Source: Microbacterium oxydans
GTDB taxonomy: Bacteria > Actinomycetota > Actinomycetes > Actinomycetales > Microbacteriaceae
Assembly (NCBI RefSeq): GCF_900095745.1
Contig: NZ_FMIR01000005.1
Span: 1-64,000 of the forward strand
DNA: 64,000 nt
Direction of reading: 5' to 3'
Shown here: positions 1-64,000 of the stretch, in pieces
Layout of the letters: every line of letters begins with the position of its first letter
How positions within the stretch are numbered: the stretch's first letter is position 1
Program-made: the position numbers and the translations under genes
The notes under the pieces: generated by a model
The model's database searches: none
Told to the model about the DNA's origin: nothing
The model's input: only the letters and a program-made list of their open reading frames with translations

Positions 1-23
1 ACCCCGCCCCCTCCCCCTTCGCT

Positions 24-100
24 GAGTGCACGGCTTCCTGCCGAGTGCACGGCTTTCCCCCGCAAAGGGGCCGTGCACTCGCGAACATCCCGTGCACTCG
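24..100. repeat. 77-bp four-box GTGCAC inverted repeat, copy 1
   Basis: Two direct GAGTGCACGG boxes (24-33, 43-52) are followed by two inverted CCGTGCACTCG boxes (71-81, 90-100), so the segment can fold into a long hairpin. A second copy of the same 77-bp length and box layout lies at 1898-1974, on the other side of the permease gene. Both are non-coding. It may be a REP/BIME-like extragenic palindrome or a multi-box regulatory site; the sequence alone does not decide. The rest of 1-244 shows no gene. Confidence 0.75.
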
Positions 101-244
101 CGGGCGAGGAAGGGGCGACGCGAACCCTGGCCATAAGTCCGATTGAGGAGCGACCGCCGCGAGCGTAACGTGTTACCGCTCAACCAGCTCAGCCATTCGC
201 ACGCCGCCCCCACCCGGGGCGCGCGGAACCTCAAGGAGGCAAGG

Positions 245-1687
245 ATGCCCCGCACGAATCCGAAGAATCCGGCGTACTCCGTCTGGCGGCGCAAGCCGGT
301 CGGCGACCTGACGGACGAGGCGGAGAGCAGTGGTCTCTTCAAATCCCTCGGACTGTGGCAGCTCACCGCGATCGGCGTCGGTGGCATCGTCGGAGTCGGG
401 ATCTTCTCGCTCGCCGGTCTCGTCGCACACGGCGACGCCACGAACCCCGGCGTCGGCCCCGCGGTCGTCATCTCGTTCCTCATCGCCGGACTGGCGTCTG
501 CGGCGGCCGCACTCTCCTATGCCGAGTTCGCAGGGATGATCCCCCGTGCCGGATCGGCGTACAGCTACGGGTACGTCGCGCTCGGAGAGATCACCGGATG
601 GTTCATCGGCTGGGATCTGCTCCTGGAGTACGTGGCCATCGTGGCCGTGGTCGCGATCGGGATCTCCGGCTATCTCGATGCGTTCCTCTCCGGCTTCGGC
701 GTGCACCTGCCGACCGCGGTCACCGAGACGTTCGACCAGCCCGGCGGCGTCGTCAACATCCCGGCGATCCTGATCTGTCTGCTCGTGACGTTCCTCCTCA
801 GCCGCGGCACCAAGACCTTCGGCCGGTTCGAGCTGGTGGCGGTCGGGATCAAGATCCTGCTGATCCTGTTCATCGTGGGGCTCGGCATCTTCTACATCAA
901 CACCGACAACTACACCCCGTTCATGCCCTCCGGGTTCGGCCCGGTCTTCACGGGCGCGGCGACGGTGTTCTTCGCGGTGTTCGGCTACGACGCGATGAGC
1001 ACCGCCGCCGAGGAGGCGAAGGACGGGCGCAAGCACATGCCGAAGGCGATCATCCTGTCGCTGATCATCGCCATGCTGCTCTACGTCGCCGCGACACTGG
1101 TCCTGACCGGAATGCAGAACTACCAGGAGATCGACCCGAAGGCCGGCTTCGCCTCGGCGTTCTCGAGCGTCGGGCTGCCCGTCATCGCCTCGATCATCTC
1201 CGTGTTCGCGGTGCTGTCGATCCTCACGGTCATGCTCACGTTCCTGCTCGGCGCCACCCGCGTGTGGTTCTCGATGAGCCGCGATGGACTGCTCCCCGGC
1301 TGGTTCTCGAAGGTCGACGGCCGCGGTGTGCCGCAGCGGGTGACCTGGATCGCGGGCATCGGCTCCGCGTTCTTCGCCGGGATCTTCCCCATCCGCGCTG
1401 TGGCCGACCTGACGAACATCGGCATCCTGGCGGCGTTCGTCGTCGTATGCATCGCCGTCGTCGTGTTCCGGTACACGAAGCCGGAGGCTCCGCGCACCTT
1501 CCGGCTGCCGTTCATGCCGGTGGTTCCGATCGTCGGCGTCGGCTTCTCACTGTTCCTCATCTCGCAGCTGCACTGGGAGACCTGGCTGCGCTTCGGCGTC
1601 TGGCTCGTGATCGGACTCGTCGTCTACTTCGCCTACGGCCGCCGCCACTCGCTGATGAACCCCGACAGCCCCCGCCGCCCGCGCTGA
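245..1687 (+). CDS. APC-superfamily amino acid permease
   Basis: A 480-residue integral membrane protein of the amino acid-polyamine-organocation superfamily, expected to import an amino acid by proton symport. The N-terminal helix carries the glycine-rich GVGGIVGVGIF substrate-binding motif, and about 12 hydrophobic segments follow, typical for family length. The ATG at 245 is chosen because AAGGAGG lies 5 bases upstream (233-239); the longer frame from 143 lacks such a site. Substrate specificity cannot be read from the sequence. The gene stands alone, between two copies of the GTGCAC repeat, and converges with the beta-helix gene. Confidence 0.9.
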   Translation: MPRTNPKNPAYSVWRRKPVGDLTDEAESSGLFKSLGLWQLTAIGVGGIVGVGIFSLAGLVAHGDATNPGVGPAVVISFLIAGLASAAAALSYAEFAGMIPRAGSAYSYGYVALGEITGWFIGWDLLLEYVAIVAVVAIGISGYLDAFLSGFGVHLPTAVTETFDQPGGVVNIPAILICLLVTFLLSRGTKTFGRFELVAVGIKILLILFIVGLGIFYINTDNYTPFMPSGFGPVFTGAATVFFAVFGYDAMSTAAEEAKDGRKHMPKAIILSLIIAMLLYVAATLVLTGMQNYQEIDPKAGFASAFSSVGLPVIASIISVFAVLSILTVMLTFLLGATRVWFSMSRDGLLPGWFSKVDGRGVPQRVTWIAGIGSAFFAGIFPIRAVADLTNIGILAAFVVVCIAVVVFRYTKPEAPRTFRLPFMPVVPIVGVGFSLFLISQLHWETWLRFGVWLVIGLVVYFAYGRRHSLMNPDSPRRPR

Positions 1688-1710
1688 CGCCCTGTCGCCG
1701 CGGCCCGCGG

Positions 1711-1789
1711 CCCGCGGCCCGCTATGAAGGAGAACTCTCGTCCGCCGGCGCTCGTCGCGCAGCCCGCGGCCCGCTATGAAGGAGAACTC
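1711..1789 (+). repeat. 27-bp perfect direct repeat
   Basis: The same 27 bases (CCCGCGGCCCGC followed by TATGAAGGAGAACTC) occur at 1711-1737 and 1763-1789, 52 bp apart, in the gap between two convergent genes. The second copy forms the outer part of the hairpin at 1776-1846, so the first may be a remnant of a duplicated or partly deleted element. Confidence 0.85.
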
Positions 1790-1846
1790 CCGTTATGAAG
1801 GACCAGGATCGGCAGATCCTCCTTCATAACGGGAGTTCTCCTTCAT
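1776..1846. repeat. Long palindromic extragenic repeat (GGAGAACTC family), copy 1
   Basis: The arms 1776-1802 and 1820-1846 are perfect 27-base inverted repeats. The stem continues through GGATC (1806-1810) and GATCC (1815-1819) around a GGCA loop, with a three-base bulge, giving about 32 bp of stem. It lies between the 3' ends of convergent genes and could act as a bidirectional terminator. A related element with the same box order (GGAGAACTC, spacer, GGAGGATC) but different flanking arms is at 25171-25239. Confidence 0.85.
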
Positions 1847-1897
1847 GTTGGGCGGCCGCGGTGTGCGGGCGCGAATTATGGGCGCTGCGCGGCCGCC

Positions 1898-1974
1898 GAG
1901 TGCACGACCTCCCGCCGAGTGCACGGCTTCTTCACGTCGAGAAGCCGTGCACTCGCGAGTAGCCCGTGCACTCG
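1898..1974. repeat. 77-bp four-box GTGCAC inverted repeat, copy 2
   Basis: Boxes GAGTGCACG (1898-1906) and GAGTGCACGG (1917-1926), then inverted CCGTGCACTCG boxes (1945-1955 and 1964-1974). Length and box spacing match copy 1 at 24-100 while the spacer sequences differ, so the architecture rather than the whole sequence is conserved. It sits in the convergent gap between the permease and the beta-helix gene. Confidence 0.75.
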
Positions 1975-2026
1975 GCGACCGGGACGGGTGCGCGCGCGGG
2001 AGCGGGGACGGGACCGGGACCGGTTG

Positions 2027-4180
2027 TCAGACCACGAGGTTGGCGGTGTCGACGACGCGGTCGCCCTCGGCGGGGAAGGCCGTGCGGGTCACGCCCGACT
2101 CCACGTTGCCGGTATGCAGCAGGGTCGACGAGTCGCCGAACGCGGCATCCGCCAGCTCCAGCGCGCCGCCCTCGAAGCGGTTGCCGACCGCGCGGTAGTT
2201 CGTCGCCCCCTTCGTGACCGCGACGTGGGTGGATGATCCCTCGGCGCGGAAGCTGCTGTCGGACAGTGTCAGGTGCAGCTCGCCGTCGCCGGTCCGCGAG
2301 ACACCGGTGCCGCCCTTGATCGACACATCCGAACCGGCGACCTCGACCACCTGGCGCTCACTCCGCGCCGCCTCGATGCGGGCGTTGCGCAGCGTCGCCC
2401 CCTCGAACCGCAGCTGCGCCGACGACGAGACGATCGGTGCCGCGTCATCCGCCGCGTTCAGGGTCGAGCCGCGGAACGTGACCGCACCCGAGCCCGCGAT
2501 CTTCATGCCGCCCACGCGGTCGAGCACGGTGTCGACGAACGTGACTGGGGTCTTCACGGTGGCGTTGGTGAGCTCACCCGGAGCGACGAACGTGAAGTGC
2601 GAGTCGGCGATCACCGTCGGGCGCCCGGAGTTGTCCGACGCCTGCGTGATCACGAGCGTGTCGGATGCCGTGCACCCCCGCAGCTGCGCGCCGTCGGCAT
2701 TGATCCACAGCATCCCGGAGCCGGCGAGCGACGGCTTGCCGATCACCTGCACGTCTTCGAGCGTGAGGTCGGTGATGCGCACGCGGGCGACGAACCACGA
2801 GCACACGTGCTTGCGCACCGTGATGCGCTTGGCCGCCGATCCCCAGGCCGCCCCCGAGTTCGCGAACGTCATGAGCCCCGAGTTGCCGGTGTAGGTGAGG
2901 TCGTGCTCATACTGGCCGTGCGTGACGAACGGCCCCTGGTCGTCGCCGTCGCCGTGGCAGTTCTCGACGAGGCAGTAGGCGCTCGCGGTGAAGTCATTCA
3001 GGTGCCGCGAGTTGGCGGTGTGGCAGTTGGCGACATATCCGTACAGGCAGTAGATCTGCTGCGTCAGGTAGCCGGCACCGCCCCAGGTGACCGAGGTGGG
3101 GTTCTTGAGCGTGCAGCTCACGGTCGAGTAGTACGTGTTCCAGCGGCGCTGGATGAGCGGCCAGAAGGTTCCCGTGCCGTCGATGTGGTCGACGTCGCAG
3201 CGCACCGCGTATTCGAAGGCGAGCGGGTGCGAGCCCGTGTACTCGTCCTTCCCGGTACCGAGGAACTTCAGGTTCGACACGGTCACGTCCTGCACCGGCA
3301 CCACCCGGCGCCAGGTCATCGTGCGGTCCTTGCCGAGCGGCCAGCCGTTCTTGTAGTTGATGCGGATGTGCGTGCCGTCGACGATCTGCGTGACCTGCAC
3401 GAGCCGCTGCAGCTCGCGCTCCCAGCGCCCGGCCAGCGCGTTCACCTCAGCGGCATACCAGTCGCCGACCGCGAAGAACGAGGAGTCGGCGACCGGGAAG
3501 ACGTCGCCGAGGTCGGGGACCACCTCGTTCAGCCGCGCCTCGTGCACGGCATCCGTCACCTCGCCGCGGAAGAACATGACCGCGGCGAAGGGGTCGTCCT
3601 TGCCGGCGTTCTCGATGCCGACCGTCGTCATGAGGTGTCCGCCGAAGTCGAACGCGATGCGCGACCGCGAGAACTTGTGACGGCGCACGAAGTTCAGGTC
3701 GCTGTGCGCCTCGATGCGGTGGATGCTCGCATCGTTCACCATCGCGTCGAGCGCGTCGTCGGCGTTCACCTTCGCGTTCATCACGCCGAACATCCGGAAG
3801 TCGACGACGCCGTCGTGCAGGAGCAGCCAGGCACCGCCCTTCGGACCGGCGAGCACGGTACCGCCGTTCGCCGCCGGGGCATCCTTCTTCACGAACCGGT
3901 ACAGCCCGTCGCCGCCGTCTCCGGCCGCCGCGTACCCGGTCGTGCGCACGAGGTCGCCGTCTTTGCCCTTGCGCTTCGCGAGCTCGGTCGCGGTGCCGCC
4001 GTTGGCGACGTTCGCCGAGCCCGACGAGCTCTGCGGTGCCACGGGTCCGGCGGCCTGCGCGGCCGTGGGCATGCCGACGGCGGCCACTCCACCGATCGCG
4101 GCAGCGCCGAATCCGGCGAGCAGCATGCGCCGACTGCGCAGCGCAGCCGTCTCGGTCTGGGTCATCTCCTGCGGGGTCAT
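2027..4180 (-). CDS. Tat-exported right-handed beta-helix (pectate-lyase-fold) protein
   Basis: A 717-residue exported protein. The N-terminus has a twin-arginine signal (SRRMLLAGFG, ending near AAQAAGP), so export is probably folded, via Tat. A region with DFRMFGV and ADDALDAMV resembles the N-terminal entry of pectate-lyase-superfamily and tailspike proteins. The rest is a long run of short beta-rich repeats with Asn and Gly turns, typical of parallel beta-helices acting on or binding polysaccharide. The ATG at 4180 is chosen because GGAAGG lies 6 bases upstream; in-frame ATGs upstream at 4186, 4204 and 4246 are less well placed. It is transcribed alone. Enzymatic activity is not proven: no catalytic set is recognisable. 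Confidence 0.75.
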   Translation of the reverse strand: MTPQEMTQTETAALRSRRMLLAGFGAAAIGGVAAVGMPTAAQAAGPVAPQSSSGSANVANGGTATELAKRKGKDGDLVRTTGYAAAGDGGDGLYRFVKKDAPAANGGTVLAGPKGGAWLLLHDGVVDFRMFGVMNAKVNADDALDAMVNDASIHRIEAHSDLNFVRRHKFSRSRIAFDFGGHLMTTVGIENAGKDDPFAAVMFFRGEVTDAVHEARLNEVVPDLGDVFPVADSSFFAVGDWYAAEVNALAGRWERELQRLVQVTQIVDGTHIRINYKNGWPLGKDRTMTWRRVVPVQDVTVSNLKFLGTGKDEYTGSHPLAFEYAVRCDVDHIDGTGTFWPLIQRRWNTYYSTVSCTLKNPTSVTWGGAGYLTQQIYCLYGYVANCHTANSRHLNDFTASAYCLVENCHGDGDDQGPFVTHGQYEHDLTYTGNSGLMTFANSGAAWGSAAKRITVRKHVCSWFVARVRITDLTLEDVQVIGKPSLAGSGMLWINADGAQLRGCTASDTLVITQASDNSGRPTVIADSHFTFVAPGELTNATVKTPVTFVDTVLDRVGGMKIAGSGAVTFRGSTLNAADDAAPIVSSSAQLRFEGATLRNARIEAARSERQVVEVAGSDVSIKGGTGVSRTGDGELHLTLSDSSFRAEGSSTHVAVTKGATNYRAVGNRFEGGALELADAAFGDSSTLLHTGNVESGVTRTAFPAEGDRVVDTANLVV

Positions 4181-4261
4181 GCTCATCCTTCCGTGCGGCG
4201 TCATCGCCGCGGTCAGGCGTCCGGCCGTCCGGCCGAGCCGCATCATCCGATCGATCCCCAG

Positions 4262-4278
4262 TCCCCAGTGCCGTTCTC
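4262..4278 (-). repeat. 17-bp intergenic motif shared with 18327-18343
   Basis: TCCCCAGTGCCGTTCTC occurs exactly here, upstream of the beta-helix gene, and again at 18327-18343 upstream of the SDR gene. Both sites are non-coding. A 17-base match could occur by chance in a window of this size and base composition. Confidence 0.35.
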
Positions 4279-4289
4279 CGAGCCCGTGC

Positions 4290-5228
4290 TCAGAAGTAGT
4301 CGCCCGCCGTGAAGTGGCGGATGCCGTGCAGTCGCGCCGCGCGCCGCAGCGGGCGGATCATCCCGGTGCGGTCGTCCTGCCGCACGGCCTCGGGTGCGAA
4401 CGCACGCAGCGCGCGGTCCTCTTCCGGGAGGGCGGGCACGGCGAGCTCGCACGACGTCACCCCGGCGGATGCCCAGTCCACCGCGACGGCCGAGAGCAGG
4501 TCATCACGCACACCGTCGGCATCCGGAAGCACGGCGCTCTCCAGGAGCATGCCGACCGCACCGAGACGCTCGGCGATCGCGTAGCCGACCACGCTCGATC
4601 CCTCGATCCGGCGATACAGAGTGGCGCCTCGCAGCCGTACCTCGGCCATCGCCCAGTCCCGATCACCGCGCACCGGCGCCAGGACCAGGACGGACCGTGA
4701 ACCTTCGTAGACCTCGCGCAGCGGGCGGAGACTCCCGAGCCCAACGGATTCGCGCACCACGCGACCGTCGGCTCCGGCAGGCGTCGCAGCGCGCCAGGGC
4801 CCGGCCACGGTCCGCGCCATCGAGAACGTCTCGAACCCGCTGGAGCGGTACACCTCGGGGGTGCCGGTGAACAGCAGTGCCCAGTCGGCGTCGCCCGCCG
4901 CCTGCAGGGTCGCGGCGACCAGCCGGCGTGCGAGTCCCTGCCCCCGTGCCCGCTCGGCGACCGCGACACTGCCGATGGCGTGCACCGCGGCGATCCCGCC
5001 GTCGGATTCCCGGAGCCGCTTGGGCAGTCCGTAGATCGACCCGCAGAGGCCCTCGTCATCTTCGGCCACCCGCGTGTGCGCGAGCCGTTCGTCGTCGACG
5101 AGCCACTGGTCGGGAGCGAGCGGGGGCGTGAACGCCGTCGCCCACAGCGCGGCGAGCGCCTGCTGGTCCGTGGCGCGGGCGGCACGGATCGTCGCCGCGC
5201 TCACGATGCCCGCGCGGCGGCCGCGCAT
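4290..5228 (-). CDS. GNAT-family N-acetyltransferase (Eis-like)
   Basis: A 312-residue GCN5-related acetyltransferase that should transfer acetyl from acetyl-CoA to an amine. The first half holds the acetyl-CoA site: AIGSVAVAERARGQGLARRLV contains the R/Q-x-x-G-x-G/A pyrophosphate loop, followed by YRSSGFE. The length (one GNAT domain plus a second half of similar size) resembles the Eis/enhanced-intracellular-survival group. It begins 13 bases after the stop of the hydroxyacid dehydrogenase and may be the last gene of that operon. The start is uncertain: GTG at 5204 is an alternative. The substrate is unknown. Confidence 0.75.
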   Translation of the reverse strand: MRGRRAGIVSAATIRAARATDQQALAALWATAFTPPLAPDQWLVDDERLAHTRVAEDDEGLCGSIYGLPKRLRESDGGIAAVHAIGSVAVAERARGQGLARRLVAATLQAAGDADWALLFTGTPEVYRSSGFETFSMARTVAGPWRAATPAGADGRVVRESVGLGSLRPLREVYEGSRSVLVLAPVRGDRDWAMAEVRLRGATLYRRIEGSSVVGYAIAERLGAVGMLLESAVLPDADGVRDDLLSAVAVDWASAGVTSCELAVPALPEEDRALRAFAPEAVRQDDRTGMIRPLRRAARLHGIRHFTAGDYF

Positions 5229-5241
5229 CCCGCCGGCCCGG

Positions 5242-6267
5242 TCATGCCATCGAAGACAGCTGGTCGCGGGAGATGGTGTGAGTGAGGGTGCGCCCCTCCG
5301 CGAAGGCTTCGACCTCGTCGACGACGATCCGCCCCTGACGCCGGCGTCCCTGGCTCGTGCCGGCCGCCCGGTGCGGGGTGACCAGCACGCCGGGCAACGA
5401 GCGGAACGGACTGTCCGCGGCGAACGGCTCCTCGTCGAACACGTCGATCGCGGCGCTCAGTCGACCGCTCCGCACTTCGTCGATCAACGCAGACTCGTCG
5501 ACCAGCCACGAGCGTGCCGTGTTCACGAGCCCCGCGCCGTCGCGCAGGAGTGCGAGCTCGCGGCGGCCGATCAGGTGATGCGTCTCGGGCAGGGTCGGCG
5601 CGTGCACGGCGACGATCTGCGCACGCTGCAGCGCCTCGTCGAGGGAGACCAGCTCGGCCCCGAGCCCCGCGGCGGCGGCCGCATCGAGAGTCGGGTCCAC
5701 CAGCAGCGGTTCGGCCCCGAGCGCACAGATCAGCTCGAGATACGCCCGTCCGGTGCGGGAGGCACCGATCACCGCGATGGGAGTGCCGAGGATCTCGCGC
5801 TGCACGCCCGCGGCATCCGCGTCGTACCAGCCATCGTCGGCGCGCAGGGCGTTGTGCATCTCGGGCACCCGGTGCAGCAGCGCGAGCGTGAACGTCAACG
5901 ACACCTCGGCGACGGGCCGCGCCATGCCCGCACCCGCCTGGGTCACGACGACACCGCGATCGAACAGCGCATCCGTCGCGAAGGGCTTGATCGTGGCGCC
6001 GGTGTGCGCGATGAGTTCGAGCGTCGGCAGCGAGGCGAGCACCGCCGCGTCGAAGGGGCCGACGCCCCAGCTCGTGATCACGATGCGCGCCTCGGCGAGC
6101 TCCGCATCGGACAGCCGATCCACCCGGACGAACGACCCGCCCAGACCGGCGGCGACCGCCTGCAGCCGCTCCGCATCCTCACCCGAGAAGAACTCCGCGA
6201 AGAGCTCCTCGGAGACGACCGCGACCACGGTCGGCACCGCCGTTCCCACGCTCGCCGCCGCGCTCAT
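5242..6267 (-). CDS. D-isomer-specific 2-hydroxyacid dehydrogenase
   Basis: A 341-residue NAD(P)-dependent oxidoreductase interconverting a D-2-hydroxyacid and its 2-keto acid. The Rossmann motif is AVIGASRTGR. The catalytic Arg (NTARSW), Glu (DVFDEEPF) and His (TPHRAAGT) of the family are all present. The ATG at 6267 overlaps the stop of the upstream aldolase gene (ATGA), so the two are translationally coupled. In context it may reduce or oxidise a keto or hydroxy acid made by the DHDPS-like aldolase next door. A longer frame reaching 6603 only shadows the upstream gene. Confidence 0.9.
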   Translation of the reverse strand: MSAAASVGTAVPTVVAVVSEELFAEFFSGEDAERLQAVAAGLGGSFVRVDRLSDAELAEARIVITSWGVGPFDAAVLASLPTLELIAHTGATIKPFATDALFDRGVVVTQAGAGMARPVAEVSLTFTLALLHRVPEMHNALRADDGWYDADAAGVQREILGTPIAVIGASRTGRAYLELICALGAEPLLVDPTLDAAAAAGLGAELVSLDEALQRAQIVAVHAPTLPETHHLIGRRELALLRDGAGLVNTARSWLVDESALIDEVRSGRLSAAIDVFDEEPFAADSPFRSLPGVLVTPHRAAGTSQGRRRQGRIVVDEVEAFAEGRTLTHTISRDQLSSMA

Positions 6268-7325
6268 CGCAACCAGGCCTCGAGGTTCTCGGCGATGAAG
6301 GCGTCGTCGTTCAGGTCGGGGTACGCGTGGCGCACCCGCTCGATCTCCTCCGCCTGGCCGGGCGACAGCCCCTCTGCGGGGTCGAGGCACCAGGTGCCGT
6401 CGAGCAGCCCCTGCTGGCGGAGCATCTCGTGCACGCCCGCGATCACTCCCTGGAAGTCGTTGCCCGGGTCGAACACGGCCTGGTTGACGTCGACCATGTC
6501 GGAGGCGACGAGCCCCAGGTCGCGGTACGCCTTCTCGTCTCCGGCCATCGCGCGCTGCGCGCGTTCGAGCAGCGCGACCGCGGCCCGCGTGCCGACCGCC
6601 CATTGGCCGAGCAGTCCGCCGACGAAGCGCAGCGTGCGTGCACCGGAGGGCGACTCCACATGGAACTCGGAGAGCAGGTCGGCGACGATCGCGTCGTCGT
6701 TGCCGGTGTAGAGCGCGATCTCATCGGCGCGGCCCGAGGCGGCCACCCCGCGCACCAGCTCCAGCGTGCGGTATCGGTCGAAGGGCGCAGCCTTGACGGC
6801 GACGACGGCCGGGATCGACGCGAACTCGCGCCAGAAGTCCCGGTCGAGCACAGGGCCGCCGATCGCGGTCTGCAGGTAGAAGCCGACCACCGGCAGCACC
6901 TCGCCCACGGCGCGGGCGCGTTCGAGCAGGGCCCGCTCGTCGGCGCCGGCCACGCGCGGGCTCACCAGCACGGCGTCGTAGCCCAGCCCGCGGGCGAGCT
7001 CGGCCTCGGCGACCGCCTGGGCGGTGCCGCCGGCGACGCCGGCGATGCGCACCACGTCGGCACTCGCCCGCGCATCCAACTCCTCCGCGGCGAGCGCGAG
7101 CACGGGTTCGAACAGGGCGTGCTCGGGATCGCGGATCTCGAACTGGGTCGTGTGCACCCCGACGGCGATGCCCCCGGCACCCGCGTCGAGGTAGTAGCGG
7201 GTGAGCGCGCGCTGGCGACGCTCGTCGATGCGCCGCTCGGCGGTGAGGGCGAGCGGATGCGCCGGGATCACGGCACCGCGGGCGAGGGTGGCCGCGGCTT
7301 CCGGTCGCAGGGTGGGAACGGTCAT
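6264..7325 (-). CDS. Dihydrodipicolinate synthase-family aldolase
   Basis: A 353-residue TIM-barrel protein of the DHDPS/N-acetylneuraminate lyase superfamily, which forms or cleaves C-C bonds with pyruvate through a Schiff base. The Lys in VVAVKAAPFD is in the position of the Schiff-base lysine, and FYLQTAIGG replaces the usual YNxP tyrosine region. It is longer than typical DapA (about 290-300), with an extra C-terminal helical part, so lysine biosynthesis is unlikely. It is coupled to both neighbours by start/stop overlap (7325 and 6264-6267). The likely role is retro-aldol cleavage of a sugar-derived keto acid in the catabolic locus. Confidence 0.85.
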   Translation of the reverse strand: MTVPTLRPEAAATLARGAVIPAHPLALTAERRIDERRQRALTRYYLDAGAGGIAVGVHTTQFEIRDPEHALFEPVLALAAEELDARASADVVRIAGVAGGTAQAVAEAELARGLGYDAVLVSPRVAGADERALLERARAVGEVLPVVGFYLQTAIGGPVLDRDFWREFASIPAVVAVKAAPFDRYRTLELVRGVAASGRADEIALYTGNDDAIVADLLSEFHVESPSGARTLRFVGGLLGQWAVGTRAAVALLERAQRAMAGDEKAYRDLGLVASDMVDVNQAVFDPGNDFQGVIAGVHEMLRQQGLLDGTWCLDPAEGLSPGQAEEIERVRHAYPDLNDDAFIAENLEAWLR

Positions 7326-8359
7326 CAGAACTTCCCGTCGCGGACTGCCCACTTGGTCGGCTTGGCGATCATCGGGAGGCCCTTCTCGATCCAGTCGGCC
7401 TGCAGCCCGATCAGGGTCTCGGCCGAGACAGCCGGGTAGCCGAACAACGCCATGCACCGGCGGGCGTCGCTGAGCAGCGCGGTGGGCTGCGGCTCGTCGA
7501 CGATCTCGACCTCGCGGTCGAAGAGGGTGCCGAAGCGCCGGGCGATCGAGTCGACGCTCAGCAGCTCGGGCCCGGTGAGGTTGATCGTGAACGGGGCGGT
7601 CGAGGCGTGCACGAGGCTGCGCAGCACGACTTCGTTCGCGTAGCCCTGCCAGATCACGTTGACGTTGGCGGTGGCGACCGAGACGGGCTGCCCCGCGTGC
7701 ACGGCGCTGCCGATGTCGGCGAGCACGCCATAGCGCAGGTCGACCGCGTAGTTGAGGCGGATGATCGCGACCTTGGTGCCGCGCTCCTGCGCCCCGAACT
7801 CGAACACGCGCTCGCGACCGAGGCACGACTGCGCATACTCGCCGATGGGTGCCGGCTGCACTTCTTCGGCTGCTCCGCCCGAGGAGGCAGGCAGGAAGGG
7901 GTAGACGTTGCCGGTGGAGAGCACCGAGATGGCGCTGTCGCGGTAGCGGCGGGCGACGCGGTCGGGCAGGGCGGCGTTGACCTCCCATGCCCAGGAGGCG
8001 TTGGTCGCGGCGCCGAACTTCGCCCCGACCATGAACACCACGTTGGGAGCATCCGGCAGCGCGGTGAAGTCGTCGTTCTCGATCAGGTCGAACGGGACGA
8101 CCTTCACGCCCGCGGCCTCGAGGCGCTCGCGGATCACGGCATCGCCGAAGCGCGAGACCGCGTACACGGCGTCGTCCTGGCGGCCGGCGGCATCCATCCC
8201 GCGGCGCGCGAGCATCGCCAGGGTCGGGCCCATCTTGCCGCCCGCCCCGAGGATCACGAGGTCGCCCGCCCCGCGTGCGAGGTCGTCGATCAGGCCGGCG
8301 CTCGGTGTGGCGAGCGCCTCCTCGAGATCGGCCTCTGAAGTGAAATTGTGCTGAGTCAT
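7325..8359 (-). CDS. NAD-dependent epimerase/dehydratase family protein
   Basis: A 344-residue extended-SDR-type protein. The nucleotide-binding motif is LVILGAGGKMG, and SVLSTGNVYPF marks the strand before the active site. The family epimerises, dehydrates or oxidises NDP-sugars or free sugars; the canonical YxxxK is not obvious, so the chemistry is uncertain. The ATG at 8359 is preferred (GAAGGGAAAG upstream) over the frame-extended start at 8407. It lies 19 bp after the inner-membrane transporter gene and overlaps the aldolase gene, so it belongs to the importer operon and probably acts on the imported sugar. Confidence 0.8.
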   Translation of the reverse strand: MTQHNFTSEADLEEALATPSAGLIDDLARGAGDLVILGAGGKMGPTLAMLARRGMDAAGRQDDAVYAVSRFGDAVIRERLEAAGVKVVPFDLIENDDFTALPDAPNVVFMVGAKFGAATNASWAWEVNAALPDRVARRYRDSAISVLSTGNVYPFLPASSGGAAEEVQPAPIGEYAQSCLGRERVFEFGAQERGTKVAIIRLNYAVDLRYGVLADIGSAVHAGQPVSVATANVNVIWQGYANEVVLRSLVHASTAPFTINLTGPELLSVDSIARRFGTLFDREVEIVDEPQPTALLSDARRCMALFGYPAVSAETLIGLQADWIEKGLPMIAKPTKWAVRDGKF

Positions 8360-8378
8360 GTGGTGCTTTCCCTTCTTC

Positions 8379-9296
8379 TCAGCCCTTGATGCCCGTACCG
8401 GCCACACCCTCCTGCACGTACCGCTGAGCGATGAGGTACGCGAGGAAGATGGGCAGCAGCGCCACGACGGATCCGGCGAGCATGGTGCTCAGCGGGACGT
8501 TCTGCTGCTGCAGCGACGAGATGCCGACGGTGAGTGTGAACATCGCGTTGGACTTCGCGATGATGAGCGGCCACAGGAAATCGTTCCAGTGCCACAGGAA
8601 GACGAAGATGCCGAGGGTCGCCAGGATCGGCTTGCACAGCGGCAGCACGATCCGCAGGAAGATGCGGAACTCACCCGCGCCGTCGATGCGGGCGGCCTCG
8701 AACAGCTCGTCAGGGAGGCCCGAGATGAACTGCCGCATCAGGAACACGGCCTGCGCGTTCGCGAGCGACGGCAGGATCAGGCCCCAGTATGTGTCGACGC
8801 CGCCGAGGTTCGCCATGAGGATGAACGTCGGGATGAGGGTGACGTGGAACGGGACCATCACCATCGCGAGGAACGACCAGAACATCACCTCCTTGCCGCG
8901 GAACCGCTTCTTGGCGAAGGCGTAGCCGGCGAGCGCCGAGAGGAACAGCACGGCGACGACCGAGACGAGCGAGTAGATGAGCGTGTTGCCGAGCCAGCCG
9001 AGGATGTTCTGCCCGGCGAGCACCTGCTCGTAGGCCTCGAACGAGATGTCCTGGAAAGGCAGCAGCGAGCCGGGGAGCTCGACGACCATGCCCGGCTTCA
9101 GGCTCAGCACGACCATCGCGTAGAAGGGGAAGAAGCTGAGGATGCCGGCCAGGCTCAGCCAGATCCATCGCCCGACGATCCCCCACCCGGTCGGCTGGAG
9201 CGCGCGGTAGGCGCGGCGCTGCTTGGTCGACATCTTCGGCGGCATGACCGGCGACTGCGTCGGCGGCTGTGTCGGAGGCTGCAACAGAGCGGTCAT
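8379..9296 (-). CDS. Carbohydrate ABC transporter permease (MalG type)
   Basis: A 305-residue inner-membrane permease with about six TM segments. The EAA loop reads EAARIDGAGEFRIFLRIVLP, the site that contacts the ATPase subunit. It partners with the MalF-type permease encoded just upstream (ATGA overlap, 9293-9296) and the binding protein at 10274-11515. No ATP-binding subunit is encoded in this locus, as is common for this class, where a shared MsiK/MalK-type ATPase is used. Confidence 0.9.
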   Translation of the reverse strand: MTALLQPPTQPPTQSPVMPPKMSTKQRRAYRALQPTGWGIVGRWIWLSLAGILSFFPFYAMVVLSLKPGMVVELPGSLLPFQDISFEAYEQVLAGQNILGWLGNTLIYSLVSVVAVLFLSALAGYAFAKKRFRGKEVMFWSFLAMVMVPFHVTLIPTFILMANLGGVDTYWGLILPSLANAQAVFLMRQFISGLPDELFEAARIDGAGEFRIFLRIVLPLCKPILATLGIFVFLWHWNDFLWPLIIAKSNAMFTLTVGISSLQQQNVPLSTMLAGSVVALLPIFLAYLIAQRYVQEGVAGTGIKG

Positions 9297-10198
9297 TTCT
9301 GCTTTCCGATCACCAGGCGCTGGATGAGCGCGACGACGAGGGTCATGATGAACAGGGCCACGCCGATGGCGGCCGCGTAGCCGTAATCGAAGTAGCGGAA
9401 GCCCTGGTCGTAGAGCATGTAGACGAGCGAGTAGCTGGCGTTGGCCGGCCCGCCCTGGGTCATCACGTAGATGACGTCGAAGACCTGGAACGCGGCGGTC
9501 GTCTCGATCACCGCGAGGAAGAAGAAGGTCGGGCGCAGCACCGGCATGATGATGTACCGGAACCGCTGCCAGGCGTTGGCGCCGTCGACCAGCGCGGCCT
9601 CTTCGAGCTCGCGCGGCACGTCCTGCAGCGCGGCGATGAGGATCATCATCCCGTAGCCGAATCGCGACCAGACGCCGACGACGACGATGGCCGGGATGAC
9701 GAGCACGGTGCTGCCCAGCCAGGAGCCGCCGAGCCCCAGCGGGGTCATCAGTGCCGACCACGGACCGTTGGCGGAGAAGATCCAGACGAAGATCGAGCCG
9801 GCCAGCACGAGCGAGGTGATGACGGGGAGGAAGAAGATCGAGCGGAAGAAGCGTGCGCCCCGGAAGGCGCGGCGCACGCCGAGCGCCATCACGGTGGAGA
9901 GCACGAGTGCGATCGGCACCGCGAACACGGTGTAGATCAGCGTGGTGCCCATCGCCCGCCAGAACAGCGGGTCGGCGATCATGCGCTGGAAGTGGTCGAG
10001 CCCGCGCCACGAGATCTCGCCGGTGATGTCGTAGTCGAAGAAGCTCAGGGCGACGCCGACGATGCTGGGGCCGAAGCGGAAGGCGATGAAGAGGAGGAAC
10101 GCGGGGAGCACGAACAGGAACGCGATGCGTGCCTCTCGCCGTGCGAGCACCCGTGCGACCCGCCCTGCGGGCCTCTTGGCCGTGGTTGCCGTCGTCAT
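9293..10198 (-). CDS. Carbohydrate ABC transporter permease (MalF type)
   Basis: A 301-residue inner-membrane permease with six predicted TM helices and the EAA loop LEEAALVDGANAWQRFRYI. It forms the channel together with the MalG-type subunit. GAGGAATC lies just upstream of the ATG at 10198. It follows the binding-protein gene after a 75-bp gap holding a strong stem-loop (10232-10265) that may lower its expression relative to the binding protein. Confidence 0.9.
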   Translation of the reverse strand: MTTATTAKRPAGRVARVLARREARIAFLFVLPAFLLFIAFRFGPSIVGVALSFFDYDITGEISWRGLDHFQRMIADPLFWRAMGTTLIYTVFAVPIALVLSTVMALGVRRAFRGARFFRSIFFLPVITSLVLAGSIFVWIFSANGPWSALMTPLGLGGSWLGSTVLVIPAIVVVGVWSRFGYGMMILIAALQDVPRELEEAALVDGANAWQRFRYIIMPVLRPTFFFLAVIETTAAFQVFDVIYVMTQGGPANASYSLVYMLYDQGFRYFDYGYAAAIGVALFIMTLVVALIQRLVIGKQK

Positions 10199-10231
10199 CA
10201 GTGATTCCTCACGTGGGGGAGTGAAGGGAAC

Positions 10232-10265
10232 GGGGGCGTGCGGAGTTCGGGCTCCGCACGCCCCC
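10232..10265 (-). terminator. Stem-loop between binding-protein and permease genes
   Basis: Perfect 14-bp arms (10232-10245 and 10252-10265) with a six-base TTCGGG/CCCGAA loop, directly downstream of the solute-binding protein stop. There is no T-tract. Such intra-operon hairpins in sugar ABC operons stabilise the upstream mRNA or terminate part of transcription, raising binding protein over permease. Confidence 0.75.
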
Positions 10266-10273
10266 GGTGCTGC

Positions 10274-11515
10274 TTACTTCTTGATGAGCGGTGCCGCGGC
10301 AGTCGCTGCATCCTTCAGAGCATCCTCCGGGGACTTGTCCCCGAGCAATGCCGCCTGGATCTCGGGAGCGAGCACACCCATCAGCGCACGCGACGAGGCG
10401 TTGAGCTCGCCGACCGTGGTGTCGGGCACGTACTTCTCGACCTCGCCGAGCAGCGGGTCATCCGCGTACAGCGGCTCGGTGGTGCTGAGCGCCGAGAAGA
10501 AGCCGGCGGCCTTCAGGTACGGCTCGATGACGTCGGCGCCGGTCGCGTACTCCGCGAACTTCGCCGCGGCATCCTGCGCCTTGGAGCCCTTGAGCACCGA
10601 GAGCGAGCCGACCGTGCCGTAGGCGACGGTCTCCTTCTCGGTCAGCGGTGCGAGGACCTTGACGTTCTCCTCGCCCCAGAAGGGCAGGACCTCGGGGACC
10701 GCGTTGTTCCACGTGCAGGCGACCTTGCCCTGAGCGACGGCCGTCTGCTCGAGCGGGACGTTGGTGGTGAGGGCCTCGGGGTCGAGCGCTCCGGCATCGG
10801 CCAGGTCGGTGAGGAACGTGAGCGCCTTCTCGCCTTCCTTGCTGTCGAACCCGATGTCGCCGTCCTTCGTGTAGACCTCGCCACCGGCCTGCCACAGCAG
10901 CGGGTAGTAGGTGAGGTTCAGGGTGTTCTCGGCGGATGCCGGGTAGTTGAGGGCGTACATGCCCTTCTCCGTGAACTTCGGGGCCATCTCGGCGATGTCG
11001 TCCCACGTCTCGGGGTATTCGGTGACGCCGGCGGCCTCGAACGCAGCCGCGTTGCACAGGAGGGGCTGGGCGCTGGTGAGCAGCGGAGCCCCGAGGATGT
11101 CGCCGTCGAGCGTGACCGACTTCTTCACGTTCGGCAGCAGGTCGCCCTGACGCTCTTCGCTCAGCAGGTCGTTGAGCGGCGCGATGGACTTCTGGTACGC
11201 GGCGAGCTGGTCGGGGATGAGGTAGACGACGTCGGGACCCTTGCCGGCGGCGATCGCCGTCTGGAGGGCCTCGTCGCGGTTGGCCCACGGGAAGATCTCG
11301 TACTTGACGTTGATGTTCTCGTTCTTCTTCTCGAAGTCGGCGATCGTCGAGTCCCAGAAGTCCTTGTGCACCGCCTCGTCGGCGATGACCGGGTAGAGCC
11401 AGACCGTGATGTCCTGCTCACCCTCTGCGGTGTTGCCTCCGCCGGCCGAACATCCGGCCAACAGGGTGGCGGCCGCGACTCCCGCGGCGACGCCGATGAA
11501 CTTGCTGACGCGCAT
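10274..11515 (-). CDS. Extracellular sugar-binding lipoprotein of an ABC importer
   Basis: A 413-residue family-1 extracellular solute-binding protein. The signal peptide ends in the lipobox LLAGC, so Cys22 should be lipidated and the protein tethered outside the membrane. The size and the SVLKGSKAQDAAAKFAEYA-type C-terminal region match sugar-binding proteins. AAAGGAG precedes the ATG at 11515. It is the first gene of the left-going operon, divergent from the ROK regulator across a 189-bp promoter region. The ligand is not deducible; an amino sugar, uronate or inositol-like compound would fit the enzymes encoded nearby. Confidence 0.9.
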   Translation of the reverse strand: MRVSKFIGVAAGVAAATLLAGCSAGGGNTAEGEQDITVWLYPVIADEAVHKDFWDSTIADFEKKNENINVKYEIFPWANRDEALQTAIAAGKGPDVVYLIPDQLAAYQKSIAPLNDLLSEERQGDLLPNVKKSVTLDGDILGAPLLTSAQPLLCNAAAFEAAGVTEYPETWDDIAEMAPKFTEKGMYALNYPASAENTLNLTYYPLLWQAGGEVYTKDGDIGFDSKEGEKALTFLTDLADAGALDPEALTTNVPLEQTAVAQGKVACTWNNAVPEVLPFWGEENVKVLAPLTEKETVAYGTVGSLSVLKGSKAQDAAAKFAEYATGADVIEPYLKAAGFFSALSTTEPLYADDPLLGEVEKYVPDTTVGELNASSRALMGVLAPEIQAALLGDKSPEDALKDAATAAAPLIKK

Positions 11516-11704
11516 GGTGCTCCTTTGCTTGAACCGTGCTGAGTACGGTTCATTATGACACTGGGATGGGATAATTCGTCAAGTACAAGTTCCCAGACGG
11601 TTGTTTCAGGCGTGTTTCCCGTTCGAGAACAACAAAGCTTGATCTGAGAATTCGGTGTGCTAATTTGATCGCACCCGACGACGGAGAAGAAGAGGGGGCA
11701 GCAC
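11516..11704. promoter_or_regulatory. Divergent promoter region of the ROK-controlled locus
   Basis: Left-going promoter candidate: TTGACG (11582-11577, minus strand) with CATAAT (11557-11552), spacer 19. Right-going candidate: TTGATC (11639-11644) and TAATTT (11661-11666), spacer 16. Between them, GTTGTTTC and GAGAACAAC form an imperfect dyad across 11610-11634, and CTGGGA/TCCCAG repeats occur at 11561-11566 and 11592-11597. Either could bind the ROK protein. Boxes are read by eye. Confidence 0.5.
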
Positions 11705-12889
11705 ATGGCCGTGAACAGTCCGCGTTCGATCGTCGCTCGATCGGCTCTGCAGCTGCGTGACGCAGGCCCCGCGACCGTCAACGACCTCTCCCGTTCGCTC
11801 GAGATCTCGCGCACGTCGGTCGAGAACGCCGTGACCGTCCTTGCCGACTCCGGACTGATCGTCGACGCCCCGGCGCAGAACGGCGGCGGAGCCGGTCGCC
11901 CCGCCCGCCGCTACTCCTTCCACGCGGCCGCCGGCACCGTGGTCGGCGTCGACATCGGCGTCGCCAGCGTGCGCGTCGTGCTGGCCGACCTCGCCGGGGC
12001 CGTGATCGTGCAGCGCAGCTACGCCGGCGTCGCCGAGCAGCCCGACGGCGCCTCCAAACTCGCCGCCGTCATCGACGACGTGCGCCGCACCCTGTCCGAC
12101 GCCGGGATCCCCGCGTCGAAGCTGCGCGCGGTCGGCGTCTCCCTCCCCGGCATCGTCGATGACGCCGGGCGCGTGACCACCTCGGTCGTCATCCCCGAGT
12201 GGTCGGGCATCGACATCGGCTCGCAGCTGCGGCAGGCGTTCGGCTGCCCCGTCGCGGTCGACAACGGCGTGCGCCTGGCGGCCGTGGCGGAGCACCACCT
12301 GGGTGTCGCACAGCTCGTCGACGACGTCATCTACCTCTCGGTCGGCAACCGCATCGCGATGGGCCTCATCCTCGGCGGTCGCCCGCGGCGCGGCATCCAC
12401 AACGCCGCCGGTGACATCGGCCGCCTCGCCTTCCGCGGGCTGAACACCGAGACCGGGCAGATCTCGTGGCGCACCGCGCCGACCGCCGCCGAGGTCTTCG
12501 CGAGGGCACGCGGCGGAGACGCCGCAGCGCAGCAGGAGCTCGACGGCTTCATCGACGAACTCGCCCACGGGATCGCGACCCTGACGATGACGGTCGACCC
12601 CGCGATGATCGTGATCGGCGGCGGACTCTCCGCCGCACACGAGCAGCTGCTCGACCCGCTGCGGGCAGCGCTCCCCGGACACCTCGGCCTGCCGTTCCAG
12701 GTGCCGCTCGCCGAGGCCCGCCTGGGCGCCGAGGCCGCGGCGCACGGTGCGGTCGTGCACGCGTTCCAGCGGCACGCCGCCGAGATCTACGGCATCGACG
12801 ACATGCCGGCCCCGCCCATCACCCCCCTGCCGGTCGAGCCGGTCGGGGCGGACGACACGACCCCCGAAGACCCCGAGGAGAAGCAGTGA
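11705..12889 (+). CDS. ROK-family transcriptional regulator
   Basis: A 394-residue repressor with an N-terminal winged helix (residues about 8-70; TVNDLSRSLEISRTSVENAV is the recognition region) followed by a ROK sugar-kinase-like domain (VVGVDIGVASVRVVL phosphate-1 motif; VIGGGLSAAH near the end). ROK repressors of this build bind an inducer sugar or sugar phosphate and leave the operator. GAGGGGG precedes the ATG. It is divergent from the importer operon and overlaps the first oxidoreductase gene (12886-12889), so it most likely represses both arms and itself. Confidence 0.9.
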   Translation: MAVNSPRSIVARSALQLRDAGPATVNDLSRSLEISRTSVENAVTVLADSGLIVDAPAQNGGGAGRPARRYSFHAAAGTVVGVDIGVASVRVVLADLAGAVIVQRSYAGVAEQPDGASKLAAVIDDVRRTLSDAGIPASKLRAVGVSLPGIVDDAGRVTTSVVIPEWSGIDIGSQLRQAFGCPVAVDNGVRLAAVAEHHLGVAQLVDDVIYLSVGNRIAMGLILGGRPRRGIHNAAGDIGRLAFRGLNTETGQISWRTAPTAAEVFARARGGDAAAQQELDGFIDELAHGIATLTMTVDPAMIVIGGGLSAAHEQLLDPLRAALPGHLGLPFQVPLAEARLGAEAAAHGAVVHAFQRHAAEIYGIDDMPAPPITPLPVEPVGADDTTPEDPEEKQ

Positions 12890-13899
12890 GCACGTTGAAG
12901 GTCGGACTCATCGGAGCCGGCGGCATCTCGCGCGTGCACGCCGACGCCTGGCGGGCGCTGGGCGCCGAGGGGTACGTCACCTCTCTGGCCGGTGCCGAGG
13001 AGATCGCCGAGGAGTACGGCTTCGAGCTCGTCTCCGACGTCGACACACTCATCGGGCTGGTCGACATCGTCGACATCGTGACCCCCAGCAGCACCCACGC
13101 CGACTTCGCCCTGCGGGCCATCGCGCACAGGCGCGACGTCATCTGCGAGAAGCCGCTGGCCGCGACCGCCGAGGCCGCCACCACCGTCGCCCGCGCGGCC
13201 GAGGAGGCGGGCGTGCGACTCTTCCCCGCCCACGTCGTCCGGTACATGGGCGAGTACGCGCAGATCAAGGCCGGCATCGACGCCGGGCGCATCGGCACCC
13301 TCGCGGTGCAGCGGTTCAGCCGCGCCGGCTCCGCCCCGCAGACGCCCTGGTTCTTCTCGGAGAGCACCGGCGGCGGCGTCATCCGCGACCTGATGATCCA
13401 CGACATCGATCAGGCGGTCTGGTTCGCCGGCCCCGTCGCCACGGTCTTCGCGGTGCAGAACCCGCCGACCGTCGACGACCGAGTTCCCGCACCCGTCACC
13501 GCGCACGTCGTGCTGACGCACCGCAGCGGCGTGATCAGCCACCTGCACGCCAGCTGGGTCGCCCCGGGCATGCCGTTCCGCACGAGCGTCGAGGTCGCGG
13601 GATCCGAGGGCCGGCTGCGCTACGACAGCGCCGAGGACGCGTCGCTGCGCACGGATGCCGTGCTCGACGCCGGCGCCACCGATTACCTGCCGCCGATGTC
13701 GCCCGAAGAGAGCCCGTACTACGCCGAGATCGTCGACTTCGTGGCCGCGTTGCGCGAAGGCCGCGACGCCAGGGTGAGCCCGGCGGATGGCATCGAAGCC
13801 GTCGCGGTCGCCGAGGCCGCCTACGCCTCGATCGCCGCCGGCGCCGCCGTCGCGCTCCCCACCCCCGACCGCACCGAGGCCGAGGAGGCCGTCCGATGA
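12886..13899 (+). CDS. Gfo/Idh/MocA-family oxidoreductase
   Basis: A 337-residue NAD(P)-dependent dehydrogenase. The Rossmann motif is VGLIGAGGISRVHADAW and the family signature is CEKPLAAT. Members oxidise a sugar or cyclitol hydroxyl, as in inositol and glucose-fructose oxidoreductases. The GTG at 12886 is used: GAGGAG lies 6 bases upstream and the codon overlaps the ROK stop. It is followed with ATGA overlap by a second, diverged family member, suggesting that the two catalyse different redox steps on one substrate. Confidence 0.9.
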   Translation: MSTLKVGLIGAGGISRVHADAWRALGAEGYVTSLAGAEEIAEEYGFELVSDVDTLIGLVDIVDIVTPSSTHADFALRAIAHRRDVICEKPLAATAEAATTVARAAEEAGVRLFPAHVVRYMGEYAQIKAGIDAGRIGTLAVQRFSRAGSAPQTPWFFSESTGGGVIRDLMIHDIDQAVWFAGPVATVFAVQNPPTVDDRVPAPVTAHVVLTHRSGVISHLHASWVAPGMPFRTSVEVAGSEGRLRYDSAEDASLRTDAVLDAGATDYLPPMSPEESPYYAEIVDFVAALREGRDARVSPADGIEAVAVAEAAYASIAAGAAVALPTPDRTEAEEAVR

Positions 13900-14921
13900 C
13901 CGCCCCCACCCCGCTGCGGATCGCCGTGCTGTCGTTCGCGCACACGCACGCCCTGAGCTACGTGCACGCGCTGAAGGACATGCCGGGCGTCGAGCTGATC
14001 GCCGCCGACCCCGACGGCGCCACGGCTCCGGACGACGCCCCCCGCGGTGCCGCACTGGCCGCCGAGCTCGGTGTCGCGTACGTCGAGACCCACGACGAGG
14101 CCTTCGCCTGGAAGCCGGATGCCGTCGTGATCGCCGCCGAGAACTCCCGGCACCGCGCGCTCGTCGAGCGCGCGGCCGCCGCCGGGGTGCACGTGCTGTG
14201 CGAGAAGCCGCTGGCCACGACCGTCGACGACGCCATCGCGATGCGCGAGGCGTGCGAGCAGGCCGGAGTGATCCTGATGGTCGCGTACCCGGTGCGTTTC
14301 GCGCCGAGCGTGCGCGACGCGATCGCCGAGCTGCGCAGCGGCCGCCTCGGCAAGGTCCTCGGCGTCACCGGCATCAACAACGGCAAGCTCCCGCAGGATC
14401 GCGCCTGGTTCACCGATCCCGAGCTGGCGGGCGGCGGCGCCCTCGTCGACCACGTCGTGCACTGCGCCGACCTGCTCGACGAACTGCTGGGCGAGCGGGC
14501 GCAGTCGGTCCGCGCGGTGTCGAACAGCATCCTGCACGCGGAGCGCGAGCTCGCGGTCGAGACCGGCGGACTCGTCACGATCCAGTACCCGAGCGGGGTG
14601 ATCGCCACGATCGACTGCTCGTGGAGCTGGCCGATGAGCTCGGCCACCTGGGGCGGACTCACGCTGCAGGTCGTGGCCGAACGCGGCACCGTCACGGTCA
14701 GCCCCTTCGCGAAGGGCGTGGCCGGGCACGACGCACACGGCGAGACCTGGAGCCCCGTCGGCGCCGACCTCGACGCCCTGCTGCTCGAGGAGTTCGTCCG
14801 CGCCGTGCGCGAGGGCCGGCAGCCGCAACCCGATGCCGGCGTCGGCATCCGCACGGTCGAGATCGCCAAGGCCGCCCAGCTCTCCGCAGCCCGCGCCGGC
14901 GAGGTCATCACCCTCGGCTAG
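13896..14921 (+). CDS. Gfo/Idh/MocA-family oxidoreductase, atypical N-terminus
   Basis: A 341-residue member with the CEKPLATT signature but with AVLSFAHTHALSYVHAL where a GxGxxG nucleotide loop would be. The two His and the lost glycines suggest altered cofactor binding or a different role. The C-terminal substrate domain is complete. It starts by ATGA overlap with the previous gene and is followed 38 bp later by the aminotransferase. A 3-keto intermediate made by one of these two proteins would be a natural substrate for that enzyme (inference). Confidence 0.85.
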   Translation: MTAPTPLRIAVLSFAHTHALSYVHALKDMPGVELIAADPDGATAPDDAPRGAALAAELGVAYVETHDEAFAWKPDAVVIAAENSRHRALVERAAAAGVHVLCEKPLATTVDDAIAMREACEQAGVILMVAYPVRFAPSVRDAIAELRSGRLGKVLGVTGINNGKLPQDRAWFTDPELAGGGALVDHVVHCADLLDELLGERAQSVRAVSNSILHAERELAVETGGLVTIQYPSGVIATIDCSWSWPMSSATWGGLTLQVVAERGTVTVSPFAKGVAGHDAHGETWSPVGADLDALLLEEFVRAVREGRQPQPDAGVGIRTVEIAKAAQLSAARAGEVITLG

Positions 14922-14959
14922 ACACCGCACCGCAGGATCCGCACGGCAGAGAGGCCAGC

Positions 14960-16177
14960 ATGCACACCGCGCACAGCACCACCGGATGGCGACAGCGCGC
15001 GCTGGCCGTGATGCCGGTCGGGTCGAGCACCAACTCCAAGGCGCCGACGCTGCTGCCGGAGGAGCCCGAGGTCATCGTCCGCGGGCACGGATGCCGGGTG
15101 TGGGACGACCGGGGCCGTGAGTTCATCGACTACCGCTGCGCGCTCGGACCCGTGACCCTGGGCTATGCGGATCCGACCGTCGACACCGCGATCCGCGCCC
15201 AGCTCGACGACGGCATCCTGTTCGGCCACCCGCATCCGCTCGAGACGACCACGGCCGAGCTGTTCTGCTCCCTCGTGCCCGGTGCCGAGGCCGCGCGCTT
15301 CCTGAAGACCGGCGGCGAGGCGCTGGCAGCCGTGATCCGCATCGCCCGCGCACACACCGGTCGCGACCGGGTCGTGCAGATCGGCTACAACGGCTGGCTC
15401 AACTCGCTCGCGGCGGGCGCGCGGGTGCTGCCCGGGGCGACGACGGATGCTGTGCCCGGCGTTCCGGCCGCTCTCGCCGCCCTGCACCACGCGGTCGACT
15501 GGGAAGACCGCGCGACCCTGGATCGCCTGTTCCTCACCCGCGGTTCGGAGATCGCGGTCATCGTCGTCGCCGCCGACTACCCGGCGATTCCCGAGGCGGC
15601 CGGCTTCTACCGCTACCTGCGCGACGTCGCCGACCGGCACGGCGCCCTGCTGGCCTACGACGAGATGGTCACCGGCTTCCGAGTGGCGATCGGCGGCATG
15701 GCCGAGGCGACCGGAGTCCTCCCCGACCTGTCGGTCTTCGGTAAGGGCATCGCGAACGGGATGCCCCTCGCCGTCTACTGCGGGCGCCGGGAGGTGCTCG
15801 GCGTGCTCGACCGCGGCGAGGTGGTCGTCACGTCGACCTACGGCGGCGAGACGCTGTCGCTCGCGGCAGCCACCGCGACGATGACCGCCATCCGCGACCG
15901 TGACGTGATCGCGCGGCTGCTCGCCTCCGGCACGCGACTGCAGAACGGCCTGAACGCGGTGTTCGCCGAGACCGGCTCCGGCATCCGGCTCGTGGGACAC
16001 CCGGCGTGCCCGCAGTTCGTCGGCGCCGATGCCGAGATCCAGGCCTTCCTGCGGGCGGCGTTCCGCCACGGACTCTCCTTCTATCGGGTCGTCTACGTCA
16101 GCGCCGCGCACACCGACGCAGACATCGACGAGACGCTGCAACGCGCCGCGGTCGCCGTGCGTGAGGCGACGACATGA
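14960..16177 (+). CDS. Class III PLP aminotransferase (GSA-aminotransferase-like)
   Basis: A 405-residue fold-type I PLP enzyme. The PLP lysine lies in SVFGKGIANGMPLA, the PLP-binding Asp-Glu in LLAYDEMVTGFR, and the substrate loop reads GYNGW where most relatives have GYHGW. It resembles glutamate-1-semialdehyde aminomutase but lies in a sugar-catabolic operon, so it more likely transfers an amino group from or to a sugar or cyclitol ketone. GAGAGG lies upstream of the ATG. Translation is coupled to the following amidohydrolase (ATGA at 16174). Confidence 0.85.
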   Translation: MHTAHSTTGWRQRALAVMPVGSSTNSKAPTLLPEEPEVIVRGHGCRVWDDRGREFIDYRCALGPVTLGYADPTVDTAIRAQLDDGILFGHPHPLETTTAELFCSLVPGAEAARFLKTGGEALAAVIRIARAHTGRDRVVQIGYNGWLNSLAAGARVLPGATTDAVPGVPAALAALHHAVDWEDRATLDRLFLTRGSEIAVIVVAADYPAIPEAAGFYRYLRDVADRHGALLAYDEMVTGFRVAIGGMAEATGVLPDLSVFGKGIANGMPLAVYCGRREVLGVLDRGEVVVTSTYGGETLSLAAATATMTAIRDRDVIARLLASGTRLQNGLNAVFAETGSGIRLVGHPACPQFVGADAEIQAFLRAAFRHGLSFYRVVYVSAAHTDADIDETLQRAAVAVREATT

Positions 16178-16923
16178 CCGGCATCGACGCGCACACGCAC
16201 CTCGACGAAGGGCGGTTCGACCCCGCGGTCTTCGAGGCCGGTGACCGCCTGGGCATCGAGCTGTTCCTGTGCAGCAACCTCGGAAGCTTCCAGGCCCACC
16301 CGAGCCTCGATGAAGTGCGGGAGATGAACGACGTGCTGGCCGGCGAGCTGCGCCGATACCCCGACCGCCTGCGCGGCTACTGCTACGTCAATCCGCGCTT
16401 CGGCCGCGACAGTCTCGACGATCTGCGCCGCAACGTCGAGGACCGCGGGATGATCGGCATCAAGCTCTGGATCGCGACTCTTGCCGACGATCCACTGAGC
16501 GATCCGATCCTCGAGTACGCCGCCGAGCACCGGCTGATCGTGCTCGCGCATGCCTGGCGCAAAACCGTCGGGCAGTTCCCCTACGAGTCGACGGCCGACC
16601 ACATCGCCGCCGCAGCCCGCCGTCATCCCGACGTGCGCTTCCTGATGGCGCACCTCGGCGGCCAGCCTGAGTCGGCCGTGAACGCGGTCGGCTCCGTGCC
16701 GAACGTGGCCGTCGACACCTCGGGCACGATCATCGGCGCCGGAGAAGTGGCACTCGCCGTGGAGCGCCTCGGCCCCGACCGGGTGGTGTTCGGATCCGAC
16801 CTGCCCCACATCGACCTCGCGGCCAACGTCGGCAAGGTGCTCGGCGCAGGGCTCGACCCCGATGCCGAGGAGCGGGTGTTCGGCGGCACGGTCGCCCGCT
16901 GGCTTGCGGAGGTCGCGTCATGA
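16174..16923 (+). CDS. Amidohydrolase-family TIM-barrel hydrolase (metal site intact)
   Basis: A 249-residue member of the amidohydrolase-2 group. The metal ligands are visible in order: HTH in GIDAHTHL, the strand-4 Lys in GIKLWIAT, His in IVLAHAW, His in FLMAHLGG and Asp in VFGSDLPHID. Such enzymes hydrolyse lactones or amides, or decarboxylate, in catabolic pathways. It overlaps its neighbours on both sides by ATGA. The paired gene downstream encodes a similar protein without these ligands, so a two-subunit enzyme is possible. Confidence 0.85.
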   Translation: MTGIDAHTHLDEGRFDPAVFEAGDRLGIELFLCSNLGSFQAHPSLDEVREMNDVLAGELRRYPDRLRGYCYVNPRFGRDSLDDLRRNVEDRGMIGIKLWIATLADDPLSDPILEYAAEHRLIVLAHAWRKTVGQFPYESTADHIAAAARRHPDVRFLMAHLGGQPESAVNAVGSVPNVAVDTSGTIIGAGEVALAVERLGPDRVVFGSDLPHIDLAANVGKVLGAGLDPDAEERVFGGTVARWLAEVAS

Positions 16924-17720
16924 CCGTCCAGGCGCGACGGATGCTCCGCGCGTTCGCCGACCTCGGTGCGACCGACACCACGTGCTTCTTCGGACAGTGG
17001 CCGTACCGGCTCTCCGCCGCCGCGGATGCCGATGCTTTGCGCGCTCACGCCGAACGCCTCGGCCTGCGCTCGGTCTGGGTCTCGCACCTGGCGTCCCTGT
17101 TCGGCTTCGACACCCGCACCGGCAACGAGGCCGTGCTCGCCGCGTGTGCCGATGACCCGCTCTTCCGCGTGTTCGCGACGATCGATCCGCGCGACCCGAC
17201 CTGGCGCGAGGAGCTCGACGATGCCGTGACCGCCGGCGCCCGCGGCGTGCGCGTCGCCCCGGGCTTCCACCGGTACGAGGTCTCTGCCGTACGCCCCGTG
17301 CTCGACGCGTGCGCCGACCGCGGGCTCCCCGTACAGCTGATCGCCCGGCTCGACGACGCCAGGGTTCGGCATCCGCTCTCCCCCGCCGTCGACCTCGAAA
17401 TGCACCGGATCGCCGACCTCGTGCGCGAGAGTCCGGCTGCTCCGCTGCTGCTGAGCGGCCTCAACCGCGCGGATGGGATCGAGCTGAAGCGGCATCTCGG
17501 CGACGCCGCGCCCGAGTGGCTGCGGCTCGACCTCTGGCACGTGAACGGCCCCACCGCTGTCGCCGACGGTCTCGGCGATGACCCGGAGCGCTGGGTGTTC
17601 GGCAGCGGTTTCCCCGTACAGACCCCGGAGGCCACGGCGCTGCAACTCGCAACCTCTGCGCTCCCCGACCACGCCCTGCGGGCGATCACGTCCGGCAACG
17701 CCGCCACCCTGCTCACCTGA
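16920..17720 (+). CDS. Amidohydrolase-fold protein lacking metal ligands
   Basis: A 266-residue protein of the same fold. The entry motif reads CFFGQWPYRL instead of HxH, and the C-terminal strand reads VFGSGFPVQ where Asp is expected (GSDFP). The family variant with GxWPxR at the first strand is known among amidohydrolase-2 members, but loss of the last Asp argues against ordinary metal hydrolysis. It may be a structural or regulatory partner of the adjacent intact enzyme. It is the last gene of the right arm, followed by a GC-rich hairpin. Confidence 0.75.
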   Translation: MTVQARRMLRAFADLGATDTTCFFGQWPYRLSAAADADALRAHAERLGLRSVWVSHLASLFGFDTRTGNEAVLAACADDPLFRVFATIDPRDPTWREELDDAVTAGARGVRVAPGFHRYEVSAVRPVLDACADRGLPVQLIARLDDARVRHPLSPAVDLEMHRIADLVRESPAAPLLLSGLNRADGIELKRHLGDAAPEWLRLDLWHVNGPTAVADGLGDDPERWVFGSGFPVQTPEATALQLATSALPDHALRAITSGNAATLLT

Positions 17721-17722
17721 CG

Positions 17723-17744
17723 CCGCGCGCCACCCGGTGCGCGG
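17723..17744 (+). terminator. GC-rich hairpin between convergent genes
   Basis: CCGCGCGCC and GGTGCGCGG arms (one mismatch) flank a short ACCC loop just after the stop at 17720 and before the convergent stop at 17748. There is no T-tract. It is a plausible bidirectional terminator. Confidence 0.5.
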
Positions 17745-17747
17745 TGG

Positions 17748-18092
17748 TCAGCCGATGGGGAAGCTCTTGATGTCGGGACGACTGTCGTCGCGCGACCCGG
17801 AGAACAGGCCGGGTGCGTCGATGACGAAGTCCGCCTGCGCGGCGATCAGGTCGAGTCGTGTCGTGAGGGAAGCGTGCAGGCTGCTCCATCCGGTCACGAC
17901 GGCCGCGAAGCCGCCCGCTGCGACCGTCATCATCTCGGGCGACCGAACGATGGCGCCGTACGCGAACCACCCGGCGATCAGCATGATCGCGACCGCGGAG
18001 CATCCGGCGAGCCATCGCAGTCGGACCCGCAGCTGCTCTGTCCGATCCGCATCGTCGTCCATGAAGCCCCCGCAATCCGTTACCGCACCCAT
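17748..18092 (-). CDS. Small two-TM membrane protein, unknown function
   Basis: A 114-residue protein with an acidic N-terminus (MDDDADRTEQ), two hydrophobic segments (LAGCSAVAIMLIAGWFAYGAI and MTVAAGGFAAVVTGW) and a polar tail. I do not recognise a family. ATG 18092 has AGGACGGGG upstream; ATG 18062 is an alternative, and would leave the GTGAAATGTTACAC dyad further upstream as an operator. It converges with the catabolic operon and is probably monocistronic. Confidence 0.6.
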   Translation of the reverse strand: MGAVTDCGGFMDDDADRTEQLRVRLRWLAGCSAVAIMLIAGWFAYGAIVRSPEMMTVAAGGFAAVVTGWSSLHASLTTRLDLIAAQADFVIDAPGLFSGSRDDSRPDIKSFPIG

Positions 18093-18101
18093 CCCCGTCC
18101 T

Positions 18102-18115
18102 GTGAAATGTTACAC
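18102..18115. promoter_or_regulatory. Dyad GTGAAATGTTACAC, candidate operator
   Basis: A near-palindrome of form GTGnAAnnTTnCAC lies 10-23 bp upstream of the small membrane-protein gene. The symmetry suits a dimeric regulator. The binding protein is unknown. Confidence 0.35.
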
Positions 18116-18494
18116 GTTGCCCCCTCGACGCTCAACGAAACGAGGCGAACGCGGGGGCGGTGCCCCGCGTTCGCACGTCCCCCCGGCGTGAACCTTCACA
18201 GGCCCACGTCGGGGGGCGCAGCCCGGTGCGGGAGGGGGAGGCGCACCGAGAACAGGCGGCTTTCGCCGCGGCCAGTCGCGGTGGTCTCGAGTGGATCGAG
18301 ATCCGCGTCTCGTCCGAGCCGGCCACTCCCCAGTGCCGTTCTCGAACAACGATGAGTCCACTCTATATGACATTCGACCAGCTAACGTTTTACCTTCGTC
18401 CACGATCTCGCCGGATCACTCCGACCCCACGGGCATGGAATCGACGCGACTACCGTTGCATCAGCAGGCAGCATCCGTCACGGAGGGAACCACC
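18116..18494. other. Non-coding interval with a 12-bp stem-loop
   Basis: No credible gene in either direction. It holds a perfect 12-bp hairpin (18145-18156 and 18163-18174, loop GCGGTG), a G/C-rich stretch, the 17-bp motif shared with 4262-4278 (here 18327-18343), and an AT-richer segment (18350-18400) that likely carries the promoter of the SDR gene. Confidence 0.5.
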
Positions 18495-19289
18495 ATGCGC
18501 ATCGATCTCGCGGGCAGGACCGCACTCGTCACCGGCTCCACGCAGGGCATCGGGCGGGCGATCGCCGCGGCACTGGCCGACGCCGGCGCCCGCGTGGCGG
18601 TCAACGGCCGCAAGCCCGACACGGTCGCCTCCGTCATCGCCGAGATGCAGCAGGAGAATTCCGAACGCGATCTCGTCGCCGCCGCGGGCGATGTCACCGA
18701 TCAGGCCGGAGCGGATGAGGTGCTGGCCGCGACCGGCGACATCGACATCCTCGTCAACAACCTGGGGATCTTCGGCGCGACGCCCGCACTCGAGATCACC
18801 GACGACGAGTGGCGCCGCTACTTCGACGTGAACGTGCTGGCAGCCGTGCGCCTCATCCGCGCCACGCTCCCCGGCATGACCGCTCGCGGCTGGGGTCGGG
18901 TGCTCGACATCGCCAGCGACTCGGCCGTGGTGATCCCCGCCGAGATGATCCACTACGGCATGTCGAAGACGGCCCTTCTCGCGGTGTCGCGCGGGTTCGC
19001 GAAGGAGGCCGCGGGCACGGGGGTGACCGTCAACTCGGTTCTCGCGGGTCCGACCCACACCGGCGGCGTCGAGGACTTCGTGTACGAGCTCGTCGACCCG
19101 AAGCTGCCGTGGGACGAGGCGCAGCGCGAGTTCATGCGGCTGCATCGCCCGCAGTCGTTGCTGCAGCGGCTCATCGAACCCGAGGAGATCGCGAACATGG
19201 TCGCCTACCTGGCCTCCCCACTCGCCTCCGCGACGACCGGCGCCGCGGTGCGGGTCGACGGCGGCTACATCGACTCGATCGTCCCCTGA
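18495..19289 (+). CDS. Short-chain dehydrogenase/reductase (SDR)
   Basis: A 264-residue classical SDR acting on an alcohol/ketone pair with NAD(P). TGSTQGIGRAI is the TGxxxGxG cofactor motif, NNLGIFG the structural NNxG, and YGMSK the catalytic YxxxK with Ser in SDSA. The C-terminal VDGGYIDSI is typical of FabG-like members. GGAGG lies 8 bases upstream of the ATG at 18495. It stands alone, so the substrate is undetermined. Confidence 0.9.
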   Translation: MRIDLAGRTALVTGSTQGIGRAIAAALADAGARVAVNGRKPDTVASVIAEMQQENSERDLVAAAGDVTDQAGADEVLAATGDIDILVNNLGIFGATPALEITDDEWRRYFDVNVLAAVRLIRATLPGMTARGWGRVLDIASDSAVVIPAEMIHYGMSKTALLAVSRGFAKEAAGTGVTVNSVLAGPTHTGGVEDFVYELVDPKLPWDEAQREFMRLHRPQSLLQRLIEPEEIANMVAYLASPLASATTGAAVRVDGGYIDSIVP

Positions 19290-19316
19290 GACGGCGGCTG
19301 CTGGCCCGCCCGGCCG

Positions 19317-21359
19317 TCACCCGAGCACGGCGAGGAAGCTGTCATACCAGGACGCCATGACCTTCGTGGCCGTGTGGGCGAGGGGCACGCGCACCGGCGT
19401 GCTGAAGGTGCCGGTGGTGGTACCCGCCCCCGCCCCGCCGGTGTCGTTCAGCCCGGCGAAGTAGACCTCGCCCGACTCGAGCAGGAATACCGTCGAGTCG
19501 TTGCCCATCGCGACATCGGTGGCGACGGTACCCGCCGGCAGTGCGACCGGGGTGAGCGTCGCGCCCGGCGCGGCCGAGCTGCCGGTGCCCTGGGAGCTGC
19601 TGGTGTTGGCGCCGAGTGCGTAGACCGTGCCGTCGGTCATGATGACCAGCATCCGGTACTGCCCGACGACGACCTTCGCCGCAGTCTTCCCCGCCGGGAG
19701 CGTCTTCTCCGCGAGATAGAACGTGCCGCTGCCGCCGTAGGCCGTCGTGCCCGCCGTGAACAGTCGGCCGTCGTCGGTGACCACGGCCGACGACTGCCAG
19801 CCGATGCCACCGGAGGAGACGCCTGTGATGGGCGCACCCGGACCGGTGAGCATGAGCAGCCCCGCCGATCCGGCCGCGGCGCTCACGGATGCGCCCTGCG
19901 CGGAGTAGCCGTAGCTGTCGGCGCCCGCGACCATCGCCTGCCCGTTGCTCAGCACCATGAAGACGGCGCCGAAGGGATTGACCTCGGCGGTGAGTGCGCC
20001 CGCGGGCATCGTGTAGTTGTCGCTCACGCGCTGCCAGTAGCGGGTGTTCGTGTAGGCAGCGCCGAAACCGTCGAGCTCGTTGATGCCGGTCGCCCACACA
20101 CCGCCCGCCGCATCGACCGCGACGGAGGAGAGCTGGTCCGTGCCGGTGCCGATGTGCGTGATGTTCCCGAGCTGCGCACCGGGGGCGGTGAGCGCGGCGA
20201 CGACGCTCGTGCGATTCGTGGCGGTGCCGTCGCCGATGATGCCGGAGGCGTTGTAGCCCCGCCCCCACAGATTGCCGTTCTGATCGGCGTAGAGCAGCGT
20301 GGAATAGCTGGAGCCGACGGCCGTGGCACCCGTGATGGTGAGGTTGTCCCAGAGCGGGACGGCGCTGGTCCGGGCGCCGGTGAGGTTGTCCGAGCCGGTC
20401 TGCCCCTGTCCCGAATATCCCCAGGACACCAGCGGCACCGAGGTGACGGGCTGCCCGGAGAGGATCGTGAAGGCGCGAGGGGACTCGACGCGCACCGGCC
20501 CCTGCGCGGGCTCGGAGCGGTTGGCGACGACGCGGAAGTCGACGGTTCCGGTCGCGCTGGTGGTGAATGTGCCTTCCCCGAGGTCGGCGAACGTGCCCGA
20601 TTCGAACGCCAGGCCATCCGGGAGCACGATCGTCACCTCGGCGTTCGGGACGACCGCATTCGAGGCGATGTCGCGGACGGTGACCGTGTACACCGGCGTG
20701 CGTCGGCGGTCCTGCAGCGCCGGCGGCAGCGACGACGTGGCCGAGGTGCCGACGGGGATCACGCGGGAGATCGGCAGCGTCGCCGCGGTCAACCCGGTCA
20801 GCGTGAGGGTGTGCCCCAGGTCGCAGGTCGCCGAGCCGAGCCCTCCGCTCAGGGTCCCGACCGAGACGGTCCGGGTCGCGACATCCGATCGCCATTCTGT
20901 CCCGGCACGCGTGGACACCGCTGCCCCTACGCTCGCGCCCGCGAGTGGCCCCAGCGCGGCGTCGAGTTCCGACGCCGTCGCGGTGAAGGTGAACGTGTAG
21001 AGGCCGGCGGCCGGCCCGGTCACCACGATGCGATCGGTCGGCGCTTCGAAGACGGTTCCCGCGGTCACCGAGAAGGCGAGCAGCATCCGTGCCGGGTCGT
21101 CGAGCACCGACGTCCAGGTGAGCGTGACCCCGCTCATGGCGCCGTTCGTTCCCTCGTTCTCCGTCGTACAGGCGGTGATGGTGGGGACGTCAAGGGTTCC
21201 GGCTTCGACGGGTCCGCGCGCGTACTGCGCATCGAGCCACGCCGCCTCCGTGATGCCGAGCAGCGCATCACCCCGCACACCGGCGGGCGACGCCGTGAGG
21301 GTCATCGCGGCGAGGCAGGCGGCCGTCAGCAGCAGGAGGAGTCTGCGGAGCACCCTCAT
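19317..21359 (-). CDS. Exported RCC1-like beta-propeller surface protein
   Basis: A 680-residue exported protein. The signal peptide (LRRLLLLLTAACLAAMTLTASPA) is followed by beta-sandwich regions (residues about 40-330) including an Ig-like linker (VRDIASNAVVPNAEVTIVLPDG), then RCC1/ATS1-type repeats to the end with the G-x-x-YALG/LWGRG pattern. There is no LPXTG or membrane anchor, so it is secreted or held by a partner. It starts by ATGA overlap with the signal peptidase gene and is the last gene of the four-gene surface operon. RCC1-like bacterial surface proteins are of unknown function. Confidence 0.75.
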   Translation of the reverse strand: MRVLRRLLLLLTAACLAAMTLTASPAGVRGDALLGITEAAWLDAQYARGPVEAGTLDVPTITACTTENEGTNGAMSGVTLTWTSVLDDPARMLLAFSVTAGTVFEAPTDRIVVTGPAAGLYTFTFTATASELDAALGPLAGASVGAAVSTRAGTEWRSDVATRTVSVGTLSGGLGSATCDLGHTLTLTGLTAATLPISRVIPVGTSATSSLPPALQDRRRTPVYTVTVRDIASNAVVPNAEVTIVLPDGLAFESGTFADLGEGTFTTSATGTVDFRVVANRSEPAQGPVRVESPRAFTILSGQPVTSVPLVSWGYSGQGQTGSDNLTGARTSAVPLWDNLTITGATAVGSSYSTLLYADQNGNLWGRGYNASGIIGDGTATNRTSVVAALTAPGAQLGNITHIGTGTDQLSSVAVDAAGGVWATGINELDGFGAAYTNTRYWQRVSDNYTMPAGALTAEVNPFGAVFMVLSNGQAMVAGADSYGYSAQGASVSAAAGSAGLLMLTGPGAPITGVSSGGIGWQSSAVVTDDGRLFTAGTTAYGGSGTFYLAEKTLPAGKTAAKVVVGQYRMLVIMTDGTVYALGANTSSSQGTGSSAAPGATLTPVALPAGTVATDVAMGNDSTVFLLESGEVYFAGLNDTGGAGAGTTTGTFSTPVRVPLAHTATKVMASWYDSFLAVLG

Positions 21360-22594
21360 CGCCGCCCCCTCGGGCTCGGGCGTCGGCGGGCGAGGAGCGC
21401 GATGCCGATGCCGACCAGCACCGCGGCGGGCGCGGCGAGCAGCGCCAGACCGGAGCCACCGGTCGGAGGCAGCTCCGATTCGCCGTCGATCCCGGTGTCG
21501 ACAGTGTCTCCGCCCGCAGTGGCCCGCACCGTGACCGAGGCGCCCGCCGCGCCGGCCTCGGGAGACTGCGGCTGCGCCGTGAGAGCCACCTGCACGTACG
21601 CGACGGCCGGTGTCGCGGTGGAGAGCAGGTCTTGCCAGACGCCGTCCGCCGGCAGCGGCCCCTCCGGACGCAGCAGCCGTTCGCCCGAGGGGCAGGTGCC
21701 GTCGGAGAGCCACGGCTGCCCGCAGGCGCGGACCTCGGCCCGCAGTCCGAACGCCGGGTCGCCCACCGACGAGATGGCGATGGCGAGGTCGCCGTCAGCC
21801 GGGGCCGCCGACGCGTCCACGTCGAGGTGCCAGCGCAGCGGGACCAGCGGGTCGAGCGCCTGCACGCCGGCACCGGCGAGGTCGGAGCGCACGCTGAGGT
21901 AGTCCGATCCGGTCGCCGCGGATGCCGGTGCCGGAGCGAGAGTCGCGCTCGACGCGCAGACCGCCAGCACGAAGAGCGCCGCCAGCACACGGGCTCCCGC
22001 CGCCGCGCGGCCCGCGCTCTCCCCGTCGCCGGGCGGGTCCACCGCGTCGGCAGGCTCCGGGGGCGGGGCTTCTGCGTCGTCAGTCCGCGGCCGCCTCGGC
22101 CAGAAGGCCCAGCCGACGAGGAACGCGGTGGCGAGGGTGAGCGATCCGAGCACCCAGGGGTTGCCGAACTGTGCGATCACCGGTGCGAGATACGGCACCG
22201 AACCGCGCACGATCCGCGCCTCGGCGAGCGTGTACGGCATCGGGTCGTCGACGACGTTGGCATCTCCGCGCATCGTGATCACGCGTTCTGCGGCTACGCT
22301 CCCCTCGCCGACGCTCGTGACCCGGTGCGTGATCGGCAGCGTCCCTGCCCGGTCGACGGTCACGACGTCGCCGACGACGATCTCGGATGCGGGGATCCGC
22401 TGGACCAGTGCGACCGAACCCGCCGGGATCGTGGGAGACATCGAGCCGGTCTTGAACATCATCAGCGAGTAGCCGCCCGTGAACGCGAGCAGGGCGAACA
22501 CGAGGCACGCCGCTCCGCCGACCGCCGCCGCGGCCAGCAGGATGTCACGGACGAGGCGGCCCGTCCGTGCAGCACGGCGCGAGAAGGCCGTCAT
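21356..22594 (-). CDS. ER-type signal peptidase I continuous with an LPXTG-anchored ectodomain
   Basis: A 412-residue protein in two parts. Residues 1-175 are an S26B (SipW/ER-type) signal peptidase: TM about 16-40, catalytic Ser51 in TGSMSPTIPAGS, His90 in PITHRV instead of the bacterial Lys, Asp111 in MRGDANVVDD, and a second TM (VLGSLTLATAFLVGWAFW). After a Pro/Asp-rich linker, a sequence that looks like a second signal peptide (VLAALFVLAVCASS, ending APASA) leads into an ectodomain ending LPPTG (375-379), a hydrophobic helix and RRRP: a sortase signal. An in-frame GTG at 21988 with GGGAG upstream could separately start the ectodomain. It overlaps both neighbouring genes, and its expected substrates are the two alternate-signal proteins upstream. 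Confidence 0.85.
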   Translation of the reverse strand: MTAFSRRAARTGRLVRDILLAAAAVGGAACLVFALLAFTGGYSLMMFKTGSMSPTIPAGSVALVQRIPASEIVVGDVVTVDRAGTLPITHRVTSVGEGSVAAERVITMRGDANVVDDPMPYTLAEARIVRGSVPYLAPVIAQFGNPWVLGSLTLATAFLVGWAFWPRRPRTDDAEAPPPEPADAVDPPGDGESAGRAAAGARVLAALFVLAVCASSATLAPAPASAATGSDYLSVRSDLAGAGVQALDPLVPLRWHLDVDASAAPADGDLAIAISSVGDPAFGLRAEVRACGQPWLSDGTCPSGERLLRPEGPLPADGVWQDLLSTATPAVAYVQVALTAQPQSPEAGAAGASVTVRATAGGDTVDTGIDGESELPPTGGSGLALLAAPAAVLVGIGIALLARRRPSPRGRR

Positions 22595-23214
22595 CCCGTG
22601 CTCCCCGTGATGACCCAGGTGGGCGTGAGCTGTGCGCCCTGGGCGGCCGCCGGCGCATCGGGCGGGAGCGTCAGGACGACGCAGTACGTCACGGTGGAGG
22701 CGCCGGCCGGTTCGATCTGCTGCGCGGGGAGCACCGGGACCTGCGTGAGCCCCGTCACCTCGACACCCGGCGTGCTCGCGGTGCATTCGGGCGGAGTGGG
22801 ATCGGTCGACGACGTGACCGATGCCCGCACCAGGAGCGCATCCCGGAGCGCCTCCTCCGGACTGCCCGCCGCGGGCTCGACCGCGAGCGACACCCCACTG
22901 AGGAGCACGTCCCCCTCCACCGATCCGGTCGCCTGGACCTGCACCCATGCGGCCGCGCTCTCCCCGGGGAAGAGCGGGGAGAGCGTCCAGCTGAGGGCGG
23001 CGGCGGCGTCTTCGGGGTGCGCGGTGAAGCCACCGGCATCCGTCCGCGATGCGAGGGCGAAACTTCCCGCCGTGAACGGCGAGCCCGCCAGCTCGCTGTC
23101 CGACCAGGAGGCGAGGCTCCCGGCTGCGCCCACTCCGAGCAGGAGGGCGCACGCGAGCAGCGCCTGAACACGCGTGAACGTCTTCAGGCCGCGAACCCGC
23201 GCCTGTCGAACCAC
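22591..23214 (-). CDS. Alternate-type (SipW-dependent) signal peptide protein
   Basis: A 207-residue exported protein. After a short basic start, the signal segment VQALLACALLLGVGAAGSLASW is followed by SDSELAGSPFTAGSFAL, the W-x-D-S/x-E-x(6)-F-x-A-G-x-F pattern of the TasA/CalY-like alternate signal-peptide family processed by SipW-type peptidases. The rest is a beta-rich domain with a Cys pair (ECTAS and VTYCVVL). GTG 23214 is chosen because it follows the upstream stop by 19 bp; the frame-extended ATG at 23298 would overlap the upstream gene by 65 bp. It is probably a fibre- or matrix-type surface subunit. Confidence 0.8.
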   Translation of the reverse strand: MVRQARVRGLKTFTRVQALLACALLLGVGAAGSLASWSDSELAGSPFTAGSFALASRTDAGGFTAHPEDAAAALSWTLSPLFPGESAAAWVQVQATGSVEGDVLLSGVSLAVEPAAGSPEEALRDALLVRASVTSSTDPTPPECTASTPGVEVTGLTQVPVLPAQQIEPAGASTVTYCVVLTLPPDAPAAAQGAQLTPTWVITGSTG

Positions 23215-23233
23215 GATGGCCGTGCCGAGGTGA

Positions 23234-23800
23234 CTACTGCGAGACGGCGTCCCACTGCCAGACCGCGGTGCCGGTGTCGCCCTGCGTGATCGTCGCACCG
23301 GCGGTGACCTGCAGGCACAGGTAGACGATGTCGCCCGGATCCATGGTGGCGGGCACCGCGGTCCCCCCGGCGAACGCGGTCGCGTCGCATCCGAAGGTCG
23401 TCGTGGACACCGCGCCGAACGTCAGCTGACCGGCGAGGTCTCCCGTCACGACGGGCGCGACGGCGGTGAGTCCCGCGGGAGACGTGCTGGCCGCGGTCAG
23501 TTGCAGCGCGAAGGGCGCGTACACGACGTCGTCCGGCGCGAGGTTGTCGAAGCCGGTGCTGAACGTCAGCACCGCCGCGTCGCCCTCGACGGCGTGGTCG
23601 GCCCAGGCCGCCCCATCGGTCGATCCCTGGAACTCGAACGTCCCTGCGGCGAAGTCGCTCGTCGCGAACTCCGAGTCATTCCACGCGGCGAGTGTCAGCG
23701 CGGATCCCACGCCGACGACGAGCCCACCGGCGAGGACGGCGTAGATCTTTCTCCGGGTCTGAGCAGCGCGCTCGGACCCCTCCAGAACAGTTCGTACCAT
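23234..23800 (-). CDS. Alternate-type (SipW-dependent) signal peptide protein, operon leader
   Basis: A 188-residue exported protein with the alternate signal peptide (KIYAVLAGGLVVGVGSALTL) and, at the processing region, AAWNDSEFATSDFAAGTFEFQ, as in TasA/camelysin-like subunits. The mature part is beta-rich with two Cys (TFGCDATAF and VYLCLQVTAG). AGGAGG sits 4 bases before the ATG at 23800, the strongest ribosome site of the operon, consistent with a major structural product. It is the first gene of the four-gene operon running to 19317. Confidence 0.85.
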   Translation of the reverse strand: MVRTVLEGSERAAQTRRKIYAVLAGGLVVGVGSALTLAAWNDSEFATSDFAAGTFEFQGSTDGAAWADHAVEGDAAVLTFSTGFDNLAPDDVVYAPFALQLTAASTSPAGLTAVAPVVTGDLAGQLTFGAVSTTTFGCDATAFAGGTAVPATMDPGDIVYLCLQVTAGATITQGDTGTAVWQWDAVSQ

Positions 23801-23968
23801 GATTCCTCCTGGTCATCCTGCTCCCCCGCGTGCAGCATATACATAGGATTCATCCAGCAAAAGCCTATGTTCGCCGCTCTCGAGACCCGCCGCGGGCGCC
23901 TCTTCCCAGGCGACGGGGGTATGCTGACCCGTTGGGTCGTTCGACCCGCAGAGTCCCGAAAGGCGGTG
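23801..23968. promoter_or_regulatory. Divergent upstream region of surface operon and corA leader
   Basis: A non-coding gap between the left-going surface operon and the right-going corA transcript. It contains GGGTCG-TT-CGACCC (about 23934-23947), a compact hairpin in the presumed corA leader, and an AT-rich patch (TATACATAGG near 23836) usable as a promoter for either side. Confidence 0.4.
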
Positions 23969-24037
23969 ATGGCGATGTCCGGTGATAGTTACGACGCCGC
24001 CCTCGCTGCGTCGCGACTCCCTGCGTTCATGCGTTGA
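23969..24037 (+). CDS. Putative 22-residue leader peptide upstream of corA
   Basis: A short frame, ATG at 23969 preceded by GAAAGGCGGTG (a plausible ribosome site), encodes MAMSGDSYDAALAAS and a further seven residues ending FMR. It ends 116 bp before corA. Leader peptides upstream of Mg2+ transporter genes are known in other bacteria (corL, mgtL), but this sequence is not one I recognise. A TTG overlapping its stop (24034) opens an in-frame extension of corA. Coding status is unproven. Confidence 0.35.
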   Translation: MAMSGDSYDAALAASRLPAFMR

Positions 24038-24153
24038 CCTTCGGGTCCGCTCTCGCACGTCCTTCCCGCAGCCGTCGGCGGCGTCATCCGCCCCCTGAGG
24101 AATCCGCGCACGGAGCTTCTGCTGCCGTGCACCTGCGAGAACGGAGCCGCATC

Positions 24154-25158
24154 ATGGCGCTCATCGACAACGGCGTGTACGTCCACGGACGTCGCGTGGA
24201 GACCCCGAAGAACCTGGACGAGACCTACCGGATGCTGGATGCCGCCGGCGGCATCGCCTGGATCGGCCTGTATCGACCCAGCCCGGAAGAGGTCGCGTCC
24301 GTCGCGCGGGAGTTCGACCTGCATCCGCTCGCGGTCGAGGATGCGCTCTCGGGGCACCAGCGCTCGAAGGTGGAGCGCTACGGTGACACCCTGTTCGCCG
24401 TGCTGCGGCCGGCGCGCTACCGCGACAAGGAGGAGTCGATCGAGTTCGGCGAACTGCACCTGTTCGTCGGCCCCGACTTCGTGGTGACGATCCGGCACGC
24501 CGAGTCCCCGAACCTCGCCGCCGTGCGGATGCGCATGGAGGCCAACCCCGAGCTGCTCGCGATGGGCCCCGAGGCGGTGCTCTACGCGATCCTCGATGAG
24601 GTCGTCGACGGGTACGAGCCGATCGTGGCGGGCCTGCTGAACGACATCGACGAGATCGAGGACCAGCTCTTCGGCGACGGCGACGACGACAGCGCGCTCT
24701 CCCGGCGCATCTACGAGCTCTCCCGCGAGGTCATCAACTTCCAGCGGGCCGTGCATCCCCTGAGCGGGATGCTGGAGTGGCTGCGCCGCGGGTCGGAGAA
24801 GTACCGCATCGACGAGGAGCTGCAGCGGTCGCTGCGCGATGTGCTCGACCACACGATCCGCGTCAACGAGCGCGTCGACTCGTTCCGGGCGATCCTCGAG
24901 AACGCGCTGACCGTGCACTCCGCGCTCGTCGCCCGCCGTCAGACCGAGGCCGGGCTGGCGCAGAACGACGAGATCAAGAAGATCTCCTCCTGGGCGGCGA
25001 TCATCTTCGCGCCGACGCTGGTCGGCACGGTGTACGGCATGAACTTCGACGTGATGCCCGAGCTGCACTGGGCCTTCGGGTATCCGATGGCGATCGGCGC
25101 GATGGCTGCGTTCGCCGTCGCGCTCTACGGGGTCTTCCGCTACAAGAAGTGGCTGTAG
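24154..25158 (+). CDS. corA: CorA-family magnesium/cobalt channel
   Basis: A 334-residue divalent-cation channel, expected to be a homopentamer in the membrane. The N-terminal cytoplasmic alpha/beta domain is followed by the long stalk helix (rich in Glu and Arg) and two C-terminal TM helices. The diagnostic YGMNF pore motif follows TM1 (TLVGTVYGMNFDVMPE), and the tail FRYKKWL is typical. The ATG at 24154 is preferred over a TTG extension at 24034. The 3' end converges with a small membrane-protein gene across a palindromic repeat that may terminate both. Confidence 0.95.
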   Translation: MALIDNGVYVHGRRVETPKNLDETYRMLDAAGGIAWIGLYRPSPEEVASVAREFDLHPLAVEDALSGHQRSKVERYGDTLFAVLRPARYRDKEESIEFGELHLFVGPDFVVTIRHAESPNLAAVRMRMEANPELLAMGPEAVLYAILDEVVDGYEPIVAGLLNDIDEIEDQLFGDGDDDSALSRRIYELSREVINFQRAVHPLSGMLEWLRRGSEKYRIDEELQRSLRDVLDHTIRVNERVDSFRAILENALTVHSALVARRQTEAGLAQNDEIKKISSWAAIIFAPTLVGTVYGMNFDVMPELHWAFGYPMAIGAMAAFAVALYGVFRYKKWL

Positions 25159-25170
25159 CGCCACCGCGAC

Positions 25171-25239
25171 GGGCGGAGAACTCGCCGCCGGGCGGAGGAT
25201 CCAGGTGCATTCTTCCGCCCGATGCGGAGTTCTCCGCCC
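25171..25239. repeat. Palindromic extragenic repeat (GGAGAACTC family), copy 2
   Basis: The outer arms GGGCGGAGAACTC (25171-25183) and GAGTTCTCCGCCC (25227-25239) are perfect inverted repeats. The inner arms GGGCGGA (25190-25196) and TCCGCCC (25214-25220) pair too. The order GGAGAACTC, spacer, GGAGGATC matches the copy at 1776-1846, while the bases before each box differ in step (GGGC here, TGAA there). It lies between convergent genes and is a likely bidirectional terminator. Confidence 0.8.
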
Positions 25240-25273
25240 GACGGCGCGCTGAACCTCGGATAGTCGCCCGCCG

Positions 25274-25699
25274 TCAAGAGCGTGGACGGTCGGGGCCTGA
25301 CCTCGCGCGCATCGTTCGGACCGCGGCCGGAAGAACGACCATCCCGAGCACCCAGAACACCGCGCCCCAGATCAGCGCATCGCCGATGAAGGGCAGCCAC
25401 TCGTACGAGGTCGGATAGGGGATGCCGGTGCGACCGGTGAGCCGCAGGGCGACGTCGGCCGGATACGCCGTGAAGGGGTTCGACGAGTGGTCCTGCGTGA
25501 TCCAGGGCAGAGGAAAGCCGAACGGCACGGACGAGAGGTCGGCATCGGATGCCACGGACACGCGTTGCGCGGTCGTGATCCACCACGTCACCACGACGCC
25601 GACCGCCGTCGCGCCGATCGCGGACAGCAGGATGCCGCCGCGTCCCGGCCGGCATGAAACGGCCGGTGAGGCCGAGCGAGAAGCGGCGATGTCTTCCAT
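25274..25699 (-). CDS. Small membrane protein, unknown function
   Basis: A 141-residue protein with two hydrophobic segments (ILLSAIGATAVGVVVTWWI and DALIWGAVFWVLGMVVLPAAV) separated by an extracellular-looking loop rich in Pro and aromatic residues. I recognise no family. ATG 25699 follows the stop of the upstream acidic protein by 12 bp, so the two are probably co-transcribed. Confidence 0.65.
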   Translation of the reverse strand: MEDIAASRSASPAVSCRPGRGGILLSAIGATAVGVVVTWWITTAQRVSVASDADLSSVPFGFPLPWITQDHSSNPFTAYPADVALRLTGRTGIPYPTSYEWLPFIGDALIWGAVFWVLGMVVLPAAVRTMRARSGPDRPRS

Positions 25700-25711
25700 G
25701 CGATCGAGCGG

Positions 25712-26239
25712 TCAGTCGTCGGCGCGGCTGATCTCGTCGAGCAGGTCGTCGAGGGTGTCGAGATCGACGGTGGCGGTGCCGTCGATCTCGCGCACCTCGA
25801 CGCCCTCGACCTCGAGCTCCTCGTCGAGCTGCACGAGGATCCGCGACTCCGGGAACTGCTTCGGCGCGACGAACGCGAGCAGGGCGGCATCGGCGAAGAC
25901 GACGACCGACGTCGCCTCGAGATCGTCGCGCAGGTCGATCTGCTCGATGACGGGCTCGTCGTCGACGGCGTCATCGATGTCGGTGGCGACCTCGTCGACC
26001 ACAGCACGCCACCGGGTCTCCCCGACCGAGAGGATCCGCGACACCGCCGCGATCAGCGCGTCGTGATCGACGTCTTCGCCATGCTCGTCCAGCTCCGGGT
26101 CGACGTTCACGTTCACCACGGTGCCGGCCGCGTCGATGCTCGCACGCCCGTAGACGAGACCGTTCTCGGCGACCGGGTCTTCGAGCAGCCCGCTCTCGAC
26201 GATGCGGGCGAGGAGCGAGTCGAGCACAGGCGAAGTCAT
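25712..26239 (-). CDS. Acidic cytosolic protein, unknown function
   Basis: A 175-residue soluble, strongly acidic protein with no signal or TM segment. The alternation of beta-rich and Asp/Glu-rich segments (VNVNVDPELDEHGEDVDHD, and a C-terminal DLDTLDDLLDEI helix) suggests a small alpha/beta fold. The start at 26239 gives the conserved-looking MTSPVLDSLLARIVESGL; frames extending to 26353 run into low-quality sequence. The gene ends 12 bp before the small membrane-protein gene. No function assigned. Confidence 0.65.
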   Translation of the reverse strand: MTSPVLDSLLARIVESGLLEDPVAENGLVYGRASIDAAGTVVNVNVDPELDEHGEDVDHDALIAAVSRILSVGETRWRAVVDEVATDIDDAVDDEPVIEQIDLRDDLEATSVVVFADAALLAFVAPKQFPESRILVQLDEELEVEGVEVREIDGTATVDLDTLDDLLDEISRADD

Positions 26240-26276
26240 ACCCCCAGTCTTTCGCATCCCTCGCGTCACGGGGCGA

Positions 26277-27407
26277 TCATCGTCGCAGCAGCGGCGTGAG
26301 CACGACGCCGACGGCGGTGATCCCCGCCGCGATGAACAGCACGCCCGGCGCACCGACGCCGGAGTACCCGATCCCGGCGAGCACGGGCCCGCCGACCGCG
26401 CCGAGGTTCAACGCCGCCGTGGCATACGCGCCGCCCAGAACCGGAGCGCCCTCGGCCTGGCCGACGATGCGCGCGATCAGCGCCGAGCCGACAGCGAACG
26501 ACAGCAGCCCGCCGATCAACCCGCCGAGGAACACGGCCGGCACCGACGCGGCGGCGAGGCCGAACACCACCCAGACGACGGTCGTGGCCGCGGCACCGAC
26601 CACGATCCATGTGCGCGCCCAGCGGGCACCCCACCGACCGGTGGCGGCCACCCCGAGGAAGGCCCCGACTCCGAATACGGCGAGGAGCACCGGGATCCAG
26701 GATGCCCCGACCCCGGCATCCGCCCCGATGACGGCGAGGAACGTGAACACCCCGAAGGTCGCGGCGTTCACGAGCACGGCGAGCACCACGGCGACGAGCA
26801 CCGGACGACGACGCAGCTCGGAGACCTCCGCGCGCACGTCGATCCGCGGCGAGCGCGGAACGGCGCCGAGCGTGCGGTCGAGGAGCAGCGCGACCACGGC
26901 AGGGAGACAGAGCAGCACCACGGCCCAGAAGGTCGAGCGCCATCCGAAGGCGTTCGCGAGCATCGCACCGGCGGGGACGCCCACGATCGTCGCGAGCGTG
27001 GTGCCCGCGAGCAGGACCGCGACGGCCCTGGTCGTCTGCGCCGGTGCGACGATGCCCCGCACGGTGGCCAGAGCGATCGCCAGGAATCCGGCGTTCGCCA
27101 GCGCGGCGAGCACCCGCGTGACCAGCAGCAGGGAGAACGACGGCGCGAGCGCACCGACCACGTGCGCGGCGATGAAGATCACGAGGAGCAGCACGAGGGT
27201 CTGCCTCGGACGCCAGCGGCTGGCGAACACGGCCATCAGCGGCGCACCCACCACCATGCCCACCGCGAACGCGGAGGTCAGCAGGGCGGCGGTCGATGGG
27301 TCGACACCGAGATCGGCGGACAGGGGGAGGAGAAGACCGGCGAGCATGAACTCGCTGGTGCCCTGGGCGAAGATCGCCAGAGCGAGGACGGGGATGAGGA
27401 ACGGCAT
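26277..27407 (-). CDS. MFS efflux transporter (Cmx/CmlA-like)
   Basis: A 376-residue, about 12-TM major facilitator protein. The first helix IFAQGTSEFMLAGLL and the motif-A loop FASRWRPRQTL resemble the Cmx/Cml chloramphenicol-efflux drug:H+ antiporters, which belong to the DHA1 group. Drug specificity cannot be inferred. The start is ATG 27407, aligned with the usual N-terminus of the family; the ribosome site is weak (GGATG). A perfect GTGTGCTC dyad 80 bp upstream may bind a regulator. Confidence 0.85.
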   Translation of the reverse strand: MPFLIPVLALAIFAQGTSEFMLAGLLLPLSADLGVDPSTAALLTSAFAVGMVVGAPLMAVFASRWRPRQTLVLLLVIFIAAHVVGALAPSFSLLLVTRVLAALANAGFLAIALATVRGIVAPAQTTRAVAVLLAGTTLATIVGVPAGAMLANAFGWRSTFWAVVLLCLPAVVALLLDRTLGAVPRSPRIDVRAEVSELRRRPVLVAVVLAVLVNAATFGVFTFLAVIGADAGVGASWIPVLLAVFGVGAFLGVAATGRWGARWARTWIVVGAAATTVVWVVFGLAAASVPAVFLGGLIGGLLSFAVGSALIARIVGQAEGAPVLGGAYATAALNLGAVGGPVLAGIGYSGVGAPGVLFIAAGITAVGVVLTPLLRR

Positions 27408-27486
27408 GGAGCATCCAGACGCGCAGAGCCGCGGGCGCTGCGAAACGCACCGAGCGGCGGGTGAGTGAGGTCGACGAGGATGCGGG

Positions 27487-27505
27487 GAGCACACGACGTG
27501 TGCTC
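27487..27505. promoter_or_regulatory. Dyad GAGCACAC-GAC-GTGTGCTC, candidate operator
   Basis: Perfect 8-bp inverted arms (27487-27494 and 27498-27505) around GAC lie upstream of the efflux pump gene. Size and spacing suit a TetR or GntR dimer. No regulator gene is adjacent, and it could also be part of a terminator for the glycan operon, which ends at 27567. Confidence 0.5.
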
Positions 27506-27566
27506 ACACCCGCGATCTAGCGTCTATCCGACTCAGGGCTCACCCGCCCAGCGTATCCGACGAGGA

Positions 27567-28097
27567 TCAGCCGGTCGGCGTCCGCCTCCGGCCGAACAGG
27601 GGCAGGTCGGCCATCACGATCACGAAGACCAGGTAGGCGGCGCTGAACCCGAGGACGCTCAGCACGGACCCGCCCAGACGCAGGGCGACCTCGTAACCCT
27701 CAGAGGATCCCGCCGTCACCGCTCCCCACCCGATGGCGCCGAGCCGCACCTGATTCGTCACCAGGATCAGCACCGTGGAGAGGACCACCGACATGCACAC
27801 CCGCAGCCCGCTGACGCGTGTCGCAGCCAGGATCACACCCCCCAGCCCCCACAGCGGCGCAGCGAGGAAAGCCACCGGGGACTCGACCGCCGCGGTGAAT
27901 GCGCCAGGGGTGATCGTGGGCAGCCAGAGGCGAGCGACCTCCGTTTCCAGAAAGACGACCTGCGGCGCCAGGAAGACGAGCACGACAGCGGTGGCGATCA
28001 ACCCCACCCCCGCGAACAGCCGCACCTTCATCGAGAGCGAAGAGCGGCGAGGAGTCCTGACGCGAACGGTGGGAGGCAGGGAAGCCGTGGGCTGCAT
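27567..28097 (-). CDS. Small polytopic membrane protein, exosortase/archaeosortase-like
   Basis: A 176-residue protein with four or five hydrophobic segments. Inside the membrane region Cys101 (RVCMS), Asn115-x-x-Arg118 (TNQVRLG) and Arg140 (YEVALRLGGS) occur in the order of the Cys-Arg-Arg/His residues of archaeosortases and exosortases, and small exosortases (XrtG group) are known next to a family-2 glycosyltransferase, as here. Spacings between the residues are shorter than in ArtA, and the assignment is by eye only. Its start overlaps the glycosyltransferase stop (TGATG at 28097). Otherwise it is an unknown glycan-export-associated membrane protein. Confidence 0.5.
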   Translation of the reverse strand: MQPTASLPPTVRVRTPRRSSLSMKVRLFAGVGLIATAVVLVFLAPQVVFLETEVARLWLPTITPGAFTAAVESPVAFLAAPLWGLGGVILAATRVSGLRVCMSVVLSTVLILVTNQVRLGAIGWGAVTAGSSEGYEVALRLGGSVLSVLGFSAAYLVFVIVMADLPLFGRRRTPTG

Positions 28098-29443
28098 CAG
28101 GCGTCCTTCGCGATCGGACCGGCCACATCGATCTCCCCGTTGCGGCGGGTCTTCGCCCACCCGTTCCGCCCTCGGACGATCCGGTAGAGCGCGCGGGCAC
28201 CCGTCAGATAGACGTAGTAGTCGTACACCCACATCCCGAAGCCCCAGAGGATGCCCGTCCAGAATCCGGCATCGGGCTCGCTGTACCGACGGTAGAGCGG
28301 CCCCCAGATGAAGAAGGGGCCGATGCCGAAGAGAAGGAAGAGGATGGCGAGGACGGGCAGGAGGCTCCAGGGGAGGGCGAATGCCCCGGAGGCCACCCCC
28401 ACGATCGCTCCGACGACCAGGGTCACAGCGGCGAGGCTGGCCACCACCTGGAAGACCGGCAGGAGCAGGTAGTAGCAGATCTCGAGAATGCCGGCGTTCG
28501 TGAGCATCGGAGAGCGCACGATCTCGGGGATGTAGCGGATGCACTGCATGTTTCCCTGCGCCCAGCGTGTGCGTTGGACCGTGAACCGTCGGAAATCGTG
28601 CAGCGCCTCCTGGGCGACGTAGGTGTCGTGCAGGTGTCGGTTCTTATGCCCGGCCAGCAGCACGTGGATGCCCAGCTCGTAGTCCTCCAGAAGCGAACCG
28701 TGCCACGGCCTGTCGGACCTCGCGGCGATGTCATCCAGAACCGAGAGGCGCGTGAACTGGCCGTTGCCGCCGAGGCCCACGGTCTCGGTCCATCCGCGGA
28801 GGGACTGGATCGCGGCGATCGGCCCGCGGAACTCGAGGTCCTGCATCCGGATGAGGAATCGCCCGAACGTGTTCCGGGCCCATCCCGCTCCCGGGACGGG
28901 TTGCCGGTCATCGCGGTTCTTCATGTAGACCGTGACCTGCGCCGCCCCGACTTCGGGATCTCCGAACGCGTGGGGTGAGGCGGCCTTGCGGAGGATGTTC
29001 TCGGCCACCTCGCCATCGGCATCGACGACGCACACGACGACGCGCGAACGGTCGGTGTCGGCGGGAAGGAACGCGTTCAGTTCGAAGTACGCGGCATTGA
29101 GCGCATCCCCTTTGCCGGTCCTCGCCTCGGGGCGCCGGCGCTGGACGAGATGCACGAAGGCGTCCGCCTCGGCGGCCGACTGGACGATCGACGCGGTGCG
29201 GTCGTCGCTGTCGTCGTCGATCACCCAGACGTGTGCCTCCGGCACCGTGGAGCGGAGCATCCGGATGGTTCGCGAGATGACGACCTCCTCATCTCGGCAC
29301 GGCACGAAGATGTGCCATGCGAAGGCATCCACGCGACCATCGGGGTCCGGCGTGCGGCGCACGAAGGGAACGATGATCATGAAGACGTAGACGAGGAACG
29401 TCAGCGTGACGATGAACGAAATGGCGCTAGCGGCGACGAGCAT
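28097..29443 (-). CDS. Membrane glycosyltransferase family 2 (BcsA-like)
   Basis: A 448-residue processive-type glycosyltransferase. One N-terminal TM, then the GT-A domain with IDDDSDDRT (UDP binding), VVDADGEV (DxD), EDYELG (catalytic ED) and QRTRWAQGN (Q/RxxRW product-binding motif), then four C-terminal TM helices. It should polymerise and perhaps extrude a surface polysaccharide. GAGGTCGCG precedes the ATG. Its neighbours are a UDP-GlcNAc 2-epimerase 36 bp upstream and an exosortase-like protein downstream, so the donor may be a ManNAc or GlcNAc nucleotide sugar (inference). Confidence 0.9.
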   Translation of the reverse strand: MLVAASAISFIVTLTFLVYVFMIIVPFVRRTPDPDGRVDAFAWHIFVPCRDEEVVISRTIRMLRSTVPEAHVWVIDDDSDDRTASIVQSAAEADAFVHLVQRRRPEARTGKGDALNAAYFELNAFLPADTDRSRVVVCVVDADGEVAENILRKAASPHAFGDPEVGAAQVTVYMKNRDDRQPVPGAGWARNTFGRFLIRMQDLEFRGPIAAIQSLRGWTETVGLGGNGQFTRLSVLDDIAARSDRPWHGSLLEDYELGIHVLLAGHKNRHLHDTYVAQEALHDFRRFTVQRTRWAQGNMQCIRYIPEIVRSPMLTNAGILEICYYLLLPVFQVVASLAAVTLVVGAIVGVASGAFALPWSLLPVLAILFLLFGIGPFFIWGPLYRRYSEPDAGFWTGILWGFGMWVYDYYVYLTGARALYRIVRGRNGWAKTRRNGEIDVAGPIAKDA

Positions 29444-29479
29444 CGCGACCTCGAACAGCGGCGGACAGCCGAGGACGCA

Positions 29480-30631
29480 TCATGCGCTCTCGTCGCGGGC
29501 GGCGGCGACGGCGGATCGGATGTGCTCCGCGATGCGCTCCGTGGCATGGCCGTCGCCGAACGGCGACGGCAGGGCATCGAGGTCGGCGAGAGTGCGGGTC
29601 ACCGTCGAGAGCAGGGCGGCTGTCTCTCGCGCCAGCATCTGCGGGGAGACCAACTGGGTGAAGGAGCCCAGCGCCTCGGGCCGTTCGGTCGAGTCGCGGA
29701 CGACGAGGACCGGTCGTCCGAGCACCGTCGCCTCCTCCTGGATGCCGCCCGAGTCGGAGACCAGCACCGCCGCGTGCGACGCGAGAGCGAGGAACCGTTC
29801 GTAGGTGTACGGTTCCTCGGCGATCAGCGCATCGAGCAGGTGGTCGGCATCCAGCGCGGACAGCATGGCCCGGGTCCGCGGGTGCACGGGGAACACGACC
29901 GGCCACCCCGACGCGGCGATCTCGTTGAAGGCGTGCAGCGTGGCGAGGAGGTTGTCCGGGGAATCGACGTTCTCCTGCCGATGCAGCGTGGCGAGCACAT
30001 ACACGTCGGGCTCGAGGCCGAGACGCTCCAGCTCGGCGACGTCGGATCCGGCGGCGGCACGCTGTGTCCGGACGGCTTCGACCACCGGGTTCCCGGTGAC
30101 GAGGATGCGCTCCTCGTCGATGCCCTCCGCGAGCAGGTTGGCGCGGTTCGCCGGGGTCGCCGCGAACAGGTCGTCGGCGATGTGGTCGACCATGATCCGG
30201 TTGTGCTCTTCGGGCATCCGGCGATCATTGGCGCGGAGCCCTGCTTCGACGTGACCGAGCCGCACACCCGAGGCGTTGGCGGCGAGCGCGGCTGCGATCG
30301 TCGCGTTCGTGTCTCCCTGCACGACGACGTAGCTCGGCTCGACCTCGGCGATGGTCTGCGCGATCTGCTCGGCTCCCCGCCCGATCTGCGCGGCCCGCGG
30401 GAGTCCGCCGACACGGAGCTGGCGGTGCACCCGCGTGATTCCGCAGGACTTCAGGAACACCGCCGACATGTCACGGTCGTAGTGCTGGCCGGTGTGGACG
30501 ACATAGGCGGCCTCGCCCAGGCTGCGCACCAGCGGGGCGAGCTTGACGATCTCGGGGCGGGTGCCGAAGACGATCATCACCGACGAGCGCGGTAGTTCGA
30601 CGCCTGCGGACGGTGCGGAGCACTTGTTCAT
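29480..30631 (-). CDS. wecB: UDP-N-acetylglucosamine 2-epimerase (non-hydrolysing)
   Basis: A 383-residue cytosolic GT-B-fold enzyme converting UDP-GlcNAc to UDP-ManNAc for surface polysaccharide. Family motifs: FGTRPEIVKLAPL at the start, GDTNA, HVEAGLR, RMPEEHNR (catalytic region), GNPVVEA and SDSGGIQEEA (UDP binding). The length is that of bacterial WecB/MnaA. GAGG lies 6 bases before the ATG at 30631. First gene of the glycan operon. Confidence 0.95.
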   Translation of the reverse strand: MNKCSAPSAGVELPRSSVMIVFGTRPEIVKLAPLVRSLGEAAYVVHTGQHYDRDMSAVFLKSCGITRVHRQLRVGGLPRAAQIGRGAEQIAQTIAEVEPSYVVVQGDTNATIAAALAANASGVRLGHVEAGLRANDRRMPEEHNRIMVDHIADDLFAATPANRANLLAEGIDEERILVTGNPVVEAVRTQRAAAGSDVAELERLGLEPDVYVLATLHRQENVDSPDNLLATLHAFNEIAASGWPVVFPVHPRTRAMLSALDADHLLDALIAEEPYTYERFLALASHAAVLVSDSGGIQEEATVLGRPVLVVRDSTERPEALGSFTQLVSPQMLARETAALLSTVTRTLADLDALPSPFGDGHATERIAEHIRSAVAAARDESA

Positions 30632-30804
30632 GGGTACCTCGATCGGCCCCCGGGTGGGTTACCCGTGGCCGATGTGATGAGTGGTGAGCGGTGGTCCGGA
30701 CGACGGTACCTTTCCTCCACGGCATCCCTCGATCGAATCCGTTTTCACATATCGACGTTCCGGCATACATCGGCCGAATCGCCCCGGCCGATAAGCTCGG
30801 AGCC

Positions 30805-31542
30805 GTGTCGAACGCCGCATCCTCCGCTCCCGCATCCGCCGCCTCCGACCTCGGCCGCCTCGCCGCCGCGCTGGCCGATCCGATTCCGCTGAACTGGATC
30901 ATCACGGGCGACTCGATCACGCACGGCCTGGTGCACACGCACGGTGGGCGCAGCTACCCGGAGCACCTGCACGAGCTGATCCGCGGCGAGCTGGGACGCG
31001 TGCGGGACGTCGTGCTGAACACGGCGATCAGCGGCAACCGCATCGTCGACCTCCTCGACGACTGGGACCGCCGCGTCGCATCCTGGCAGCCGGATGTGGT
31101 CACCCTCATGATCGGCACGAACGATGCTTCCGACGGCGGCCCGCGCGAGGTGATCTCGGCGGCGGACTACGCCGGATCGCTGCGGGACTTCGTGACGCGG
31201 GTGCGCGCGCTCGGGGCGATCCCCGTGCTGCAGACCCCGCCGGCGATCGACACCCGCAACGCCCCGGAGCGCGCGCGGATCGGCGAGTTCGCCCAGGCGG
31301 TGCGCGAAGTCGCCGCGAGCGAAGACGTGATCCTCGTCGACCAGTTCGCGCGCTTCGCCGAGCTCGGCGCCGGCGGAGTCCCCTGGGGACTCATGAACGA
31401 CCCGTTCCACCCGAGCGCCACCGGCCACGCCGCCCTGGCCCTCGAGCTCGCGAACGTGCTCGGCCTGCGCCCCGACGGGCCTCGGGCGCGCACGCACGCC
31501 CTCCTCGAAGGCCTCGTCGCCACCGCGCGCGTCAACGGCTGA
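30805..31542 (+). CDS. SGNH/GDSL-family esterase or lipase
   Basis: A 245-residue hydrolase. Block I GDSITHG holds the nucleophile Ser, SGNRI the Gly block, GTNDA the Asn block, and DPFHPSATGH the catalytic Asp/His. No signal peptide, so it is probably cytosolic. The GTG at 30805 (CGGAG upstream) fits the normal family N-terminus; the frame extends to 30691 without support. A GATAAG element just upstream (about 30790) may be the -10 of its promoter, giving a very short leader. Substrate unknown. Confidence 0.85.
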   Translation: MSNAASSAPASAASDLGRLAAALADPIPLNWIITGDSITHGLVHTHGGRSYPEHLHELIRGELGRVRDVVLNTAISGNRIVDLLDDWDRRVASWQPDVVTLMIGTNDASDGGPREVISAADYAGSLRDFVTRVRALGAIPVLQTPPAIDTRNAPERARIGEFAQAVREVAASEDVILVDQFARFAELGAGGVPWGLMNDPFHPSATGHAALALELANVLGLRPDGPRARTHALLEGLVATARVNG

Positions 31543-31646
31543 ACAGCCCGGCCGACGGGTCGCCCTTCCGGGGTGAAAGCACTCTGGACGCTGGCCGCGG
31601 TGCGCCGCTAGGTTGAGCGCATTCGCAGTCGTCGAGAGGTGGGGGC

Positions 31647-32387
31647 ATGTCTCACGTGGTGGCAACCGGGGCCGGCAAGGCCATGATGGAGCGTCGGAAC
31701 GATCCGACGCACGACTACATCCTCGAGCTGACCGGCAAGGAGCGACCCCGGGTCCTCTTCGTCGGGACGGCGACCGGCGATGACGCCGCGTACATCCTGA
31801 GCTTCTACTCCACCTATGACTCGGACCGGTGCGCGCCGCACCATCTGCCGCTGTTCCATCGGGCGGTGGACGACCTCGCGGGCTTCGTGAAGGGCTTCGA
31901 CGTGATCCACGTCGGCGGCGGCAACACCGCGAACATGCTCGACGTGTGGAAGCGGCAGGGTCTCGACGAGATCATGCGCGAGATGTGGGAGGACCCCGAC
32001 TCGAACGTCGTGTTCACCGGAGGCAGCGCCGGCGGCATCTGCTGGTTCGAGGGCGGCACGACCGACAGCTACGGCCCGACCCTGCAGGTGCTGCCCGAGG
32101 GGCTCGGTTTCCTGCACGGCAGCTTCTGCCCGCACTACGACGCCGAGGATCAGCGGCGTCCGCTCTTCCACGCCTCGCTGCTGAGCGGCGAGCTCTCGAC
32201 CGGATACGCGGTGGGCAACCTGCAGTCGCTGCACTTCGAGAACTCCGAGTTCGTCACCGCGATCAGCCCCGTCGAAGACGCCCTGGCGCTCCGGGTCGAG
32301 GCGATCGACGGCAAGATCGTCGAGACGCAGCTGTCGACGAAGGTACTCACGGGGAACGCCCCGATCGCGAAGGGGCCGTCGTCATGA
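31647..32387 (+). CDS. Peptidase E-like (S51) Asp-dipeptidase
   Basis: A 246-residue class-I-glutamine-amidotransferase-fold peptidase. The nucleophile elbow is GGSAGGICWF and the upstream loop HVGGGNTANML matches peptidase E; His is available in FCPHYD. Peptidase E cleaves N-terminal Asp-X dipeptides, and related enzymes act on isoaspartyl peptides or cyanophycin fragments. The stop overlaps the start of a C4-dicarboxylate transporter gene (ATGA at 32384), so aspartate released here may be exchanged or used as a C4 acid. Confidence 0.8.
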   Translation: MSHVVATGAGKAMMERRNDPTHDYILELTGKERPRVLFVGTATGDDAAYILSFYSTYDSDRCAPHHLPLFHRAVDDLAGFVKGFDVIHVGGGNTANMLDVWKRQGLDEIMREMWEDPDSNVVFTGGSAGGICWFEGGTTDSYGPTLQVLPEGLGFLHGSFCPHYDAEDQRRPLFHASLLSGELSTGYAVGNLQSLHFENSEFVTAISPVEDALALRVEAIDGKIVETQLSTKVLTGNAPIAKGPSS

Positions 32388-33739
32388 ACGACAACGTGTG
32401 GATCCTCATCGCGCAGCTGATCGTCGTCATCGGCGCGATCTACATGGGCACCCGCACGAGCGGGATCGGCCTCGGTGTCTGGGGCCTGGTCGGCGTGGCC
32501 GTGCTCATCTTCGTGTTCGGCGAAGCGCCGGGCAATGCCCCGGTCGACGCGGTCTTCATCGTCATCACGGTCATCACCGCGGCATCCACCATGCAAGCGG
32601 CCGGCGGCATCGACTGGATGGTGTCGGTCGCGGCGAAGGTGATCAGACGCAAGCCGAAATCGGTCGTGTTCCTCGCCCCGGCGATGTCGTTCCTCTTCAC
32701 GGTCGGTGCGGGTACGGGGAACATCTTCTACCCGCTGCTGCCCGTGATCTACGACGTCTCGTACCAGCAGAAGATCCGCCCCGAGCGCGCCCTGTCGGTC
32801 TCGGCCGTCGCCTCGCAGGTCGGCATCCTCTGCTCGCCCGTCTCGGCCGCGACCGCCTCGATGGTCGTGCTGCTCGCGCCGCAGGGCGTCGACCTCGGCC
32901 AGCTGCTGCTGATCATGTGGCCGGCATCGATCGCCGGACTCTTCGTCGCGGCGCTCGTCATGATGCGGCACGGCAAGGACCTGGAGGACGACCCGGAGTT
33001 CCAGCGCCGTCTGAAGGAGGGGCAGATCAAGCCGCCGCAGACCGACGCGCACGAGAACAAGCTGCCGAAGACCGCCGTGCTCTCGGCCACGCTCTTCCTC
33101 ATCGGCGTCGGGGTGATCGTGTTCTTCGGCCTGTTCGAAGGACTGCGCCCCGTGATCGGCACCGACGACGCCGGCGACCCGGTGCGCCTCAGCGTCACGG
33201 TCATCATCGAGGTCACGATGGGCATCATCGCCGCCCTAATCTTCGTCTTCTGCAAGGTCAAGGCCGCCGACGTCCCCAAGCAGCCCACCTTCCCCGCCGG
33301 CATCGTCGGTGCGATCGCCCTCTTCGGTATCGCGTGGCTCGCCAACACCTTCGTCGCGGCGAACCAGACGCTCATCGTCGACGGGCTCGGATCGGTCGTC
33401 TCCGGATCGTCGGCGTTCCTCGGGGCGCTGCTCTTCGCGATGGCGCTGTTCGCGGTCGCGATGCTCACCACCAGCCAGTCGAGTGCAACCAACGCGATCG
33501 TCCCGATCGGCATCACGATCGGGCTGCCGGCGCCGCTGCTGGTGGGACTGTGGCCGGCGACCATGGGCATCTACACCCTGCCCGCCAACGGCAGCCAGGT
33601 CGCCACCGTCGCCTTCGACCAGACCGGCACGACGAAGATGGGCAAGTACGTCTTCGACCACTCGTTCCAGCTGCCGAACCTCATCTACGTGGGCGTCGCC
33701 ATCGTCGTCGGGGTGGGTCTCTCGTTCCTGATCAGCTGA
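32384..33739 (+). CDS. Dcu-family C4-dicarboxylate transporter
   Basis: A 451-residue membrane protein with about 11 hydrophobic segments, related to DcuA/DcuB, which exchange aspartate, fumarate, malate and succinate. The conserved region GAGTGNIFYPLLPVIYDVSY and the late TLPANGSQVATVAFDQTG match the family. It is coupled to peptidase E upstream and followed after one base by ThrE. This three-gene unit looks dedicated to aspartate and related amino acids. Confidence 0.85.
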   Translation: MNDNVWILIAQLIVVIGAIYMGTRTSGIGLGVWGLVGVAVLIFVFGEAPGNAPVDAVFIVITVITAASTMQAAGGIDWMVSVAAKVIRRKPKSVVFLAPAMSFLFTVGAGTGNIFYPLLPVIYDVSYQQKIRPERALSVSAVASQVGILCSPVSAATASMVVLLAPQGVDLGQLLLIMWPASIAGLFVAALVMMRHGKDLEDDPEFQRRLKEGQIKPPQTDAHENKLPKTAVLSATLFLIGVGVIVFFGLFEGLRPVIGTDDAGDPVRLSVTVIIEVTMGIIAALIFVFCKVKAADVPKQPTFPAGIVGAIALFGIAWLANTFVAANQTLIVDGLGSVVSGSSAFLGALLFAMALFAVAMLTTSQSSATNAIVPIGITIGLPAPLLVGLWPATMGIYTLPANGSQVATVAFDQTGTTKMGKYVFDHSFQLPNLIYVGVAIVVGVGLSFLIS

Positions 33740-33740
33740 C

Positions 33741-35084
33741 ATGACCGACACCGTCGACCGTTCGGCGCTCCGCCAGTTCCTGCTCGGGCTCGCGCAGGGG
33801 ATGAACGCGTCGGCGGAGTCCGTCGACCGCATCCGCGACACGCTCACCGCCGTCGCCCGGGCCTACGGTGGCGACGACACCGATTTCGTCGTGCTGCCGA
33901 CGATCATCCTCGTCGAGACCGGGGAGTCGGATGAGTCCAGGGTCGCCATCCGCTCGGCGACCAACGCCTCGTTCCGGTTCGATCAGATCGCCGCACTGTA
34001 CGACCTGATCGGCGAGGCACGGACCGGCGGCGTCCCACCGCTCGACGGCATCCGCCGGCTGAACGAGATCGGGGCGATGCGGCCTCGACTCGGCTGGTTC
34101 ACGCGCACGCTCGGACACGGAGTGCTCACCGCCGGTCTGGCGCTGCTGTTGGCCCCGACCTGGCAGGGCGTGATCGTCGCGTTCATCCTCGGATTCGGGA
34201 TCGGACTGCTGAAGCTCGTCCGGTCCCCGACACTGCAGTTGATCCTGCCGATCGCGGCGGCCTTCGTGTGCGCGGGCGCGGTCTTCCTCCTCGCGGAGGT
34301 GATCGAGATCGGCGACCCCATCCGTCTGCTGATCGCGCCGCTGGTGACCTTCCTGCCCGGAGGTGTGCTCACCACGGCGACCGTCGAACTCGCCGCGGGC
34401 CAGATGATCTCGGGGGCCGCGCGTCTCGTCTACGGGTTCGTGCAACTCGCGCTCCTGGCCTTCGGCATCCTCGCCGCCGGTGCCGTCGTCGGGGTGGAGT
34501 CCCGGTCATACGAGCCGCTCCCCGCCTCCTCCTTCCTCCCCTGGTGGGTCGGCTTCCTCGGCGTGCTCGTGTTCGCCATCGGCAACTATCTGCACTTCTC
34601 CGCCCCCGCCTCGACGTTCGGATGGGTGCTCCTGGCACTCGTGGTCGCGTACGTCGGCCAGTGGGCCGGAACCGAGTTCATCGACCCCACGATCGGCGGG
34701 TTCGTGGGCGCCGTCGCCGTCACCCCGGTCGTGTTCTGGATAGCCGGCTTGCGCCACGGGGCCCCGTCGCAACTCACCTTCCTCCCCGCGTTCTGGCTGC
34801 TCGTGCCGGGCGCCGCCGGCCTCGTGGGTCTCACCGAGGCGTTCGCCACCGACAACGGGCTCGCCGACTTCACGGCGGCACTCACCTCGATCATGTCGAT
34901 CGCCCTCGGCGTGCTGATCGGCACCGCGCTGTACCGGGTCGTGCATCACGGGGCCGAGGAGTTCGTGCAGTTCGCCGTGGCGCTGCCCGCCGCTCCGGAG
35001 GCGGAGAGGGAGCCGACCGTCTGGTCGCGGCTCACCGAACCCTGGCGGCGGCTGGGCCTGAACCGGGCGGATCGCCGGAGGTAG
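33741..35084 (+). CDS. ThrE-type threonine/serine exporter
   Basis: A 447-residue fused exporter. The soluble N-terminal half contains the ThrE signature (VVLPTIILVE and RLNEI, about 30-120) and is followed by about ten TM helices in two sets, as in Corynebacterium ThrE. It exports threonine and serine using the proton gradient. Only one base separates it from the Dcu gene. A GGVLTTATVELAAGQMISGAAR segment is characteristic. Confidence 0.85.
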   Translation: MTDTVDRSALRQFLLGLAQGMNASAESVDRIRDTLTAVARAYGGDDTDFVVLPTIILVETGESDESRVAIRSATNASFRFDQIAALYDLIGEARTGGVPPLDGIRRLNEIGAMRPRLGWFTRTLGHGVLTAGLALLLAPTWQGVIVAFILGFGIGLLKLVRSPTLQLILPIAAAFVCAGAVFLLAEVIEIGDPIRLLIAPLVTFLPGGVLTTATVELAAGQMISGAARLVYGFVQLALLAFGILAAGAVVGVESRSYEPLPASSFLPWWVGFLGVLVFAIGNYLHFSAPASTFGWVLLALVVAYVGQWAGTEFIDPTIGGFVGAVAVTPVVFWIAGLRHGAPSQLTFLPAFWLLVPGAAGLVGLTEAFATDNGLADFTAALTSIMSIALGVLIGTALYRVVHHGAEEFVQFAVALPAAPEAEREPTVWSRLTEPWRRLGLNRADRRR

Positions 35085-35098
35085 GCGATGCGGACCGG

Positions 35099-35650
35099 CT
35101 AGCGGGCCACGCCGGCTCGCGTCAGGAGCCGCCGGAGGGCGATCACCACGGACGCGATCGCGAGTTCGCCGACGATCCGCGCGGCGAGTGTGGCCAGCAG
35201 CACCGGCGGGACCAGATGGTCGGGTGAGAAGACCGGGAGCGCGACGAAGAACAGCACGACGCCGACGATCGCGCCGGCGAGCAGGATGCGGGCCGCGGTC
35301 GGCTGCTGCCCGCGCCGCAGGGGCAGCGAGAGATCGAGCGCGAGCCCGGCGATCAGCATGGGCACGGCCGCCAGCGGCCCGATGGGCGAGACGGCGGAGG
35401 TCAGGAGCCCCGTCACGAAGGCCGCGAACGTCGCCATTCCCGGGGTCCGGGTGATCACGCGCGCGAGGAACGGCATCAGACCGTGGATGCTGGCGACCAG
35501 CGCGTACGCCGGAGGCGAGGAGACCGCGAGCACGCTCGTGATCGGCACGAGGGCGACGAAGAGCAGGGACTGGACGGCGCCGAAGGCTGCGGTCACCAGG
35601 AGCGCACTCGTCGGTATTCCCCGGGCTCTCTCCGGCCTCTCCCCATCCAC
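35099..35650 (-). CDS. Multi-TM membrane protein, ECF S-component-like
   Basis: A 183-residue protein with five or six hydrophobic segments of the length and spacing of ECF-transporter substrate-binding (S) subunits, with a FLARVITRTPGMATFAAFV stretch in the middle. No T or A subunit is encoded nearby, so it would share a common energy module; the assignment is tentative. The start is GTG 35650. It converges with the ThrE gene. Confidence 0.55.
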   Translation of the reverse strand: MDGERPERARGIPTSALLVTAAFGAVQSLLFVALVPITSVLAVSSPPAYALVASIHGLMPFLARVITRTPGMATFAAFVTGLLTSAVSPIGPLAAVPMLIAGLALDLSLPLRRGQQPTAARILLAGAIVGVVLFFVALPVFSPDHLVPPVLLATLAARIVGELAIASVVIALRRLLTRAGVAR

Positions 35651-35747
35651 CCCTCGAGCTTAGAGCGGCGCCCGAATCCACGGCCCATCCGCGCAGAGAT
35701 GAACATCTCGGAATATCGTTGGTGTCGGGACCACTCGGGGAGGAACG

Positions 35748-38279
35748 ATGTCGGCTGCTGCCGTGCGCACCATCACCGGCGTGCCCCGCATTTCCAGCGG
35801 GGTCATCCCGCGACCGCGCCTCACCGCAGCGCTCGAGAACGACAGTCCACTGACCGTGATCCACGGCGCGTCCGGCGCCGGCAAGACCGTGGCGATGGCC
35901 GAGTGGGCGCGCACCACCACCTCATCCGTGGTCTGGGTCTCCGTCGATGCGGATGCCGCGACGAGCAGTGGCCTCGCCCAGGCGCTGCTGCGCGCACTCG
36001 CTCGCACGGGCGTCGGGGACTTCCCCGACACGGGTGACCGCCCCTGGAACACGGTGTCCACGTTCCTGCGCGACCGGCAGGAGCCGATCGTCATCGTCCT
36101 GGACGATGCCGCGGGGTCGAGCCGCGAGAGCGTGTTCGACATCTGCCGCGTCGTCGCGGAAGCCCCGAACGCACGGCTCATCGCCGGGAGCAATCGACGC
36201 AGCGCTTTCGACAGCGAGGGACTCGACCTCGTCATCGACCGGACCACCGTCGCCGCCGACGATCTCCTCTTCGATGCGGAGGAGATCTCGCGCGCACTCG
36301 GCGTCGACGTCTCGACCGCCGAGGAAGTCCGCACCGCCACGGGCGGCTTCCCCGCGGTCATCCACGCCGCAGCGAAGCGCTCACCGCAGGGCGGGACGGG
36401 CTCGATCCTGGATGCCGCCACGCGTGCGCTCGAGGACTACCTGCAGTCCCGCGTCGACCGCTCCGATGCGGACCCCGCCGTGCGGACGGCGCTGATCCGC
36501 CTGAGCATCACCGACGCGGTCGATCCGGACCTCGCCCGCACGCTGACCGGGCGCGACGACGTGATCCCCCTGCTCGACGACGCCGAGGAGTTCGGCTTCG
36601 GGCACTGGTCCCGGTCGGATCCGCCGATCTTCACGTTCACGCCGGTGGCGACCGTGCTGCTGCGACGAGAGCTCCAGCGTTCGCATGCGCAGGAGATCCC
36701 CGGCTTGACCCGCGCCGCCGTCGACGGGGCCCTGCGCCGCGGAGCACCGATCGAAGCACTCCGGCTCGCGGTCGAGCAGGACGACCTCGCACTCGCTTCG
36801 CACATCATCATGAAGGGCTGGAATCACCTTCTCGAGAACGACGGCAAGGCGCTCGTCGGGTTGCTCGGCCGGCTCCCGGTCGCCCGCCTCAAGGATCAGC
36901 CGCTCATCGCCATGATCCTCGCAATCTGCTTCAACGCCAGCAAGCTGCGGCGCATCCGCGGGCTGCAGCTGATGCGCGTCGCCATCTCGGCCGCGAACTC
37001 CCGCCGCAAGCCTCCACCGGCGATGGAGCGCATCTTCATCTGGGCGGCCGAGAGCGCCGCCCTCCGGTTGATCGGGATGCCCGAGCGCGGCGGACAGGTC
37101 GCCTCGCGCGCCCTCGCCCTGTTCCAGGAGACCGATGAGGCGGAATGGGAGGCCTATGCCGCGGAGGTTCCACTGCTCTGCACGCACCTGGGGATCTCGC
37201 TCTACTATTCGGGCCAGCAGGAGAAGGCGGTCGAGTGGTTCGACTACGCCGCTTCCCTGGCGGCGGTGCACGAGATGCGCCATGCGTTCCACAGCATCGC
37301 CCTGCTCAGCGGCATCCACGCCCTGAACGGCGACATGCCCGAAGCGCTGCACTACGTCGAGCTCGTCCGGCAGAGCTCCTGGCCCCGCGAGCAGCTCGAC
37401 GGATACCGCGGCACCTTCTACCGCGTCGCCGAGGCGCTGCTCGCGATCGAGGCTCAGGACCCCGAGCGGGCGCGGGAGCACATCCGCGCCTTCGGTCCCC
37501 ACCGCGCGACGAGCGAGCACTGGGCCACGATGGCGCTCACCGAGGCCTGGGTCGCGCTCCACGCGCAGACACCCGCCGCCGGACTCGAGCAGCTCGAGTC
37601 GTTCCGCCGTCTGCGCGGACGGGAGGCGTCGTCGTCGCATGCGCGTCAGACGCTGAGCCGCCCGCGCGCGCTGCTGCAACTCGCGGTCGGTGACACCGCG
37701 GCGGCCCGGAGCACCGTCCAGCAGGACGCCCGCCCCGACCGCTTCGGCACCGTGGTGGAACGCGCCAGGCTCGCACTGGTCGAGGGCCGCGCGACCGATG
37801 CCTCCCGCCTGCTGGCCCAGACGCGACTCGAACCCGAGACACCCCGAGAACGCGCCGAGGCCGCAGCCGTGCAGGCGGCCGCCCTCCACCACACGGCCGG
37901 CGTCGCCGCGGCACGTCGGGCCGTCGAATCACTGGCCATCCAGTCCGCCGACCGCGAGCTCTCGACCCCGCTGACGCTCCTGCCCCCCGAGGACTTCGCC
38001 TTCCTCCGCGGTGTCCTCGCCGAGGAAGGTCGCGGGTCCCTGCCTGCGGCGGCGGTGCTCCCGTCGACGTCCGACCGACCGCGGCTGTCCTCCCGCGAGC
38101 GCGTGGTGCTCCGCGAACTCATGACCGGGGCGTCGCTGCGCACCATCGCGGCCGACCTGAACGTCTCCCCGAACACGCTCAAGACGCAGGTGCGCAGCAT
38201 CTACCGCAAGCTCGACGCCGCGAACCGCGCCGACGCCGTGGAGAAGGCCGCGGCGTACGACCTGCTCTCGGAGGCCTAG
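35748..38279 (+). CDS. MalT-like LuxR-family regulator (LAL)
   Basis: An 843-residue regulator. The N-terminal P-loop IHGASGAGKTVAM (residues 38-50) and the WVSVDADA and IVIVLDDA (Walker B) strands form the STAND-type ATPase, a TPR-like helical middle follows, and a C-terminal LuxR helix-turn-helix (LSSRERVVLRELMTGAS to about residue 840) binds DNA. LAL proteins are ATP- and ligand-gated activators. GGGAGGAACG precedes the ATG. It converges with the giant adhesin gene, which is one candidate target; no operator is visible. Confidence 0.9.
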   Translation: MSAAAVRTITGVPRISSGVIPRPRLTAALENDSPLTVIHGASGAGKTVAMAEWARTTTSSVVWVSVDADAATSSGLAQALLRALARTGVGDFPDTGDRPWNTVSTFLRDRQEPIVIVLDDAAGSSRESVFDICRVVAEAPNARLIAGSNRRSAFDSEGLDLVIDRTTVAADDLLFDAEEISRALGVDVSTAEEVRTATGGFPAVIHAAAKRSPQGGTGSILDAATRALEDYLQSRVDRSDADPAVRTALIRLSITDAVDPDLARTLTGRDDVIPLLDDAEEFGFGHWSRSDPPIFTFTPVATVLLRRELQRSHAQEIPGLTRAAVDGALRRGAPIEALRLAVEQDDLALASHIIMKGWNHLLENDGKALVGLLGRLPVARLKDQPLIAMILAICFNASKLRRIRGLQLMRVAISAANSRRKPPPAMERIFIWAAESAALRLIGMPERGGQVASRALALFQETDEAEWEAYAAEVPLLCTHLGISLYYSGQQEKAVEWFDYAASLAAVHEMRHAFHSIALLSGIHALNGDMPEALHYVELVRQSSWPREQLDGYRGTFYRVAEALLAIEAQDPERAREHIRAFGPHRATSEHWATMALTEAWVALHAQTPAAGLEQLESFRRLRGREASSSHARQTLSRPRALLQLAVGDTAAARSTVQQDARPDRFGTVVERARLALVEGRATDASRLLAQTRLEPETPRERAEAAAVQAAALHHTAGVAAARRAVESLAIQSADRELSTPLTLLPPEDFAFLRGVLAEEGRGSLPAAAVLPSTSDRPRLSSRERVVLRELMTGASLRTIAADLNVSPNTLKTQVRSIYRKLDAANRADAVEKAAAYDLLSEA

Positions 38280-38291
38280 CGGCCACGCGAC

Positions 38292-38320
38292 GACGGGCGC
38301 TCGCGAGGCGAGCGCCCGTC
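38292..38320. terminator. Strong bidirectional hairpin terminator
   Basis: Perfect 13-bp arms (38292-38304 and 38308-38320) with a GAG loop lie 12 bp after the LuxR gene stop and ahead of the convergent adhesin stop. Confidence 0.8.
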
Positions 38321-38327
38321 GAGGGTG

Positions 38328-38370
38328 GGTCGCGTCTACGCCGCAGGCCGAGTGCCGCGCAGACGCGACC
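38328..38370. terminator. Second hairpin, convergent gap
   Basis: GGTCGCGTCT (38328-38337) pairs with AGACGCGACC (38361-38370) around a 23-base loop, three bases from the adhesin gene stop. It likely terminates the adhesin transcript. Confidence 0.6.
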
Positions 38371-38373
38371 GCG

Positions 38374-41300
38374 TCAGGCCGTCATCCTCCGACGACGCAC
38401 GAGCAGCAGCATCCCGCCCGCGAGCAGCAGGCTGACGGCGAGCCCGATGGCCCAGGGGGCGAGCTGCCCACCGGTGATCGCCAGCGGCGTCTGCACCGGG
38501 TTGCTGGTCGCGCTGGGCGGCGGCGTGATCGTCTGCCCGCCGGGAGGTGTGGCTGCCGCAGCCGCCACGTTCTCCAGCGTGGCACCGGCGGCATCCGCGT
38601 CGACGGTCACCGCGTAGGTGATCGTGACGGTCTCGCCCTCGGCGAGGCTGCCTCCCCAGCGCAGCATCGTGCCGTCGAGCACCGGAGCGGCGACGCCGCG
38701 GTCTCCCACCGCCGCCGTCATCGTCCCCGTGAGCTCGGCGTGGCGCAGCACCTGCCCGAGATCGTCGGTGATGACGACCTCGTCGAGCCGCGTCTCACCG
38801 GTGTTCACGCCCGTCAGCGTGTAGGTGACGACACTGCCGGCGGCAACCGCGGTGCCCGACCCCGGGTTCGAGGTCTTCTCGAAGGTGAAGCCCGGCTTGC
38901 CGACGCGGTGCTCGGTGACCGAGGGCGGTGGCGTGAGCCGGTCACCTCCGGGCGCGACCGCCGTGCCCTCCGCGATGTTCGCGAGGGTCTGGCCGCCGGC
39001 AGCACCGTCCACGGTCACCGAGTAGGTGATGATGACGCGCTGGCCGACAGCGAGGGGGCCCTGCCACTTGAGCGCATCGTCGCCCACGACCGGTGCTGCG
39101 ACGGACGCGCCGTCCACCACCGCTGCGGCATCGTCGTTGTACTCGGCGTGTGCGAGGACGTTCGAGAGGTCGTCGCCGATCGTCACCGGGTCGAGCGCCG
39201 TCTGGCCGGTGTTGATGCCGGTCACCGTGTAGGTGATGACACTGCCCGGGTCGACCCGGCTCCCCGACGCGGGGTCGGCGGTCTTGACGACCTCGAAGCC
39301 GGGCTGGTTGACCGGGTTCTCCGTGCGAGCAGGCGGGGTCTCGATCGGCGGCACACCACCGGGAGGCGTCGCGCTGCCGGTCACCGAGTTGGCGATCACG
39401 GCTCCACCGGCGTCCGCCGCCACGGTCACGGAGTACGTGATCGTGACCGTCTCGCCGACCCGCAGGTCGCCGACCCACGAGAGCTGCTCGTCCGTGACGG
39501 ACGGGGCGGTCACGGCCGATCCGGCGATCGTCGCGGTCGGGGCTCCGTCGAGCTCTGCATGAGCGAGCACGCCTGCGAGGTCGTCCACGATCTCGACGGA
39601 ATCGAGTGCCGTCTCACCGGTGTTGGTGCCGGTGACCGTGTAGGTGATCGTCGCACCCGGATCGACGGCGGTGCCGGATGCCGGATCGGCGCTCTTCGAC
39701 ACCGAGAAGCCGGGCTCGTTGACCGGATTCTCCGTCGTCACGGGCGGCGGGGTGATCTCGGCACCGCCGGGAGGCGTCGCCGTGCCGGTCGCGGAGTTCT
39801 CGACGACCGTTCCGACCGCGCCGGGGCCCACCGTCACCGCGTAGGTGATAGTGACGGTCTGACCGACGGCCAGGGCACCGGTCCACGAGAGCTCGTCGCC
39901 GACGATCTCGACGGGCGCAGCGGCCGTGCCGCCGATGGTCGCGACAGCATCACCCGAGAGCGAGCCGTGGGCGAGGACCTTCGAGAGGTCGTCGACGATC
40001 GCGACCGGGTTCAGCGCCGTCTGCCCGGAGTTGGTGCCGGTGAGCGTGTAGGTGAGGACCTGACCGGGATCCACCGCGGTGCCCGAGGCCGGATCGACCG
40101 TCTTCGACAGCGTGAAGCCGGGCTCGTTGACCGGGTGCTCGGTGCTCGTCGTCGGCGGGACGATCGGCGTGCCGGGCGTGGTGGGGCTCTGCGGGTCACT
40201 CGGGTCCTGCGGGAACAGCGGAGTCGCCGTGCCCGATGCCGAGTTGCGGATGGTCTCGCCACCGGCATCCGCGTCGACCGTCACCGAGTAGGTGATCACG
40301 ACGTTCTGGCCGGGCTCGAGGCGTCCGTTCCAGGCGAGCGTCGCATCCGTCACGTCGACGTCACCGCGCGAGGCGGAGGCGTCGTCGTTGAAGGCGGCGT
40401 GCGCGAGCGCGGCGGACAGGTCGTCCGTGATCGCGGCCGGTTCGAGCACCGTGTCACCGGTGTTCGTGCCGGTCACCGTGTACTCGATGACGCTGCCCGG
40501 ATCGATGCGGGTGCCCGTGGCGGGGTCGGCCGACTTGGTGACGGTGAACCCGGGGTTGACCACGGGGTGCTCGGTCGTCGCGGGTGGCGGCGTCACCGGC
40601 TCACCGGGAACGGTGGGGCTCTCGGGATCGGTGGGATCGGCCGGGATGAGCGGTGTCGCCTCGCCCTGGGCGGTGTTGCGCAGCAGCACGCCGGTCGCGG
40701 TGTCGCTCAGCGTCACGGAGTACGTGATCACGACGTCGTCACCGGGGGCGAGGCTGCCGCTCCAGGTGAGGGTGGAGTCCACCACCTCGACGGTGCCGGT
40801 GGTCGCGGTGACGTCGCCGTTGTAGGCGGCATCCGTCAGCACGGCCGAGAGGTCGTCGGTGATGGTCGCGGGGTCGAGGACCGTGTTGCCGGTGTTCGTC
40901 CCGGTCACGGTGTACTCGATGGTGTCACCCGCCTGCACGGCGGTGCCCGACGCGGGATCGGCCGTCTTGGCGACCTCGAAGCCGGTGTCGACCACGGGGT
41001 GCGTCGTCTCGGCCGGCGGCGGGGTGAGAGGCGTTCCGGGTGTGGTCGGGCTGTTCGGGTCGCTCGGGTCCACAGGGATCAACGGAGTCGCCTCGCCGTC
41101 GACCACGTTGCGCAGCAGGGCGCTCTGCACGCCCTCGTCGACGGTCACGCTGTAGCGGATCGTGACGGACTCGCCCCGCGGAATCGATCCGGTCCAAGTG
41201 AGCGTCGCAGCGTCGACAAGGGCGGTGCCGCGATCGGCCGTGACGTCGTCGTTGTAGGACGCGTCGTCGAGGACACCTGCCAGGTCGTCGACGATCTGGG

Positions 41301-43569
41301 CCGGGTTCAGGTCGGTGTCGCCGGTGTTCGTTCCGGTGATCGTGTACTCGATCGTGTCACCGGCCTGCACGGCCGTGCCGGATGCGGGGTCGGCGGACTT
41401 GCTGAGGGTGAAGCCGGATCCGATGACCGGGTGCTCGGTGGTCGCGGTCGGCGGCACGATCGGGGTGCCGGGGATCTGCGGTCCGGTCGGGTCGGAGGGG
41501 TCGGTCGTGGTCGGGACGGCCGAGCCGGATGCCACGTTCTGCAGGATCTCTCCGGATGCCGTCTCGTCGACGGTGACCGAGTAGGTGATCGTCACGGTCT
41601 GGCCGGGCTGCAGAGCGCCGCTCCAGGCGAGGTCGTCTCCGGTGAGGGTGGCGGCGCCCGCGGTGACGGAGGTGCCGTCGATCGCGGTGGCGATGTCGGC
41701 GTTGTACTCGGCGTGCGCGAGCACACCGGACAGGTCGTCCGCGATCGCGGCCGGCGAGAGGGTGATCGCACCGGTGTTGGTGCCGGTCACGGTGTACTCG
41801 ATGACCTGCCCGGGCTCGACGACGCTGCCGGCGATGGGGTCGGATGCCTTGTCGATCACGAACCCGGCGACCGGGTGCTCGGTGACGACGGCGGGCGGCA
41901 CGATCGGGTCGAGACCGCCGGGAGGGGTGCCGGATGCCGTCACGCTGTTGGTGATGCTCGCACCCTCCACGCCCTCATCGACGATGACGGAATAGGTGAT
42001 CGTGACGATCTGTCCGGGCTCGAGCGATCCGGTCCACGCCAGGGTTTCACCCGTCACGGTCGCTGCGCCCGAGGTGACCTCGGTGCCGTCGATCGCGGTG
42101 CTCACGTCGGTCTGGTACTGCGCGTCGTCGAAGACGCCGGCGAGGTCGTCGCTGATCGTGACGGGGTCGAGCGCAGTGTTGCCGGTGTTCTCGGCCTCGA
42201 CGGTGTACGTGATGCGCTGGCCGGCGGTCACGGCCGCTCCGGCGGCGGGGTCGGAGGTCTTCCGCAGATCGAGCCCGGGAACGAGGCGGGCGTTGGCGAA
42301 CGTGCAGACGACGTCGGTGCCGCGGGAACCGGCGGGCTGCGTGACGCGGTCGGATCCGTCGACGGCGACCGGGGTGGTCGAGCCGTCGGGGTTGAGCTGC
42401 TCGCACGTCAGGGTCGTCGCGTAGCGGTCGGGGTCCGCGGTGCCGGTCGGCGTCTCGGACAGGCCGAAGATATCGCCCTGGTTGGTGAAGACCGGACCCG
42501 CGTAATCGGGCTGGATGCCGGACGCGTTGCCCGTCGTCGTGCTGTTCGTCTGCGCGACCTGGTATCCGGCCGGAGACTGGATGCCGAGGGCGAACTGATC
42601 CGTCGCGGCCTGGCGCCCACCCGGAAGATCCTTCTTGAGGGTCATCGTGTTCGGGAAGGTGCAGCTGGACATGTCGGTCGGCGAGAAGGATCCGAGCGGG
42701 GTCGAGTTGACGGTCTCGCCGCGGGGCAGGTCGACCTCGATGATGCGGCTGCCGCCGCCCGAGACCGACACGAAGATGTGGCCGAGGTTGCCGAAGGCGA
42801 TGCCGTTGCCCTGCACACCGTCACCCATGTCGTGCACCTGCTTGGCGCCGATGGTCGCCGTGCTCGGCGTGAGGGTCGCAGGCAGGTCGGCCGAGTAGAT
42901 GTATCGGTCGGCGACGAGCACCAACTGTCCGGAGGCGCTGAACGCCATGTCGCCGTTCGCGCCGAAGCCGCTGCTGCCGCTGGTCGGGCGCAACGTTCCC
43001 ACCTGGACGTAGGTCTGCGGGCTCGCGTTCTCGTTCCACGCGTAGAGGTTGATCGCGTTGTTCGTGGTTCCGCTCGCGAAGTAGTACACGCCGGTGACCG
43101 GGTGCACCGCGCCGCGGAGAACGGCGGAGGTGAGGCTGAAGGAGGTGCGGGTGGTCTGGTTCGAGACGCGGTCGTGCTTGGCCAGCACCTTGCTCGACGC
43201 GGAGTTGGTGACCGTGTAGGCGTACTGACCGTCGGCCGAGATGCCGAGACCGTTGTCGGAGTGGTCGGCGCCGAAGCCGATCGCGCCCAGTGTGCCGCCG
43301 TTGCCGGGGGCACCGCCCTGCTCGTTCACCGCGAACTCACGGATCTGCGTCGTGCTCTGCACGTACACGGCACCCGGGGTGCACAGGAACGGGTCGTCTG
43401 CGGCGGCCGGGGCGGCGGTGATCGTGCCACCGACGAAGATCATGGTCGAGGCGACCACCGCCGTGCTGGCGATGCCGGCGAGGAGCCGCTTCGCGCTTCG
43501 CGCCCACCGGCCCTTCCGACTCTCGGACGCCGACCCCGTCGGATGCTCCTGGGCAACACGAATTGTCAA
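38374..43569 (-). CDS. Giant DUF11-repeat surface adhesin with LAITG anchor
   Basis: About 1731 residues, exported and wall-anchored. A Sec signal (residues about 20-55, ending APAAA-DDP) is followed by a beta-propeller-like head (about 60-370) with repeated ISADG and AFSASG strands, a short prealbumin-like domain, then nine consecutive DUF11-type beta-sandwich repeats of about 125-145 residues, each opening with K-x-x-DP-x-x-G and containing YTVTGTNTG and ITYSVTVD. The C-terminus is LAITG, a hydrophobic helix and RRRR. LAxTG is the motif reported for class E sortases. TTG 43569 is preferred because GGGGAG lies 7 bases upstream; ATG 43590 and longer frames lack one. No sortase gene is in the window. 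A 1634-residue antisense frame is a composition artefact. Confidence 0.85.
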   Translation of the reverse strand: MTIRVAQEHPTGSASESRKGRWARSAKRLLAGIASTAVVASTMIFVGGTITAAPAAADDPFLCTPGAVYVQSTTQIREFAVNEQGGAPGNGGTLGAIGFGADHSDNGLGISADGQYAYTVTNSASSKVLAKHDRVSNQTTRTSFSLTSAVLRGAVHPVTGVYYFASGTTNNAINLYAWNENASPQTYVQVGTLRPTSGSSGFGANGDMAFSASGQLVLVADRYIYSADLPATLTPSTATIGAKQVHDMGDGVQGNGIAFGNLGHIFVSVSGGGSRIIEVDLPRGETVNSTPLGSFSPTDMSSCTFPNTMTLKKDLPGGRQAATDQFALGIQSPAGYQVAQTNSTTTGNASGIQPDYAGPVFTNQGDIFGLSETPTGTADPDRYATTLTCEQLNPDGSTTPVAVDGSDRVTQPAGSRGTDVVCTFANARLVPGLDLRKTSDPAAGAAVTAGQRITYTVEAENTGNTALDPVTISDDLAGVFDDAQYQTDVSTAIDGTEVTSGAATVTGETLAWTGSLEPGQIVTITYSVIVDEGVEGASITNSVTASGTPPGGLDPIVPPAVVTEHPVAGFVIDKASDPIAGSVVEPGQVIEYTVTGTNTGAITLSPAAIADDLSGVLAHAEYNADIATAIDGTSVTAGAATLTGDDLAWSGALQPGQTVTITYSVTVDETASGEILQNVASGSAVPTTTDPSDPTGPQIPGTPIVPPTATTEHPVIGSGFTLSKSADPASGTAVQAGDTIEYTITGTNTGDTDLNPAQIVDDLAGVLDDASYNDDVTADRGTALVDAATLTWTGSIPRGESVTIRYSVTVDEGVQSALLRNVVDGEATPLIPVDPSDPNSPTTPGTPLTPPPAETTHPVVDTGFEVAKTADPASGTAVQAGDTIEYTVTGTNTGNTVLDPATITDDLSAVLTDAAYNGDVTATTGTVEVVDSTLTWSGSLAPGDDVVITYSVTLSDTATGVLLRNTAQGEATPLIPADPTDPESPTVPGEPVTPPPATTEHPVVNPGFTVTKSADPATGTRIDPGSVIEYTVTGTNTGDTVLEPAAITDDLSAALAHAAFNDDASASRGDVDVTDATLAWNGRLEPGQNVVITYSVTVDADAGGETIRNSASGTATPLFPQDPSDPQSPTTPGTPIVPPTTSTEHPVNEPGFTLSKTVDPASGTAVDPGQVLTYTLTGTNSGQTALNPVAIVDDLSKVLAHGSLSGDAVATIGGTAAAPVEIVGDELSWTGALAVGQTVTITYAVTVGPGAVGTVVENSATGTATPPGGAEITPPPVTTENPVNEPGFSVSKSADPASGTAVDPGATITYTVTGTNTGETALDSVEIVDDLAGVLAHAELDGAPTATIAGSAVTAPSVTDEQLSWVGDLRVGETVTITYSVTVAADAGGAVIANSVTGSATPPGGVPPIETPPARTENPVNQPGFEVVKTADPASGSRVDPGSVITYTVTGINTGQTALDPVTIGDDLSNVLAHAEYNDDAAAVVDGASVAAPVVGDDALKWQGPLAVGQRVIITYSVTVDGAAGGQTLANIAEGTAVAPGGDRLTPPPSVTEHRVGKPGFTFEKTSNPGSGTAVAAGSVVTYTLTGVNTGETRLDEVVITDDLGQVLRHAELTGTMTAAVGDRGVAAPVLDGTMLRWGGSLAEGETVTITYAVTVDADAAGATLENVAAAAATPPGGQTITPPPSATSNPVQTPLAITGGQLAPWAIGLAVSLLLAGGMLLLVRRRRMTA

Positions 43570-43727
43570 GACTGCTCTCCCCTTGTACATACCGGGCGCG
43601 CACTCGCGCCACGGAAGGCCCCGCCCCCTCAGGCGACATGCTGACGGCTCGCATCGCAGATCGACGCGCGCGGTCAGGGCCTCCGCAAGCCTGCCCGGCG
43701 GGGAGGAAGGGGGATCGCCGATCGGCT

Positions 43728-43753
43728 GGTTTTCACCCCTGGTTTTCACCCCT
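43728..43753. repeat. Tandem 13-bp perfect direct repeat
   Basis: GGTTTTCACCCCT occurs twice head-to-tail (43728-43740 and 43741-43753) in the divergent gap between the adhesin and a small membrane-protein gene. It is followed by CGGGGGT, which pairs with ACCCC. A tandem site suggests cooperative binding of a regulator, or slippage. Confidence 0.7.
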
Positions 43754-43870
43754 CGGGGGTGGGGGTCATCGCTTCCGCTCAGACGTCTTGCCCTTTACGA
43801 TTCGACTGTGCCCGCCCAGAATCAGCTCGAGCCCGTGGAGCTCACCGCAGCGGTTCAGGAGGGGACGACC

Positions 43871-44317
43871 ATGGCCGCACGGGACTGGGTCCTGTTGGCG
43901 GTACAGATCTTTCTCACCGGTCTGATCACGTACATCGCGATTGACTTCTGGGCGATCACTGCGTCCGGGTACACGGAAGGGCTGCAGGTCGTCGGGTTCG
44001 CCATCGGATCGGCCCTGATCACGATCACGGCTTTCGTGATCGGCCTTCCTCTGCGCATCGTGCGCCCGGCCCGTCGGTGGTGGTTCCGCCACGGGATGTG
44101 GTTCGTCGCGCTCCTCATCCTGGGAGTCGGCGGAATGGTCGTGTCGTACTTCGTGGGCGACGCCGGACCCGTTCACTACGCCGACTCCGAGTGGCCTTCC
44201 ACGGATGGCTACTCGCCGGACGATCGCCTCTTCGTGCCTTCACTCTTCGCGCTGGCGTTCGCCACGATGCATCTGCGTCCACCGCCGCGTCGGGAGCAGA
44301 AGACGATGAACGCGTGA
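43871..44317 (+). CDS. Small membrane protein, three TM, unknown function
   Basis: A 148-residue protein with three hydrophobic segments (VLLAVQIFLTGLITYIAIDF, VGFAIGSALITITAFVIGL, MWFVALLILGVGGMVVSYFV) and a basic C-terminus. GGAGG sits 8 bases upstream of the ATG at 43871. I do not recognise the family. It is the last gene before the accessory island and converges with the DUF1016 fragment. Confidence 0.7.
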   Translation: MAARDWVLLAVQIFLTGLITYIAIDFWAITASGYTEGLQVVGFAIGSALITITAFVIGLPLRIVRPARRWWFRHGMWFVALLILGVGGMVVSYFVGDAGPVHYADSEWPSTDGYSPDDRLFVPSLFALAFATMHLRPPPRREQKTMNA

Positions 44318-44330
44318 TCGCGATCGAGAC

Positions 44331-44852
44331 CTAGAGAAGAGCAACCAGGATCGCTTCGACGTCGTCCATGTCGCACCGGTCGCGGTGCGGCCCCTTCTCA
44401 TGAAGACGAGTGGTGATCTGGTGCTGGAGCACGGGTCTGCTCCAGCCGTGATGTGCATCTTTCGCCGCGTCCCAGTCGCGCAACTCCTGGTCGTCGAGCT
44501 TATCGAGCAGCTCGATCACGTGGCCCCATGGCAATTGTGCAATGGGTCGTTGCACAAGATCGGTTTCGTCGGGCCAGGCCTGGGCGAAGGCCCGCATGTA
44601 GAGCAGGTTCCGGCGGGAGAAGCCTCTCATCGTGGTGAACTCGGCACGCAGATCTGCGGCAAGTCGGTCCAGCACTTTCGCGCCCCAACCCTCCGCCGCC
44701 TGCCGGTCCAAGATTGTGCGACCGATGCGCCACCACAGCTGCAGAAGCTCGTTGTTGACCTTGCGCTGCACCTCCAGGCGCACGGCGCGCACGTGCTTCT
44801 TGAGGTCTTCGAGCGTGGCGGCGTAGTCGTCGGGCACCAGGTCACTCTTCAT
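44331..44852 (-). pseudogene. Truncated DUF1016/YhcG-family protein (N-terminal domain only)
   Basis: A 173-residue protein matching the DUF1016 N-terminal helical domain: LWWRIGRTILDRQ, WGAKVLDRLAADLRAEF, GFSRRNLLYMRAFAQAW and the QLPWGHVIELLDKL stretch are characteristic. Full-length members are about 340-380 residues, with a C-terminal PD-(D/E)xK nuclease half that is wholly absent here: the frame ends soon after QHQITTRLHEKG. It is either a relic or a stand-alone N-domain. GTGGAGAAC precedes the ATG. Base composition is lower in G+C than the core genes, in line with an acquired island. It is divergent from the NACHT gene. Confidence 0.75.
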
Positions 44853-44881
44853 GTTCTCCACCGCAGGGCCGAACACGAAGA

Positions 44882-44900
44882 GCCCAACGGGCCGTTGGGC
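44882..44900. promoter_or_regulatory. 19-bp palindrome between divergent island genes
   Basis: GCCCAACGG-G-CCGTTGGGC is a perfect 9-bp inverted repeat around one base. It lies 30 bp upstream of the DUF1016 gene and 167 bp upstream of the NACHT gene. It is a candidate operator for one or both, or a hairpin in the leader. Confidence 0.5.
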
Positions 44901-45066
44901 AGATGACTCGCGCCCCTCCCCTGCAGCCACGGCTGCGGCCGCGAGCGCCACTGAAAGGCGTAATCTTGTCAGCTGCGTTGCGAACCTGTCCGTTCCGACG
45001 CCGGTCCTCGATCCGCTAGCAGTACCTCTATGCTTCGTACAGCAATGTTGCTTACACGGGGGAATC

Positions 45067-48033
45067 ATGGATGCTGAGCTGCTAGCGCTATTTGTGCAGA
45101 TGGTCGAGTCTGGGGTCAACCTGAGCTTCGAGGCAGTTCGTCGTAAGAAGACGAAGGACAACCTTCGCCTCTCAGAAGCGTTCCGCTCGCTCGATCCGCA
45201 GGCTCTCTGGGACTCGATCAGCCCAGTGTCTCTCGCAACGTTCATGCGAGGCGGTGTTTCCGCGAACGCCGTCAAGAAGATGATGGAACAGACCGAGTTC
45301 AACGCCCTTAGCCGCGAACTCTTCCTGGCATGCGTTGCGGATCCCGCAGGCTCGACGACCACGGAAACGGCAAGGGCGTCTCTCCAGTTGTACTCGGAGA
45401 TCGGTTTGCAGCCGGAGGCTTCGCGTGAGGACGCGCGCGCTTTCGGGGAGGCTCTTTCGACGCGGCTAGTTGAGTTGTCGCAGGTGGCGTCGCGCACTCT
45501 TCACGAAGCGGACCCATCGCTCGCTCAGCAGCTCCAGCAAACCGCTTTACTCAAGCGACTTGTATCCATGCTTGATGTTGTCTCGGCCCATCATGATGCA
45601 TTGGTGCGCCTCGCCGACCCTGACACCCGCGAGCCTCGGCGCGTCTTCGTCGAGGCCTACCGTCGAGCTTGCATCGAGAGACATGGCTACATCACACCGC
45701 CGGATTTTGAGACTAATCGAAAGCTCCCGATCGAGCAGTTGTACGTAGCACCGAACATCCGCGAGAGGGGCGCACCCGATCGCGAGCAAGGCAAGTCTGT
45801 CGCTGAATTTGCGTTAACCATTGATCGCTCGGTAGTGCTCGGAGACCCGGGGGGTGGTAAGTCAACACTTTCGGCTTTCATCGCCTCAACTTTCGCGAAG
45901 CAAGACGGCCCGGTCCCGTTCCATGTCACGCTACGAAACTTCGCTGCTTTCAGCGAAGACATCTCACTACTCGACTTCATCGAACGCGAGTTGAAGCCTC
46001 GCTACCAGGTCGCACCCGTCCCCGGACTGGTCGAAGATCTACTCGTAACCGGGAAAGCCATCGTCATCTTCGACGGCTTAGACGAGCTGATTGACGCATC
46101 GAAACGAAGGGAAGTGACGAAGAGCGTAGAGCTTTTCGGCGTGCGATACCCCAACACCCCCATCCTCATCACGTCGCGTCGCGTCGGGTACGATCAAGCT
46201 CGGCTCGACCCGGCAATCTTCGATGCGTACCTCATAGATGGCTTCGAAGACTCGGAAGTCGAGCGCTACGTGAACAACTGGTTCCAGCTGCAAGACGAGT
46301 ATGACGAACAAGAGGCCGCTGAGCAGGCTGAGGCGTTCGTGCAGCAGAGCGCAGCCGTACCGGATCTGCGGACGAACCCACTGATGCTTGCTCTCATGTG
46401 CATCATCTTTCGCGGCGAGAACTACATCCCCCGGAACAGACCCGCTGTTTACGAAAAATGCGCCACCCTTCTGTTCGAGAAGTGGGACGGTCATCGCGGT
46501 ATCGAGGTGCCGCTGCAAGCTCGGGATCACGTCGACTCCGCAATGAAGTACATCGCGTATCGGTTCATCACTTCCGGTTCTGGCGACTCTGGAATCGAAG
46601 AGAAGCTCGTGGTCAGCATGCTTGCTGAGTATCTTCACCCCCGCGCCGTGGATAGCGCTGAGAGCGCAGCTCGAGCCGCTAAAGAATTTGTCGACTACTG
46701 CGCGGGGCGCGCATGGGTCTTTACGGACGCTGGGCTGACCAGCGATGACGAACCCATCTTCACGTTCACCCACCGAACCTTCATGGAGTATTTTGCCGCG
46801 GTTCACTTGACGCGCATCACAGATACTCCGGAGGCGCTCGCAAACCTTCTACTGCCGTACGTCGCTCGTGAAGAGTGGGACGTAGTGGCTCAGCTCGCTC
46901 TTCAGCAGGTAGATGGCAAGACCGATCAGGGCACCGCACGTGCTCTAGGGGCCATGCTTGGGGAACGGCGGAAGCGGTCAACTAGCAACCGAGGCAACGT
47001 GCTAGCTTTCATCGCCCGATGCCTATCTTTTGCGGTCATTCCGCCTGCGCTTGTCCGAAAGATAGCAAGCGCCTGCGTGCAGCACGCCCTCAACCAATCA
47101 CCTAGTTTGCGGATGATGGGTGAGGGGGGAAAGCCGCTGCATATTTTGAGGGGCTCCACTCTTGGCCTCGAAGCCGAATACGCTGCCGACCAGGTCAAGA
47201 CTGATCTAGGGGCTGCGCTCGGGAGCGAACCCCACCGGCGCGCGGCTCTCTACATCGCTCTGTATTGGCTTGCGCGTGATCAGCTCAATGAGATGATGGG
47301 CGTGAGTCCGGAAGTGGAATGGCTCTCCGCGGATGTGTCCTTCGCTGAGGAAAACCGTGAGCTTCTTGCCTCTGTCGCCGACCCGGTCTTCATGATCCCT
47401 CAGCTTTTTGCTTGGCATGGGATCGCCCCTGTCGAAGAGGCCCGAGTTTCCGTGAGCGAGTCTTCGAGTGACTTCTGCTCTCGCTATTTTGACGAACAGA
47501 AACTCACATCGGGACTTTATGTCGGACCCTCCCTAAGCGAGCTGTTCTTCTACGGGACGAACCTCCATTGGGAGGTGTATAGCAGTCGCCAACAGGACTG
47601 GTTCGCGGCCTTCTGTGGCGGGTTCGTCGAGGACTTCGCGAGTATGAACCGCCGGCTGCCTGATTCTCCGGCGCGACGCCGCCTGTCAGCGCGTCGGGTG
47701 TTCATGTTCTACGGCGCGACGGTTCCATCGAACCAATCTGTGACAGATGCAGTCCTCATCACGCATCTCGCGTCTATCGAACTGTTCGTCTCTGCCGCTC
47801 CGAACCGAAGGAATCAATCCTCCCACCGCGAACTCTTCACCAGGCACTGGCAGCGGGATGACGACGGAGAACCGCTCGCTGCTCTACGCGCAGGCGCAAG
47901 CGCACCGATCGCTGAGTTCGCGAGGCAATGGTTCGACCGCGAGAAAACTGTATTCGAGAACTCTTTAATCAACGACCCCGGAAGGACTATCCGCCCCACA
48001 GTGGCCCGCAGCGGCGCAGCGACAGTTGCCTGA
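45067..48033 (+). CDS. NACHT-domain STAND NTPase, probable anti-phage defence protein
   Basis: A 988-residue protein. An N-terminal all-helical domain (1-240; no recognised nuclease or TIR motif) is followed by a NACHT module with Walker A LGDPGGGKSTLSAF (259-271), Walker B IVIFDGLDELID (332-343) and a sensor-like ITSRRVGYD, then a helical winged region and a long C-terminal part (600-988) that should be the sensor. Bacterial NACHT proteins of this layout are established single-gene anti-phage systems; how this one senses or kills is not deducible. GGGGGAATC precedes the ATG at 45067. Codon use is clearly less G+C-rich than in flanking genes, and a recombinase gene converges downstream, both signs of transfer. 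Confidence 0.85.
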   Translation: MDAELLALFVQMVESGVNLSFEAVRRKKTKDNLRLSEAFRSLDPQALWDSISPVSLATFMRGGVSANAVKKMMEQTEFNALSRELFLACVADPAGSTTTETARASLQLYSEIGLQPEASREDARAFGEALSTRLVELSQVASRTLHEADPSLAQQLQQTALLKRLVSMLDVVSAHHDALVRLADPDTREPRRVFVEAYRRACIERHGYITPPDFETNRKLPIEQLYVAPNIRERGAPDREQGKSVAEFALTIDRSVVLGDPGGGKSTLSAFIASTFAKQDGPVPFHVTLRNFAAFSEDISLLDFIERELKPRYQVAPVPGLVEDLLVTGKAIVIFDGLDELIDASKRREVTKSVELFGVRYPNTPILITSRRVGYDQARLDPAIFDAYLIDGFEDSEVERYVNNWFQLQDEYDEQEAAEQAEAFVQQSAAVPDLRTNPLMLALMCIIFRGENYIPRNRPAVYEKCATLLFEKWDGHRGIEVPLQARDHVDSAMKYIAYRFITSGSGDSGIEEKLVVSMLAEYLHPRAVDSAESAARAAKEFVDYCAGRAWVFTDAGLTSDDEPIFTFTHRTFMEYFAAVHLTRITDTPEALANLLLPYVAREEWDVVAQLALQQVDGKTDQGTARALGAMLGERRKRSTSNRGNVLAFIARCLSFAVIPPALVRKIASACVQHALNQSPSLRMMGEGGKPLHILRGSTLGLEAEYAADQVKTDLGAALGSEPHRRAALYIALYWLARDQLNEMMGVSPEVEWLSADVSFAEENRELLASVADPVFMIPQLFAWHGIAPVEEARVSVSESSSDFCSRYFDEQKLTSGLYVGPSLSELFFYGTNLHWEVYSSRQQDWFAAFCGGFVEDFASMNRRLPDSPARRRLSARRVFMFYGATVPSNQSVTDAVLITHLASIELFVSAAPNRRNQSSHRELFTRHWQRDDDGEPLAALRAGASAPIAEFARQWFDREKTVFENSLINDPGRTIRPTVARSGAATVA

Positions 48034-48063
48034 AGTTTGTCAGCGGCGAGGCTCGTCGCGCTC

Positions 48064-48648
48064 TCAAGCCCTTGCAACCGCCTCAGTGGGGCGATCAGCC
48101 CGGGCGCGCCTGACACTTGACGCTCCCACACCCAGTACACGCCCGATGCTCTCCCAGCTCTGGTGCTCGGCGCGCATCCTCTCGGCGGTCGCGATCCGCT
48201 CGGGCGTCATCACGCTCGGCCGGCCGCCGACGCGGCCCTGGCTGCGTGCGTAATTGAGGCCGCGCTGTGTGTTGTCTCGGATGGTGTCGACGCGGAGCTG
48301 TGCGAATACGGCGACGATGCCGTAGAGCGCCCGCCTCATCGGGGTTGTCGTGTCGATCATGGGTTCGGTGAGACTGACGATGTTAACCTGGCGGGCGTCG
48401 AGGTCCTGTAGCGTCTCGATGAGAATGCGCTCACTGCCTGCAGGGCGATCGAGGCGGCGGACCTTGAGGGTGTCCCCCCGGTCTGAGGTAGTCGAGACAC
48501 GCGAGCCATTGCGGTCGTTCGGTGACGCGGCTGGATTCGCCGTGATCGCGAACACTCTTGCGCAGCCCGCGGCGCGCAACTCGGCTTCCTGCGCCTCAGG
48601 GTTCTGCTCTCGCTTCGAGACGCGGGCGTACCCGACTTCGTGTGCCAT
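48064..48648 (-). CDS. Serine recombinase (resolvase/invertase family), probably degenerate
   Basis: A 194-residue small serine recombinase. The nucleophile Ser is present in VGYARVSKREQN, and the C-terminal helix-turn-helix (GRPSVMTPERIATAERM and WESIGRVLGVGASSVRRA) is intact. The middle is abnormal: RLDRPAGSER replaces the usual LDRLGRS, and FAQLRVDTIRDNT replaces FAELERDLIRERT, losing conserved Glu and Arg, while the segment after VFAITAN does not resemble the usual RPxLDxxL block. Activity is therefore doubtful. No ribosome site is evident at ATG 48648. It marks the mobile history of the island. Confidence 0.8.
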   Translation of the reverse strand: MAHEVGYARVSKREQNPEAQEAELRAAGCARVFAITANPAASPNDRNGSRVSTTSDRGDTLKVRRLDRPAGSERILIETLQDLDARQVNIVSLTEPMIDTTTPMRRALYGIVAVFAQLRVDTIRDNTQRGLNYARSQGRVGGRPSVMTPERIATAERMRAEHQSWESIGRVLGVGASSVRRARADRPTEAVARA

Positions 48649-48773
48649 GCCGAAAACGGTACCGCCGAAGTTCCGGCGCGTTTAAGTTTCGGCAGGGGGT
48701 TCGGCAGTTCGATCATCGGCGTGTCGCCCACCTGGTGACTGGAGGTGACGAGACTGCCGGAAACGATCGTTTC
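48648..48773. promoter_or_regulatory. Inverted repeats upstream of the recombinase, possible recombination or operator site
   Basis: TGCCGAAA (48648-48655) and TTTCGGCA (48687-48694) form an 8-bp inverted repeat, with another TTCGGCA at 48700-48706 and a perfect 14-bp palindrome GAAACGATCGTTTC at 48760-48773. Small serine recombinases act at such multi-subsite regions beside their gene. The remainder of 48774-48993 shows no gene. Confidence 0.45.
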
Positions 48774-48993
48774 GGTGAGTGCCTGCGTATTTCAGTGAAA
48801 CTCGCGACCGGGCTCTGGGCTCCGGCGTTCCCCGCCGCGCGCTGCATCGTCCCGATGTGAGGCTACTTCGAGTGGACGGGCGAGAAAGGGGACGAGGCCC
48901 CCACTTTCTCCACGGTGACGGGCTCTGTAGCCGGGCTCGCCTGGTCGATAGAGTTCGCCCCTAATCGAGCCCGTCGCTTGGGCGCGGCGCAGC

Positions 48994-49566
48994 CTACTGT
49001 GCGCGCTCCGCCGGTTTTGGTGTGTCAGGCATATGAAGGAAGGTGTTCTGCCAGCTGATGTCCTTGTAGAGGCTGCGCAGGCTTCTTGTTCGCCGCCAGA
49101 TACCCACTCGTTCTCTGATGAGCATTACCCCAATCGCGGCGCTTCCCGCGGCGAAGAGCCCGAAGCAGACGTACGTCGCCCACAGCGGTACATCAAGGAT
49201 CGATTCCCCGAGAATTGTGGCGACGAACCCCCAGGAGCAGAGAGCCGACATTCCGAATACAAGCACGCACGCGCCGATTGTCGACCAGAGGAGGTGAGAA
49301 CCGTCGTTGCGTCTTGCGACACGCTTCGCGCGCAGTTGCGCTCGCGTGGCGAGCTCGAGCATCAGACCGGTCGCTGCTTCCGCAGCCCGGTCAGTGATCT
49401 CGGAGCCCACGCGCGGGTCTTTCGAGACGCTGACCTCTTCAAGCATCTTCCGCGCATCGTCGAGCGATGACCAGTTGCGCGCTCTCCACCAGCCGCCGAT
49501 CGCACTGAGGACCGCTACACCTGCCGTCACAGCGGGAACCACTGCCAGCGCCGTTGACCATTCCAC
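48994..49566 (-). CDS. Membrane protein with three TM segments, island gene
   Basis: A 190-residue protein: an N-terminal TM (LAVVPAVTAGVAVLSAIGGW), a charged cytoplasmic helix region (residues about 35-95, rich in Arg, Glu and Ala) and two further TMs (LLWSTIGACVLVFGMSALCSWGF and WATYVCFGLFAAGSAAIGVML). GTG 49566 is the likely start, with AGGATCC upstream. I recognise no family. Two- or three-TM proteins with a helical insert often act as membrane effectors in defence islands, but nothing here shows that. Confidence 0.6.
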   Translation of the reverse strand: MEWSTALAVVPAVTAGVAVLSAIGGWWRARNWSSLDDARKMLEEVSVSKDPRVGSEITDRAAEAATGLMLELATRAQLRAKRVARRNDGSHLLWSTIGACVLVFGMSALCSWGFVATILGESILDVPLWATYVCFGLFAAGSAAIGVMLIRERVGIWRRTRSLRSLYKDISWQNTFLHMPDTPKPAERAQ

Positions 49567-49986
49567 TCGATGGATCCTATCCGCGTGACCCGGCTCGTGC
49601 TGGACACGCGACCTCGAGCGGAGGGCGCGTTCGCATCGATGCAAAGTCGGTCCGGTTCACCCGCTTGCAGTGGCACCGTGCCGAAACTGGCGCCGGCTCC
49701 TCGCGAACTCAGCGCCGGTCTGGAACGACAGGTGTGGCGACCGGAGGCTGGCTCGTCAGTGTGATGTTCAGCTTTACTGCCACCTTCGCCTTTGTCGGGA
49801 GCTGGGTGCTCCCGACGGTGGCGATCGTCGCACTGCCGCTGACGTCGACGCTGTCTGCGGCGTTCCACGTGGCTGTCTGCGCGCGCTCGCACGCGGCGCA
49901 GTCAGCAGTGGCGTCACGGCGACCTGTCACCCTGACGCCGGTCGCCTGACTCTCTCCGGACGCCGCCCGACGACAAGACCTCCCGC
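49567..49986. other. Non-coding interval, possible gene remnants
   Basis: No convincing gene. A minus-strand frame (49709-49930) encodes an Ala/Thr/Val-rich segment with WNAADSVDVSGSATIATVG that looks like part of a beta-sandwich protein, but it lacks a start site and context and may be a relic. This is probably the right edge of the accessory island. Confidence 0.4.
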
Positions 49987-50736
49987 TCAGGGCTCGATCG
50001 GCCGCACCCGGGAACCGTAGGCGGTGTACAGCGCAGCGTTGTGCGCGTCCCCCTCGGGCAGGTTCGCCGAGATGAAGACCGGTGCGGCACCGGTACTCCG
50101 CTTCAGCTCGCGGGTGATCCCTTCGGCCAGCATCTGCGCGATGAGGATGCCGGTGAGGTTCGACACCGCACCGATGCGCACTCCGTCGCCGAGATCGATG
50201 GTGGCATCGCCCGCAGGAGCGCAGTTGTCGATGACGACATCCGCCTGATCGGCGAGGTTGCGACCCGAGTCGTCCCTCGTGGCGACGCTGGCGTTGTGGA
50301 TGCGGGAGGTGATCGCCACGATCGGATGCCCGTGCGAGCGAGCGAGCGCCGCCATCTCGACGATCGCGGCGTTGATGCCCGAGTTCGACACGATGACGAA
50401 CGCGTCCTCGGGCTGCGGTGCCGCCAGCTCGTAGATCCGTGCCGCGAGACCGGGGGTGCGTTCGTACTTAGGATCGAGGATGTCGGCGGCCGCGACGTCG
50501 CCGAACAGCACGAGGTCCTTGACCGCCATCATCCCCACGGCGGCCAGACCCCCGGCGCGACCGGCGAGCTCGAGCGTGACGGCGCGGGAGTGACCCGTTC
50601 CGAACGCCTGGACGATGCCACCGCGGCCGATGGCGTCGGTGAGCAGAACGGTCGCCTGCGCGATCGCCTCCTGCTGCGTCTCCAGTACCCGACCGATGTG
50701 GTCGAGCGCCATCCTGGGATAGGCGAGTTCGGTCAT
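49987..50736 (-). CDS. SIS-domain phosphosugar-binding protein (sugar isomerase-like)
   Basis: A 249-residue cytosolic SIS-domain protein. Phosphosugar contacts are seen in GTGHSRAVTLELAGRAGG and VSNSGINAAIVEMA, the Ser-rich loop. It resembles the uncharacterised phosphosugar-binding proteins related to MurQ and GlmS isomerase domains. As the last gene of an importer and kinase operon it probably isomerises or cleaves the phosphorylated amino sugar. Two ATG codons in tandem (50739 and 50736) follow GAAAGGGG; the second has better spacing. Confidence 0.8.
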   Translation of the reverse strand: MTELAYPRMALDHIGRVLETQQEAIAQATVLLTDAIGRGGIVQAFGTGHSRAVTLELAGRAGGLAAVGMMAVKDLVLFGDVAAADILDPKYERTPGLAARIYELAAPQPEDAFVIVSNSGINAAIVEMAALARSHGHPIVAITSRIHNASVATRDDSGRNLADQADVVIDNCAPAGDATIDLGDGVRIGAVSNLTGILIAQMLAEGITRELKRSTGAAPVFISANLPEGDAHNAALYTAYGSRVRPIEP

Positions 50737-50758
50737 CATGCCCCTTTCAGGAGAGCGT

Positions 50759-52018
50759 TCATGTGGCGACGGTGGTGTTCGCATCGGCATCAGCCTCGGC
50801 GAGCAGACCGAGGGCGGCCTCGACGATCGCCTCGCCGCTTCCCGCGGCCACCGGGCTGACGACGGTCTCATAGCTCAGCGGAGCTTCGCGATCCGGAACG
50901 TAGCCGAGGTAGCCGTTGGTGTACCCGAGAACGACGGTCGGGTACGCCGGGTACCCCGCGCGGATCTGCTCGGCCAGCCCGAGATACAGCTCGGCGGGGA
51001 CCGCGACCAGGCGCACGGCGTCGATGACGCCGACCTCGATCGTGACGCTGTGCTGGGTGGTCGACAACCTGGTCCGGCTCTCCTCGGCGAGCGCGATGCC
51101 CTGCTCGAGCACGGCTTGCCGGCGCGCCGAGAACGGGTCCTGCGATGCTTCCGCGGCGTGGTCGGCCGTGTCGGGCAGCGGGGGTCTCGCCGGGAGGTCG
51201 AGCGTCACCGCCAGCGGGGCCGCCAGCGATGCGTCCCCTTCTGGATGCTCGTCGTCGGCGCCCGCGCGGAGCGTGGAGCGCACGGCGTCGGCGACCCGTG
51301 ACGCGATGCGGTCGATCTCGGCCGTGTCCCGCGCCTGCCGCGTCGTCCGCGTGCTGATGTCGCCGGCAGCGCCGGTCGCAGCGACCACCCACTCGGCCTC
51401 GGATGCCAGCGCCCGCCGGATTCCGCCGGTGAGATCAGCGCTCGTGAGTCTGTTGTCCGGAGGGAGGACGGTGGGATGCACGGGCGAGACCACGAGCATC
51501 CCGCGCAGGCGAGGCGCCTGGCCCGCGGGGCCGCTCGCCTCGAAGAGAAGGACATCGATCGGCACCTGAGGGGTCTCGTCCGGTGGCACGTTGCGGCGCC
51601 CGCCGACACCGGAGACGATGCTCCGCACGGCTCGCACCCGGCCCGGCTCCTCCGCGGCGATCGCGCTCCGGATCGCGACGAGTGCCGACGCGACGACCCG
51701 TTCGGCCAGCGCCTCCGGAGTCGCCGCCCCACCGGGGTAGCATCCGGCCTCGGGAGTGGAGTGCGCATGAGTCGCGGAGACCCACACCCGCGAGACGCCG
51801 AGGTCGTCGGCGGCCGCACGGATCCGCGCGACGAGGTCGGTGTTGACGCAGATGAGGTCGATGATGAGGAGCACCAGCCGTGAGGAGTCTCCGCCGACGC
51901 TGATGGCGTGCACCTCGAGCGGTTCGATCGAGCCGAGAACGCCCTCCGTCCGGTCGATATAGCCTCCGAGAGGCTCGCCCAGGACGACGCTCAGCCTGGC
52001 CTCCCCGTGTCCGATCAT
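50759..52018 (-). CDS. Neutral ceramidase-like hydrolase
   Basis: A 419-residue protein of the neutral/alkaline non-lysosomal ceramidase N-terminal superfamily. The metal-site motifs WVSATHAHSTPEAG (HxH) and VATGAAGDIST are visible. No signal peptide, so it is cytosolic, unlike true ceramidases (about 650 residues, secreted). In this amino-sugar operon it more likely cleaves an amide such as an N-acyl sugar (inference). ATG 52018 overlaps the kinase stop (TGATG); 22 bp separate it from the SIS gene. Confidence 0.75.
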   Translation of the reverse strand: MIGHGEARLSVVLGEPLGGYIDRTEGVLGSIEPLEVHAISVGGDSSRLVLLIIDLICVNTDLVARIRAAADDLGVSRVWVSATHAHSTPEAGCYPGGAATPEALAERVVASALVAIRSAIAAEEPGRVRAVRSIVSGVGGRRNVPPDETPQVPIDVLLFEASGPAGQAPRLRGMLVVSPVHPTVLPPDNRLTSADLTGGIRRALASEAEWVVAATGAAGDISTRTTRQARDTAEIDRIASRVADAVRSTLRAGADDEHPEGDASLAAPLAVTLDLPARPPLPDTADHAAEASQDPFSARRQAVLEQGIALAEESRTRLSTTQHSVTIEVGVIDAVRLVAVPAELYLGLAEQIRAGYPAYPTVVLGYTNGYLGYVPDREAPLSYETVVSPVAAGSGEAIVEAALGLLAEADADANTTVAT

Positions 52019-52965
52019 CAGCACAGCGACCCCTCTTCCCAGGCGCGGATCGCCTTCTCATAAAGACCCGCGCGTTCACCGCGAGCCCGCTCCTGCGCGA
52101 TGTGGATCCCGCCGGCGAGTGCGTCGCTCAGGGGATCCGAGAGAGTGAGCCCCCTGGCCTGCAGTTCACGGTCGAGCGTCGCGCGGAGGTACGTGTTGGC
52201 GGCGAGCATCCGGCCCGAGTAGCTGATCGGGAACCCCGGAGCGTGCGCCGCCGTCGCCGCGATCGTCTCGGCGAGATCGACGGCCGCACCGTTCAGGATC
52301 GAGCCCGCCACCGCATCGCCGGCCTCAGCCGCCCGCGCGACGTCGACGGCGAACGATGCCACGGACGGGGTCGAGGTCGAGCCGTCCCGGTAGAACCGCT
52401 GCAGGGCGGCGATCGAGACGTCTCCCCCCAGCCTGCCGCGGAGTTCCGCGGAGAGGGTGGTGGGGATGTGGGCGCCGTCGATCGCCGCCGCCGCCGCCCT
52501 CAGGCCGGCGAGACCGATCGCGTAGGCACTGCCGCGATCCCCCAGCGTCGGCCCCCATCCGTCGGCTGACTTCGCCGATCCCTGCTCGTCGATGCTGAGG
52601 ACGATGCTTCCCGTCCCCGCGCACACGATGGTCCCCGGTCCGGCGATCGCGCCGGCGTGCGCGAGGATGGCATCGTCGAGCAGCAGCACGGGCGCTGCGA
52701 GTTCGCGCTCGAGGGCGGCGGCCAGGGCTGCACGCTCCGCAGGCTCGCCGGGAACACCCGTGAGGCCGAGGACGACATGGTCGAGGGTCTGCGCCGCATC
52801 GGCGTCGGCCCGCGCTTCCTGCACCGAGGCGACGATCGAAGCGTGGTCCTCACGCTCACCCGCGTAGACGAACCCCGATCCACGTCCCTCCGACTCGCCG
52901 TTCGCGCCGACGATGCGCATCCGGAGGCCGGACTTGCCGCCGTCGATCGCAGCGACCGCGCTCAC
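52018..52965 (-). CDS. BadF/BcrA-type N-acetylhexosamine kinase
   Basis: A 315-residue ASKHA-fold kinase of the group that includes N-acetylglucosamine kinase. Phosphate-1 motif AAIDGGKSGLRMRIVG, phosphate-2 IVCAGTGSIVLSID, and GDRGSAYAIG in the sugar-binding region. It should phosphorylate the imported amino sugar with ATP. GTG 52965 overlaps the permease stop (GTGA). It lies in a five-gene run in which importer, kinase, hydrolase and SIS protein follow one another. Confidence 0.85.
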   Translation of the reverse strand: MSAVAAIDGGKSGLRMRIVGANGESEGRGSGFVYAGEREDHASIVASVQEARADADAAQTLDHVVLGLTGVPGEPAERAALAAALERELAAPVLLLDDAILAHAGAIAGPGTIVCAGTGSIVLSIDEQGSAKSADGWGPTLGDRGSAYAIGLAGLRAAAAAIDGAHIPTTLSAELRGRLGGDVSIAALQRFYRDGSTSTPSVASFAVDVARAAEAGDAVAGSILNGAAVDLAETIAATAAHAPGFPISYSGRMLAANTYLRATLDRELQARGLTLSDPLSDALAGGIHIAQERARGERAGLYEKAIRAWEEGSLC

Positions 52966-53867
52966 TTGCTGATTCCCGCGGTCAGGCCCGACATGATCTG
53001 TTTCGAGGCGAACGCGAAGACCAGGGCGAGCGGAAGCAGCGCGATGATCAGACCGGCGAACAGGGTGCCGCGGTCGGCCGAGTACTCCCCGAAGAACTGG
53101 GTGAGACCGACGGGGATCGTGTACTTGTCTGTGTCGCGCAGGAGCACCAGCGGGTAGAAGAAGTCGTTCCAGGTCGGCGCGAACTGGAAGATCGTCACGA
53201 CCGCCAGTGCGGGTCTGACCAAAGGCAGGATGACCGACCAGAAGATGCGTCCGTCGTTCGCACCATCCAGACGAGCCGCCTCTTCCAGCTCGACCGGAAG
53301 CCCGCGCATGAACCCCATCAGTACGAACATCGTGAACGGGATGCCGCTGGCGGCGTAGAGCAGGATGAGTCCGAGATGGGTGTCGACGAGGCCGCCCGCC
53401 TGGAACATGTAATAGATCGGCAGCAGGCCCAGCTTCGCGGGGACCATCAGACCGGCGATGAAGAAGGCGGCCAGGAACGCCCGTCCGCGGAAGACCCGTC
53501 GCGTGATGACGAAGGCCGCAGCGACCGAGACGGTCACGCACAGCGCGACCGAGCAGATGGTGATGAACACGGAGTTGATGAAATAGGTGCCCAGCGACGC
53601 GGATTCCCACGCCCGCACGTAGTTCGACAGATCGAAGCTCGTCGGCAGCGCGATGGGATTCTGCAGGATCTCGTTGGTGGGTCGCAGCGATCCGAGGAGC
53701 ACGAGCAGGATCGGTCCGAACGCGATCGCCGCGTAGATCCACAGCACCGCCTGCACCCCGATGCGGGTGCCGAGCCCGGCCCGAGCGCGACGGCGCGGCG
53801 ACGAGGAGGCTGCCGACTCAGGGGGCGGGGCTTTCGGCGTGCGCGGCCGTGTGAGTGTGGAAGTCAT
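52962..53867 (-). CDS. Carbohydrate ABC transporter permease (MalG type)
   Basis: A 301-residue inner-membrane permease with six TM helices and the EAA loop LEEAARLDGANDGRIFWSVI. Its N-terminus has a Pro/Ser-rich cytoplasmic leader (residues 1-30). Coupled to the MalF-type gene by ATGA overlap (53867) and to the kinase by GTGA. No ATPase gene is present in the locus. Confidence 0.9.
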   Translation of the reverse strand: MTSTLTRPRTPKAPPPESAASSSPRRRARAGLGTRIGVQAVLWIYAAIAFGPILLVLLGSLRPTNEILQNPIALPTSFDLSNYVRAWESASLGTYFINSVFITICSVALCVTVSVAAAFVITRRVFRGRAFLAAFFIAGLMVPAKLGLLPIYYMFQAGGLVDTHLGLILLYAASGIPFTMFVLMGFMRGLPVELEEAARLDGANDGRIFWSVILPLVRPALAVVTIFQFAPTWNDFFYPLVLLRDTDKYTIPVGLTQFFGEYSADRGTLFAGLIIALLPLALVFAFASKQIMSGLTAGISK

Positions 53868-54793
53868 CAGGCCTCCCGGCGCCGAAGGAGTCGTTCGAGG
53901 GCGATCGCCACACCGAACACGAGGATGAACATGAGCACGGCCATAGCCGAGGAGTCTCCGATGGCGTTGGTCCCGCCATCGAACGCGAGTCGGTAGTACA
54001 GGAGGCCGAGCACGTCCATCGACCCGGACGGTCCGCCGTTCGAACCGCCGAGGGCGTAGACGAGATCGAAGATGTTGAAGCATCCGATGAAGGTGAGCAC
54101 CGTGATGACGCCGACGGCCGGCATGATCAGCGGGAATCGCACCGCCCAGAAGAGACGCCAGTGGGAGGCCCCGTCCAACTGGGCCGCCTCTTCGAGTTCG
54201 GCCGGGATGCCGCCCAACGCTGCTCCGAAGATCAGCAGCGGCCCGCCGATCCACTGCCAGGCGTTGATCAGGATGAGCACGGGCAGCGCGGTGTTCGGCT
54301 GACCGAGCCACGGAAGTGCGAAGGCGTCGAGACCGATGGCCCGGAGCGCCTCGTTGATCGGCCCGAACGTGGGGCTGAGGAGCATCGCCCACAGGTAGCC
54401 GACGATGAGCGGGCTGAGCAGATAGGGCGTGGAGTACAGGGTCTGGAACAGCCGCTTGCCGCGCTTCGTCCGATGCAGCAGTACCGCCAGTCCCAGGCCG
54501 ATCGTGTTCTGCACCGCCATCGTGCCGATGAAGAAGAGCACGTTGTGCCAGAGCGCGGCGCCGAGCTGCTCGTTCACCGGATAGCGCGTGAACAGCTCGA
54601 CGTAGTTCCCGAATCCCACGAAGGCATCCGGCGTGGTCCCCTTCCAGGTGAAGAGGCCGTAGACGAACGCGGTGAAGATCGGGACGATCACCAGCACGGT
54701 GTACAACACGAGCGCGGGGCCGCTGAACAACGCGATCCACCCGAACGAGACATGCTCGGGCGAGTAGCGGCCCCGCGCTCGTGTCCGCATCAT
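53867..54793 (-). CDS. Carbohydrate ABC transporter permease (MalF type)
   Basis: A 308-residue permease with six TM helices and the EAA loop LEEAAQLDGASHWRLFWAV. The ATG at 54793 overlaps the binding-protein stop (ATGA); a GTG 18 bases upstream is an alternative. It forms the channel with the MalG-type partner for the amino-sugar importer. Confidence 0.9.
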   Translation of the reverse strand: MMRTRARGRYSPEHVSFGWIALFSGPALVLYTVLVIVPIFTAFVYGLFTWKGTTPDAFVGFGNYVELFTRYPVNEQLGAALWHNVLFFIGTMAVQNTIGLGLAVLLHRTKRGKRLFQTLYSTPYLLSPLIVGYLWAMLLSPTFGPINEALRAIGLDAFALPWLGQPNTALPVLILINAWQWIGGPLLIFGAALGGIPAELEEAAQLDGASHWRLFWAVRFPLIMPAVGVITVLTFIGCFNIFDLVYALGGSNGGPSGSMDVLGLLYYRLAFDGGTNAIGDSSAMAVLMFILVFGVAIALERLLRRREA

Positions 54794-56067
54794 GAGCGGG
54801 GCTTGAACCACTGATCGACACCCTGCTGGATCTTGTCCGCCGCGCCGCCCGCATCGATCTCGTCGAGGATCAGGCTCGAGAACGAGGAGGACGCGAGGTC
54901 CCAGGCACCGGGGGTACCACCGGAGAAGTAGGCATAGGTGATGTACGGGCTCGGTTCGGCGGCGTACGCCTCCACCGCTTCGGCGAGCAGCGGATCGGAC
55001 GGCGTCACACCGGGGACGGGCGAGATCTGCGCGAGCTCATCCGTGAACGCCTGGCCGAAGTCGGCGGTCGCCATCCACTGCACGAGCTCGAGCGCGGCCT
55101 CTTTGTTGTCGCTGGCGTCCGAGACGCCGAAGGAGCCATCGACGTATCCGGGCACCGGCACACCCGAGCCGTCGGGAGCCGGCGCGTTGAAGATGCCGAG
55201 TTCGAGGTCGGGGTTGGCTTTGCGGAAGTTCGCCAGCTCCCAGATGCCTCCGGGGAATGCAGCGGCCTTGCCGGAGGTGAAGAGCGCCTGTGCGTCTTCA
55301 TAGCTGGTGCCCTGGTAGGCGTCCCCCCAGTAGTCGCGAGTGCTGGTCCACGCATCGACCGAGTCCACCCACGGCGTATCGGTGAAAGATGCTTCGCCGT
55401 CGAGCATCTTCTCGAGGTAGGGGGTGCCGCCATAGGTGCCGGCGCCGAAGATCTCCTGCTCGATGGGCAGCATCCAGGTGTCGGTCACCGTGTTGGCGAG
55501 CGGGGTGACGCCCGAGGCCTTGATCTCGTCGAACGCGCTGATCATCTCGTCCCAGGTCGTCGGCTCCTCGAGCCCGAGCTCGTCGAAGACAGCCTTGTTG
55601 TAGATGACGTGCAGCGTCTGGATCGCGAAGGGAACACCGTAAACCGCGCCGTCCGAGACGCCGCGGGCGCCGTCCAGGACCGACGGCGAGAAGTCGGCGA
55701 GCTCGGAGACCTCGTCATCGAGGGCGACCAGGTCACCGGACTCCACGAGCGGCTGCAGCAGTCCGTAGGAGCGCAGCTGGGCGACATCCGGGCCGCTCGC
55801 ATCCTTGAGCCCGGTCGAGAGGATGGTGTCGTACTCGGTGTTGAGGTAGGGCACGTACTCGACGGTCACGCCGGGGTGCTCCTTCTCGAAGGCGGCGAAG
55901 ATCTTGTCGTACGTCTTGGCGTCCTCCTGCCTCCATCCCCATACCGTGATCGTGGAGTCGTCGCCCTCCGCGCCGGCGGGACCGGCGCTCGGTGCGCATG
56001 CGGCGAGGACGAGTGTGCTGACGGTCAGTGCTCCTGCCGCCAGCGTGGCCTTTCTGAACTTCGACAT
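54790..56067 (-). CDS. Sugar-binding lipoprotein of an ABC importer
   Basis: A 425-residue family-1 solute-binding protein with the lipobox VLAAC, anchored at Cys24. EITVWGWRQEDAKTYDKIF-like N-terminal strands (ITVWGWRQED) and a WDLASSSFSSLILDEI C-terminal region are typical of sugar binders. AAGAGGAG precedes the ATG at 56067. First gene of the left-going amino-sugar operon; its promoter overlaps DasR-like operators shared with the divergent GntR gene. Confidence 0.9.
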   Translation of the reverse strand: MSKFRKATLAAGALTVSTLVLAACAPSAGPAGAEGDDSTITVWGWRQEDAKTYDKIFAAFEKEHPGVTVEYVPYLNTEYDTILSTGLKDASGPDVAQLRSYGLLQPLVESGDLVALDDEVSELADFSPSVLDGARGVSDGAVYGVPFAIQTLHVIYNKAVFDELGLEEPTTWDEMISAFDEIKASGVTPLANTVTDTWMLPIEQEIFGAGTYGGTPYLEKMLDGEASFTDTPWVDSVDAWTSTRDYWGDAYQGTSYEDAQALFTSGKAAAFPGGIWELANFRKANPDLELGIFNAPAPDGSGVPVPGYVDGSFGVSDASDNKEAALELVQWMATADFGQAFTDELAQISPVPGVTPSDPLLAEAVEAYAAEPSPYITYAYFSGGTPGAWDLASSSFSSLILDEIDAGGAADKIQQGVDQWFKPRS

Positions 56068-56148
56068 CGTGCTCCTCTTGGTGGGACTGTTCCGAATCGG
56101 ATTCGGTCAGTGATGAGGCGGTGCATGTGTAGGTGGGGCCACCGTAAT

Positions 56149-56189
56149 ACTGGTCTATACCGTTTGTCAACGGTCCGGTATAGACCAAT
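56149..56189. promoter_or_regulatory. Paired DasR/NagR-like (dre) operators in the divergent promoter
   Basis: ACTGGTCTATACCG (56149-56162) and CGGTATAGACCAAT (56176-56189) are each imperfect TGGTCTAGACCA dyads and are perfect inverted copies of one another over 12 bases. TTGACA (56170-56165, minus strand), a -35 for the importer operon, lies between them, so a bound repressor would block it. The dre consensus is that of the DasR/NagR/YvoA GntR repressors of N-acetylglucosamine use. Confidence 0.8.
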
Positions 56190-56254
56190 CTCCCACCCCA
56201 CCGGCCTAAGATGACTCACTACGCGCGCAAGCGCATGAGAAGGAGCTTTCCACG

Positions 56255-57040
56255 GTGGCACGGTCGAAGCATTCCGACGGCGGCGAGGAGATTGGCCTGC
56301 TGGCCGTGCAGGTGGGAGACCTCACCGGCGAACCGGGCAAGGGTGAGCAGATCCGCAAGGCGCTCGCGGCCTTCGCCGCCTCCTCCCGGCCAGACACCCT
56401 ACTGCCGTCCGAGCGGGTTCTCGCCGAGCAGTTCGGGGTCGCGAGGATGACGGTCCGCGGGGCGATCGACAGCTTGGAATCGGCGGGCCTGGTCCGCCGG
56501 GAGCCCGGTCGCGGCGCCTTCGTGCAGCACCCGCGACTGACCCATTCGGAGATCTTCCGATCCTTCACGGAGGACATGCGATTCCGCGGGATGGAGCCCG
56601 GCGCGCGGGACTTCTCCGCCCGCCTCGAAGCCGCTACCGAGGCCGTCGCGGCCGCGCTCGACATCGCCGAAGGCGACCCGGTCGTGCGCATCGAGCGCGT
56701 CAGGACCGCCGACGGCACGGCCATGGCATACGAGACGACGAACCTGCCAGCCTCGCGTTTTCCCGATCTGATCGAGAAGATGTCCGAGACGGATTCCCTC
56801 TACGAGGTACTCGATCGCTCCTACGGCGTGCGCCCGGAGAACGCCGAGCAGACCGTGGCCATCGACCGGCTCTCCCCTGAGGATGCGGTGCGCCTGGAGA
56901 CCCAGGCCGGCGAGCCCTGTTTCGCGATCGAGCGCAAGGCGCGCGACAACATGGGCAAGACGGTCGAGTTCGGTCGATCGCTCTATCGCGGGGACCGCTA
57001 CGTGATCGAGATGCACGTAGGGCGCGCCGCCGACGGATGA
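56255..57040 (+). CDS. GntR-family (HutC/DasR-type) repressor of amino-sugar genes
   Basis: A 261-residue regulator with a winged helix (residues about 25-95; LPSERVLAEQFGVARMTVRGAI is the recognition region) and a C-terminal UTRA ligand-binding domain (GDPVVRIERVRTADGTAMAYE and IEMHVGRAA at the end). HutC/DasR members release DNA when they bind a phosphorylated amino sugar. GTG 56255 has AAGGAG 9 bases upstream. It is divergent from the importer operon and 99 bp upstream of the GH84 gene, both of which carry dre-like sites. Confidence 0.9.
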   Translation: MARSKHSDGGEEIGLLAVQVGDLTGEPGKGEQIRKALAAFAASSRPDTLLPSERVLAEQFGVARMTVRGAIDSLESAGLVRREPGRGAFVQHPRLTHSEIFRSFTEDMRFRGMEPGARDFSARLEAATEAVAAALDIAEGDPVVRIERVRTADGTAMAYETTNLPASRFPDLIEKMSETDSLYEVLDRSYGVRPENAEQTVAIDRLSPEDAVRLETQAGEPCFAIERKARDNMGKTVEFGRSLYRGDRYVIEMHVGRAADG

Positions 57041-57060
57041 CGCGGAATCGAAGAGCACCC

Positions 57061-57089
57061 TTGACAGCCAAACTGCTCTAGACCAGTAT
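57061..57089 (+). promoter_or_regulatory. GH84 gene promoter with embedded dre operator
   Basis: TTGACA (57061-57066), a 17-base spacer and CAGTAT (57084-57089) form a good promoter. The 16-bp palindrome ACTGCTCTAGACCAGT (57072-57087, one mismatched pair) lies in the spacer and over the -10, matching the dre consensus. Repression by the adjacent GntR protein would therefore be direct. Confidence 0.8.
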
Positions 57090-57139
57090 CTGGCGTACGC
57101 GCCGCAATCCGTGCGGCCCTGCCAGAAGGGCGCTCTCCC

Positions 57140-60121
57140 ATGAAGTCCTCTCCACGTCTCTCCCGCGCGCGGCGCAGAACGGCCCTCGGGCTGATCACGT
57201 CCGCAACACTCGTCGCGGGGCTCGCGACTCCGATCGCCGCCTCCGCACTCGACACCGCTCCGGCCGTCGCCGCCGCGCCCTCCGACGTCGCCACCGCGAC
57301 CACCGCCACCGGGCCCGTCATCTGGCCCAAGCCGCAGCAGCTGACCTCATCCGGACAGCAGATGACCCTGCCGTCGAGCGTCACCCTCGTCGCCCCCAGC
57401 GGTGCCGATCCTGCAGCAGTGGCCCTGACCAAGTCGCTGCTGACCGCCACCGGCACGGCTTCGACCGTGTCGAGCACCGATCCCGGATCCGGCGCGACCG
57501 TGTACGTGGGCGGGCCCTCCGAGAATGCAGCGAGCGCCGCCGCGCTAACAGCCCTCGGCGCCACCGGTCCCGCAGGTCTCGCCGCCGACGGATACGTCCT
57601 CGCTGCCGGAACCGATGCGCAGGGTCGCATGCGCGTCGTGCTCTCCGGTGTAGACAAGGCCGGCACCTACTACGCGGCGCAGAGCCTTCGACAGGTGCTG
57701 ACGGCGGGCACCAACGGAAGCAAGGTCTGGAAGCTCACGGTGCGCGACGCCCCCGCCTTCAAGGTGCGCGCAGGGATGCAGTCTTTCTACAGCGACCCGG
57801 ACCACTGGTCGCTCGATCAGGAGAAGTCCCACATCGAGTTCCTCGCCCGGAACAAGATGGACACGTACTTCTACGGCCCCGCGCAGGATCTGCACACCGG
57901 CAACCTCTGGTCGACGAAGTACTCCGGCACCGACCTCGCGGAGATCCAGCAGATCGTCACGCTGAGCGCCGCCCGTCACGTCGAGTACATCTACCGCGTC
58001 TCGCCGCAGGCTCCCATGGCTCCGGCCCTCGGCATGTGCTTCTCGACCCCCGGCCAGACGGATCTGCTCATCGATCGCTTCGAGCAGCTGTGGGACGTGG
58101 GCGTGCGCCGATTCACCGTCGCGTGGGATGACATCCCCGACGACTTCAGCTGCGCTACCGACAAGGCGACCTACGGAAGCGGGACGAGCAGCCTCGGAAC
58201 CTCGGATCAGGCGCTGGCATCGCTGCAGGCCGGAGTCGTCAACGAGGTGCAGGCCTGGCTCGACACCAAGACGGGTGCGCGGCCGCTGATGGTCGTTCCC
58301 ACCGAGTACTTCGGCACTCAGACGAGCCAGTACCGCACCCGCCTCGCCCAGCAGGTGACGCCCAAGGCGACGATGTTCTGGAGCGGACGAGAAGTCATCT
58401 CGCCGACGATTCCGCTCGGCGACCTCACGGCCGCGAAGAGCGCCTTCGGTGGACGACCGATCGCGATCTGGGACAACTATCCGGTCAACGACTACGCCGA
58501 CCGGTTCGATGCCGACCGGCTGCTGCTCGGACCGCTCGAAGGCCGGGACAAGACGCTCGCGGGCGCAAGCGAGGGCATCTACTTCAACGCGATGAACGAG
58601 GCCGAGTTCTCGCAGCTCGCCCTGTTCACCGCGGCGGACTTCGCCTGGAACCCGGACGCATACGATGCCGCGTCCTCCTGGGAGGCCTCGGTGGCCGCGC
58701 TCGGCGGCACTCGCACGGCGGCGCTGCGCGCATTCGCGGAGAACAACTACGCCTCGTCGCTGAGTTCGGTGGAATCACCCGGGATCGGCGCGAAGATCGC
58801 CGCCTTCCGCAACGCGTGGCACGCGAACAGCGGCGTCGCCGCCGCCGGAACCGAGCTCACCGCCGCCTTCACGGCACTCAAGAACAGCGTCACGACGCTC
58901 CGCGAACCCGGGGCCAATCCGTTCCTGAAGGCGGAGGGCGTCCGCTGGCTCGACAAGGCGAGCCTCTACGGCCAGGCCGGCGAACTGGCCGTAGCGGCTC
59001 TGGTCGCCGAGAGCGCGGGCGACACCACGACGATGAATCAAAAGCGCACTCAGCTGGTTGCGCTCGTCGCGCAGATCAGCGCGAATGAGGCCCGAGTGGG
59101 CGTCGGCGTTCTCGACCCGTTCCTGTCGTTCGCGCTGGCGCGGGGAACAGAACTCGGCGACCTCGCCGGCACCGGACGCTCAGACCTCCTCGGCGTGATG
59201 GCGGACGGGACCCTCAAGGCCTATCCGAACGTCTCGACCACGAGCGGGCAGTCCAACCAGGACGGCGCCACGTACTTCGGAACCGAGTCGTACACGGTGG
59301 GTTCCGGGTACTCGGCCGCCCGCCTGCCCATCGTCGGCGAATTCTGCGGTGACCGGCAGCTCGACATCGTTCAGGTCGAATCGACGGGCGCGCTGAGATA
59401 CCGCGCCAACTCCGGGTCGTTCGGGAGCCTGTACGCCGCACCCGTGCAGATCGGGCAGAACTGGCAGGGCAACCTGAGCCTCAAGGCGACCGATCTGAAT
59501 GCCGACGGACGCGCGGATCTCCTGGGCGTGCTGGCCAACGGAGACCTGATGGCGTACCGCAACACCGGGTGTACCAACAACGTGCCCGCGTTCACGGATC
59601 CCGGAGTGAAGGTCGGACAGGGGTGGTCGTCGTCGCAGCTGCCGATCGTCGGCGATCTGTGCGGCGACCGCGACTCCGACATCCTCACCATCGACGGGGC
59701 CGGCGCGCTTCGCGCATTCGACAACAACGGCTCGTTCACCGGGTCGATGTTCTCCACCACCGGGCTCGTCGGGACGGGGTGGGGAGGCACGCTGAAGCTG
59801 GAAGCCGTCGAACTGAACGGCGACGGACGGGCCGACCTGCTGGCGGTGCTCGGTGACGGGAAGCTGTTCGCCTATCGGAACACCGGATGCTCGGGAGGAA
59901 TCCCGACGTTCGCACCCCGCGTGCAGGTCGGGTCCGACTGGAGCGCGTCTCGACTGCCGGTTGTAACTGATCTGAACGGCGACTCGCAGGCGGATCTGCT
60001 GACGACCGACTCCGCGGGCACGCTGCTGGAGTTCGTCAACACCGGCGTCTTCACGGGGAACATGTTCACCCCGGGGAACCGCGTCGGGCAGGGGTGGCAG
60101 GGCGCCCTGTTCATCCTCTGA
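57140..60121 (+). CDS. Secreted GH84 beta-N-acetylglucosaminidase/hyaluronidase-like enzyme
   Basis: A 993-residue secreted enzyme. Signal peptide (1-36), GH20b-like domain (VIWPKPQQLT onward, about 57-200), GH84 catalytic barrel (about 205-500) with the Asp-Asp pair at 330-331 (TVAWDDIPDD), which act by substrate-assisted catalysis, a helical region (about 510-680) and C-terminal FG-GAP/VCBS-like repeats (about 680-993; LNADGRADLLGVLANGDL repeats) that may bind carbohydrate. It releases GlcNAc or similar from glycans outside the cell, feeding the importer and kinase encoded nearby. Controlled by a dre operator in its promoter. A GGGCGCTCTCCC stretch precedes the ATG; the ribosome site is weak. 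Confidence 0.85.
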   Translation: MKSSPRLSRARRRTALGLITSATLVAGLATPIAASALDTAPAVAAAPSDVATATTATGPVIWPKPQQLTSSGQQMTLPSSVTLVAPSGADPAAVALTKSLLTATGTASTVSSTDPGSGATVYVGGPSENAASAAALTALGATGPAGLAADGYVLAAGTDAQGRMRVVLSGVDKAGTYYAAQSLRQVLTAGTNGSKVWKLTVRDAPAFKVRAGMQSFYSDPDHWSLDQEKSHIEFLARNKMDTYFYGPAQDLHTGNLWSTKYSGTDLAEIQQIVTLSAARHVEYIYRVSPQAPMAPALGMCFSTPGQTDLLIDRFEQLWDVGVRRFTVAWDDIPDDFSCATDKATYGSGTSSLGTSDQALASLQAGVVNEVQAWLDTKTGARPLMVVPTEYFGTQTSQYRTRLAQQVTPKATMFWSGREVISPTIPLGDLTAAKSAFGGRPIAIWDNYPVNDYADRFDADRLLLGPLEGRDKTLAGASEGIYFNAMNEAEFSQLALFTAADFAWNPDAYDAASSWEASVAALGGTRTAALRAFAENNYASSLSSVESPGIGAKIAAFRNAWHANSGVAAAGTELTAAFTALKNSVTTLREPGANPFLKAEGVRWLDKASLYGQAGELAVAALVAESAGDTTTMNQKRTQLVALVAQISANEARVGVGVLDPFLSFALARGTELGDLAGTGRSDLLGVMADGTLKAYPNVSTTSGQSNQDGATYFGTESYTVGSGYSAARLPIVGEFCGDRQLDIVQVESTGALRYRANSGSFGSLYAAPVQIGQNWQGNLSLKATDLNADGRADLLGVLANGDLMAYRNTGCTNNVPAFTDPGVKVGQGWSSSQLPIVGDLCGDRDSDILTIDGAGALRAFDNNGSFTGSMFSTTGLVGTGWGGTLKLEAVELNGDGRADLLAVLGDGKLFAYRNTGCSGGIPTFAPRVQVGSDWSASRLPVVTDLNGDSQADLLTTDSAGTLLEFVNTGVFTGNMFTPGNRVGQGWQGALFIL

Positions 60122-60130
60122 TCGCGACGG

Positions 60131-60166
60131 CGGCGGGGAGCGTGCCGAATGGCATACTCCCCGCCG
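60131..60166. terminator. Bidirectional hairpin between GH84 and FtsX genes
   Basis: The arms CGGCGGGGAG (60131-60140) and CTCCCCGCCG (60157-60166) pair perfectly, with an inner TGCC-GAAT-GGCA stem. It lies between the convergent stops at 60121 and 60188. Confidence 0.8.
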
Positions 60167-60187
60167 TCTGCGTCCTCTCGCGCCGCG

Positions 60188-62734
60188 CTACTGCCGCGAC
60201 CCGATCTCGTCGATCGGACGGGTGCGCATGGCGGCGGTGGTTCCCGCCCACAGCGCCACGAGCGCGAGAGCTCCCATCGCACCGATGATGGTCAGTGACC
60301 CGAGCGCGGGCAGCGCGGGAATCGGCTGACCCGAGATGCCCATGCTCACTCCGATGAGCGGAGGGATCGCGACCACGACGCCGAACACCATGCCGATCAC
60401 GGCCACCAGCACGGCTTCGATCCGCATCATCGAGCGCACCTGCCGGCGGGACGAGCCGATCAGCTGCATCAGGGCGAACTCCCGCGAGCGCTCCCCGGTC
60501 GCCATCACGAGCGTGTTGATCACGGCGATCGCGATGTAGCCGAGGATCACGAGCAGCGCGATGAGGTTCACCCAGCCCTGCTGCGACTGCGCACCCGCAC
60601 CCGCCGCCTCCTGGCCGGAGCCGTCGCTCACGACGAAACCGCGCTCGGTCAGGGCGGCGCGCACCTCGTCGGCCGCCCCCGCATCGACCGTCGCGAGCGC
60701 GAACGCATCGAGACCGGCCGTGGTGTGCGCCCTCACGTCATCCGCGGCCATGGTGAGGTCGCCGAATCCGAGACCGCGCTCGTACACCGCGACGACCTTG
60801 GCCTCCCACGGCGAACCGTCGCCGAGGTGGCCGGTGACCGTGCTGCCGATGTCGAGCCCGAGGCTCTGCGCCGCATCCGTGCTCACGGCCACCGTCGTGG
60901 CGCCGTCGAGGTCGGTGAGCGACCCCTCGCGCACGCGCAGGTCGAGACTCTGCGCCGTTCGCTGCGGATCGATGCCCTGGAGCACGTGCTCCTCGCGTTG
61001 GAGCTTCCCTTCGAAATCGTAGGAGTCGACCACTGCGGCGCTGAGCGCGACGCCCGAGGCCTCGGTCACACCCGGGGTCTCGCGGATCGCCTCCACGGCC
61101 TCCGGGGAGAGCCCGTTCGGCGCCGTCACCCGCAGGTCGGCGATGACTCCGGCGGTGGCCTGCGTCGCGGCCTCGGCGGCGATGATCGACGGAGCTCCGA
61201 TCTGCACGAGTCCCAGGCCGATGCCGAGCGCGATCGGGAGGATGGCCGAGGCCAGACGCCGACTGTTCGCCGTCGCATTCGCCGAAGCCAGGAAGCCCGC
61301 GGACGACAGCCGCCGCAGCACGCTGCCGATCAGACGCACGCTCAGCGACACGAGCCACGGCCCGAGCACGGCAAGCGCGATGATGAGGAGCATCGCCGCG
61401 CCGGCCGCGGCACCCGCAGCGATCTGTCCGCGCAGGACGAGCGGCACCGTCGACACCGAGATGCCGGCGGCAGCCAGCACGATGCCGATGATGATGCGCG
61501 GCAGACCGATCGCCGGTGCACCGGTCGCCGACTCGCGCAGCGCCTCGACCGGGTCGAGCTTCGCAACCCTCGAGGCCGCGATGCGCGCGGCACCCCAGGC
61601 GGACGCGAGCACGAGCAGCACCGCGCCGACCGCGGGAAGCGGGCTGAAGGCGAGGGCGAAGTCGCCGGGGATGACGCCTCCCGTGACGAACGCCGACTGC
61701 AGCACGGTCGACAGCAGGTATCCGGGCGCGATGCCCAACAGCGCGGCGACGGCCGATACCCACAGCACCTCGCGGGCCACGAGCGAATGCACATGCGACG
61801 GGCTCGCGCCCACCGCGCGCAGCAGCGCGTAGTCACGGCGGCGCGACTGCACCGACAGCGACAGCGTGCCCGCCACGATGAACATCGCCACGAGGATGCA
61901 CGTGCCGACGAAGGCGCTGCCGATGGCGACGAGCATCGAACGCGCCGCCCCCGAGTCGAGGAACTCGACGTCCCCGCGGGCGTCTCCCGTGCGGGCGACG
62001 AGGCCGGGAAAGGCCTCGCGGATCGCGATGGCCGTCTGCTCGGGGTCGTTCCCGGCGACGAACACACCCAGCGCCTGCGCGGCACCGTCGTGCGGGTCGA
62101 GTTGGCCGATGCGCTGCTCCGTGAGGAACACGTGCGCGCTCCGCTCGGGTGCCGCCGGAGCTGCGACCTCCCCGACGACGCGGTACTCCGAGGGGACGCC
62201 GCCGTGGGCCAGGACGACCGTGTCACCCACGGCCCGGCCGCTGCCGGCGGTGACGACGACCTCATCGGCCGCCGCAGGCTCCCGCCCCTCGCGCAGCTCG
62301 AAACCGGTCAGCGCCGTGGCCTCCCACGGGTGCGCCTCGACGACGGCGGCTGCGGCGGCGGCGGCGGCACCAGCATCCACATCCGTACCCACTCCCTGCA
62401 GCACGAGCGGAACGGTCACGTCGGCCACGACGCGGTCGACCCCCGGCAGCGCGGCGATGTCACGCGCCGCGTCGGCGGGCAGCGACGCGCGCTCCCGCAA
62501 CGGAACGGGGAGGTCCTCCGGCACATCCACCTGCTGCGGCGCCCCCACGACGACGTCGACGGCGGCATAGCGTTCGGGGGCGAGCCCGCCGCGCATGCCG
62601 GATTCGACGAGCACGCCGAGACCCGTCACCAGCGCGCTCGCGACGAACACGGCGACCGCGACTCCGACGAAGCTCCGGCGGTGGTGGCGAAGATCCGCCC
62701 GGACGAGCCGGCCCAAACCCAGCGGAGCCGACAT
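60188..62734 (-). CDS. FtsX/MacB-like ABC transporter permease
   Basis: An 848-residue permease with ten TM segments: one N-terminal, a large extracytoplasmic domain (about 60-260), FtsX core helices (LVAIGSAFVGTCILVAMFIV and so on), then a second half repeating the arrangement and ending with three helices. It belongs to the DUF214/FtsX fused type that exports lipids, peptides or drugs, or acts mechanically. ATG 62734 is preferred (GGGGGAATGGTG upstream, TGATG overlap with the ATPase stop) over ATG 62740. Confidence 0.85.
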   Translation of the reverse strand: MSAPLGLGRLVRADLRHHRRSFVGVAVAVFVASALVTGLGVLVESGMRGGLAPERYAAVDVVVGAPQQVDVPEDLPVPLRERASLPADAARDIAALPGVDRVVADVTVPLVLQGVGTDVDAGAAAAAAAAVVEAHPWEATALTGFELREGREPAAADEVVVTAGSGRAVGDTVVLAHGGVPSEYRVVGEVAAPAAPERSAHVFLTEQRIGQLDPHDGAAQALGVFVAGNDPEQTAIAIREAFPGLVARTGDARGDVEFLDSGAARSMLVAIGSAFVGTCILVAMFIVAGTLSLSVQSRRRDYALLRAVGASPSHVHSLVAREVLWVSAVAALLGIAPGYLLSTVLQSAFVTGGVIPGDFALAFSPLPAVGAVLLVLASAWGAARIAASRVAKLDPVEALRESATGAPAIGLPRIIIGIVLAAAGISVSTVPLVLRGQIAAGAAAGAAMLLIIALAVLGPWLVSLSVRLIGSVLRRLSSAGFLASANATANSRRLASAILPIALGIGLGLVQIGAPSIIAAEAATQATAGVIADLRVTAPNGLSPEAVEAIRETPGVTEASGVALSAAVVDSYDFEGKLQREEHVLQGIDPQRTAQSLDLRVREGSLTDLDGATTVAVSTDAAQSLGLDIGSTVTGHLGDGSPWEAKVVAVYERGLGFGDLTMAADDVRAHTTAGLDAFALATVDAGAADEVRAALTERGFVVSDGSGQEAAGAGAQSQQGWVNLIALLVILGYIAIAVINTLVMATGERSREFALMQLIGSSRRQVRSMMRIEAVLVAVIGMVFGVVVAIPPLIGVSMGISGQPIPALPALGSLTIIGAMGALALVALWAGTTAAMRTRPIDEIGSRQ

Positions 62735-63501
62735 CACCATTCCCCCAATGCGCTCATGCGGTCGTTGATCTGCGCAGGGTCGGCGCCGTCGAGGTAGCCC
62801 GCGAAGGCGCCGTCAGCGAGGAAGATCACGCGATCGGCGTGCGATGCCACCACGGGGTCATGCGTCACCACCACGACGGTCTGGTTCAGTTCCCGCGCCG
62901 TGTGCGCGAGCAGGTCGAGCACCTGCTTGCCCGACCGGGAGTCGAGCGCGCCCGTGGGCTCGTCGCCGAACACCACGTGCGGTCGGGTGATGAGGGCGCG
63001 CGCGATCGCCACCCGCTGCTGCTGGCCACCGGAGAGCTCGGAGGGGCGGCGGTGACGGAACTCCGCGAGTCCCACCGCGTCGAGCAGGAAATCGAGCCAC
63101 CGCGCCTCGAGACTCCGACCGCCGAGCCGCAGCGGGAGGGTGATGTTGTCTTCGACGTTCAGGGCCGGCAGCAGGTTGTACGCCTGGAACACGAAGCCCA
63201 CGTGGTCGCGCCGGAAGGCGGTGAGCTGACGCGCCTTCAGGCTCGAGATCTCGGTTCCCCCGAGGTGGACGGTGCCGCTGCTGGGCCGGTCGAGTCCCGC
63301 GGCACTGTGCAGCAGCGTGCTCTTGCCCGAGCCGGAGGGGCCCATGATCGCGGTGAAGGTGCCCTTCGCGATGGCGAGGTTCACGCCGCGGAGGGCGGTG
63401 ACGCGGCTGGCGCCGGAACCGTAGGTCTTCACGACGGACTGCAGGCGCAGCGCTTCGGCGGGGCCCGCATCGACGGCGGGGGCGAGTGGTGTGGAGGTCA
63501 T
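62734..63501 (-). CDS. ABC transporter ATP-binding protein (MacB/LolD type)
   Basis: A 255-residue ATPase. Walker A GPSGSGKSTL, Q-loop FVFQAYNLLPALN, signature LSGGQQQRVAIARAL, Walker B VVFGDEPTGALD and H-switch VVVTHD are complete. It drives the FtsX-type permease encoded next. The ATG at 63501 has no clear ribosome site, so it may be leaderless. The divergent gene encodes a sensor kinase, as in BceRS/DesKR-type arrangements where a two-component system controls an FtsX-type exporter. Confidence 0.9.
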   Translation of the reverse strand: MTSTPLAPAVDAGPAEALRLQSVVKTYGSGASRVTALRGVNLAIAKGTFTAIMGPSGSGKSTLLHSAAGLDRPSSGTVHLGGTEISSLKARQLTAFRRDHVGFVFQAYNLLPALNVEDNITLPLRLGGRSLEARWLDFLLDAVGLAEFRHRRPSELSGGQQQRVAIARALITRPHVVFGDEPTGALDSRSGKQVLDLLAHTARELNQTVVVVTHDPVVASHADRVIFLADGAFAGYLDGADPAQINDRMSALGEW

Positions 63502-63624
63502 GATTCGACGCTAGGGACGGCCGATCCGGCATCCCATCCCGCCCGCTGCCGCATCGATGGTGGTGCTGGCTATACCGTGCGCGGCAGGCCGCTCCGGCAG
63601 ACTGTGAGAGTGAAGGACGGACGG

Positions 63625-64000
63625 ATGCGACGCTGGCTGCGCGCCTGGGGATACCTGGCCGTCGAGGCCGGCGTCTCGATCGCCTCCGTGGTGTTCCTCA
63701 GCATCGGACTCGCGCTGCTCCCCCTCATGATCATCACCGGCGGCGTGCTCCTGATGCCCGAGGCGGTCCGGGGACTGCACGGGTGGACGGATGTGAACCG
63801 CCGCCGCGTCGGCGCCTACCGGGGCGAGGAGCTGCCACCGATCGGCCACGTGCTGCCGCCCGCCTCGACGATCGACGATCGTCTGCGCTTCGCGTTCTCG
63901 CGCGCCACCGGCCGCGACCTGCTGTGGCTGGCGGTGCAGGGGATCCCCGTGCTGTTCCTCTCGCTGCTGACGATCTCGCTCCCGGTCGCGGCGGTCAACT
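63625..64000 (+). CDS. Sensor histidine kinase, N-terminal part (cut by window end)
   Basis: The first 125 residues of a membrane protein beginning MRRWLRAWGYLAVEAGV; ATG 63625 has GAAGGA 7 bases upstream (GTG 63610 is an alternative). Two TM pairs are visible (VSIASVVFLSIGLALLPLMIITG and LLWLAVQGIPVLFLSLLTISL), with a cytoplasmic loop between them. This is the putative sensor domain found before HisKA_3 kinases in actinobacteria. No kinase motif lies within the window, so the kinase assignment is inferred from this domain and the neighbouring exporter. Confidence 0.6.
   Translation, partial: MRRWLRAWGYLAVEAGVSIASVVFLSIGLALLPLMIITGGVLLMPEAVRGLHGWTDVNRRRVGAYRGEELPPIGHVLPPASTIDDRLRFAFSRATGRDLLWLAVQGIPVLFLSLLTISLPVAAVN

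Follow-up and report, generated by a model that had tools for sequence, protein, structure and literature searches.

In Bacillus subtilis, the tapA-sipW-tasA operon places a dedicated SipW-type signal peptidase beside its substrates; the accessible text on TapA describes a complete V-set Ig fold and a gene that overlaps sipW by stop/start (PMC10151520). The sipW-tasA/calY system of Bacillus cereus combines SipW with a pair of TasA-type subunits and with CapP, a chaperone-like factor for assembly; in the accessible part of the source, it is described as sortase-independent, and no fusion is reported there (PMC13082335). The third point of reference is the LPXTG sortase substrates, among them the staphylococcal MSCRAMM adhesins. 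As to the peptidases, the SipW/ER type of signal peptidase I (S26) has a Ser box, His (not Lys) as its partner, and a GDAN box.

The locus reported here lies in the window, i.e., the whole stretch of 64,000 nucleotides of Microbacterium oxydans DNA that was analysed. As in B. subtilis, a SipW-type peptidase is encoded beside its presumed substrates; as in B. cereus, so far as the available text describes it, there are two of them and a partner. In contrast to tapA-sipW-tasA, the partner is found downstream of the peptidase and is either fused to it or overlaps it. This partner, a surface ectodomain, may resemble TapA, to judge by its beta-sandwich model, by Ig-like matches of middling Z, and by the RTGA overlap of its start with the peptidase stop (offset -1) in 88/102 split relatives, under a rule that chose the offset -1 start whenever one was present. 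It differs from TapA in carrying an LPXTG anchor and an ordinary A-X-A signal and in matching no solved structure by sequence. The LPPTG, transmembrane (TM) helix and Arg tail are those of the sortase substrates. With TasA the likeness consists in signal type and gene order, and the substrate profiles found no TasA chain. Judged by titles and the start of abstracts, no such system in Microbacterium and its kin was found in a search of mostly open-access papers.

The fused frame, its peptidase half and the operon

The sequence-only reading had a signal peptidase continuous with an anchored ectodomain and gave no strand. The description is correct for the minus strand, where translation gives a single open frame of 412 aa from ATG at 22594 to TGA at 21356 (P0002, 21356..22594); it does not fit the plus-strand frame at these coordinates. 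The chain is composed, in order, of a SipW/ER-type signal peptidase (residues 1-166, 22097..22594), a linker (167-202, 21989..22096) ending in the basic n-region of an internal signal, the internal signal peptide (203-226, 21917..21988), a beta-sandwich ectodomain (227-374, 21473..21916) with invariant Cys291 and Cys301, and a sorting signal (21359..21472), all on the minus strand. The last contains the LPPTG that had been noticed at the ectodomain end (residues 375-379, nt 21472-21458), a TM helix (382-403) and the Arg-rich tail RRRPSPRGRR. The peptidase is supported by its TIGR02228 match, invariant motif residues and the structure model, the linker by dN/dS and the gene break of split relatives, the internal signal by sequence and A-X-A retention, the ectodomain by AlphaFold2 and invariant columns, and the sorting signal by sequence and the structure model; the whole gene is supported by the translation and a survey of fused and split loci. 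Helices long enough to span the membrane are predicted at residues 3-40, 146-163, 197-218 and 382-403, and the linker would be cytosolic. The fusion is no assembly artefact, as one open frame is kept in relatives with 95%, 93%, 77% and 61% identity; in the linker region, indels between the fusion gene and these relatives are in-frame only.

The peptidase half matches TIGR02228 with 46.2 bits (E 4.2e-12; curated cut-off 51.85), PF10502 with 17 bits (E 0.0061; gathering score 22.9) and the Bacillus SipW model NF046067 with 30.5 bits (curated cut-off 190), in each case under the threshold. It shares the boxes TGSMSP, LPITHR and GDAN with the archaeal and SipW-type peptidases of TIGR02228 and NF046067, but scores under both curated cut-offs and is followed by 246 further residues. 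Each of the 36 fused sequences has a TIGR02228 match with E no higher than 0.01 (the best at 6e-18). Ser51 in TGSMSPT, His90 in LPITHR and Asp111 in GDAN, which we take to be the catalytic residues (predicted roles), stand where the motif definition of SipW/ER-type S26 peptidases places the Ser box, the His partner and the GDAN box; S51, H90 and G110-D111-A112-N113 are invariant in the 36 fused sequences, the window's own included.

Two candidate substrates are encoded upstream on the same strand. Substrate 1 (P0004, 188 aa, 23234..23800), with AGGAGG upstream of its ATG at 23800, has AAWNDSEFA behind the signal core and matches TIGR04088 (cognate_SipW) with 26.9 bits against a cut-off of 19. 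Substrate 2 (P0003, 22591..23214, start probably GTG 23214) reaches 29.4 bits with the same model and cut-off and weakly matches TIGR04089 (22.8 bits, cut-off 60); its stop TGA overlaps the ATG of the fusion gene (ATGA). The TGA of the fusion gene is in turn overlapped (ATGA) by the ATG of a downstream gene for an RCC1-repeat protein (19317..21359, minus strand; RCC1_2, 42.8 bits, cut-off 22). The N-terminus of this protein contains EAAWLDAQYA, which is like a SipW-type site; a search of NCBIfam, TIGR04088 included, gave no match for it at E 0.1.

In the whole genome, TIGR04088 has five matches, four of them over the cut-off, two at each SipW-type operon; the fusion protein is not among the five and has no match to this model at E 0.1. 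The genome also has one sortase match and two ordinary type I signal peptidases that score over the cut-off. Across 76 named loci, a home-made motif finds two SipW-type signals upstream of the locus in 62/76, one in 13/76 and none in 1/76; downstream, it finds one in 36/76 and none in 40/76. Gene order and protein families suggest that the N-terminal half is a signal peptidase of the SipW/ER type, dedicated to the two upstream-encoded substrates, which, by signal type and gene order, may be TasA-like.

The internal signal and the probable release of the surface half

The segment 203-226, VLAALFVLAVCASSATLAPAPASA, resembles a classical signal peptide, as had been claimed; at the motif level, it includes a basic n-region, a hydrophobic core and A-X-A, with probable cleavage after ASA (226/227). 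The A-X-A is found in 50/51 fused loci compared with a mean of 36.0 and a maximum of 47 in 1000 shuffles, a statistic to be read with the Ala-rich composition of the region (the shuffles already average 36/51) and the non-independence of related loci. A basic residue near the core start is present in 45/47 fused loci; in two loci, L026 and L027, the internal signal region is long and atypical. The W-S/N-D-x-E motif of the two SipW-type substrates is missing from this signal, which is of the ordinary A-X-A type.

The same frame could yield two products by internal initiation at GTG 21988, as the sequence-only reading proposed in one of its two versions. The GTG is indeed in frame (codon 203), a GGGAG ends five bases upstream of it, and it is kept in the relatives with 95% and 93% identity; it is lost, however, in those with 77% and 61%, and a start at residue 203 would give a signal peptide with no positive charge in its n-region. 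An SD-like match in the same position window precedes 4/24 in-frame ATG/GTG/TTG codons of the fusion gene, the true start included, and about 12% of such triplets on the two strands of the 64-kb window (273/2174 and 255/2180), so GGGAG is weak evidence, its frequency being near chance. Between 20 codons before the core start and one after it, an in-frame start codon is absent from 20/47 non-redundant fused loci; a start codon with an SD-like match occurs in 5/47, and a basic residue follows it in 2 of those 5. We therefore regard internal initiation as very improbable.

It is also conceivable that the internal signal is never cut, so that the ectodomain stays attached to the peptidase in a four-span chain, whether or not sortase links it later. 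The hydrophobic segment could be a plain membrane span, and the linker and signal evolve faster than both domains (dN/dS in four pairs is 0.34-0.77 for the linker and 0.07-0.22 for the peptidase). The A-X-A count, above all 1000 shuffles, speaks against this, and so does the fact that the matching segment is the N-terminal signal peptide in split relatives; we consider permanent tethering unlikely. The wide retention of A-X-A favours a cut that leaves the peptidase in the membrane and the ectodomain anchored to the wall, and the built-in secretion signal is probably where the surface half is released.

As to the enzyme, the other version of the sequence-only reading was a self-processing polyprotein, whose peptidase frees its own ectodomain. 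The SipW-type domain would then act on the internal signal of the same molecule or of an adjacent copy. In favour of this, one chain carries both peptidase and signal, the motif residues S51, H90 and G110-N113 do not vary among the 36 fused sequences, and a four-span topology would put the active site and the A-X-A on the same membrane face. Nevertheless, the internal signal has neither the W-S/N-D-x-E of the operon's substrates nor a TIGR04088 match and, by eye, resembles what split relatives have, an ordinary A-X-A signal; the genome also encodes two ordinary type I signal peptidases. Self-processing appears to us a minor possibility, if a slightly better one than permanent tethering. Since the internal signal is of the ordinary type and ordinary type I peptidases are available, cleavage in trans is possible.

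We thus give moderate preference to a stable fusion of two proteins of a SipW-type export operon, whose peptidase would stay membrane-bound and whose ectodomain would be cut in trans, be linked to the wall, and serve as a TapA-like filament base. The fusion joint is expected in a cytosolic loop, and the topology would be undisturbed, because the signal peptide of the ectodomain becomes the third membrane span and the N-in orientation is kept. The full-length chain would first be inserted in the membrane. The A-X-A site of the internal signal would be cleaved next, with an ordinary type I signal peptidase as the most likely enzyme, so that the peptidase half remains in the membrane and sortase can attach the ectodomain to the wall. 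By analogy with TapA for TasA in B. subtilis, the upstream substrates may form a surface filament, for which the ectodomain would be the base in the wall or a partner in assembly. If so, actinobacteria may have a sortase-anchored counterpart of SipW-type surface assemblies. A gene fusion alone is ordinary; the uncommon part is an internal, cleavable-looking signal inside a conserved cellular fusion.

Fold and relatives of the ectodomain

The AlphaFold2 model of the ectodomain is a beta-sandwich (mean pLDDT 89.1). No Pfam family matches the window's ectodomain except the anchor: Gram_pos_anchor gives 14.4 bits, under the cut-off of 20, and is matched at E 0.1 or better by 16/72 homologues; the fusion protein has the sortase-substrate pattern of LPXTG, TM helix and basic tail. 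Foldseek returned 3 matches at E 0.001 or better, with TM by query of 0.30-0.35. The best VIA-align Z is 8.7, a middling value (Z 7 to 8 is reported as the typical best for models with no clear relatives), with other beta-sandwich proteins close behind. The model aligns best to the MSCRAMM adhesins SdrG, SdrD, ClfA, FnBPA and their kin, with Z 8.0-8.7 over 121-128 residues and rmsd 3.3-3.6 in the top ten rows, in the part that is presumably their N3 Ig-like domain; identity in these ten rows is 8-12%.

Neither TasA nor TapA chains appear in the best 50 rows of Foldseek or of VIA-align, which excludes nothing. Against PDB sequences, the ectodomain profile matched no solved structure (two hits, E 0.52 and 1.4), the profile of substrate 2 gave seven weak hits to other proteins (E 0.1-0.82), none a TasA chain, and that of substrate 1 gave no hit, hence no TasA chain either. 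This failure to find a TasA match slightly lowers our confidence in the preferred fusion reading. The hhalign score of the ectodomain against substrate 2 is 27.4, above the mean of 10.5 and the maximum of 18.6 in 59 column shuffles, at a probability of only 24% (E 0.0008); against substrate 1, the score of 17.6 (shuffled maximum 18.5) and the probability of 0.7% are noise.

Fused and split loci

Homologues in two genes, for which the sequence-only reading suggested looking, are common: among 168 non-redundant loci, 103 are split in two genes, 51 are fused, 13 have no ectodomain found and 1 runs off the contig. The possibility that split genes are never seen in relatives is contradicted by this count. 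In split relatives, one gene gives way to the next where the fusion has its linker, between peptidase and ectodomain, and most split ectodomains, judged by eye, have a visible signal peptide of their own. With 103/168 loci split and starts overlapping, most of the relatives examined make the ectodomain as a protein of its own; as up to 12/168 loci have the peptidase with no adjoining ectodomain found, it is dispensable in some lineages. By comparing the fused and split forms, a natural pair, one can ask whether matched supply or physical tethering is needed for a dedicated signal peptidase and its wall-anchored partner.

Given that split loci prevail among the examined relatives and that overlapping frames need little change to become one, it is natural to think of accidental readthrough in this strain only, via an assembly or sequencing error or the loss of a stop codon. 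The fused state is found in 51 non-redundant loci, which cluster on the tree; together with the one open frame retained down to 61% identity (95, 93, 77 and 61%) and the in-frame linker indels, this makes its probability negligible. A single recent fusion in this strain is likewise rejected, fused relatives being found across several genera (Leucobacter, Plantibacter, Mycetocola, Cryobacterium, Arthrobacter and Paeniglutamicibacter among them). On the peptidase tree of 153 rows, 47 of them fused, the fused state shows 9 changes compared with a shuffled mean of 40.2 (0/500 as low). The fused form looks like a real old fusion, stable across several genera.

The trees are quick ones with many weak branches, and the following is to be read accordingly. 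Between fused and split, parsimony counts 4 changes for the peptidase tree of 153 rows, 3 for that of 88 rows and 1 for the ectodomain tree. On the 88-row peptidase tree, the AU test does not reject all split loci as one clade (p 0.326) or all fused loci as one clade (p 0.33); with the 14 fused loci of the window's clade constrained to group, AU p is 0.775, and the constrained tree is better than the free one.

Eleven split loci have long peptidase tails (29-69 aa versus a median of 15 in the 37 main split loci), and RRDRR stands one residue before the peptidase end in 11/11 of these. Their peptidases group with the window's fused clade (SH-aLRT 98), and the ectodomain tree rejects joining them to that clade (AU p 0.0003). 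At first sight the long tails look like fission relics; by the ectodomain tree, a module swap would be at least as likely. We would suggest, tentatively, a bacterial cellular polyprotein in which an internal signal peptide separates a dedicated signal peptidase from the wall-anchored base of a filament made with its help, this base being distantly related to the peptidase's substrates, with modules exchanged across the linker between fused and split operons.

Gene, operon and standing of the fusion

The fusion gene occupies the coordinates given in the sequence-only reading, but on the minus strand, from ATG at 22594 to TGA at 21356, and translates into 412 aa. The fusion is genuine and conserved, if only moderately unusual, and its product is probably a processed polyprotein. 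The closest named match, among the best 80 of 275 relatives, is from Microbacterium sp. MYb45 (95% identical). The N-terminal 166 residues are a SipW/ER-type signal peptidase, which scores below the cut-offs of TIGR02228 and PF10502; all of 36 fused sequences compared share Ser51, His90 and the GDAN box. A linker spans 167-202, an internal signal peptide that finishes in ASA spans 203-226, and the ectodomain covers 227-374; C-terminal to it lies a sorting signal composed of LPPTG, a TM segment and an Arg tail. Span-length helices occupy residues 3-40, 146-163, 197-218 and 382-403 of the predicted full-length structure; the topology would be in-out-in-out-in, with a cytosolic linker.

Both genes directly upstream (substrate 1, 23234-23800, and substrate 2, 22591-23214, minus strand) encode SipW-type (alternate) signal peptides and exceed the TIGR04088 cut-off; the substrate 2 stop and the fusion gene start overlap as ATGA. 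The start of an RCC1-repeat protein gene (19317-21359, minus strand) overlaps the fusion gene stop, also as ATGA. This protein may be a further SipW-type substrate; a TIGR04088 match is absent from it. Its N-terminus contains EAAWLDAQYA, similar to a SipW-type processing site.

The search covered 118 relatives, of which 62 gave a match, and 366 same-genus genomes, of which 220 did (many of these matches weak). We took loci from the best matches and added 80 further regions and 80 named loci (the best 80 of 275 relatives); the ectodomain profile was run on frames of 80 codons or more lying up to 2.5 kb downstream. As loci were retrieved for the better matches only, the survey leans to close homologues. 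It comprises 211 peptidase loci: 135 split, 61 fused, 14 without a detected ectodomain and one open to the contig edge. Removal of copies sharing an identical stretch leaves 168, and here the proposed check for split homologues was borne out: 103 have two genes, 51 are fused, 13 have no detected ectodomain (one of them, L144, is cut by a contig end) and one is open to the contig edge. In 88 of the 102 split loci with an assigned start, the ectodomain start overlaps the peptidase stop as RTGA (offset -1), under an assignment rule that favoured this start wherever present; 83 of the 102 starts are ATG and 19 GTG. In most loci examined, then, the two proteins occur as a standing pair, with overlapping genes where they are split. 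One split-type locus (L093, G129 contig 1) has an in-frame stop in the peptidase frame, so that either the copy is broken or the sequence is in error; it was excluded from the junction count. In L028, L121, L122, L123, L124 and L125 the profile search detected no ectodomain after the peptidase, an apparent loss of the partner; the five present in the peptidase tree group together beside fused loci.

The fused label (47 rows) requires 9 changes on the tree of 153 peptidase domains versus a shuffled mean of 40.2 (0/500 as low). Fused genes occur in records named Microbacterium, Leucobacter, Plantibacter, Mycetocola, Cryobacterium, Glaciihabitans, Arthrobacter, Paeniglutamicibacter and Nesterenkonia. 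The genome under study has both forms: a second SipW-type operon (L223; G000 contig 14, about 3771-749, minus strand) encodes a 63% identical peptidase and, as a separate gene with an ATGA overlap, an LPXTG-type ectodomain, with two TIGR04088 substrates upstream and one downstream protein carrying EAAWLDAERA.

The peptidase and ectodomain trees conflict for 11 split loci with long peptidase tails, this genome's own paralogue included (L002, L008, L009, L042, L043, L046, L047, L054, L148, L154, L155). Their peptidases have a mean identity of 0.68 to the fused clade of the gene studied versus 0.61 to the main split group, and their ectodomains are of the main split type (0.51 vs 0.28). The AU test rejected grouping these ectodomains with the fused clade (p 0.0003) and did not reject one split clade on the peptidase tree (p 0.326). 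The simplest reading, though not proven, is that modules were swapped across the linker.

Internal signal peptide and the proposed internal start

The sequence-only reading offered internal initiation at GTG 21988 (codon 203) as one explanation of the internal signal. The codon is in frame, and GGGAG ends five bases upstream; a comparable SD-like match precedes 4 of the 24 in-frame NTG codons of the gene (the true start included) and about 12% of all NTG triplets across the window. The codon is present at 95% and 93% identity and absent at 77% and 61%. An in-frame start occurs in the searched interval in 27 of 47 non-redundant fused loci, with an SD-like match in 5 and a basic residue after it as well in 2; a product begun at residue 203 would be without a positive n-region. 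We consider internal initiation unlikely.

We read the internal signal as still being cut. A-X-A, sought from the hydrophobic core to eight residues beyond the profile's ectodomain start, is present in 50/51 fused loci (46/47 non-redundant), whereas 1000 residue shuffles of the same stretches averaged 36.0 and never exceeded 47. In 45/47 a basic residue opens the core or lies in the 12 positions preceding it. Linker and signal evolve faster than peptidase and ectodomain in four pairs (dN/dS 0.34-0.77 and 0.47-1.39, each short segment resting on few changes, versus 0.07-0.22 and 0.14-0.47). Its ordinary character makes cleavage of the signal by a type I peptidase more likely than self-cleavage; the genome encodes two ordinary type I signal peptidases above the cut-off, and one sortase match.

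Nature of the ectodomain

Against Pfam, only the anchor of this ectodomain matched; 15 other families appeared among 72 homologues, each in 1 to 3 members (best E 0.0022), and NCBIfam matches on 36 fused sequences were confined to peptidase and anchor families and those of the C-terminal sorting type. The structural model has high confidence (mean pLDDT 89.1) and is mostly beta with a C-terminal helix; it aligns best to staphylococcal adhesins (Z 8.0-8.7 over the ten top rows, middling by the tool's note).

The ectodomain profile matched substrate 2 collinearly over 96 columns (E 0.0008, yet probability 24%), scoring 27.4 versus 11.2 for a reversed control (n=1) and at most 18.6 for column-shuffled ones (n=59); the match to substrate 1 was at noise level. 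Possible kinship with the operon substrates is therefore a lead, not a result. The families of substrates 1 and 2 match each other over nearly the whole length (hhalign E 5e-47). Against solved structures, the substrate profiles found no TasA chain and gave no clear relative by sequence; from signal type and gene order we infer that the substrates form filaments.

According to PMC10151520, TapA of B. subtilis adopts the full V-set Ig fold and is encoded by a gene overlapping sipW; a role in initiating TasA filaments has been proposed for it. The ectodomain holds a similar place as the tentatively Ig-like partner of a peptidase whose gene overlaps its own, but the pair differs in gene order, LPXTG anchor, ordinary signal peptide and fusion. 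We describe it as TapA-like in its proposed role rather than as a TapA.
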